Shown here: piece after piece, positions 1-35,255 of the stretch
How the letters are laid out: each line of letters opens with the position of its first letter
How positions within the stretch are numbered: the first letter of the stretch is position 1
DNA from: Alphaproteobacteria bacterium
GTDB lineage: Bacteria; Pseudomonadota; Alphaproteobacteria; Puniceispirillales; Puniceispirillaceae
DNA length: 35,255 nt
Direction of reading: 5' to 3'
Assembly (NCBI GenBank): GCA_018666135.1
Contig: JABJAN010000061.1
Location: forward strand, 1-35,255
The notes under the pieces: model-generated
Told to the model about the DNA's origin: nothing
The model's database searches: none
Seen by the model: the letters and a program-made list of their open reading frames with translations, nothing else
Position numbers and translations under genes: made by a program

Positions 1-717
1 TAATTGGCCCTTATTTGCTAATTCTGGAAAAGCATTTGCCACCGCAATTGCATCCTCAATTTCTTGTCCAAAATAATCCACCAAAACAGTCAATGTGCGT
101 TCAGGAAAAGTTTTGTGAAATAATTCTGCTGCTCTAACCGTGCTTCCTGCATATCCAATTAGCGCATGCGGCATGGTACCCATTCCGTGCGTCATACCAA
201 AAAAATGCGCTGTTGCATCTGCTGCACATCCAGCAAACCCTTTGGCACCATTTTTAGAAATCGCTTTTTTTGACCCTACTGACGCCCCATATGCCATCAA
301 TTCTGCCATTTCAGTTCCAGCACAATGACGTGCATCCATCGCAATAAAACTCACCTCTGGCAATTCTATTGACATATGATAGGCGTTATAAGCTGCTACA
401 CAGGCTGCCCCTAATTTCTGTAAAAATAGCGTTTCAAGGTCTACTAAGGCAACCATGCTGCCTGTGATATAAAACATTGGCTCGCCAGCACCAACCCATG
501 ACCCTTCTTTAAAAAGATGTTCAATTTTTACTTCAACCCCCCTCATGGAGGTCATTTCAAGCAACCAGTCTATTGCCAATTGTGAGGCAAGCGTAACTGG
601 ACGACGCATAAACACAGCATAAGTAACTTCTGCATCCCCGTGTTCAAGCAGAACCTGCCGCGTTAAATTAAAATAACTATCGGTATAGCGCGGATGAGAT
701 TGTGTATCTGGCCACAT
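1..717 (-). CDS. Nicotinate phosphoribosyltransferase family protein (3' end cut by window edge)
   Basis: The frame is open from an ATG at 717 to the window edge, giving the first 239 residues. It begins MWPDTQSHPRYTDSYFNLTR and carries GMGTMPHALIGYAGS around residues 175-190 and LTVLVDYFGQE near 214, which fit the COG1488 nicotinate phosphoribosyltransferase fold. Members join nicotinate to PRPP, forming nicotinate mononucleotide in the Preiss-Handler route to NAD; they act in the cytosol. An AAGGTGAGG stretch ends about 12 nt before the ATG. A GTG seven bases further upstream is a possible alternative start. The gene follows the DAHP synthase gene by 45 bp on the same strand, so the two are probably co-transcribed. 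The C-terminal catalytic part lies outside the window, so exact substrate specificity is inferred from family resemblance. Confidence 0.8.
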   Translation of the reverse strand, partial: MWPDTQSHPRYTDSYFNLTRQVLLEHGDAEVTYAVFMRRPVTLASQLAIDWLLEMTSMRGVEVKIEHLFKEGSWVGAGEPMFYITGSMVALVDLETLFLQKLGAACVAAYNAYHMSIELPEVSFIAMDARHCAGTEMAELMAYGASVGSKKAISKNGAKGFAGCAADATAHFFGMTHGMGTMPHALIGYAGSTVRAAELFHKTFPERTLTVLVDYFGQEIEDAIAVANAFPELANKGQL

Positions 718-762
718 CTTTGTCACTTTCCTCACCTTTAACCCCTTATTTAAAGAAAACGG

Positions 763-2142
763 TTATATAGCGTGTAAAATTCCAGCAGTGTGATCACGGC
801 GCTTTTTCATAAGATTTGCAATTAAAAAAGCAAGCTCAAGTGACTGGCTAGCATTAAGCCGAGGGTCACAATGAGTATGATATCTATCCCCAAGTGATTC
901 TTCTGTGACTGAGACAACACCACCAACACATTCAGTTACATTTTGACCTGTCATTTCAAAATGTATTCCACCTGGGTAGGTACCAACACTATCATGAGCA
1001 GCAAAAAACCCTTCAACCTCTCGCATAACATCCTCTAAACGACGCGTTTTGTATCCAGAACTAGCCTTAACCGTATTACCATGCATTGGATCACAGCACC
1101 AAACAACCTGCGCACCTGCCCTATCAACAGCACGCAATAATTCTGGTAATTTGGCCATGACATGATCAGCCCCCATTCTTGCTATTAGTGTTAATCTGCC
1201 TGGGATATTATCTGGGTTAAGTACATCAATCAGCCTCAGCAAATCGTCAGTAGCAAGTGAGGGTCCACATTTAAGACCAATCGGGTTAGCAATGCCTCGC
1301 ATATATTCAACGTGGGCACCGTCTATTTGCCTAGTACGATCGCCTATCCAAACCATATGCGCAGAAGTCGTAAACAGCTCTTTTTGGTTGGTGATAGTAT
1401 CTTTCCTAGTCATCGCCTCTTCATAATTCAGCAATAACGCTTCATGGCTGGTGTAGAACTCGGTTTCCATCAAAGATCGTGTATTGTCTGATCTAACACC
1501 GCAAGCAGCCATAAATTGCAAGCATTCCTCAATTTTTTCAGAAAGTTGATCAAATTTCTTTGATTGCGCCGTATTCTTTATATATTCGCTATTCCAGCTA
1601 TGTACTTGGTCAAGGTTTGCCATTCCTCCTTGCGAGAATGCACGCAGCAAGTTCAACGTCGCAGCAGAATGGTCATATACATTTAACAACCTTGTTGGGT
1701 CTGGTATTCTATTGACTTCATTAAATTCAATACCATTAACCATATCACCGCGATAAGAAGGTAACTCCATCCCATCAATAACTTCAGTAGGGGCAGAACG
1801 CGGTTTAGCAAACTGACCAGCCATCCTGCCGACTTTTACCACCGGCAGACCAGCACCAAAGGTCAGGGCAACTGCCATTTGCAAAATTACCTTAAAACTA
1901 TCTCTGATATTATTTGCACTAAATTCAGCAAAACTCTCTGCGCAATCTCCGCCCTGGAGCAAAAATGCTTTACCATTTGCAACATCTCCAAGTTTTTTTC
2001 TTAAATCCTGCACTTCGCCTGCAAATACAAGAGGGGGGCGTTTACCAAGAGTTTCTTCCACCTCTTTTAAAGAGGATAAATCAGGATATTCTGGGACCTG
2101 TTTAATCGGAAATTCGCGCCAGCTATTTGGTTGCCATGTCAT
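763..2142 (-). CDS. aroG: Class II 3-deoxy-7-phosphoheptulonate (DAHP) synthase
   Basis: This 459-residue protein is a plant-like type II DAHP synthase. It condenses phosphoenolpyruvate with erythrose 4-phosphate, the committed step of the shikimate pathway, in the cytosol. Family signatures run in order: QGGDCAESF near residues 63-71, [14 protein letters not shown] near 102-115, a metal- and substrate-binding CDPMHGNT near 350, [15 protein letters not shown] near 393, and [19 protein letters not shown] near the C terminus. Length is normal for the family, and there is no fused chorismate mutase. The ATG at 2142 has AGGTG six bases upstream. The name aroG is used for class II enzymes in many alphaproteobacteria, although the protein is unrelated to E. 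coli AroG. A promoter-like pair and a nine-codon Cys-rich ORF lie in the leader. Confidence 0.96.
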
Positions 2143-2214
2143 ACCAACACCTATTTTTTTAACCTGTTATTACAGACCATTTTATTACTTTTAATTATGT
2201 ATGGAATGTACCGT

Positions 2215-2244
2215 CTAGCACGCGCAAATGCAAACAAACTTCAT
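2215..2244 (-). other. Candidate leader mini-ORF MKFVCICAC upstream of DAHP synthase
   Basis: A nine-codon ORF, MKFVCICAC then TAG, starts at an ATG (2244). AGGTGG sits four bases upstream, a better ribosome-binding sequence than many genes here have. The ORF ends about 70 bases before the DAHP synthase ATG, on the same strand. Three of nine residues are cysteine in alternating positions. I infer a possible regulatory leader peptide; no strong terminator hairpin is visible downstream, so chance remains possible. Confidence 0.25.
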
Positions 2245-2256
2245 AAATCCACCTGT

Positions 2257-2285
2257 TTTATGGAGATAATTTTGTATGTTATCAA
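2257..2285 (-). promoter_or_regulatory. Predicted sigma-70-type promoter for DAHP synthase
   Basis: On the minus strand TTGATA (5/6 to the -35 consensus) is followed by a 17-base spacer and CATAAA (4/6 to the -10). Predicted transcription start is near 2250, just before the mini-ORF MKFVCICAC and about 110 bases before the DAHP synthase ATG. Confidence 0.4.
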
Positions 2286-2332
2286 TTAAATCATAGTAAA
2301 TTGATTAAATTCTTGATTAAAGTCTTAAAATG

Positions 2333-3688
2333 TCAGCGACTTGGAGAACGCATTGTAACAAATTCTTCTGCTGCTGTTGGATGAATTCCAACTGTAGCAT
2401 CAAAATCTGATTTAGTTGCCCCCATTTTCATTGCGATTGCAATACCTTGCATAATTTCGGCACAATCTGGTCCAACCATATGCGCACCCAGCACTTTATC
2501 GGTTTCCGCATCAACGACCAATTTCATATAGCTTTTTTCTTGCCTGCCAGAAATCGTATTTTTCATTGCTCGAAAACGTGATTCATATATTTTGATTTTT
2601 TTGCCCTGCTGAATGGCATCTAACTCACTGATGCCTACACACGCTATTGGAGGCTGGCTGAAAACAGCAGATGCTATCATATCATATGACATAACACGCG
2701 GATTATCCCCATAAAAACTATCCGCAAAAGCATGCCCTTCGCCAATAGCTACAGGGGTTAAATTAACCCTATCTGTTACATCCCCAATTGCATAAATAGA
2801 GGGAACTGAAGTTTGCGCATCTTCTGAGACTATAATTTGTCCGACAGGTCCTGTTTTTATCCCAACTTCATCAAGACCAAGAGAATGTGTATTTGGCTTT
2901 CTGCCTGTTGCAGATAAAATCTGGTCTGCAATGATAGTCTCTTGTGTGTTTAACCATATTGTCTGTTTTCCAGATTCTGCTTCGACTTTTGTTATTGATG
3001 TTTGCGGGTGAAGTATAACCCCTCTATCAACAAGACACTCCGCAATATGCTCTCTTACATTTTCATCAAACCCACGAAGCGGAAAATTACTCCTGTAAAT
3101 CAAATGTGTTTTACTTCCAAGAGCAGCAAATATACCTGCAAATTCCAAAGCAATATACCCACCACCATGAATTACGATGGTCTCAGGCAATTCATTTAAA
3201 TCAAGTGCCTCATTTGAAGTTATGGCATTTTCTGCCATGCCAGGAATATCCAAAATTGTTGGCATACCGCCAACAGCAATTAAAATTCTCTTAGCAGATA
3301 TAGTTTTGTCATTAACCAAAATTTCGTGCGGACCTGCTAATTTTGCAGCTCCAGAGATTAGATTGACACCAGAATTCTTCAGAAGATTTCTGTAAATTCC
3401 CTCAAGCCTATCAATTTCAATATCCTTAGCTGATATCAGAGATGACCAATCATGCTGTACGCCTGAAATTTGCCATCCAAACCCCTTCGCATCTGTCAGC
3501 TCATGTGCAAAGCTTGAGCCATAAACCAGCAGCTTCTTGGGAACACATCCTCTAATAACGCAGGTGCCGCCAGGACGATCCTTTTCAATTACAGCAACTT
3601 TTGCCCCATGCGAGGCAGCAATCCGTCCAGCTCTTACCCCTCCTGAGCCTGCGCCAATAACAATCAGGTCATAATCATAGCTTTCCAT
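2333..3688 (-). CDS. gor: Glutathione-disulfide reductase
   Basis: This 451-residue flavoprotein reduces oxidised glutathione with NADPH in the cytosol. The FAD-binding GAGSGG lies at residues 12-17. The redox-active disulfide is in GGTCVIRGCVPKK (Cys44 and Cys49), the glutathione-reductase variant of the motif. The NADPH-binding fold is GGGYIALEFAGIFAALGS near 175-192, followed by YRSNFPLRGFD, whose arginines favour NADPH over NADH. The C-terminal GIHPTAAEEF supplies the active-site His-Glu pair, and the dimerisation domain is complete. The ATG at 3688 has AGGAG seven bases upstream. It lies 190 bp before the DAHP synthase gene and probably belongs to a separate transcription unit. Trypanothione or mycothione reductase would be the alternatives, but motif and context favour glutathione. 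Confidence 0.95.
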   Translation of the reverse strand: MESYDYDLIVIGAGSGGVRAGRIAASHGAKVAVIEKDRPGGTCVIRGCVPKKLLVYGSSFAHELTDAKGFGWQISGVQHDWSSLISAKDIEIDRLEGIYRNLLKNSGVNLISGAAKLAGPHEILVNDKTISAKRILIAVGGMPTILDIPGMAENAITSNEALDLNELPETIVIHGGGYIALEFAGIFAALGSKTHLIYRSNFPLRGFDENVREHIAECLVDRGVILHPQTSITKVEAESGKQTIWLNTQETIIADQILSATGRKPNTHSLGLDEVGIKTGPVGQIIVSEDAQTSVPSIYAIGDVTDRVNLTPVAIGEGHAFADSFYGDNPRVMSYDMIASAVFSQPPIACVGISELDAIQQGKKIKIYESRFRAMKNTISGRQEKSYMKLVVDAETDKVLGAHMVGPDCAEIMQGIAIAMKMGATKSDFDATVGIHPTAAEEFVTMRSPSR

Positions 3689-3798
3689 GGCAACTCCTAC
3701 CCACTTCCATAATTCAATGGTCTTCTATTAGCCCATTTACGATAGTGTTGTCGAGAAAGCTTGTATTAAATTGTTCGATTGTGGGTTAGTTATGCGTT

Positions 3799-3996
3799 TT
3801 AAATACCTTTAAGAAATTCAAGAGATAGGTGATTATTATCATCTTCGTCCTCATTTCCCTTTGCTCTATCCTGTTGAACAGCAAATTCCTTTAATAATAA
3901 ATTCTGAGCAAAATTACTTACTAATTGGCTCAGTCCAAAGTTGTTTAAATTACAGATAGAACGTTTTATAAAATAACTTACTGATTTTTCAGTAGA
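3799..3996 (-). other. In-frame open continuation downstream of the TGA of the small gene at 3997-4263
   Basis: Directly after the TGA at 3997-3999 the same frame stays open for 65 sense codons until TAA at 3799-3801. The translation begins STEKSVSYFIKRSICNLNNF, continues with a helix-like GLSQLVSNFAQNLLLKEF, and ends in an acidic tail. It has no ATG, GTG or TTG codon, so it is unlikely to be a separate gene. In such AT-rich DNA a 65-codon open run is uncommon by chance. I read it as the lost or conditionally translated C-terminal part of the upstream gene. Confidence 0.45.
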
Positions 3997-4263
3997 TCAA
4001 ACGCCAATTCCATCAATTGAAAATGCAAATGAATCTTCATCCATCATGCCTGCTAAAAATGATTTAATCATAAAACATTCATCTTTCATAGAAAGTGACC
4101 CGTGAATAAAAACAATGTCATCAACACAGGTTTCTTCTAAATGAATTATCACCCCTGTAATATGGGGAATATAGATCCAATGCCCCTCCTCTAATTTATA
4201 AAAGTTAGTTGGCATTTTATTATCTAGGCAATCAGCAATGAGTTGACTAAGTTTGGTTTTCAC
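3997..4263 (-). CDS. Small hypothetical protein, possibly CesT/YbjN-like, probably truncated by an in-frame TGA
   Basis: The chosen start is GTG at 4263, because GGAG lies exactly six bases upstream; the longer frame from TTG at 4338 has no ribosome-binding site. The product is 88 residues, beginning MKTKLSQLIADCLDNKMPTN. The visible pattern is an N-terminal helix, then alternating strands (WIYIPHITGVIIHL, DDIVFIHGSLS), a helix (ECFMIKSFLAGMM) and a strand (SFAFSID). That order resembles the alpha-beta fold of CesT/YbjN-type small chaperone-like proteins; this is a fold-level inference, not a family match. The frame continues for 65 codons beyond the TGA with a strand and amphipathic helix that would complete such a fold, so this may be a nonsense-mutated gene. 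No secretion genes are nearby. Confidence 0.5.
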   Translation of the reverse strand: MKTKLSQLIADCLDNKMPTNFYKLEEGHWIYIPHITGVIIHLEETCVDDIVFIHGSLSMKDECFMIKSFLAGMMDEDSFAFSIDGIGV

Positions 4264-4490
4264 TTTTTTCTCCAAATATAAAAAAGTTAAATTGACCAGA
4301 TTTTGTCTCTTTTCACAATTATTCTGCTGTACTATCAAAATGGGTAAGTTAATTTATTTATTTGAAAATTGAGAATAGTGATTATCATCGAATTTTTTAA
4401 ATAAAGCGGATTGGCAAAAATAAAAATCAATGCTTAATTATCAAACACCGCATTCATAAAAAATAAATTATTACCAATCAGGGAATTACA

Positions 4491-6443
4491 ATGACACCCA
4501 ACCCAATTTTATGGCACCCGTCGCGCGCACAAATTGATAATGCTGAAATAACAGATTTTGCTAATTGGGTAGAACGTAATCATGGGTTCAACTGGCAACA
4601 AGTTTATAATCGTCTGTGGTCTTGGTCAGTTGAACATTCTGATTTATTCTGGAAATCAATTTGGGATTGGCATGGTATTATAGGACATCAAGGGGAACGC
4701 ATATTGATTAACCCTGATAAAATCCCAGGTGCTCAGTTTTTCCCAGATGCCACATTAAATTTTGCTGAAAATTTACTTCAGCAGGCAGATGATCAGATCG
4801 CCATTTCAAGCCATCATGAAAAAGGCACCTCAGAACAGCTAACTCGGGCAACTCTTAAACATGATGTGATGGCGCTTGCAGGTTGGATGCAATCCAAAGG
4901 GGTTGGCAAAGGAGACAGAGTTGCTGCCTATATCCCAAATATACAACAAGCCGTGGTAACAATGCTGGCAACTGCCTCCCTTGGTGCCATCTATTCTAGC
5001 TGCTCTCCTGATTTTGGATTTAACGGTGTTTTTGACCGTTTTAGTCAAATCGAGCCTAAAATACTTGTTACAATTGATGGCTATTTCTATGCTGGCAAGA
5101 AAATTAACAGGGCAGATATAATTCTCCAGCTTGGCAAAAAATTACCTAGTCTTAAGCATATTCTAGTTCATAATTATATTGGAGATGCTTCTGATTTAAT
5201 TTCTAACCAGAATATATCATTATATTCAGATGCCCTAAATCACGCACCGATAACTGATTTTGTACCTGTTAAATTTAACGATCCGTTATATATTTTATAT
5301 TCATCTGGCACGACAGGCGTACCAAAATGCATTCTGCATAGCGTAGGTGGCACTCTTGTTCAACATATCAAAGAGCACCGTCTTCACTCAAATGTCAGAC
5401 AAAACTCGTCTGTATTTTATTTTACAACTTGTGGATGGATGATGTGGAACTGGCTTGTATCTGCGCTTGCCCTAAAGGCTAAAATTGTTTTGTTTGAGGG
5501 CAATCCATTCTATCCTGGACCAGAACGACTTTGGCAAATGGCTGAAAGTGAAAAAATTAATTTATTTGGAACTTCTGCTAAATATATTGATGCTGTTCGA
5601 AAATCTGGTTTGAAACCAAATGAAATTGTTGATTTAAGCCACCTTGAGCTATTGTGTTCTACTGGCTCACCTCTAAATACAGAAGGGTTTGATTTTATAT
5701 ATGAACATGTATGCCACTCTCTTCAGCTTGCCTCTATATCAGGTGGCACAGATATTGTGTCCTGCTTTGTACTTGGCTGTCCTATAAGACCTGTCTATGC
5801 TGGTGAAATACAGTGCCGCGGATTGGGCATGGATGTGGTAATTCTTGCAGAAGATGGCTCTGCCCTTACTGAAGAACAAGGTGAGTTATGCTGCAAATCT
5901 GCGTTTCCATCGATGCCAATTGGTTTTTGGAATGACAAAGATGGTCAAAAATATCACCATGCCTATTTTGATAGCTATAAAAATATATGGCGACATGGCG
6001 ACTGGGCAACGCTTACAAAGCAAGATGGTATTATTATTCATGGAAGATCAGATGCAACGCTAAATCCTGGTGGGGTTCGAATTGGCACTGCTGAGATTTA
6101 CCGTCCGGTTGAATCATTTGATGAAATAATAGAAGCGTTAGTAATTGGTCAGTCATTCGAGGATGATGTTCGTATAATATTATTTGTACGATTAAAAGAA
6201 GGGGTGATTCTTGATGATGAATTGCGCGACAAGCTCAAAAAAGAAATAAGAGCAAAGGCAACCCCAAGGCATGTACCAGCTATCATTTGTGCAGTTGCAG
6301 ATATTCCGCGAACTCGTTCTGGTAAAATCACTGAACTAGCTGTAAGAGATGTAATCCACAATCGTTCTGTTAAAAATACAGAAGCACTGGCGAATCCTGA
6401 AGCCTTGAAATTGTTTGAACATTTGCCAGAATTAGCACTGTAA
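4491..6443 (+). CDS. Acetoacetyl-CoA synthetase (acetoacetate-CoA ligase)
   Basis: This 650-residue ANL-superfamily enzyme activates acetoacetate with ATP and CoA, feeding ketone bodies or PHB-derived acetoacetate into central metabolism. The N-terminal acetyl-CoA-synthetase-like cap includes FPDATLNFAENLL near 84-96. The adenylate-forming P-loop is YSSGTTGVPK at 270-279. SGGTDIVSCFV, HGDWA and GRSDATLNPGGVRIGTAEIY follow, and TRSGKITEL holds the C-terminal catalytic lysine (Lys612), the usual site of regulatory acetylation. The pattern GGTDIVSCF and the N-terminal WHPSRAQI are typical of acetoacetyl-CoA rather than acetyl-CoA synthetases. The ATG has AGGGA seven bases upstream. The gene stands alone, converging on the hypothetical gene at 6509, with a 227-bp region upstream shared with the small gene at 3997-4263. 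Confidence 0.93.
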   Translation: MTPNPILWHPSRAQIDNAEITDFANWVERNHGFNWQQVYNRLWSWSVEHSDLFWKSIWDWHGIIGHQGERILINPDKIPGAQFFPDATLNFAENLLQQADDQIAISSHHEKGTSEQLTRATLKHDVMALAGWMQSKGVGKGDRVAAYIPNIQQAVVTMLATASLGAIYSSCSPDFGFNGVFDRFSQIEPKILVTIDGYFYAGKKINRADIILQLGKKLPSLKHILVHNYIGDASDLISNQNISLYSDALNHAPITDFVPVKFNDPLYILYSSGTTGVPKCILHSVGGTLVQHIKEHRLHSNVRQNSSVFYFTTCGWMMWNWLVSALALKAKIVLFEGNPFYPGPERLWQMAESEKINLFGTSAKYIDAVRKSGLKPNEIVDLSHLELLCSTGSPLNTEGFDFIYEHVCHSLQLASISGGTDIVSCFVLGCPIRPVYAGEIQCRGLGMDVVILAEDGSALTEEQGELCCKSAFPSMPIGFWNDKDGQKYHHAYFDSYKNIWRHGDWATLTKQDGIIIHGRSDATLNPGGVRIGTAEIYRPVESFDEIIEALVIGQSFEDDVRIILFVRLKEGVILDDELRDKLKKEIRAKATPRHVPAIICAVADIPRTRSGKITELAVRDVIHNRSVKNTEALANPEALKLFEHLPELAL

Positions 6444-6508
6444 AATCGGCTTTAGCTCTTTAATGCTTAATTTAAACAGGATTCAAAGCCTTAATCTTGA
6501 CCTAACGC

Positions 6509-7018
6509 CTATCCTTTTTGCCGCAAAAATGATTGGACAGCACTTGAGTTAGCAAATCTCTTTTTGTTTTTTTTCAGAAATGCTAACTCAGCTATCAATG
6601 CATTATCTTCTGCTTTTTTAAGCTGAGTTTCATCTGGCGAAGGTTCAATAATCTGCGGCGCACAAATATGGCTTATATAGGTGTGGTTGGCACTCACTCT
6701 GTCTGCCGTTACTTTAAATTTAGCTTTTTGTCCAACAGGCCATTTTTCTCTTAATACAAGCAGCAAAACATATCCGTGTATTTCATTGTTTAATTTACTC
6801 AAAACAAAGGATTCAGCAATATAGGCCATCTCTGCCTGTTGTGTCTCAGTTAAATCTTTCTCTGCAAAATTATCTAACATAGCGCCAAGCAAGTTTATGT
6901 GATCCTCAGGCAGGCTAGGCACGGCTATGGCTTCTCGTTTTTTTGAGATATCTACTTCAAATGTTTCAATTTCCGTTTCGCCCATAACAGACAGAATAAA
7001 TTTATTACTCATCTTCAT
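6509..7018 (-). CDS. Hypothetical protein of 169 residues
   Basis: I do not recognise this protein. It is soluble-looking, with no signal peptide or membrane segment. The N-terminal part reads as short strands (KFILSVMGETEIETFEVDI). A middle region of helices (ETQQAEMAYIAESFVLSKL) leads to a strand-rich stretch ending in HICAPQIIEP. The C terminus is lysine-rich and helical. GAGAGG on the minus strand lies three bases from the first ATG (7018) and nine from a second in-frame ATG (7012), so the true start may be two codons later. It lies downstream of and co-directional with the cytochrome b561 gene, separated by 112 bp, and converges on the acetoacetyl-CoA synthetase gene. Its codon use looks like that of its neighbours. 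Confidence 0.75.
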   Translation of the reverse strand: MKMSNKFILSVMGETEIETFEVDISKKREAIAVPSLPEDHINLLGAMLDNFAEKDLTETQQAEMAYIAESFVLSKLNNEIHGYVLLLVLREKWPVGQKAKFKVTADRVSANHTYISHICAPQIIEPSPDETQLKKAEDNALIAELAFLKKNKKRFANSSAVQSFLRQKG

Positions 7019-7130
7019 CTACCTCTCAAAAATCAAAACATATCAACAGAGGATGTTTATAGGTCTGGTGCTCAAAAATCACAATTGGTTTTAGGTAAAA
7101 AATTTATCTCAGGGTTAAAATAACTCTTCA

Positions 7131-7784
7131 TTAAAAAAAGGAGGGTTTAATTAAAATTGCGAAATAGGCTGCTGCCAAACAGCAAACCAACACCCCTAAT
7201 CCCAAAGCAGTATGAAGAAGCGATATTTTGCCTCCAGGTCCTGTCTTATCGTCGCGTGAGCCATGTATCATCGCAGGTACAAGATTTTTACCAAGCCAAA
7301 AACGATAGAAAAAAAGCGCCCCTAAATGCATTAAAACGACACCAATCAATATTAGTTTTGTGTTTTCATGAAGTTCAGATGCCAAATCACTCAATGATGG
7401 TAGAAGATGCGCAAAAGGACCATCAAATAAAATATCATCATTTGATAGTGAACCTGTGAGAGCAAGCCAACTTGTTATAAAGATAAGTACGATACTTGCC
7501 CATCCTCCGACTGGCGAATGCCCTGCCATGGTTCCTGTATCTCGTTTTATCATGCGGATTAAATAACTAAAAAATATACGCGGTGGTTTAACAAAATTGA
7601 CAAACTTAGCTGATGGACTTCCAATAAAGCCCCATATAATTCTAAAGCAACATAACCCTAAAACAGACATTCCAAAAAACTGATGAAACGATCTATCGTC
7701 CCATTCTGAGGTTATGAATGCAAGTATTACGCATAGCATCAACAACCAATGATATATTCGTAATGGAAGATCCCAAACTACCAA
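7131..7784 (-). CDS. Cytochrome b561-family membrane protein
   Basis: This 217-residue integral membrane protein resembles COG3658/cytochrome b561 diheme proteins, which pass electrons between the quinone pool and periplasmic or soluble partners. It opens with VVWDLPLRIYHW, the usual (V/K)WD-P-R-xHW start of the family. About five hydrophobic segments are visible: residues 12-30, 38-57, 93-113, 144-164 and 188-212. Candidate heme ligands are His12 in the first segment, His34 before the second and a histidine in VVLMHLGALFF of the fourth. The start is a TTG at 7784 with AAGGAG ten bases upstream; no ATG lies near the right place. No cytochrome c partner is encoded beside it, so the electron donor and acceptor are unknown. 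It is divergent from the AlkA-like gene. Confidence 0.85.
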   Translation of the reverse strand: MVVWDLPLRIYHWLLMLCVILAFITSEWDDRSFHQFFGMSVLGLCCFRIIWGFIGSPSAKFVNFVKPPRIFFSYLIRMIKRDTGTMAGHSPVGGWASIVLIFITSWLALTGSLSNDDILFDGPFAHLLPSLSDLASELHENTKLILIGVVLMHLGALFFYRFWLGKNLVPAMIHGSRDDKTGPGGKISLLHTALGLGVLVCCLAAAYFAILIKPSFF

Positions 7785-7857
7785 TTTAATATCACTCCTT
7801 TAGATATATTGTTAATTTGGTTGAATTTACGGATAATTTAACATACCGATTATCCTT

Positions 7858-8490
7858 ATGTCACTATTTTTACAATTAAGCATGGTTGAAGCAATTGATA
7901 GGCTTGCTGAACTTGATCTAGACATCAAGAATGCGCTTGAAGATTACGGCTATCCAGAAGACAGAATGATGCCTGCATCATTTGAAACAATTGCACGAAT
8001 AATAATAGGACAACAAATATCTAGACAGGTTGCACACACACTTTGGCAGCGATTGCAGGAACAAAATCTTACAGACGCTGTAAAGATAAGTGCCGAAAAT
8101 TCGGACAGATTAATGCAGGTTGGTCTTTCAAAACGAAAATCTAAATATATTATTGGCATAGCAAAGGCAATAATTAGCGCAGAGCTAGACCTTGACTGGC
8201 TTAGTCAGCAAGATGGCATTACGGTGCAACAACATCTTATATCCTTTCGCGGCGTTGGCACTTGGACAGCTGATAATTTTCGTTTGTTTGCGTTACAAGA
8301 TTTTGATGCCTGGCCAGGAGGTGATCTTGCCTTGCAAGAAGCCATGAAAATTTTAAAAGGATTATCTAACAGACCTGGCAATTTAGAAATGCATGATTTG
8401 TCTGAACAGTGGGCACCCTACCGCGGGGCAGGTGCGCTTATGCTATGGCATATTTACGCTAAAAACAGGCGTCATGGGCAACCAATCTGA
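7858..8490 (+). CDS. DNA-3-methyladenine glycosylase II (AlkA-like, HhH-GPD)
   Basis: This 210-residue protein is a helix-hairpin-helix base-excision glycosylase that removes alkylated bases such as 3-methyladenine. ARIIIGQQISRQVAHTLWQR near 43-62 is the typical AlkA core helix. The HhH element is FRGVGTWTADNFRLFAL near 130-146. The catalytic aspartate lies in WPGGDLALQEA. The C-terminal SEQWAPYRGAGALMLWHIY is the usual AlkA ending. It lacks the N-terminal TATA-box-like domain of E. coli AlkA, as shorter bacterial homologues do. The ATG has no clear Shine-Dalgarno sequence; an ATG eight codons on is an alternative. It converges on the HMCES/YedK-like gene with only 18 bp between stops, so two DNA-damage genes sit end to end. 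Confidence 0.9.
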   Translation: MSLFLQLSMVEAIDRLAELDLDIKNALEDYGYPEDRMMPASFETIARIIIGQQISRQVAHTLWQRLQEQNLTDAVKISAENSDRLMQVGLSKRKSKYIIGIAKAIISAELDLDWLSQQDGITVQQHLISFRGVGTWTADNFRLFALQDFDAWPGGDLALQEAMKILKGLSNRPGNLEMHDLSEQWAPYRGAGALMLWHIYAKNRRHGQPI

Positions 8491-8508
8491 GATAATCAAC
8501 CACATGGT

Positions 8509-9171
8509 CTAGAGTAGCAAGGGGGGGTGTTGTTCTGTATTTGGGAGAATAAGAGAGGCATTATCATTTGCTACATTGCCAACTGCTTTTGAAACTTTAT
8601 GCCACTTAAAAAAATGACCTTCTGCTGCATCAAGACACTCATCTTCGATAGATTGCGACTTACCTAACCAATGCTGCCAATATTTTCTTTGTAATAACAA
8701 AGGGGTGCGGTGATGCAGGCGAGCAAGGTTTCCTTTTGCAGCTGCTGTTACAATCACAAAGCATGCTTGCTCCCCTTGATTAAAACGAAGACCCGCAAAT
8801 GCCATCACTCTGCTATCTTTGAGGCTTATGTAATATGGTGTTTTTTCTGCATCCCATTCATACCATCCAGACGCAAGCACAAGACATCTTTGATGTTTGA
8901 AAGCCTCTTTAAATAATGGCTTTTCTGATAGTGTTTCAGAACGGGCATTGATAATTCGTTTCACCAAATTTGACTGCCAAACACCAAACCTATCTTGTGT
9001 ATTTAGACTAAGATTAGAAATAGTATTTTCTGGCATCCGATTTTGTGTGAGTGTTAAACTTGTCTGGGATGGCGCAATATTCCAGCGATTTGGATAATTC
9101 TGTTCTGTTTTTAGTGCAAAACGATGCATTAATTCTTCATTTGTGGTAGTTAGCGTAAATCGTCCGCACAT
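8509..9171 (-). CDS. SOS response-associated peptidase / abasic-site processing protein (HMCES/YedK family)
   Basis: This 220-residue protein belongs to the SRAP family, which forms a covalent, protective crosslink with abasic sites in single-stranded DNA. The N terminus MCGRFTL supplies catalytic Cys2, exposed after Met removal. NARSET near residue 75 holds the conserved Asn, ASGWYEW near 102 the conserved Glu, and RLHHRTPLLL the conserved His. The length is usual. The start is fixed by MCGRF even though there is no good ribosome-binding site. The last codons span a run of seven G on the plus strand (8521-8527), encoding HPP; slippage there would alter only the extreme C terminus. It converges on the AlkA-like gene. 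No LexA-type box is obvious upstream by eye. Confidence 0.94.
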   Translation of the reverse strand: MCGRFTLTTTNEELMHRFALKTEQNYPNRWNIAPSQTSLTLTQNRMPENTISNLSLNTQDRFGVWQSNLVKRIINARSETLSEKPLFKEAFKHQRCLVLASGWYEWDAEKTPYYISLKDSRVMAFAGLRFNQGEQACFVIVTAAAKGNLARLHHRTPLLLQRKYWQHWLGKSQSIEDECLDAAEGHFFKWHKVSKAVGNVANDNASLILPNTEQHPPLLL

Positions 9172-9266
9172 ATGACGTAAATCTATCTTATTGATGTTTT
9201 TTGGAATAAAATATTAAAAGTTACCTAACAAAATTTTGTCATATAAAAAGCCTAAAAACAATCTAT

Positions 9267-9291
9267 AATTTGACTGAATTTGACTGAATTT
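9267..9291. repeat. Short tandem repeat, 10-bp unit aatttgactg, 2.5 copies
   Basis: Two perfect copies of aatttgactg are followed by a half copy in the divergent region between the HMCES/YedK gene and tsaC. A TATAAT at 9264-9269 overlaps the first copy, but no good -35 sits at the right distance. The repeat could be an operator for a dimeric regulator or simple slippage. Confidence 0.6.
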
Positions 9292-9323
9292 AACACTGCT
9301 ATGATTGAAAAAGATTCTTGATA

Positions 9324-10313
9324 ATGACCTTGCTCTCTGCCAATCAAATCAACGAAATCGAACTGGCTAGCCTCGCTTTACAGCAAGGTGAATTGGTTAT
9401 TTTTCCAACTGAGACTGTTTATGGCATTGGGGCTGATGCAAAAAACTCAAAAGCAGTGGCAAAATTATATGCCGCTAAAAATAGACCTCAATTTAATCCG
9501 TTAATTGTTCATTGTGCTTCAACAGAAATGGCATTTAGTCTTGTTAATACAACAAAACTTGCACGCGATCTTGCTCATGCATTTTGGCCAGGACCTTTAA
9601 GCATTATATTAAATTGCACAGAAAATAGCCCTATTAGTTCACTTGCGCGGGCTGGACTTTCCAGCATTGCGTTGCGTGTTCCTGCTAATTCAGTATGCAG
9701 AACTCTTCTTAAACTTGCCGATATTCCAATAGTAGCTCCTTCTGCTAATCCAAGTGGAAAAATAAGTCCAACTGATATTAAGCATCTAGATCAGGCGTTG
9801 ATGAGTAAATGTTCTCACATTATTGATGGTGGCAGATGTGATGCTGGCATTGAGTCAACCATTATAGATGCCCGTTTTGCAAATCCTGTAATTCTTCGCC
9901 CAGGTCCAATTACCCGTGCCAGTATTGAAAGTCATACAAAACTGCCCTGCAATTCAAGCAATTCAGGCAATTCAGGCGATTCAGGTGATTTGCCAGCTAA
10001 CAATAGACCTGATGCCCCAATTGCACCTGGTCAGCTTGCTAGCCATTACGCTCCAATCTCAGAAGTAAGAATAAATGCGTCAGAAAAACAAGATGGGGAG
10101 ATTTATATAGGCTTTGATTCTCCAAATGCGGACTATCATTTAACACAGACAGGAAATCTGGAGGAAGCCGCATCAAATTTATTTGATTTATTGCATCTTG
10201 CTGATACGAAAAGCCCCTCGAGAATAGCCGTTGCGCCAATTCCTAATATCGGCATAGGTGAGGCAATCAATGAGCGGTTAGCAAGAGCCTCTGCTCCCAG
10301 AGATTTTATATAA
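9324..10313 (+). CDS. tsaC: L-threonylcarbamoyladenylate synthase, Sua5 type (TsaC + Sua5 domain)
   Basis: This enzyme makes threonylcarbamoyl-AMP from threonine, bicarbonate and ATP, the first step of the t6A modification at position 37 of ANN-decoding tRNAs. The ATG at 9324 is preferred over the in-frame TTG at 9318; neither has a clear ribosome-binding site. The product is 329 residues. The YrdC domain covers about 8-195, with FPTETVYGIGADA at 28-40, KNRPQFNPLIVH, ALRVPAN and SANPSGKISPT. A linker at about 209-224 is a simple Asn-Ser-Gly/Asp-Ser-Gly repeat coded by a 9-bp DNA repeat. The Sua5 C-terminal domain follows, starting APGQLASHYAP. The long Sua5 form with an accessory domain is common in bacteria. 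It is followed by the D-2-hydroxyacid dehydrogenase gene 55 bp downstream. Confidence 0.94.
   Translation: MTLLSANQINEIELASLALQQGELVIFPTETVYGIGADAKNSKAVAKLYAAKNRPQFNPLIVHCASTEMAFSLVNTTKLARDLAHAFWPGPLSIILNCTENSPISSLARAGLSSIALRVPANSVCRTLLKLADIPIVAPSANPSGKISPTDIKHLDQALMSKCSHIIDGGRCDAGIESTIIDARFANPVILRPGPITRASIESHTKLPCNSSNSGNSGDSGDLPANNRPDAPIAPGQLASHYAPISEVRINASEKQDGEIYIGFDSPNADYHLTQTGNLEEAASNLFDLLHLADTKSPSRIAVAPIPNIGIGEAINERLARASAPRDFI
9951..9990 (+). repeat. 9-bp tandem repeat coding an Asn-Ser-Gly linker in tsaC
   Basis: Four consecutive 9-bp units (aattcaagc, aattcaggc, aattcaggc, gattcaggt) and a partial fifth encode NSS-NSG-NSG-DSG in frame. They fall exactly between the YrdC and Sua5 domains, where length changes would be tolerated. 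Units of nine preserve the frame. Confidence 0.9.
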
Positions 10314-10348
10314 TAAAGATGCGTTATAATATAATAAAGATGTGATAT
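10308..10348. repeat. 21-bp imperfect tandem repeat at the tsaC stop codon
   Basis: The 14-mer atataataaagatg occurs at 10308-10321 and again at 10329-10342, giving a 21-bp period. The first copy includes the tsaC stop codon, and the second leads into a ten-codon ORF (MKKVLQANGK, 10347-10379) whose stop overlaps the start of the next gene. It looks like a recent local duplication. Confidence 0.7.
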
Positions 10349-10368
10349 GAAAAAGGTTTTACAAGCAA

Positions 10369-11805
10369 ATGGGAAATGATTTTCTTAATAAAATTAGCAG
10401 TGATATTACCCCGTCTATTATTGTTACTGACCCAGAGGAGATGGCACCCTTTTTAACTGATTGGCGTGGAAATTTCACAGGAACAGCCAAAGCGATTTTA
10501 ATGCCAACAGATACAAACATGGTATCCAAGATAATGCAGATTGCACATGAGCAAAACCAAGTCGTCGTCCCTCAAGGAGGTAATACTGGTCTGGTGGGTG
10601 GTGGCATTCCAGATTCAAGCGGAAAAAGCATCATTTTAAGTCTACAAAAAATGAACCATATCATTGATTTTTCGTCAGATAACCGCACCATAACTGTGGA
10701 AGCTGGATGTATTTTACAAAATATTCATGAATTAGTTGAGGCTGAAAATTTATATTTTCCGTTAAGTCTTGCTGCCAAGGGAAGCTGCACGATTGGAGGC
10801 AATCTTGCAACAAATGCAGGCGGAATAAACGTATTAAGATATGGTACAATGAGAGAACAATGCCTTGGCATTGAAGTCGTTCTTGCTGATGGCACTATCA
10901 TTAATCAGCTATCCTCATTGAGAAAAGATAATACAGGCTATGATTTAAAAAACCTGTTTATAGGATCAGAAGGAACCCTTGGGATAATCACATCTGCCTG
11001 TCTAAAACTTGTATCTCTTCCAACAGCAAGAGCAACCGCAATAGCAGTAATAGACAAATTTGAGCATGCATTAAGTTTGTTAGATATGCTTCAACATCTC
11101 ACTGGCGACCAAGTAGAATCATTTGAGATTATGCCAAAAGTATTGTTAGACATCGTCTATAAGCAGTTTCCAGATATAAACCCGCCAATTCAGTTGAATG
11201 ATGGTTTTATTGTCTTAATCGAAGTAAGCTCATCCAAAGCAGATGATTTGGAAAATGATATTACTGGGAAATCAGCATTACAAAATGTGATGGAAAGTTT
11301 TTTAGAGAACGCCCTTAATCACGCGCTTATTTCTGATGCAGTTGTGGCAAATAATGAAGCCCAGAGACTCATATTCTGGTCAATACGTGAAAACGCACCA
11401 CAAGCAACAAAACAGGAATCCTGGCCAGTGAATACCGATATTTCTGTCAGACGAGATAAACTTGCCGAGTTTTACCAACATGCATCAGACGCCATTAGAA
11501 AAATTAGCCCTGATTGTAGGATATGTGGTTATGGACATGTTGGAGATGGTAATTTGCATTTCAACGTTGTAGAAGCTAGCGCAGGTGACCCTGATTGGTC
11601 AAAAAAACGGACAGAACTGTTATCTGCCATTTACTCATCATTATCTTTTTTTTCAGGTTCTATTAGCGCTGAACATGGTATCGGTCAGCTAAAAACTCAG
11701 CAGCTCATAGAAACTAAAGATCCTAATTATTACCGCATCATGACCATGATAAAAAATAATTTTGACCCAAAAAATTTACTTAATCCACATAGGATAATTA
11801 AGTGA
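10369..11805 (+). CDS. FAD-binding D-2-hydroxyacid (D-lactate/D-2-hydroxyglutarate) dehydrogenase
   Basis: This 478-residue protein is a VAO/GlcD-type flavoprotein. The FAD-binding PCMH domain covers about 35-215, with PQGGNTGLVGGG at 68-79, GCTIGGNLATNAGGINVLRY-like sequence near 140-160 and GSEGTLGIITSACLKL near 200. The C-terminal cap has CGYGHVGDGNLHFNV near 390, whose histidines bind metal and substrate, and SAEHGIG at 433-439 near the C terminus. This arrangement matches D-2-hydroxyglutarate dehydrogenase and related D-lactate dehydrogenases. D-2-hydroxyglutarate arises in serine synthesis through SerA, but no serA is adjacent, so the substrate is left open. An AAAGG lies rather far, about 12 bases, from the ATG. 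A ten-codon upstream ORF overlapping the start could couple translation. Confidence 0.9.
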   Translation: MGNDFLNKISSDITPSIIVTDPEEMAPFLTDWRGNFTGTAKAILMPTDTNMVSKIMQIAHEQNQVVVPQGGNTGLVGGGIPDSSGKSIILSLQKMNHIIDFSSDNRTITVEAGCILQNIHELVEAENLYFPLSLAAKGSCTIGGNLATNAGGINVLRYGTMREQCLGIEVVLADGTIINQLSSLRKDNTGYDLKNLFIGSEGTLGIITSACLKLVSLPTARATAIAVIDKFEHALSLLDMLQHLTGDQVESFEIMPKVLLDIVYKQFPDINPPIQLNDGFIVLIEVSSSKADDLENDITGKSALQNVMESFLENALNHALISDAVVANNEAQRLIFWSIRENAPQATKQESWPVNTDISVRRDKLAEFYQHASDAIRKISPDCRICGYGHVGDGNLHFNVVEASAGDPDWSKKRTELLSAIYSSLSFFSGSISAEHGIGQLKTQQLIETKDPNYYRIMTMIKNNFDPKNLLNPHRIIK

Positions 11806-11880
11806 CCATATTTAATATAAAGATAGCTCTGAAAAATTATTAATCTAAATAAAACAAAAAATTATAAGGATTGAAAATAA

Positions 11881-12438
11881 ATGGATGTTAAAATCATATC
11901 AACAAAACAAGATGTTCTTTCATTTTGGTTTGAAGAAATAAAACCAGAGCAACAATTTAAAAAAGATGCTGATTTTGACGCAATGCTAACCACTAGAGCG
12001 AGTGAGATTGTGCGAAAAGCCTTAAATGGTCAGATTGATAGCTGGGCAGAAACAGCAGATGGAACACTTGCCCTTATTATTATTCTAGACCAATTTACGC
12101 GAAACATCTTCAGAGATACACCTCACGCATTTTCAGGAGATGAAATGGCATTGGTTTTATGCCTGAAAGCAATTGCCTCTGATTGGTTTGATGAACTACC
12201 TAATAACCATAAGCATTTTTTATTGATGCCTATGATGCATAGTGAGGAGATATCAATTCAGAAAAAATCTCTTCCTTTTTTCCATCAGCTGTCAAATAAG
12301 CAGACATATGATTATGCTATAAAACATCACGATATTATATTAAAATTCGATCGATTTCCTCATCGAAATGCCATTTTAGGAAGACCAAGCACGAACGAAG
12401 AATTAGCGTTTTTAAAACAGCCAGGGTCTGCGTTTTAA
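11881..12438 (+). CDS. DUF924 family protein
   Basis: This 185-residue protein matches the DUF924 family, a helical TPR-like fold of unknown function common in Proteobacteria. Visible signatures are VLSFWFEE near residue 12, the central LIIILDQFTRNIFRDTPHAF near 60-80 with the conserved DQF-RN-FR motif, and HKHFLLMPMMHSE near 117-130. The C-terminal HRNAILGRPSTNEELAFL is the family's usual ending. It lacks a signal peptide. AAGGA lies ten bases before the ATG. It starts 75 bp after the D-2-hydroxyacid dehydrogenase gene and may share its transcript. It converges on the GT9 gene, with three bases between the two stop codons and no terminator between them. The biochemical role is unknown. Confidence 0.92.
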   Translation: MDVKIISTKQDVLSFWFEEIKPEQQFKKDADFDAMLTTRASEIVRKALNGQIDSWAETADGTLALIIILDQFTRNIFRDTPHAFSGDEMALVLCLKAIASDWFDELPNNHKHFLLMPMMHSEEISIQKKSLPFFHQLSNKQTYDYAIKHHDIILKFDRFPHRNAILGRPSTNEELAFLKQPGSAF

Positions 12439-12441
12439 GTT

Positions 12442-13395
12442 TTACATACCGCCAAGTTTATTTAATGCGTTAAGCACATCTTCAACCTTAATATTTTGGA
12501 TATTTGCCTGATATATATAGTCAGCAGCCACTCCCATTGGTGATGACATATTAGGATTGGTATCTGCTCCCATTAACATTAATGTTGGCACGCTTGTGCA
12601 CGCAGCAAGGAACGTTGGACCAGTATCATTTCCTATTACGCATTTTGCATTTGCACATAATTGAGCAAGCTCAGCTAAATTTGTTCTATTTATTAAATTT
12701 TCAACATTTGGATTTAACGCACAAATTTCATCCCCAATTGGGGTTTCAGTTTTAGTTCCCACTAGATAAGACTTAATGCCAAATTCATTCATTCTAATTG
12801 ATAAATGGGCGTAGTTTTTTGCAGCCCATCTCTTGCTTGGTTTCTGCGCAGAAGAGCCAGGTATAATAATACAATAGGGGTGTTGTATGCCAAAAGAATC
12901 TATCACAGGAGACGCGTTACCACACAGCCATGATAAATCCGCCTTATGTTCACTTGCGCCAAGCATTTTAACAGCTTCAAGCATACGGTTTCGATTATTC
13001 ACATTAGTAAAATTTGGCATAGGATGGCTGCATCCTGCAACTGTTCCAAACCATTTTCGTCCTGGTTTTTTATAAAACCAATTATAATAAACAGCTGTTC
13101 GCTTTGAACATTGCAGGTCAATAACAGCTGTCCACTCTTTGGCAAATAAACCTCTTATTTGAAGCAGCTGCCCGATTTGATAAAGTGGAGCTCTTTTATC
13201 ACTTATAACAGAGTCAAAATAAGGCATGGAGGCTGACAGGGAATCAAATGGAGGGCTTGTAAGAAGTGTTAGATGCGCTGATGCAAAACTTTTACGAAGG
13301 CTTTCAAAGGCATCCAAACCTTGAATCATATCACCAAGTGCGCCATGTTTTATTATTAAAAACTGTTCTTTTTGTGCATTTTGGGATTCGTTCAT
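12442..13395 (-). CDS. Glycosyltransferase family 9 (ADP-heptose:LPS heptosyltransferase-like)
   Basis: This 317-residue protein is a GT9 heptosyltransferase-type enzyme, expected to add heptose or a related sugar to the LPS inner core at the cytoplasmic face of the inner membrane. The N-terminal Rossmann half begins FLIIKHGALGDMIQGLDAFE (residues 12-31), where HGALGDMI is the acceptor-site loop. The donor half contains IIPGSSAQKPSKRW at 177-190 and the nucleotide-sugar motif GNDTGPTFLAA at 255-265. There is no signal peptide or membrane anchor. It is divergently paired with lptD over a 114-bp gap, which fits an LPS role. The particular heptosyltransferase (WaaC, F or Q) cannot be decided from sequence alone, and no other core genes are present. 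Confidence 0.9.
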   Translation of the reverse strand: MNESQNAQKEQFLIIKHGALGDMIQGLDAFESLRKSFASAHLTLLTSPPFDSLSASMPYFDSVISDKRAPLYQIGQLLQIRGLFAKEWTAVIDLQCSKRTAVYYNWFYKKPGRKWFGTVAGCSHPMPNFTNVNNRNRMLEAVKMLGASEHKADLSWLCGNASPVIDSFGIQHPYCIIIPGSSAQKPSKRWAAKNYAHLSIRMNEFGIKSYLVGTKTETPIGDEICALNPNVENLINRTNLAELAQLCANAKCVIGNDTGPTFLAACTSVPTLMLMGADTNPNMSSPMGVAADYIYQANIQNIKVEDVLNALNKLGGM

Positions 13396-13509
13396 TATAA
13401 AATCTTACATAGTTTTTCTTTGATAGTGAATTTACAACAGAGCCCATAAAATGTAAGGTTATTTAATATTTTTGCTTTTTAATTATAACGAGATAATAGA
13501 AATTTTCAT

Positions 13510-15678
13510 ATGCTTTCATCAAATTTTATTATCTCAGCTATCAAATATTTTCTAACTCTTATTTTTTTAGTAGGTTTAACCAACCTTGCAAATGCTCAAG
13601 TAAACGACAGCTCTACTGAAACAGGCGAAGTGCTTTTTGAAGCTGATGTAATTGAAGTCAATCAACAAGAAGGTACTATTATTGCTGAAAAAAACGTTGT
13701 TTTTGAGCAAGGTCAATATAGGCTAACTGCCGATAAAATAATATATAGCAAGCTTAACAGCACAGCAAATGCGCATGGTAATGTTGTTTTAACCACAAAT
13801 GATGGGATTGTTAGTAAAGCTGACGAAATACAGCTTGACGATAATTTTGCCAGAATAATAGCCACCCCCTTATTAACAGAGCTTGCAGATGGCAGCCGCT
13901 TTACTGCAAGTAGCGGCGAGCGAGTGGAGGGCATCAAAGCAATTTATAGGGATGGTAAATTTTCACCTTGTATTTGTGATTACGAGGCAGGGGAGACGCC
14001 AATTTGGGATTTGCGTTCCTCCTTGATTTACCATGACATTCAAACAAAAACCATTCGACATGAAAATGTTAGGGTCCATGTTCTTGGTCTTCCTGTTGTA
14101 TTTTTACCCTGGATTGCGCATCCAGACCCGTCTGTTAACAGACGCACCGGCGTGCTTGCACCTGTCCTTAGTTTTTCAGAAGATTTGGGAACAATTACAA
14201 CTACACCCGTATTTCTAGTAGTTGATAACACAAGTGATATAGAGTTTCGTCCGAAAATTACATCAAACAGAGGTAACGTGCTTGAAACAAGATATCGAAA
14301 ATTATGGGATAACGCTGACCTAAACGCAAAATTTTATGCAGGCAACGTCTCTACCTTTGATAGCAACAGAGAATTGGTGACAGCAACAGATATAGAATTA
14401 TCATCAAACATTCAGAATGACTGGAAGATTAACCTTGATTTAAAACGGAGTTCTCAAGACACCTTTCTTAGAAGATACAACTTTAATAGCGATACAATTT
14501 TGAAATCACAATTTAATGGAAGCAAAACCACAAATAACAGCTTTTACAATGTCGAATTCTCCGAAACGCAGAACTTAACAGATACAGACTCAGAAAAAAA
14601 TTCCCCCATATTGATGCCATCTATAACATTTGAAAATACCCGTAAAGGTTTTTCTAAATTTCAAATAGTTAAAACCAAAATGCATGCAAATCACGTTCGA
14701 AATGATCTTGGGCATGATATTGCCAGATGGAATATTGAACAAACGCTTGTTGCCAGCAACAACACAAACCTTGGTATAATTGATAATGAGATTGGATATT
14801 TAGGAAGTTTATATTACATAAATCAACGTGACGATGACTATACAATGACTGGTGATATATCTAGAGCTAATATCCATGTATCTTCTAGCTGGAAAAATCA
14901 TTACAGCTATCAAATGAACCAAAATGCATTAATTTTTGAGCCAAAAATTAAACTTACTTTTATTGGCGGCGATGATAAAAATAATGATATTCCAAATCGA
15001 GATGCTGCCGATTTTCGAATTGATGCTGCTAACATGTTTTTAACACACCGTTTTCAGGGATATGACTATGTTATGCCAGGAGCAAGAGCTGACATTGGCT
15101 TGTCTGCCTTCACAAATTCAAATCTTTTAGGCTCCCTACACGGTTTTGTTGGTGTTTCAAAACGATATTCAGGTCAAGTACCACATGGCCTTACAACTGG
15201 CCCTGATTCTGACCTGTCTGACTATGTAGCTACTTTTTCAACAGAAAAGGATAGCATTTATACCTTTAGCTGGTCTGGCAGACTAAATTCAGCTTCATCA
15301 AACCTTGATGAATCAAAAACCAAATTAAGCGCTAATTTTAAAAATACTTCATTTACATTGGCTCATACCCAATTGACAAAAAACTATTTTACGTCTGCTG
15401 ATAACGACTTGGAAGAAGCCTCAATTTCAGTGGCACATAAATTAGATAATGGCGTTAGGTTTTCTGGAACAAAAAATTGGGACTTGTCAGATGGTACTGT
15501 TAATAGTAACAAATCATCCTTCCTTATATCTTGGTCTGATGGTCTGCAAGATTGTCTAACTATTTCTCTTGGCTACGAAAATGACCCACAATCTGACAGA
15601 GACATCAAATCCACTGAAACCTATCAATTTCTTTTGAATTTTAAATATCTGGGTGGTGTACCCTATGATAGTAATTAA
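13510..15678 (+). CDS. lptD: LPS-assembly outer membrane protein LptD
   Basis: This 722-residue protein is the outer-membrane translocon that, with LptE, inserts LPS into the outer leaflet. A signal peptide ends at NLANA (cleavage after residue 29). The periplasmic OstA/LptA-like beta-jellyroll covers about 38-150 (LTADKIIYSKLNSTANAHGN). The LptD family segment FSPCICDYEAGETPIWDLRS is at 151-170, followed by GLPVVFLPWIAHPDP near 192. The remainder to residue 722 is the beta-barrel. Cysteines sit at 154, 156 and near 682, so an interdomain disulfide as in E. coli LptD is possible with different positions. The Shine-Dalgarno sequence is weak. It is monocistronic here, without surA or pdxA downstream, and divergent from the GT9 gene. 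Confidence 0.95.
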   Translation: MLSSNFIISAIKYFLTLIFLVGLTNLANAQVNDSSTETGEVLFEADVIEVNQQEGTIIAEKNVVFEQGQYRLTADKIIYSKLNSTANAHGNVVLTTNDGIVSKADEIQLDDNFARIIATPLLTELADGSRFTASSGERVEGIKAIYRDGKFSPCICDYEAGETPIWDLRSSLIYHDIQTKTIRHENVRVHVLGLPVVFLPWIAHPDPSVNRRTGVLAPVLSFSEDLGTITTTPVFLVVDNTSDIEFRPKITSNRGNVLETRYRKLWDNADLNAKFYAGNVSTFDSNRELVTATDIELSSNIQNDWKINLDLKRSSQDTFLRRYNFNSDTILKSQFNGSKTTNNSFYNVEFSETQNLTDTDSEKNSPILMPSITFENTRKGFSKFQIVKTKMHANHVRNDLGHDIARWNIEQTLVASNNTNLGIIDNEIGYLGSLYYINQRDDDYTMTGDISRANIHVSSSWKNHYSYQMNQNALIFEPKIKLTFIGGDDKNNDIPNRDAADFRIDAANMFLTHRFQGYDYVMPGARADIGLSAFTNSNLLGSLHGFVGVSKRYSGQVPHGLTTGPDSDLSDYVATFSTEKDSIYTFSWSGRLNSASSNLDESKTKLSANFKNTSFTLAHTQLTKNYFTSADNDLEEASISVAHKLDNGVRFSGTKNWDLSDGTVNSNKSSFLISWSDGLQDCLTISLGYENDPQSDRDIKSTETYQFLLNFKYLGGVPYDSN

Positions 15679-15828
15679 TATAAATTCAGAAAAATAAGAT
15701 TATTCCCCTGTTCCCATTATATTCAAATTGTGGCGCTGGTTGTGGATTAGTTCAAGATAATCAAAACAGAAAAGAATGGTTTAGTAACATTCTAATTGAT
15801 TTCTTAAATTTATAAACTGTACTGATTA

Positions 15829-16359
15829 TCACCATAAATCTGGTTTAGTAAGAGCATCAACACACCCAAACTTCACTGGTATATTTGGAACAGCAATTTC
15901 ATTCAGCATCATTCCTGTCCATCCAAATGGATATTCCAGTGGATATGGCGGAATAAATAAACCACCTATTTCTGCTTTAAACCCAAACCGTCCATAATAG
16001 TCAGGATCACCATAAACCAGCAAAACACCGGTTCCATCATTAGTGAGCATCTCGATACCCCTACTGATGAGTTTTGAGCCTACACCTTGTTTCTGATGTT
16101 CTGGAGAAACACCCAGAGGAGCAAGAATATATCCAGATATACCAGAGTCAGCTTTTAAGAAAATTGGACTGTAGCACACATAACCAATTATTTGATTGTC
16201 TACTTCTCCAACTAATGACTTGATTGATGGACTGGTAATTTCTCTTGATAGTTCTTCAACAAGCCTGCTAATAACTTTGTTTTCTTCGCTTGGAAACGCA
16301 GTCTCAATAACCTTCTGGATTGAGTTCAAATCTGTTTCTTGAGCAAGTCTAATATTCAT
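15829..16359 (-). CDS. GNAT family N-acetyltransferase
   Basis: This 176-residue protein is a GNAT acyltransferase resembling the YhbS group. It starts MNIRLAQETDLNSIQKVIE. The acetyl-CoA pyrophosphate-binding motif A is LGVSPEHQKQGVGSKLISRG near 97-116, with Q-x-x-G-V-G visible. The C-terminal VLLVYGDPDYYGRFGFKAE near 125-150 is the motif B region typical of YhbS-like proteins. The substrate cannot be told; family members acetylate small molecules or protein N termini. The ATG at 16359 has AAAGG close upstream. It stands alone, convergent with lptD across 150 bp and flanked upstream by the longest gene-free stretch of the window. Confidence 0.9.
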   Translation of the reverse strand: MNIRLAQETDLNSIQKVIETAFPSEENKVISRLVEELSREITSPSIKSLVGEVDNQIIGYVCYSPIFLKADSGISGYILAPLGVSPEHQKQGVGSKLISRGIEMLTNDGTGVLLVYGDPDYYGRFGFKAEIGGLFIPPYPLEYPFGWTGMMLNEIAVPNIPVKFGCVDALTKPDLW

Positions 16360-17115
16360 GACCTTTACCTATCAGGACTGGCATATTGGAGATATTTGGG
16401 ATATATGTTCTAAAATTCTCTATTTCAAATTTATACATTGCATTGCATCTTTTATCACGCTCTTACTTCTTTTTCAAAATAGAAAAGACATGGGCTGACT
16501 AGAACATAAATCCTATCGGCGTTTTGTATCTTTGTTCATTCAACCAGTAGACAATTTTTTATACCCCTTGCCTTATTTATCTTTGATGATTTGGTGCCGT
16601 GAAACTTGGTAATCCGTTTTTTGTGAATATCAAAGGAAAGATACTTTCAAAGTCACAGAGAAAACAAATAGTCCTTAATAAAGTGCGCCTGTTGGCAATT
16701 ACTCAACTGTAACTAAAAGTCGGAGTGGACTGTACAGTTTTCCATGCCAACCTAACAGGTAACGTCACTATATCTTATTAAACTCATCTATTTAGTGAAA
16801 ATCATTATTCTGGTTGGCTATTAGACCTCTATCAATTCATTTCTGAGCATCATCAGCAAGGTCTGACCTTTGGATGCTTTTGCAGATTGGTTGAACAAAG
16901 ACCTATATCTGACAAAGACCTATATCTGACTGTGTAAAATATGCCCTTTAAGAGTATTCATATCCATTCAATTTTAAAAAAGGATTGGCAAAAAAGAGTT
17001 CCTGAAAGGCGAATATTAACTAGTTTGGTAAGACTTAAATATATAAGTGGTGGATAAGACTATTTTGATGAGTAAAATTGAGTTTTCCAGGGTTGAGGAT
17101 TAATTCATATATCTA
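16360..17115. other. 756-bp stretch without an intact gene; possible transposase remnants
   Basis: No ORF with a convincing start, ribosome-binding site and length is present in any frame, and no tRNA-like or riboswitch-like element is seen. On the minus strand, fragments resemble the end of a DDE transposase: NCTVHSDF at about 16719-16739 (compare HSD of the IS3/rve core) and YWLNEQRYKTPIGFMF then stop at 16499-16549 (compare the C-terminal YN-R-H-L-G-P motif). The spacing, about 200 bases, is about right, but stops and frame changes intervene. A 17-bp tandem duplication lies at 16895-16928. I read it as decayed mobile DNA, at low confidence. Confidence 0.35.
16895..16928. repeat. Perfect 17-bp tandem duplication
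   Basis: acaaagacctatatctg is present twice, directly adjacent, at 16895-16911 and 16912-16928. It is in the gene-free stretch and looks like recent replication slippage. Confidence 0.9.
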
Positions 17116-17781
17116 TTAATTCTCATCAAGAAAATTAAGTCCCTCATTCTTGTTTGAAAAAAATTTCAAAGGAACAATACTTGGACCAAAATTTGGCAGA
17201 TCAAAAAATCCATAAACGCCATACGATATATCCCACCCCATCGAACCACCTGAGTAATCACCAACACTGATCAAATAACCCTTATTACAACTAACTCCAA
17301 TATTGGGCGCCAAATCTGAACATCTTTTATTGCTAATGGGCCCAAGTATTCTATAAGAATATTCGATATCGTATCCATCTGACGAGTGTTTTATCCAGAC
17401 GTCTCCGTCTCGATCCTCAAAGTCAAATTTTTCTGGGGAGCATTGCTCAATTTGTGCTGTCAGAGAGATTTTCTCGCAGACACCATCATTCTGGCACCAA
17501 CTTGGTCTTATGGGCGCAAAATTGGAAATTGAACTACCCATGAAGTGCCCAGGATCTTTGAAAAATTGTCCTAATTTTTTGATCCCAAAAACATCCGCAA
17601 ATTCTTCAAAATTATCGCCTGACATCCATGGTCTATTAAAGCAAAACGGATGAATAATTCTTTTGTTGATGTTCCATCCTAATAATGGATTATCGTCCGT
17701 CTCTGGCGCCGCGCCATTTATTGACAGAATTGTCCATCCACTATCTATCTTATTATACCAAATTGATCCCCTACCAAGCAT
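17116..17781 (-). CDS. C-terminal fragment of a frameshifted secreted protein
   Basis: This 221-residue frame starts at an internal Met. Upstream of that ATG the same frame still codes DNAPCPPVGWRGF before meeting a TAG at 17824-17826, where it abuts the end of the preceding ORF in the other frame. Removing one base at 17823/17824 joins the two into one 334-residue protein. The fragment is rich in Trp, Gly and Asp and has several cysteines (SWCQNDGVC, CSDLAPNIGVSC), which suits an extracytoplasmic beta-rich protein with disulfides. I do not recognise the family. The segment GWRGFMLGRGSIWY reads as a conserved-looking core. Nothing suggests an independent ribosome-binding site, so separate translation is doubtful. 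Confidence 0.6.
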   Translation of the reverse strand: MLGRGSIWYNKIDSGWTILSINGAAPETDDNPLLGWNINKRIIHPFCFNRPWMSGDNFEEFADVFGIKKLGQFFKDPGHFMGSSISNFAPIRPSWCQNDGVCEKISLTAQIEQCSPEKFDFEDRDGDVWIKHSSDGYDIEYSYRILGPISNKRCSDLAPNIGVSCNKGYLISVGDYSGGSMGWDISYGVYGFFDLPNFGPSIVPLKFFSNKNEGLNFLDEN

Positions 17782-17815
17782 GAATCCGCGCCATCCAACA
17801 GGGGGACAAGGTGCA

Positions 17816-18121
17816 TTATCTGCCTAGTACCTGTTCTATCCATTCTTCATTAAATACTTCTTTGAAAGTCTTGTTTGTAACAGATTGTTTTCTTGGACCA
17901 TTTTGTAATTCGCCTTGGACCAGCGAAAAAATTCCGGACAGGTCTTTATTTGAAACTAAATTTTGGATTTTAACGCCAAAAGCGTATGCATCTGTTGGAG
18001 CATAGTAATTTTGCCAGAAATCTGCGTAGTCTTGATCTTCGCTGCTACATTCATTCGCTATTACTGGCGAAATAAAGGAAATAAAAAAACAAAACAGAAG
18101 TGAAAATCTAATAAATCCCAT
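17816..18121 (-). CDS. N-terminal fragment of a frameshifted secreted protein, with signal peptide
   Basis: The 101-residue frame begins with a clear Sec signal peptide, MGFIRFSLLFCFFISFISPV, with cleavage expected after VIANE/ECS or VIA-N (residues 21-24). The mature part, DQDYADFWQNYYAPTDAY onward, is helical and soluble-looking and ends EEWIEQVLGR at a TAA (17816-17818). Deleting one of the paired C bases at 17823/17824 converts the end to VLADNAPC and continues into the 221-residue downstream frame. AGGTGG lies about 12 bases before the ATG. The whole locus is therefore one periplasmic or secreted protein gene split by a +1 frameshift, either by real mutation or by sequence error. The function is unknown. 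It lies 75 bp downstream of glmS on the same strand. Confidence 0.65.
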   Translation of the reverse strand: MGFIRFSLLFCFFISFISPVIANECSSEDQDYADFWQNYYAPTDAYAFGVKIQNLVSNKDLSGIFSLVQGELQNGPRKQSVTNKTFKEVFNEEWIEQVLGR

Positions 18122-18196
18122 TATAAGTAATACCCACCTGCATAAACGCGCACCGCGTCATTCTACAATTAAAATATATGTAATAAAATCAGTATG

Positions 18197-20017
18197 TTAC
18201 TCGACCGTAACTGACTTTGCAAGATTGCGTGGCTGGTCTATGTCGGTGCCTTTTTCAAAGGCTGTTAGATAGGCAAGAATCTGAGCTGGTATTGCTCCTA
18301 CAATCGGTGTTAAAAGAGGTTCGCACTCTGGAATGGTGATTTTCTCAGCGGCAAAATCAAGTAAATTTAAAGCAGATTGCGTGCCAACAACAATAATATG
18401 GCCGCCTCTCGCATCTGCCTCTTTAAGGTTGCTGACCGCTTTACGCGCCATATCATCATCTGAAACAAAACTAACTATAGGCAAGCCATCCTGTAATAAT
18501 GCTATAGGACCATGTTTCATCTCACCAGAAGCAAATCCCTCTGCGTGAATATAGCTTAATTCTTTTAGTTTTAATGCTCCCTCACACGCTAAAGGATATA
18601 AAATATCTCTCCCTAAAAACAAACAGGAGCTCGCATTTTTTAGCTTATGTGCAATCGGGCGAATAGAATCAAACAATTCCATTGATTTACCTACAGCGCC
18701 AGGCATCTTTAACAATTGATGATGTAATTCATCTGCCCGAGAAGCAGAAATATGTCCATTTTGTTTTCCAAGAGCGATAGCAAGGCAGAACAGGACTACC
18801 AATTGCGCAGTAAACGCCTTAGTGCTTGCCACCCCAATTTCTGGACCTGCTCTCGTAGGAAGGATTTTATCTGCTTCACGCGCAATGGTACTGTCGACAA
18901 CATTTACAATACCAAATGTATCTAGCCCAAGTTTTTTTGCATATCGCATCGCCAATAAACTATCAATACTTTCCCCAGACTGGCTTATAACAATAGCTGT
19001 ACTTTGGCATGAGGCAACAGGTTGACGATAGTGATATTCAGATGCAATCTCACAAACCACAGGTATTCCAGCAAGCTTTTCTATCCAATATCGACCAATT
19101 TGTGCAGCATAAAAACTTGTCCCTGCAGCTAATAATACAATTCCTTTTATGGAGGAGAGAGAAGATATATCAAGCCCTGCTGTTAATCTTCCTGTAGTAT
19201 CACTCATTGCTGAAATAGTATGACTTATCGCATCTGGCTGTTCATGGATTTCTTTTTCCATATAATGCCTAAACCCTGCCTTATCTAATAAAACAGGGCT
19301 TGCTTTTACTTGCACTATCTCTCTATTTGCAATTTCATTATTGGAGTCATATATTGTGCATCCCTTAGATGTAATTATCGCATAATCATTATCTTTGAGA
19401 TAAATTACGTGTCTTGTCAGATGCGCAATCGCAAGGGCATCAGATGCAACAACTGCCATATTATCCGAAAGCCCGATAGCCAAGGGCGACGCATTACGAG
19501 CAGCCATTAATGTATCAGGATAGGATTTGCTTAGCGCTGTGAATGCATATGCCCCTTCAATTTTAGATATAACCTCCTGTAATATAGCAACTGGAGGCAG
19601 ACCTTTTTTGATGAAGTGAGAGAACAAATGGGCTAACACCTCTGAGTCAGTGTCACTTGTGAATACAACACCTTTTTCTATCAGATCTGCTTTAAGTTCA
19701 GCATAATTCTCAATAATACCATTATGAACAATTACAACCTCGTCAGTAGCATAGTGTGGATGCGCATTGTGCTCAGTAACGCCGCCATGGGTTGCCCATC
19801 TAATATGGCCAATTCCTGTATTTCCAGGGATAGGCATTTTTTTAATTTTAGCTTTAAGTTCTGCTAGCTTGCCAACAGCGCGACACAAGTGCAATCCTTC
19901 TTCATCTATGGAAGCAATACCAGCACTATCATATCCGCGATATTCAAGTCGCTCCAGCGCGCCAATAACGATGTCTTGGCATTTCTCAGAACCTACATAT
20001 CCAACAATACCGCACAT
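18197..20017 (-). CDS. glmS: Glutamine-fructose-6-phosphate aminotransferase (isomerizing)
   Basis: GlmS makes glucosamine 6-phosphate from fructose 6-phosphate and glutamine, the first committed step towards peptidoglycan and LPS amino sugars. The start is the ATG at 20017, because MCGIVGYVG must expose the catalytic Cys after Met removal; the frame is open 22 codons further upstream, but that would bury it. The product is 606 residues. The Ntn-type glutaminase domain is about 1-220 (GYDSAGIA, HIRWATHGG, HNGIIEN). Two SIS domains follow (LLAAGTSFYAAQIGRYW near 297, QSGESIDSLLAM near 345, FLGRDILYPLACEGALKLKE near 482). The C terminus DQPRNLAKSVTVE is the classic ending. It is divergent from glmU, which gives coordinated UDP-GlcNAc supply. 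No glmS ribozyme is seen. Confidence 0.97.
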   Translation of the reverse strand: MCGIVGYVGSEKCQDIVIGALERLEYRGYDSAGIASIDEEGLHLCRAVGKLAELKAKIKKMPIPGNTGIGHIRWATHGGVTEHNAHPHYATDEVVIVHNGIIENYAELKADLIEKGVVFTSDTDSEVLAHLFSHFIKKGLPPVAILQEVISKIEGAYAFTALSKSYPDTLMAARNASPLAIGLSDNMAVVASDALAIAHLTRHVIYLKDNDYAIITSKGCTIYDSNNEIANREIVQVKASPVLLDKAGFRHYMEKEIHEQPDAISHTISAMSDTTGRLTAGLDISSLSSIKGIVLLAAGTSFYAAQIGRYWIEKLAGIPVVCEIASEYHYRQPVASCQSTAIVISQSGESIDSLLAMRYAKKLGLDTFGIVNVVDSTIAREADKILPTRAGPEIGVASTKAFTAQLVVLFCLAIALGKQNGHISASRADELHHQLLKMPGAVGKSMELFDSIRPIAHKLKNASSCLFLGRDILYPLACEGALKLKELSYIHAEGFASGEMKHGPIALLQDGLPIVSFVSDDDMARKAVSNLKEADARGGHIIVVGTQSALNLLDFAAEKITIPECEPLLTPIVGAIPAQILAYLTAFEKGTDIDQPRNLAKSVTVE

Positions 20018-20099
20018 AACTCTCTGTCCTAAATCAATACTCTTGGCAAACAGATACTTAATAACACATCTATCGTCAATCAAACATCACGATATTCCT

Positions 20100-20128
20100 T
20101 TGATGCATAAATAATAATTCTGTATAAA
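20100..20128 (+). promoter_or_regulatory. Predicted glmU promoter giving a leaderless mRNA
   Basis: TTGATG (4/6) at 20100-20105, a 17-base spacer and TATAAA (5/6) at 20123-20128 fit a sigma-70-type promoter. The expected start of transcription is about seven bases on, at or next to the glmU ATG at 20135. No Shine-Dalgarno sequence is present before that ATG. Confidence 0.45.
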
Positions 20129-20134
20129 GATTAT

Positions 20135-21472
20135 ATGAGTTTTACAGCAATTATACTTGCTGCCGGTAAAGGCAGTCGAATGAAATCATCTCTTGCAAAG
20201 CCGCTTCATAAAATTGCTGGCCAAGAAATGATTGCATGGGTAATTGACGCCGCAAACGCTGCTGGCGCAACTTCCATTATTCCCGTAATCAGCAGAGATA
20301 CAGCTGACTTAGAACAATATTTAGAAAATAATCTTGCTGGTTCTGCCATAGCAATCCAAGAACAGGCAAATGGCACGGCAGGCGCGCTGATGGCAGCCCT
20401 TCCTCTGATACAAAATACCACCCAACCAATAATCGTTTTATATGCGGACACCCCTTTTATAGACAGCACAATCATTTCAAATTTAACTACTAACATACAA
20501 TCTGGCACTGATATATGTGTATTGGGATCCACTATAGATAATCCAACTGGGTATGGCAGGTTGCTAGTCTCTTCTGCAGGGACTCTGCAAGCAATTATTG
20601 AAGAAAGTGAGGCAAGTGAGGCGCATAAATCAATTACCAATGTAAATGCAGGCATTATGGCATTTAATGGTAATATTCTTGCACAAATGCTTCAACAAAT
20701 AGAGCCCGCAAATTCTAAGAATGAATATTTTTTAACAGATATTGTATCTATCGGTGCTAGGAACAACCTAAAAATTGATTATTTTTTAGCTGAACAAGAT
20801 AGTGTAATTGGCATTAACACGCTTGAACAATTAGCAGAAGCTGAAGCCATGGCGCAAAAGCGCCTGCGCAGTGCTGCAATGCTTTCTGGAGTGACTATGA
20901 TGGCACCAGAGACAGTGTTTCTGCGAAAAGATACTTGTTTTGGCAATGATGTTATCATCGAGCCTAATGTAACAATCGCTGCTAAGGTTAAAATAGGGGA
21001 TGGATGCCATATTAGGTCATTCTGCTATTTAGAGGAGTGCGAGATAGGGAATTATAATGTGCTTGGACCTTATGCTAGGATAAGACCAGGCACTGTTACA
21101 TCTCAAGATGTAAAAATTGGTAATTTTGTTGAAATTAAAAAAGCCACTCTTGGCAAGGGCGCCAAAGTAAACCATTTAAGTTATATTGGTGATTCTCTTA
21201 TTGGTGATAAGGTCAATATTGGAGCAGGAACAATTACCTGTAATTATGATGGCTACAATAAATTTGTAACAGAAATTGGCCACGGGGCGTTTATCGGCTC
21301 AAACACAGCACTTGTCGCCCCTGTAAAAATTGGGGAACAATCTATTATTGGTGCTGGCTCCACCATAACGCAAGACGTACCAGATAACGCTTTGAGTGTT
21401 TCTAGAAGTGACCAAAGAACCATCAAACAAGGTGCCACAAAATTCAGAAGCAAAAAGAAGGCCAACCGCTAA
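20135..21472 (+). CDS. glmU: Bifunctional UDP-N-acetylglucosamine pyrophosphorylase / glucosamine-1-phosphate acetyltransferase
   Basis: This 445-residue enzyme acetylates glucosamine 1-phosphate and then couples it to UTP, giving UDP-GlcNAc for peptidoglycan and lipid A. The N-terminal uridylyltransferase starts TAIILAAGKGSRMKSSLAKP (residues 4-23), followed by EQANGTAGALMAA and YADTPFID near 103. The linker helix and the left-handed beta-helix acetyltransferase run from about 255 (MMAPETVFLRKDTCFGNDV) to the end. NHLSYIGDSLIGDKVNIGAG near 348-367, TCNYDGYNK and FIGSNTALVAPV are the acetyltransferase signature. The ATG is fixed by the family N terminus. The gene is divergent from glmS across 117 bp, and its mRNA is predicted to be leaderless. 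It converges on sbmA. Confidence 0.96.
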   Translation: MSFTAIILAAGKGSRMKSSLAKPLHKIAGQEMIAWVIDAANAAGATSIIPVISRDTADLEQYLENNLAGSAIAIQEQANGTAGALMAALPLIQNTTQPIIVLYADTPFIDSTIISNLTTNIQSGTDICVLGSTIDNPTGYGRLLVSSAGTLQAIIEESEASEAHKSITNVNAGIMAFNGNILAQMLQQIEPANSKNEYFLTDIVSIGARNNLKIDYFLAEQDSVIGINTLEQLAEAEAMAQKRLRSAAMLSGVTMMAPETVFLRKDTCFGNDVIIEPNVTIAAKVKIGDGCHIRSFCYLEECEIGNYNVLGPYARIRPGTVTSQDVKIGNFVEIKKATLGKGAKVNHLSYIGDSLIGDKVNIGAGTITCNYDGYNKFVTEIGHGAFIGSNTALVAPVKIGEQSIIGAGSTITQDVPDNALSVSRSDQRTIKQGATKFRSKKKANR

Positions 21473-21565
21473 AAACACTTTCTGCTAAAAAAACAAGATT
21501 TCTTTAGCTTCCTTCCTTAAAATATATGAAGTTATTCTGTTTCTAGGTCAAATAAATCTGATTAA

Positions 21566-22816
21566 TTACTTCTCCACACCACCTGTTTGAATAAAATCTT
21601 GATCAATATCTGGCAATTCCTGACCTATAATTGCTTTTTCAAATGCCTGTAATCGTTTGAAAATGGATAATAGCTCAATGATAGTTGTCCAGCTATTTAC
21701 CAAATACTGGAATGAGCTAGATACTTGCGTAAAGGCGGTTAAAATCTGTTGCATTATTCCATAGGTAAACGCCCCAACCACGATAGAAGGAATAAGAATA
21801 AAATAAGCAAAAATATTATCTGCTTGGATATATAACCCTCTAAAGACATTGAAATACATATAGTGAAAATATAGTTTGAAATAATTTCTTCTCACATTTG
21901 AAAATAATTCGCGAATAGTTGGCGGGGACGCTCTTGTCTCATCATCTTCTCCATACACAAGTTCTTTTCGGTATGCTGCCTCTACTCTCTGATTACGAAA
22001 CTCTAACCCTGGCAATTTAATGCCAGCAACAGCTAAAATTATAGTTCCGAATATTGACCAGAAGATTGCTGCAAGCATTAATGGATATGGAATAACACCT
22101 ATAATTGGTAATTCTGAAACATAAGAAGATAAGCTTAGCAACAAGGGCAGGAAGGCAAATAACGTCATAATTGCATCTACAATAGATACCCCAAGGCTTT
22201 CCATTATTCCAGCAAACCGCATGGTGTCTTCTTGTATTCTTTGTGCTGCCCCTTCTATATGACGAACACGGCTCCATTGGCTGAAGTAATAATCATTCAT
22301 TGCTGTTCGCCAGCGAAAAATATAGTGACTTACAAAAAATCGAGTTGCCACATAAATAACCATCCACAATAATGCAATCTGTGCGAATATAACTAGTAAC
22401 GACATCAACTCAGATGCAGGCACATTTTTTTCTGGATCTAGTGCTGCAATAACATTATCAAAAAATGGTCTGCGCCAATAATTCAATGCCACTGATACTT
22501 GCACTGAGAAATAGGTTGAAAATAAAATAATCTGAGAACCAACTATCGACCAAAGCTGCCAGCGATGTGGTAATAAAATGAACCAAAATGCTGTAAATAG
22601 GGCGCTTGCAACAAAATAATAGATATAAAACCATTGAAACTCAGGCGTAATAAAAAACCCTAAACCAATTACAGGCTCTCTATCATCAATGAGATCAAAC
22701 CCAAAAATTTGTCCGAGTTCTGTGCCATAGCTGTACCACAACACCACAAGGAAGGCTGTCCAAAGGATAGCACTTATTAAAAATAACAGCGGTTTTGGAA
22801 AAAATGAACGAAGCAT
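21566..22816 (-). CDS. sbmA: SbmA/BacA-type peptide antibiotic transporter
   Basis: This 416-residue inner-membrane protein belongs to the SbmA/BacA family, proton-driven importers of proline-rich and nodule-type antimicrobial peptides, bleomycin-like compounds and microcins. It consists of a transmembrane domain like that of ABCD-type ABC transporters but has no ATPase domain. At least six hydrophobic segments are visible, including LLFLISAILWTAFLVVLWYS at 10-29 and a pair near 62-110. NYWRRPFFDNVI near 111-122 and WRTAMNDYYFSQW near 168-180 are family signatures, as is RIQEDTMRFA near 193. The C terminus INELLSIFKRL-like helix is intact. The ATG has GTGAG upstream. It follows rodA by 56 bp on the same strand, so it is probably the last gene of the mre operon. 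Confidence 0.9.
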   Translation of the reverse strand: MLRSFFPKPLLFLISAILWTAFLVVLWYSYGTELGQIFGFDLIDDREPVIGLGFFITPEFQWFYIYYFVASALFTAFWFILLPHRWQLWSIVGSQIILFSTYFSVQVSVALNYWRRPFFDNVIAALDPEKNVPASELMSLLVIFAQIALLWMVIYVATRFFVSHYIFRWRTAMNDYYFSQWSRVRHIEGAAQRIQEDTMRFAGIMESLGVSIVDAIMTLFAFLPLLLSLSSYVSELPIIGVIPYPLMLAAIFWSIFGTIILAVAGIKLPGLEFRNQRVEAAYRKELVYGEDDETRASPPTIRELFSNVRRNYFKLYFHYMYFNVFRGLYIQADNIFAYFILIPSIVVGAFTYGIMQQILTAFTQVSSSFQYLVNSWTTIIELLSIFKRLQAFEKAIIGQELPDIDQDFIQTGGVEK

Positions 22817-22872
22817 TTAGAACTCACTTTCAATAATCTCTTTTTATTTTTCTATTCAGGATATTTATTGAA

Positions 22873-23973
22873 TTAACTAACTTCAAGGTCTTCTTTATGA
22901 CTATTCTGCGACATATTTATTGTAATACCAAGAATTACAAACATAGTAAGCAACGCCGTACCACCATAAGATAACAGGGGAAGAGGTGCGCCGACAACTG
23001 GTAAAACACCTGTTACCATTGCAATATTAACAAACATATATAAAAAAATCGTCATGGCAAGTCCGCTTGATACAAGTTGAGTAAACCTATTTTTTGCCTT
23101 CAATCCTACTCCAGTAATAGAAAATATTATCAAAAAATAAATCAAAATGATGCTGACATTTCCAACAAATCCAAATTCTTCTCCAATTAACGTAAATACA
23201 AAATCGGTTTGTTTTTCAGGTAAATAGTCAAGTTGAGACTGCGACCCTTGAAGAAATCCTTTCCCAAACATACCGCCAGAACCAAGAGCAATTTTTGATT
23301 GTGTGATTTGCCATCCAGCACCTAGCACATCACTCTCAGGATTTAAAAATGTTAGCAATCGTGCCTTTTGATAATCATAAAGTTGGCTCCAAATTATGGG
23401 AATAGCAGCAGCCAATAAGCCAATTCCCATACATACATATCGTTTGGGAAGTCCGCTAACAAAGATAACCGCAAGCCCCCCTACTATCAGCATTAATCCT
23501 GTACCTAAATCTGGTTGAACGAAAATCAAAGAAGCAGTAATGGCAATAATTAATAATGCTGGAACATGGAAAATAAGCTTATATATTTGGTCAAATGAGC
23601 GCTGAGATAAATATCGTGCCAATAGCACGATTACTGCAATCTTAGCTGGTTCAGAAGGCTGAAAATTCATAAAACCAAGATCAATCCACCTTGTTGCTCC
23701 TGCTCCTACGCCAATAAATGGCATTGCCATAAGAATAGCAACAAAGCAAAGCCATACAAAAAAACTTATTCTAAATAGAAAATTTATAGGTAGAAAGGCA
23801 ATAAAAATCGCAATTAAAAAACCTAACCCAGAGCGCATCAAATGTTGCTGAACTGAAGCTGTCCAAACACCATCAGACGCCGAATAAAGTGCTAAACACC
23901 CAATCAGTACTAGAAATAATATAGCGCACACCATACCCCATGGAACCGCCAGCAATCGTGATGTCCAGCTCAT
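22873..23973 (-). CDS. rodA: Rod-shape peptidoglycan glycosyltransferase RodA
   Basis: RodA is the SEDS-family glycan polymerase of the elongasome, working with PBP2 in the inner membrane. The 366-residue product has about ten hydrophobic segments. SEDS signatures include GAGATRWIDLGFMNFQPSEP near 90-109, with the conserved W-P-S-E-K/A region, FVQPDLGTGLMLIVGG near 150-165 (including the catalytic-site Asp of QPDLG), FLPEKQTDFVFTLIGEEFGF-type sequence near 250-270, and LPVVGAPLPLLSYGGTALL near 325-343. The ATG overlaps the mrdA stop codon (ATGA, four bases), so the two are translationally coupled, as is usual for this pair. The C terminus is complete. Confidence 0.97.
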   Translation of the reverse strand: MSWTSRLLAVPWGMVCAILFLVLIGCLALYSASDGVWTASVQQHLMRSGLGFLIAIFIAFLPINFLFRISFFVWLCFVAILMAMPFIGVGAGATRWIDLGFMNFQPSEPAKIAVIVLLARYLSQRSFDQIYKLIFHVPALLIIAITASLIFVQPDLGTGLMLIVGGLAVIFVSGLPKRYVCMGIGLLAAAIPIIWSQLYDYQKARLLTFLNPESDVLGAGWQITQSKIALGSGGMFGKGFLQGSQSQLDYLPEKQTDFVFTLIGEEFGFVGNVSIILIYFLIIFSITGVGLKAKNRFTQLVSSGLAMTIFLYMFVNIAMVTGVLPVVGAPLPLLSYGGTALLTMFVILGITINMSQNSHKEDLEVS

Positions 23974-25922
23974 GTGGATTGCCTTTCAAGCGCGAATTTT
24001 AATATATCGCGTGCAATTGGCGCCGCCATAGAAGAACCACTTCCTCCATGTTCAACTATGATACTTATTGCATATTTGGGTTTATCATAGGGTGCATAGG
24101 CGACAAATAAGGCATGGTCTCTATCCTTCCAACGTCTATCTATATTATCAATAACACCTGCCTCTCGCTCGGCTTTGGTAATTTTTTTAACCTGCACAGT
24201 CCCTGTCTTACCTGCCATTTTATACCCGTCTATATCGTAATTTCTGGCTGTACCTCTACTATCGGAAATCACAGACCTCATTGAACGCTGTATCTCTCTT
24301 AACACATACTCATTTATCTCTAAGGGCGCAAAATCATCCGTATTTTCAACTTCCTTGGAATGCAGCTTAGGTGTAATTGCCTTTTTTCCATTGGCAATTC
24401 TGGCTGCCATAACAGCTAATTGAATAGGTGTTGTTAATACAAAACCCTGACCAATGCCTGCAATCACTGTTTCTCCTGGTGTCCATATTGAACCTCGATT
24501 AGTCTGTTTCCAAGCACGGTTTGGAATAATGCCTAATTTTTCTTCTGGAATACCAACATCAGTTATGACACCAAGCCCCATCCTGTTAGCCATATTTTGA
24601 ATTCGGTCAATACCCGTTTTAAGCGCAATTTGATAAAAATACACATCGCAAGACTGGGCAATAGCTTGCCTTCCATCTACTCTTCCATGCCCCTTTTCTT
24701 GCCAGCAATAAAAATTTCGATCCCCAAATTCAAAAAAGCCTTTACAGAAATATGTTGTATCTGCTGAGACTATGCCTGCTTCAAGAGCAGCAGCATAGAC
24801 TACCATTTTAAAGGTTGACCCTGGTGAATATAATCCAGAAACAACCCTATTCATTAATGGCACTCTGGGATGCTGATTAATATTTTGCCATGTCCTATTT
24901 GATAATCTCCCAACAAACAAATTGGGGTCATATGAAGGTAGTGAGGCCATTGCTATTACTGCCCCTGTTTTAATTTCCATTAAAACAACTGCACCCGATT
25001 CAGGAGGCACATATCTAGATTTGGCGTCCTTTAATATCATTGTCTCGCCAATATTAATATGCGCCTGCAATTCATCATTGCGAGTTATCGCCTCTTGCAC
25101 AGCGCTTGTAGCTAGCTCAACTACTTCTGAATTACCTTGCTTAAGCCGGTTAACAGCATATGATTGAACATCGATATCAATCGTAAGCTGATGGTCTTCT
25201 CCGCGCTGCGGCAGATTGTCTGAGATAAACCTAACTGGCTTACCTTTTGAATTTACCTCAATACGCTCTTTTCCAAAATTACCTCGAAGTGAGTTTTCAA
25301 GTGTTTTTTCAAGACCTGATTTTCCAGTTTTTAAACCAACCAATCTTCGAAGAGTTTGATTTTTTTCTACTTCCTGAGCGGTAACGCCAGAAACATATCC
25401 TGTCACATGAGACAGAAGCTTGCCCTGCGGATAAATTCGATTGAAATTTTTCTGAAATAACACGCCCTCCAATATGGCACTACGGATGGCAAGTTTGGAT
25501 AATTCACGCTGCGTAAGATCTGATTTAATAGATATTTCAAGGAAATTAGGTTGCTTGCTTGCTGTATCTATGATTTCTGAAGCCGCTTCGTCAGACAAGC
25601 CAATAATTCTATCAATGTTCGCTAACAGCTTTTCTAAATTTTTTACGCGAGCTGGTATTACTACCAACTCAAAAACTTCTGCATTTCCAGCAAGTAAGCG
25701 ATTTTTTGAATCAAAAATTCTGCCGCGTGGTGCAATCACCAAACGATGGTCAAATTGATTTTGATCTGACAATTTCAGATAAGCATCGCTATGCAATATC
25801 TGCAATTGATATAATCTTCCTACTAGAATTAGCCCAAAACTGATTTGCAACCCGCCAACAAATAACATTCGGCGGGAGATTTGATTGGCAACATCTTGTA
25901 TTTCTTTGCGTTTTTTTGCCAA
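23970..25922 (-). CDS. mrdA: Penicillin-binding protein 2 (elongation transpeptidase)
   Basis: PBP2 crosslinks peptidoglycan during cell elongation. The 650-residue protein has one membrane anchor (residues 19-38) and a periplasmic pedestal domain (about 45-245, including APRGRIFDSKNRLLAGN). The transpeptidase follows, with the catalytic Ser369 in STFK (369-372), SCD at 424-426 as the second motif and KTG at 572-574. Between pedestal and transpeptidase there is an extra stretch of about 45 residues (262-306, Glu- and Ala-rich then SRYVPPESG) not found in E. coli PBP2. The start is TTG at 25922, preceded by a run of eight G inside a GGAAGG-type ribosome-binding region. It lies 15 bp after mreD and overlaps rodA by four bases. 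Confidence 0.96.
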   Translation of the reverse strand: MAKKRKEIQDVANQISRRMLFVGGLQISFGLILVGRLYQLQILHSDAYLKLSDQNQFDHRLVIAPRGRIFDSKNRLLAGNAEVFELVVIPARVKNLEKLLANIDRIIGLSDEAASEIIDTASKQPNFLEISIKSDLTQRELSKLAIRSAILEGVLFQKNFNRIYPQGKLLSHVTGYVSGVTAQEVEKNQTLRRLVGLKTGKSGLEKTLENSLRGNFGKERIEVNSKGKPVRFISDNLPQRGEDHQLTIDIDVQSYAVNRLKQGNSEVVELATSAVQEAITRNDELQAHINIGETMILKDAKSRYVPPESGAVVLMEIKTGAVIAMASLPSYDPNLFVGRLSNRTWQNINQHPRVPLMNRVVSGLYSPGSTFKMVVYAAALEAGIVSADTTYFCKGFFEFGDRNFYCWQEKGHGRVDGRQAIAQSCDVYFYQIALKTGIDRIQNMANRMGLGVITDVGIPEEKLGIIPNRAWKQTNRGSIWTPGETVIAGIGQGFVLTTPIQLAVMAARIANGKKAITPKLHSKEVENTDDFAPLEINEYVLREIQRSMRSVISDSRGTARNYDIDGYKMAGKTGTVQVKKITKAEREAGVIDNIDRRWKDRDHALFVAYAPYDKPKYAISIIVEHGGSGSSMAAPIARDILKFALERQST

Positions 25923-25940
25923 CTTCCCCCCCCTTCCTTA
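25923..25940 (-). promoter_or_regulatory. G8 tract within the ribosome-binding region of mrdA
   Basis: Between the mreD stop (25938-25940) and the TTG start of mrdA (25922) the minus strand reads GGAAGGGGGGGGAAG, with eight consecutive G (25926-25933). The tract supplies and at the same time spaces the Shine-Dalgarno sequence. Length changes in it would alter translation rather than frame. Confidence 0.6.
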
Positions 25941-26480
25941 TGCATCTTCACGAATTGGGGAACCAGTCAAACTTAAGATAACACTTATGACAACAAAGAA
26001 GATTGGGAAAACCAATATTGAAATACCGATCTGAAACGCTATCACAGATAAATTTGGCTGGGTGAAGTAAATCATCATAAACATCAATAATCTAAAAATA
26101 ACCACCGCAAGGCAGACCAAACTAAAGTTAGCCCAATGTGCAATAAAATCATTATTCTCACTTTGTACAATGCGTTTTTTAAGCATTAATGCAACAACAT
26201 AAAATGCAGTTACTCGCACACCTAGCATATCCCCTCCCATCAACTCAAATAATAAGGCAAGAGAAATAACAGTGATGAAGGAAAGTAATTTTGGTCGCAA
26301 TAACCCAAGAATATAAAAATAGCATAAACTTATCATAGGTGCTGAACTGAATAAAAAAGACCATTGTGCCAGCGCCAGTTCAAATAATGTAATGACGAAA
26401 CCAATGCCAAATACAAGAAACTGCTTTGAGAAATCTACGTTATAGTTATTTGATTTTGGCGGTGCCACAGAACGCGTCAT
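25938..26480 (-). CDS. mreD: Rod shape-determining protein MreD
   Basis: MreD is a small integral membrane component of the elongasome that binds MreC. The 180-residue product has five or six hydrophobic segments (such as FLVFGIGFVITLFELALAQW at 21-40 and ISLCYFYILGLLRP near 50). GGDMLGVRVTAFYV near 80-93 is characteristic of the family. Sequence conservation is low in MreD generally, so the call leans on position between mreC and mrdA as well as topology. The ATG overlaps the mreC stop by four bases (ATGA), implying translational coupling, and the stop is followed after 15 bp by mrdA. Confidence 0.93.
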   Translation of the reverse strand: MTRSVAPPKSNNYNVDFSKQFLVFGIGFVITLFELALAQWSFLFSSAPMISLCYFYILGLLRPKLLSFITVISLALLFELMGGDMLGVRVTAFYVVALMLKKRIVQSENNDFIAHWANFSLVCLAVVIFRLLMFMMIYFTQPNLSVIAFQIGISILVFPIFFVVISVILSLTGSPIREDA

Positions 26481-27400
26481 TGAATTAACTCGCGAGAATT
26501 CAGCCCTTCAAATAACCGTTCGCTATCTCTTTGGATTAAAGGTGAATAAAGACTATTATTTTCATCTGGAGAAAACATAAAATCCGTGGCGTTTTTTCTG
26601 GTCAATATTGTTACAAAGGAGAGTTTTCTTAAATCCACTGTAGGCTTTACTAGGACAGTTTCATTGGTAACTGAAGAGACATTGCCAACAGGTATACCAG
26701 CAGGCAGCAATCCACCATGACCAGAGGTTAAAACAGACTCATTTATGGTGGGATCAGATTCTACTGGTAGAAAGTCAAGCTGTAATATTAGCCCGTTTTT
26801 GCCTACGGCAAGTCCAGGCCAAGAGGAATCACTCAGAATGATTGGTATGCGTGCATTAACGTCACTTATCAGCAAAACGCGTGAGTAATGTTGACTGCTA
26901 GAAATGATATATCCTACCAAGCCCTCTGCGGTAACAACGGCACTCCCGGTTGCAATATCATATCCTGGTCCATGCTCAATTATCATGCTATGTGAAAAAT
27001 TTCCACCAGGTACAACAATTACTCTCGCTGTAATTGAGTTCCAATCCAGCGGAATTACTGCGCCAAGAACTGTTCTTAATTGTCTATTTTGAACTTCTAG
27101 GGATTCTGCTAATTGTTGCCATTTTCTTAGGCGCTTATTCTCTGCAGATAGTCTATTTGCTTCTGAACGCAATGATGCAACTGTTTGCACGCCCTCAAAC
27201 ACTGTCTCTATGCTGTTTACTGGCACGGATATAACAGAGTAAATAGGAGCTATCACTTCAACGAGACCACCTTGCATAAAGCGAACTGCAGTGACATCTG
27301 CCTTACCGAGGATAATTAATAAAAAACCAAGAGCAATAATAATGATCTGCGGTACACGCGGATTAGTTTGTTTTCTTCTAATCTGTGATAACCAGATCAT
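26477..27400 (-). CDS. mreC: Rod shape-determining protein MreC
   Basis: MreC is the periplasmic scaffold of the elongasome, anchored in the inner membrane and activating PBP2. The 307-residue product has one membrane segment at about 17-36 (PQIIIIALGFLLIILGKADV). A coiled coil follows at about 60-110 (SLRSEANRLSAENKRLRKWQ). The beta-barrel domain has the family core ARVIVVPGGNFSHSMIIEHG near 124-143, VTAEGLVGYI near 152, LLISDVNARIPIIL near 176 and SGHGGLLPAGIPVGNV near 226-241. Length is usual, though the C-terminal tail is short compared with some Proteobacteria. It starts ten bases after mreB, with no strong ribosome-binding site of its own, and overlaps mreD. Confidence 0.96.
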   Translation of the reverse strand: MIWLSQIRRKQTNPRVPQIIIIALGFLLIILGKADVTAVRFMQGGLVEVIAPIYSVISVPVNSIETVFEGVQTVASLRSEANRLSAENKRLRKWQQLAESLEVQNRQLRTVLGAVIPLDWNSITARVIVVPGGNFSHSMIIEHGPGYDIATGSAVVTAEGLVGYIISSSQHYSRVLLISDVNARIPIILSDSSWPGLAVGKNGLILQLDFLPVESDPTINESVLTSGHGGLLPAGIPVGNVSSVTNETVLVKPTVDLRKLSFVTILTRKNATDFMFSPDENNSLYSPLIQRDSERLFEGLNSRELIQ

Positions 27401-27410
27401 GATTATTCAA

Positions 27411-28451
<1,041 letters not shown>

Positions 28452-28570
28452 TTAACTTCCCTTATTAAATACGTTTTATCTTGCTAATTAAGAACGACAC
28501 AAAGCTTTATAAGTTAACAAAAAAATAGGAAATCTATCTTTAAAGTTAGTTTTTTTAACCTAAATCAAGA

Positions 28571-28598
28571 CTAGGCAAGGTTATTATTACCTTACCTA
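28571..28598 (-). terminator. Stem-loop downstream of ilvC, possible terminator
   Basis: On the minus strand TAGGTAAGGT and ACCTTGCCTA pair over ten positions (one G-U) around a seven-base AT loop, about 15 bases after the ilvC stop. No T run follows directly, so intrinsic termination is uncertain; it may only protect the 3' end of the ilv mRNA. Confidence 0.4.
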
Positions 28599-28610
28599 CT
28601 ATTAATTCAA

Positions 28611-29645
<1,035 letters not shown>

Positions 29646-29666
29646 TTATGTTCGAATATTATTGAT

Positions 29667-29693
29667 AAAAAAATGGCGATATAATGGCCATCT
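29667..29693 (-). terminator. Intrinsic terminator between ilvH and ilvC
   Basis: On the minus strand AGATGGC pairs with GCCATTT (seven pairs, one G-U) around a nine-base loop, running directly into seven T. It lies about 50 bases after the ilvH stop and 36 bases before the ilvC ATG. It would lower ilvC transcription relative to ilvIH unless there is read-through or a second promoter. Confidence 0.6.
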
Positions 29694-29741
29694 CTTACGA
29701 CAATTCAAGTAATTTGATTAGGGCACTATAGTTTGTAATTA

Positions 29742-30263
29742 TTAGTCCGCAAGATCAATTTTATTTCCACGGGTGATACCACATATTCCTGTTCTTGCAA
29801 CTTCTACTTTTCCTAATGATTCCATCAAATCAACAAAGGCAGAAACTTTCTCAGAAGCACCGGTAACTTCAAATACAAAACTATTAAGCGAGCTATCTAA
29901 AATTCGCGCTCTAAAGCTATCTGCAATTCTGAGCGCTTCTATTCTGCTATCTCCCTTATTTACGATCTTAACCAAAGCCAATTCTCGTTCCACATGTGCA
30001 GGTCCATTGGTAAGATCCTCTACTTTATGAACTGGAATTAATCTTGATAGCAGCTGTTTTATTAAGTTGATAACCTGAGGTGTTCCCGTAGTAACAACAG
30101 AAATACGAGAGGTATTATGTTTTTTATCAACCACAGAGACCGTTAGGCTTTCAATATTATATCCACGCCCAGAAAAAAGCCCTACAACACGCGCAAGAAC
30201 GCCTGGTTCATCATCTACAAGAACTGATAATGTATGTCTCTCGATTTTTTGCGTATCTAACAT
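29742..30263 (-). CDS. ilvH: Acetolactate synthase small (regulatory) subunit
   Basis: IlvH binds valine and both activates and feedback-regulates the catalytic subunit IlvI. The 173-residue product has the N-terminal ACT domain, TLSVLVDDEPGVLARVVGLF at 11-30, with SGRGYNIESLTVS directly after it. The second, ferredoxin-like ALS_ss domain runs from about 85 (ERELALVKI) to FVDLMESLGKVEVARTGICG near 142-161. The length is usual. The ATG has AGAGGAAG about eight bases upstream. It follows ilvI by 85 bp and precedes ilvC by 111 bp, all on one strand. Confidence 0.97.
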   Translation of the reverse strand: MLDTQKIERHTLSVLVDDEPGVLARVVGLFSGRGYNIESLTVSVVDKKHNTSRISVVTTGTPQVINLIKQLLSRLIPVHKVEDLTNGPAHVERELALVKIVNKGDSRIEALRIADSFRARILDSSLNSFVFEVTGASEKVSAFVDLMESLGKVEVARTGICGITRGNKIDLAD

Positions 30264-30348
30264 CTATTTTGCTTCCTCTAACATTCAGCCAAGGCTATAC
30301 CTGTTCTCTTTCACATAAACCAGAAAATGAATCCCTAACTTGGATTAC

Positions 30349-32136
30349 CTATACTAAAATCTTACCAGATTCGGAGATTGCACCCTCTTGGTCATCAGGT
30401 CCTAGGATCATTTCATTATGTGCGGCACCAGACGGTATCATAGGGAAGCAATTCTCTTCCTTTTCAATTCGAATATCTGCAATGACAGGACCATTTGTCT
30501 GTAACATTTGGATGATCACATCATCTAACCCTGATGCTGTATCCGCAACCAGCCCTGTCATCCCAAATGTATCTGCTAATTTAACAAAATCTGGAAGAGA
30601 TGAAGAATAGGATTCAGAATATCTGCCACCATGAATTAACTCTTGCCACTGACGCACCATTCCCAGCCATTCATTATTAAGAATAAAGATTTTCACAGGA
30701 AGATTATATTGCGCAATAGTTGATAATTCTTGCATATTCATCATGAAAGAACCTTCACCTGAAATATCAATCACCAATGAGTCAGGATGTGCAACCTGCA
30801 CACCCATTGCAGCTGGTAGCCCATACCCCATAGTTCCAAGACCACCTGATGTCATCCATCTATTTGGTTTATTAAACCCAAAATACTGGGCAGCCCACAT
30901 TTGATGTTGGCCAACCTCAGTTGTGACATACGTGTCTTTATCTTTGGTTAGCTGATAAAGCCTTTCCAAGGCATATTGCGGCTTTATCACCTCATTAGTT
31001 TGCTTGTAACTAAGGCATTTTTTTGCCCGCCATTTACTTATTTTTTCCCACCATTTTGCTAAGGGCGCTGCATTTGGCTTGAATGATTGTAGTTTCATTT
31101 CAGCTATAAGCGCGTCTAAAACAACATCCACATCTCCAATAATACCAACATCCACCTGAATGTTCTTATTAATAGAAGACGCATCTATATCAATATGAAT
31201 TTTTTCTGAATAGGGTGAGAATTCTGATAATTTTCCTGTTACTCTATCATCAAACCGTGCCCCGATATTTAACATGACATCACATTCATGCATTGCAAGA
31301 TTAGCTTCATAGGTTCCATGCATACCAAGCATTCCTAAGAAATGACTGTCATCTGCAGGTAACGCGCCAAGACCCATCAAGGTTAATGTCGTTGGCCATC
31401 CTGTCATCTTCACAAGTTTAATAAGCTTCTCAGAGGCGCCAGGACCACTATTGATAATACCGCCGCCACCATAGATAATTGGCTTTTTCGCTTTTTTCAA
31501 AATTTGAACAGCGTCTTTAATAGATTTTGCATCTGGCTGCATCTGAGGCGTATATCTTTTAATGGCTTCTTGCTGAATTTTTGGAGAGTCACTATACGGC
31601 GCATCCAACATCAAAATATCTTTTGGCAAATCAATCAAAACCGGCCCAGGACGCCCAGAACTTGCTACGTGAAACGCTTCAGATACAACAACCTGAAGGT
31701 CAGCTGATTTAATCACAAGGTAATTATGCTTAGTACATTGACGGGTGATGCCAGTGGTATCAGCTTCCTGAAAGGCGTCTGTTCCAACTAAATGTGTTGG
31801 CACCTGTCCTGTTAAACAAACGATAGGAACAGAATCCATTAACGCATCTGTTAATCCGGTTACAGCATTTGTAGCGCCAGGACCAGATGTTACCAACACA
31901 ACGCCCACTTTTCCAGTCGAACGCGCATATCCTTCTGCTGCATGCACAGCAGCTTGCTCATGTCGGACCAGCACATGTTTAATTCTGTTATTTTTAAATA
32001 ACGCATCATATATTGGCAATATCGCGCCGCCAGGATACCCGAATATTACGTCAACATTCTGATCCTCTAGGCATTTGAGCAATAATTCAGCGCCAGGCAT
32101 ATGCTGGGTTTTATGTTTCTGTTGTTTTTCTGACAT
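30349..32136 (-). CDS. ilvI: Acetolactate synthase large (catalytic) subunit
   Basis: This thiamine-diphosphate enzyme forms acetolactate from pyruvate, or acetohydroxybutyrate with 2-oxobutyrate. The 595-residue protein has the N-terminal PYR domain with [17 protein letters not shown] at about 32-48 and the catalytic Glu in [15 protein letters not shown] near 59-73. The central domain follows (IIYGGGGI near 208). The ThDP/Mg-binding PP domain contains [18 protein letters not shown] and ends in [16 protein letters not shown] polar N-terminal extension of about 15 residues precedes the core. The product pairs with IlvH downstream, giving an IlvIH-type enzyme. A strong promoter-like pair lies about 100 bases upstream, so the gene probably heads its own operon even though miaA is co-directional upstream. 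Stop and start of neighbouring genes leave 85 bp and 123 bp gaps. Confidence 0.97.
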
Positions 32137-32171
32137 CGGATACCAACTTTATTTTTTTTTAACACATTAAC

Positions 32172-32189
32172 GAAAAAAGCATTTTTTTC
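32172..32189 (-). promoter_or_regulatory. AT-rich hairpin in the ilvI leader
   Basis: A perfect seven-pair inverted repeat (G plus six A, loop ATGC, six T plus C) lies 35 bases before the ilvI ATG. A/U stems of this kind are weak in RNA. It may influence early elongation or mRNA stability, or may be chance in an AT-rich leader. Confidence 0.3.
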
Positions 32190-32227
32190 AAGGATTACAC
32201 ACTCAAAAACCCCACGAATCAACCATA

Positions 32228-32256
32228 TTTCTAAGGTTGGTGCGATTCTTTGTCAA
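32228..32256 (-). promoter_or_regulatory. Predicted promoter of ilvI-ilvH-ilvC
   Basis: On the minus strand a perfect TTGACA (32251-32256), a 17-base spacer and TAGAAA (4/6, 32228-32233) start three bases after the miaA stop codon. The predicted transcript has an 80- to 90-base leader before ilvI. Confidence 0.55.
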
Positions 32257-32259
32257 CCC

Positions 32260-33204
32260 CTATTTGGGAATTATTGAAAAGATATTAGAAATAATTCTTT
32301 TTGAATATTTCTCTTTATTGGTTATTTCAGATATAAAATTATTGTTAAACCATGTAAATTGTCGTTTGGCATAATGTCTTGTGTCTTGTGAGATGCTAGA
32401 TATGAGTGCATCAAAACCTATTTCTTCTTTCAAAAAAGCAGAAATATGCGCTACCCCAAGTGCCTTCATCACAGGGAGCGCTGGATCTAAGTTACGCGAC
32501 AGCAAATTTTGCACTTCCTTTATTGCATTTTGCTCTAGCATCTTGATTACGCGCTGATTAATAGAGTCATAAACAGATTGTCGTGGCGGCAAATGCGCTA
32601 TTTGAATAAACTCACCCTTAAGTTCACCTGTTAATGGTTGAGAGTGCCAATAGGATAATGGCTGTTCTGTTTGCCAATAAACACCCATGGCTCTTATTAG
32701 TCTTTGACTATCGCCTTCTGCCAATCTCGTCGCTGTATCACAATCGAATTGCATGAGTTTTTCTTTAAAAGCACGTCCACCAATTTGCTGGTACAAGGTT
32801 ACTGCTTTTTGATGTAGCTGCTCGCTTACTTCAGGGATATCAGATATACCATGTCGTGCTGCGTTTAAATAAAGGCCTGTCCCACCTACTAGAATTGGCA
32901 ATCTTTGCTGAGATCTTGCGTGTTCAACTGCTTGCCGTGCAAGCTCAAGCCAAAGGCGTACATTACACCGCTTGCTGCCATCCATAACCCCATATAAAGC
33001 ATGAGGTATTTGCGCCATATCATCTACATCTGGTCTGGCTGTTAAGACAGATAAATCAGAATAGATTTGCATTGAATCAGCGTTGATGATGACACTTTCA
33101 TATTTCTGGGCTATATCCATAGCTAATGCTGACTTACCGCTTGCAGTTGGTCCTGCTATTGCAAGGATAGTTTTTTTTAAATCTATTTGCTTTACATCAC
33201 TCAT
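32260..33204 (-). CDS. miaA: tRNA dimethylallyltransferase (i6A37 synthase)
   Basis: MiaA transfers a dimethylallyl group to A37 of tRNAs reading UNN codons, the first step of ms2i6A. From the ATG at 33204 the product is 314 residues; a GTG six codons upstream extends the frame, but family proteins usually start this close to the P-loop. The P-loop GPTASGKSALA lies near 19-29. INADSMQIYSDLSVLTARP near 45-63 is the substrate-binding segment, and VGGTGLYLNAARHGISDIPE near 100-119 is the prenyl-transfer motif. YAKRQFTWFNN near the C terminus is the tRNA-binding ending. It is divergent from serB with only 29 bases between start codons. The ilvI promoter follows its stop at once. Confidence 0.95.
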   Translation of the reverse strand: MSDVKQIDLKKTILAIAGPTASGKSALAMDIAQKYESVIINADSMQIYSDLSVLTARPDVDDMAQIPHALYGVMDGSKRCNVRLWLELARQAVEHARSQQRLPILVGGTGLYLNAARHGISDIPEVSEQLHQKAVTLYQQIGGRAFKEKLMQFDCDTATRLAEGDSQRLIRAMGVYWQTEQPLSYWHSQPLTGELKGEFIQIAHLPPRQSVYDSINQRVIKMLEQNAIKEVQNLLSRNLDPALPVMKALGVAHISAFLKEEIGFDALISSISQDTRHYAKRQFTWFNNNFISEITNKEKYSKRIISNIFSIIPK

Positions 33205-33218
33205 ACTGCCGACATAAA
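33191..33218 (+). promoter_or_regulatory. Weak candidate promoter for serB
   Basis: TTTACA (5/6), a 16-base spacer and CATAAA (4/6) would start transcription around 33225, about nine bases before the serB ATG. The -35 element lies inside the miaA coding region. No Shine-Dalgarno sequence is visible, which would fit a near-leaderless message. Confidence 0.25.
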
Positions 33219-33233
33219 ACACGAGACATAGAC

Positions 33234-34118
33234 ATGCAAGATCTTATCCTAATAACCACATCATCTTATGATGCAAAAACACATGACATTATATCACAGT
33301 TTGCAAACACACTAAATCTCAATGAGAAGTGCTGGCTGGCAAAAGGTGAATTTGGGCAATGGGCAGCAGAATATACAGCTATAAAAAAGGCTCCTAATTT
33401 AACTGCCATGCGCCAAAAAGCAGATATTTTAGGGTTGGATATAAACATCATTGCTAACCATAATAGGCAAAAAAAACTGCTGCTAGCTGATATGGATAGC
33501 ACTTTAATCTGTGGTGAGTCACTTGATGAAGTTGCGGTGAAAGCGGGGATTGGAGATAAAATTGCGGCAATCACACGTCAAACTATGCAAGGCGAGCTAG
33601 ATTTTAATCAATCTGTTACCCAGCGTGTTGCCCTTCTAAATGGGCTAAGTCAAAATATTCTCTCAGAAATAATAGCAGAGACACAACTAACTCCAGGAGC
33701 TGCAAGGCTTGCACCTGTAATGAGAAAAAATGGTGCATTTTGTTATATTGTCTCAGGCGGGTTTGATTTTCTAACAACCCCAATTGCAGAAAAAATTGGG
33801 TTTAATGATTCATTTTCCAATCGGCTAGAAATCAAAGATAATGCCTTAACTGGTAAGATTATACCTCCTATTCTTGGTCAAAAAGCAAAGCAAGATAAGT
33901 TGTTCCAGCTATGTAAACAGCATATGATTTCAGTTGAAGATAGCCTTGCTATTGGAGATGGGGCAAATGATTTAGAAATGTTAACTGCAGCTGGGCTTGG
34001 AATTGCGTTTAATGGAAAGCCTCTTTTAAGAAAGATAATTCACACACAGTTAAACCATACTGATTTATCTGGTTTGCTATTTCTTCAAGGCTATTCAGCT
34101 AGTCAAATCTTCTCATAA
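33234..34118 (+). CDS. serB: Phosphoserine phosphatase
   Basis: SerB hydrolyses phosphoserine to serine, the last step of the phosphorylated serine pathway, in the cytosol. The 294-residue HAD-superfamily protein has an N-terminal ACT-like region (about 1-75). Motif I is LLADMDSTLICGESLDEVA at 83-101 with nucleophile Asp86 and acid/base Asp88. A cap domain follows. Motif II is the serine in YIVSGGFDFLT near 180, the conserved lysine is in the KAKQDKLFQL segment, and motif III is GDGANDLEML at 241-250. The C terminus is complete. It is divergent from miaA and convergent with the degP-like gene, with a clean bidirectional terminator between them. Confidence 0.96.
   Translation: MQDLILITTSSYDAKTHDIISQFANTLNLNEKCWLAKGEFGQWAAEYTAIKKAPNLTAMRQKADILGLDINIIANHNRQKKLLLADMDSTLICGESLDEVAVKAGIGDKIAAITRQTMQGELDFNQSVTQRVALLNGLSQNILSEIIAETQLTPGAARLAPVMRKNGAFCYIVSGGFDFLTTPIAEKIGFNDSFSNRLEIKDNALTGKIIPPILGQKAKQDKLFQLCKQHMISVEDSLAIGDGANDLEMLTAAGLGIAFNGKPLLRKIIHTQLNHTDLSGLLFLQGYSASQIFS
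33286..33296 (-). promoter_or_regulatory. Extended -10 promoter for miaA, inside serB
   Basis: On the minus strand TGATATAAT is a perfect extended -10 element (TGn plus TATAAT at 33288-33293). The -35 match 17 bases upstream is weak, as extended -10 promoters allow. Predicted transcription start is near 33281, giving a leader of about 77 bases that overlaps the serB 5' coding region on the opposite strand. Confidence 0.4.
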
Positions 34119-34148
34119 AAAAAGCAGCCTATCTACAGGCTGCTTTTA
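34119..34148. terminator. Bidirectional intrinsic terminator between serB and the degP-like gene
   Basis: AAAAGCAGCCT (34120-34130) and AGGCTGCTTTT (34137-34147) form a perfect 11-pair stem with a six-base loop. A tracts on one side and T tracts on the other let it serve both converging genes. It begins one base after the serB stop codon. Confidence 0.85.
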
Positions 34149-34167
34149 GTAAATAGGTTAGTCTGGT

Positions 34168-35255
34168 TTATTTATCTGCAAATGGAAGTTGTACAAATCT
34201 GTTTCTACCTTGCGATTCAATTAGCATAAGAACGCCACTTCTATCTGCTTCCCGAAGACGCTCAATTTCAGTCATCACAGTCTCCACTGTATCAACTTTG
34301 CGCTGTCCAATACGTCGGATAATATTTCCTTCTTTTAAGTTCATATTAGCAGCAGGACTGCCTTCTATGACTTCAGTGATTACAACCCCTATTTCCTCAC
34401 TATCAAGGTCATATTTTTCAATGAATTCAGTTGAAATATTAGCAAGGGCAATCCCAAGAGAGACAATAGCAACAGGCTGATCAGTTGCCATATCACCATT
34501 TAGCACGCCGCTTTGTTCTGCCTGCTCTAATTCTCCTAAGACAACATCAATAACCATTTTTTTACCTGACCTTATGATATCCACAGCCACCTTTTTATCA
34601 ACAGGTGTTTCAGCTACAATCCGAGGTAAATCTTTGACGCTCTTAATTTTTTGATTATCAAATGTAATGATCGTATCTCCTGGCTCTAGACCAGATTTTT
34701 CCGCTGGCCCACCTGGGGTTACAGCTGAAATAAGCGCACCATTAACATCTTGAAGACCAAGACTATCTGCTATATCTTCTGTTACTTCTTGAATAAACAC
34801 ACCAAGCCATCCCCGGCGCGTTCTGCCATATTCCACCAGCTGTGAAACGGTGTCATCTGCTAGATTTGAAGCAATTGCAAACCCTATCCCTACTGAACCA
34901 CCTGACTGAGAAAAAATGGCTGTATTTATGCCTATCACCTCGCCGTTTAAATCAAATAAAGGGCCCCCTGAATTCCCCCTATTAATTGACGCATCTGTTT
35001 GGATAAAATCATCATAAGGACCAGAACCAATATCCCTTCCACGCGCAGAGACGATACCTGCAGTTACTGTTCCTCCCAATCCAAAAGGATTGCCAATAGC
35101 CATAACCCAATCACCAACGCGCAAGCTATCCGAATCACCAAATGAAACAGCAGAAAGCTCTGTATCCCCTGGATCTATTCGTAGAACGGCAATATCTGTT
35201 TTCGGATCTCTGCCTATTAATTCTGCCTCAAATTCTGTTTCATCAAATAAAATTA
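34168..35255 (-). CDS. degP: DegP/HtrA-type periplasmic serine endoprotease (5' end cut by window edge)
   Basis: The frame runs from the right window edge to a TAA at 34168, giving the last 361 residues; the true start, signal peptide and catalytic His lie outside. The visible part holds the catalytic Asp in [12 protein letters not shown] and the catalytic Ser in [10 protein letters not shown], followed by [13 protein letters not shown]1 begins [20 protein letters not shown] and contains [21 protein letters not shown] second, more divergent PDZ domain contains [20 protein letters not shown] and ends the protein. This is the two-PDZ DegP/DegQ layout of periplasmic proteases and chaperones that handle misfolded envelope proteins. 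DegP and DegQ cannot be told apart here. A bidirectional terminator follows the gene. Confidence 0.93.

What the first reader, a model, noticed from the sequence alone, without database searches (positions are those of the whole stretch)
3799..4263. Small gene interrupted by an in-frame TGA, with 65 open codons after it
A GTG start with an ideal GGAG at six bases leads to 88 codons, a TGA, then 65 sense codons in the same frame before TAA. The downstream part has no ATG, GTG or TTG, so it is not a separate gene. Its predicted strand and helix would complete an alpha-beta fold like CesT/YbjN small chaperones. A six-pair hairpin (TACTGA, AAAA loop, TCAGTA) begins two bases after the TGA. TGA is a normal stop elsewhere here (mrdA, gor), so this is a nonsense mutation, a sequence error, or readthrough/recoding. 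The hairpin does not look like a standard bacterial SECIS (no GU apical loop, wrong spacing), so selenocysteine is unlikely.
Basis: partly seen in the sequence, partly recalled or inferred. Interest (0 to 1): 0.55.

Follow-up and report, generated by a model that had tools for sequence, protein, structure and literature searches.

The report
Nonsense-broken small marine bacterial gene
A small gene of unknown function in an ocean-type bacterium carries a premature stop codon where a close relative has a tryptophan codon, and since other relatives have further broken or missing copies it looks like an ordinary gene being lost rather than a case of special decoding.

Summary
A full-length orthologue in a same-genus genome (G006, 50% identical) has TGG at the TGA. 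A second same-genus genome (G007) has TAG there, plus an earlier TGA and a frameshift. Four more genus members keep the flanking aacS and gor genes but lack this gene. The family is old: 49 of 136 genomes of the order match, and 7 of those 49 show in-frame stops (six judged true disruptions). Most family members examined have Cys at the TGA site (TGT, 25 of 30 loci), a pattern selenoproteins show. But selA matches none of the 10 genus genomes, selB never reaches its cut-off, all eight tRNA-Sec-like hits in the window's genome are ordinary tRNAs, and that genome has no selD over cut-off. Its tRNA-Trp is canonical and RF2 is present. The hairpin is of a common kind, and G006 has a similar one beside a sense codon. 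Verdict: probably a recent nonsense pseudogene of an unannotated family; a consensus error is not excluded. Low interest.

The parts
3799..4263 (-). Interrupted gene, GTG to TAA, 154 sense codons and one TGA
   Evidence: orthologue in G006 aligned over its full length
3997..3999 (-). In-frame TGA, codon 89; TGG in G006, TAG in G007, TGT in 25 of 30 family loci
4000..4263 (-). 88 codons before the stop; the product expected if UGA terminates
3799..3996 (-). 65 open codons after the stop plus TAA; matches the family C terminus
4270..4273 (-). GGAG ribosome-binding site, six bases before GTG
   Evidence: sequence
3979..3994 (-). Six-pair hairpin after the TGA; judged ordinary
2333..3688 (-). gor (glutathione-disulfide reductase), downstream on the same strand
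   Evidence: TIGR01424 over its cut-off; syntenic in relatives
4491..6443 (+). aacS (acetoacetate--CoA ligase), divergent neighbour
   Evidence: TIGR01217 over its cut-off; syntenic in relatives

Best explanation
The feature is a pseudogene in an early stage. An old small gene, transcribed away from aacS and towards gor, has a stop at codon 89 that is one base change from TGG (G006) and from TGT (most of the family). Translation is inferred to end after 88 residues, which would remove the last strand and the C-terminal helix of a chaperone-like (CesT/YbjN-like) fold, so the product is probably non-functional. The rest of the frame is still open because the change is recent. The gene is lost repeatedly: it is missing in four genus members and carries stops and a frameshift in G007. 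Shown: the stop, the intact orthologue, broken and missing copies, the synteny. Inferred: loss of function, recency, the ancestral codon.
For: G006 orthologue open, 50% identity over 2-146, TGG at the site. G007 orthologue: TAG at the same codon, an earlier TGA, frameshift near codon 100. aacS and gor next to each other without the gene in G002, G004, G008, G009. A gor+aacS protein tree puts the window's genome outside (G006,G007) and the four genomes without the gene, supports 98-100. G006 against G007 (NG86): dN 0.246, dS 0.582 in this gene, against 0.046/0.301 in gor and 0.033/0.360 in aacS. Seven of 49 matching genomes of the order show an in-frame stop; six judged disrupted (and for the window and G007). 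tRNA-Trp canonical, RF2 present.
Against: The window copy has only this one lesion. After the TGA there is no excess of change on the window branch: 1, 3 and 1 window-only against 2, 2 and 3 G006-only changes with three outgroups (small numbers). Third-position differences still dominate after the stop (24 against 12 and 11 in 42 codons). This fits a very recent stop, but equally an error or readthrough.
Confidence: 0.8

Rival explanations
1. Consensus or assembly error, or one allele in the population: the gene is intact in most cells and the TGA is a wrong or minority base.
For: A single lesion with an otherwise conserved frame on both sides. The genome is a draft in 134 contigs.
Against: The same codon is a stop (TAG) in G007, and the gene is broken or missing in other relatives, so a real nonsense change would not be surprising. 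No reads could be examined.
Confidence: 0.13
2. Functional UGA readthrough by near-cognate tRNA-Trp, giving some full-length protein.
For: The aligned codon in G006 is Trp. No sign of relaxed constraint after the stop. A hairpin follows the stop.
Against: tRNA-Trp has anticodon CCA and, by my reading of its sequence, a 5-pair anticodon stem, A9 and G24; PMC13092985 (passages only) links a 4-pair stem, A9C and G24A to UGA readthrough. RF2 is present, 525 bits against a cut-off of 370. A stem at this place arises in 6.3% of synonymous shuffles, and G006 has a similar hairpin beside a sense codon. G007, with TAG at the site, is broken elsewhere too.
Confidence: 0.05
3. Selenocysteine: TGA encodes Sec where homologues have Cys.
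For: 25 of 30 family loci have Cys at the column, and the downstream neighbour is a redox gene.
Against: selA: 0 of 10 genus genomes. selB: 0 of 10 over the cut-off. tRNA-Sec: over the cut-off in 4 of 10, not in the window's genome; two of those four were scanned and are tRNA-Ser(TGA); the eight sub-threshold hits in the window's genome coincide with ordinary tRNAs. selD: over the cut-off in 6 of 10 relatives, not in the window's genome. The nearest orthologue has Trp.
Confidence: 0.01
4. The gene naturally ends at the TGA and the 65 open codons are chance.
For: A stop at that codon in two genus members.
Against: None of the other 28 of 30 loci has a stop at this column. Codons 90-131 match G006 at 27 of 42 positions. 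Chance of 65 open codons 0.0057.
Confidence: 0.01

Closest known systems
Nonsense pseudogene in a lineage that is losing the gene
   Same: Single in-frame stop; intact orthologue with a sense codon; further broken copies and absences in relatives
   Different: The parent family has no match over cut-off in Pfam, NCBIfam or PHROGs; only one lesion so far
Class I type III secretion chaperones (SycT, VecA, SycH, CesT) and YbjN proteins
   Same: Predicted fold of the intact G006 orthologue: SycT 2bho Z 11.7, rmsd 2.9, 108 residues; YbjN 6vu7 Z 7.6, rmsd 3.4, 117 residues
   Different: 9% and 11% identity in those two rows; no Pfam match in 24 members; neighbours gor and aacS
Selenoprotein genes with Cys homologues
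   Same: TGA aligned with a family Cys
   Different: selA, selB, selC and selD not found in the window's genome; nearest orthologue has Trp; hairpin ordinary

Membership tests
Nonsense pseudogene | Orthologue has a sense codon at the stop and runs on to a matching C terminus | tested here: met
   G006 TGG, full-length match; TGT in 25 of 30 family loci
Nonsense pseudogene | Gene broken or missing in close relatives | tested here: met
   G007 has three lesions; gene missing between aacS and gor in four genus genomes, three further genus genomes not assessable
Nonsense pseudogene | Relaxed constraint or further lesions in this copy | tested here: inconclusive
   No further lesion; relative-rate counts small and not different
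Nonsense pseudogene | No full-length product | not testable with these tools
   needs proteomics or ribosome profiling
Selenoprotein | Cys homologues at the TGA | tested here: met
   25 of 30 loci, though not the same-genus orthologues
Selenoprotein | selA, selB, selC and selD in the genome | tested here: not met
   genome 92% complete
Selenoprotein | Bacterial SECIS after the TGA | tested here: inconclusive
   No Rfam family over its gathering score in the window; hairpin of ordinary frequency; no dedicated SECIS model was run
CesT/type III chaperone | alpha-beta-beta-beta-alpha-beta-beta-alpha fold | tested here: met
   Model of the G006 protein, mean pLDDT 70.9, from 4 sequences; SycT Z 11.7. 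The topology label is recalled
CesT/type III chaperone | Match to a family profile | tested here: not met
   24 members against Pfam at E up to 1: no CesT or YbjN model. NCBIfam: SpiC in 2 of 24 at best E 0.065, weak
CesT/type III chaperone | Cognate effector or secretion genes nearby | tested here: inconclusive
   Neighbours tested are gor, aacS and DAHP synthase; no genome-wide search for a secretion system was run

The most novel reading that the evidence does not exclude
The UGA is decoded at low level (as Trp or Cys), so that a mostly truncated, partly full-length chaperone-like protein is made; the lack of any sign of relaxed constraint after the stop does not exclude it.
Probability: 0.04. 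Interest if true: 0.5.

Novelty: new member of a known kind. Interest (0 to 1): 0.15.

Why it matters
It makes a possible recoding case unlikely: a Cys-to-TGA pairing beside a redox gene looks like a selenoprotein until the machinery and the close relatives are checked. As a by-product it shows a small protein family without a name in the libraries searched, with a predicted type III chaperone/YbjN-like fold, kept beside gor and aacS in a family of Alphaproteobacteria and lost repeatedly.

Tried and rejected
Family searches: the window's two parts and the joined protein in Pfam, PHROGs and NCBIfam gave only a PHROG at E 0.3. Four homologues and then 24 members in Pfam gave DUF7894 in one member at E 0.024, below its cut-off. 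24 members in NCBIfam gave only weak hits, SpiC the best at E 0.065 in 2 of 24. Profiles against PDB sequences gave nothing better than E 0.49 and 0.74. The viral contig scan found no relative. The first scan of genome contigs found none, the second, with alignment A1, found three loci.

Hairpin as recoding signal: not supported. Selenocysteine: rejected. Weak hits in G004 and G009 outside the aacS-gor interval (E 0.248 and 0.0244) were set aside as chance. YN00 failed and NG86 gave no dS for window against G006, and dS in gor and aacS for that pair is saturated (2.3 and 1.7), so no dN/dS is given for the window. Promoter scan: 4 sites against 4.5 expected; no terminator.

Literature: one search on SAR116 pseudogenes (five papers listed; passages of PMC8547437) and one on UGA readthrough (8 of 23 papers listed; passages of PMC13092985). 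No search was made for the protein family itself, so I do not claim it is absent from print.

Rows dropped: the 30 loci are the best 30 of the 37 matches. Alignment A3 holds 24 of those 30; the window, G007, and four others (L049, L052, L066, L067) were left out.

Full report
What is there. The frame lies on the minus strand: GTG at 4263, GGAG six bases before it, 88 codons, TGA at 3999-3997, 65 sense codons, TAA at 3801-3799. A run of 65 open codons has probability 0.0057 under a local dinucleotide model. TGA is a usual stop here: 6 of 29 frames that I took as real genes end in it. The neighbours are gor (glutathione-disulfide reductase) and aacS (acetoacetate--CoA ligase), named by NCBIfam over cut-off.

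Orthologues. A search of 61 genomes (the window's own and 60 relatives) found matches in 6. In the same genus, G006 has an open frame of 152 residues, 50% identical, whose ATG aligns with the window's GTG and whose codon at the TGA is TGG. G007 has TAG at that codon, TGA at an earlier codon and a frameshift near codon 100. Of the 10 genus genomes three carry the gene (window, G006, G007). Four (G002, G004, G008, G009) have aacS and gor next to each other with 273-430 bases between the matches, against 802-818 in the three carriers. G001, G003 and G005 could not be judged, because gor (all three) and aacS (the first two) did not reach the threshold there.

Tree. Concatenated gor and aacS proteins, rooted on G019, place the window's genome outside ((G006,G007),(((G008,G004),G009),G002)), supports 98-100; G005, with aacS only, falls outside them all. 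By hand, a genus ancestor with TGG, TGT or TGA each needs three changes, so the ancestral codon is open.

The family. A profile of five sequences finds the gene in 37 of 61 genomes of the family, and a deeper one in 49 of 136 genomes of the order. In the 30 best loci, both gor and aacS were found in 23 and one of them in the other 7, where the fetched stretch may end; the gene is on the strand of gor wherever gor was found. At the TGA column the 30 loci have TGT 25, TGG 1 (G006), TGA 1 (the window), TAG 1 (G007), GCC 1 (G019), TTT 1 (G080). The stretch ARDGSGPL, nearly invariant in the family, has changed in both G006 and the window, so the gene had already drifted in this genus. In one search, 7 of 49 genomes with a match show in-frame stops: G000, G007, G018, G029, G065, G076, G079. 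I count six as disrupted; the stop in G018 lies at the N-terminal edge and may precede the true start. G007, G076 and G079 carry more than one lesion.

Selection. Between the window and G006, amino acids differ at 43 of 87 positions before the stop and 15 of 42 after it (codons 90-131); third positions differ most in both parts. Relative-rate counts show no excess on the window branch in either part (before: 8 against 7, 6 against 4, 7 against 4; after: 1 against 2, 3 against 2, 1 against 3). So the stop is recent, or wrong, or read through. Between G006 and G007 the gene has dN 0.246 and dS 0.582, a higher ratio than gor or aacS, as expected for decay in G007.

Recoding tests. selA: 0 of 10 genus genomes; 1 of 14 controls over the cut-off. 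selB: 0 of 10 over the cut-off; 2 of 14 controls. tRNA-Sec: over the cut-off in 4 of 10 (48 bits, gathering score 47), 5 of 14 controls; not in the window's genome. Two of those four were scanned and are tRNA-Ser with anticodon TGA. The eight sub-threshold hits in the window's genome coincide with tRNAs for Ser, Leu, Trp, Phe, Cys, Arg and Lys. selD: over the cut-off in 6 of 10 relatives, inside open frames of about 760 codons, but not in the window's genome (best 36.5 bits, cut-off 125). None of the 25 tRNAs found in G000 has anticodon TCA; that list lacks tRNA-Ile, -Asp and -Tyr, so it is incomplete and this point alone is weak. tRNA-Trp is CCA with a 5-pair anticodon stem, A9 and G24 by my reading; PMC13092985 (passages) links a 4-pair stem, A9C and G24A to UGA readthrough. 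RF2 is present.

Hairpin. Perfect stems of six pairs or more with loops 3-8 occur 1.6 times per 465 bases in 17 window genes; synonymous shuffles give one at this place in 6.3% (window) and 7.7% (G006) of 2000. G006 has AACCGC-AAA-GCGGTT at nearly the same place beside TGG. If independent, the joint chance is about half a percent, a figure chosen after the fact. G007 has no such perfect stem there. Folding of the stretch is not exceptional (z -1.38 window, -0.61 G006, 0.64 G007).

Fold. A model of the intact G006 protein from four sequences (mean pLDDT 70.9; residues 59-69 and 130-152 low) has helix, strands, helix, strands, helix. Best matches are type III secretion chaperones: Foldseek VecA 9ux0 E 4.1e-4, and SycT 2bho by VIA-align Z 11.7, rmsd 2.9, 108 residues. 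YbjN 6vu7 has Z 7.6, within the range the tool calls common. Codon 89 lies in the strand at 86-90; the truncated product would lack the strand at 94-102 and the last helix. A shared fold shows no function.

Verdict. Most likely an ordinary, recent nonsense pseudogene of an unannotated but conserved family. A consensus error cannot be excluded without reads; recoding is unlikely. That these genomes belong to the SAR116 group is my inference from recall; no call names the window's organism.

Noticed in passing
window 17116-18121 (-): Two adjacent frames on one strand (17816-18121 with a signal-peptide-like start by eye, and 17116-17823 open) overlap by eight bases in different frames; perhaps one secreted-protein gene broken by a frameshift. 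No Pfam match over cut-off.
   Followed up: partly
window 3747-3762 (-): Block AAGCTTTCTCGACAAC upstream of gor; its core is conserved in the seven genus genomes aligned, with and without the gene; perhaps the gor promoter.
   Followed up: partly
window 4410-4436 (+): Block with TTGGCA upstream of aacS; its core is conserved in the seven genus genomes aligned; promoter-like by eye.
   Followed up: no
family column of the TGA (30 loci): All 25 Cys codons at this column are TGT, none TGC, across several genera; not tested against codon usage.
   Followed up: no
window 3979-3994 and L013 4597-4611: The window and G006 both carry a six-pair hairpin just after the same codon, with different sequences and a register shifted by about one base.
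   Followed up: yes
L120 and the other selD hits: selD lies in a frame of about 760 codons in six of ten genus genomes but is not over the cut-off in the window's genome; selA matches none of the ten.
   Followed up: partly
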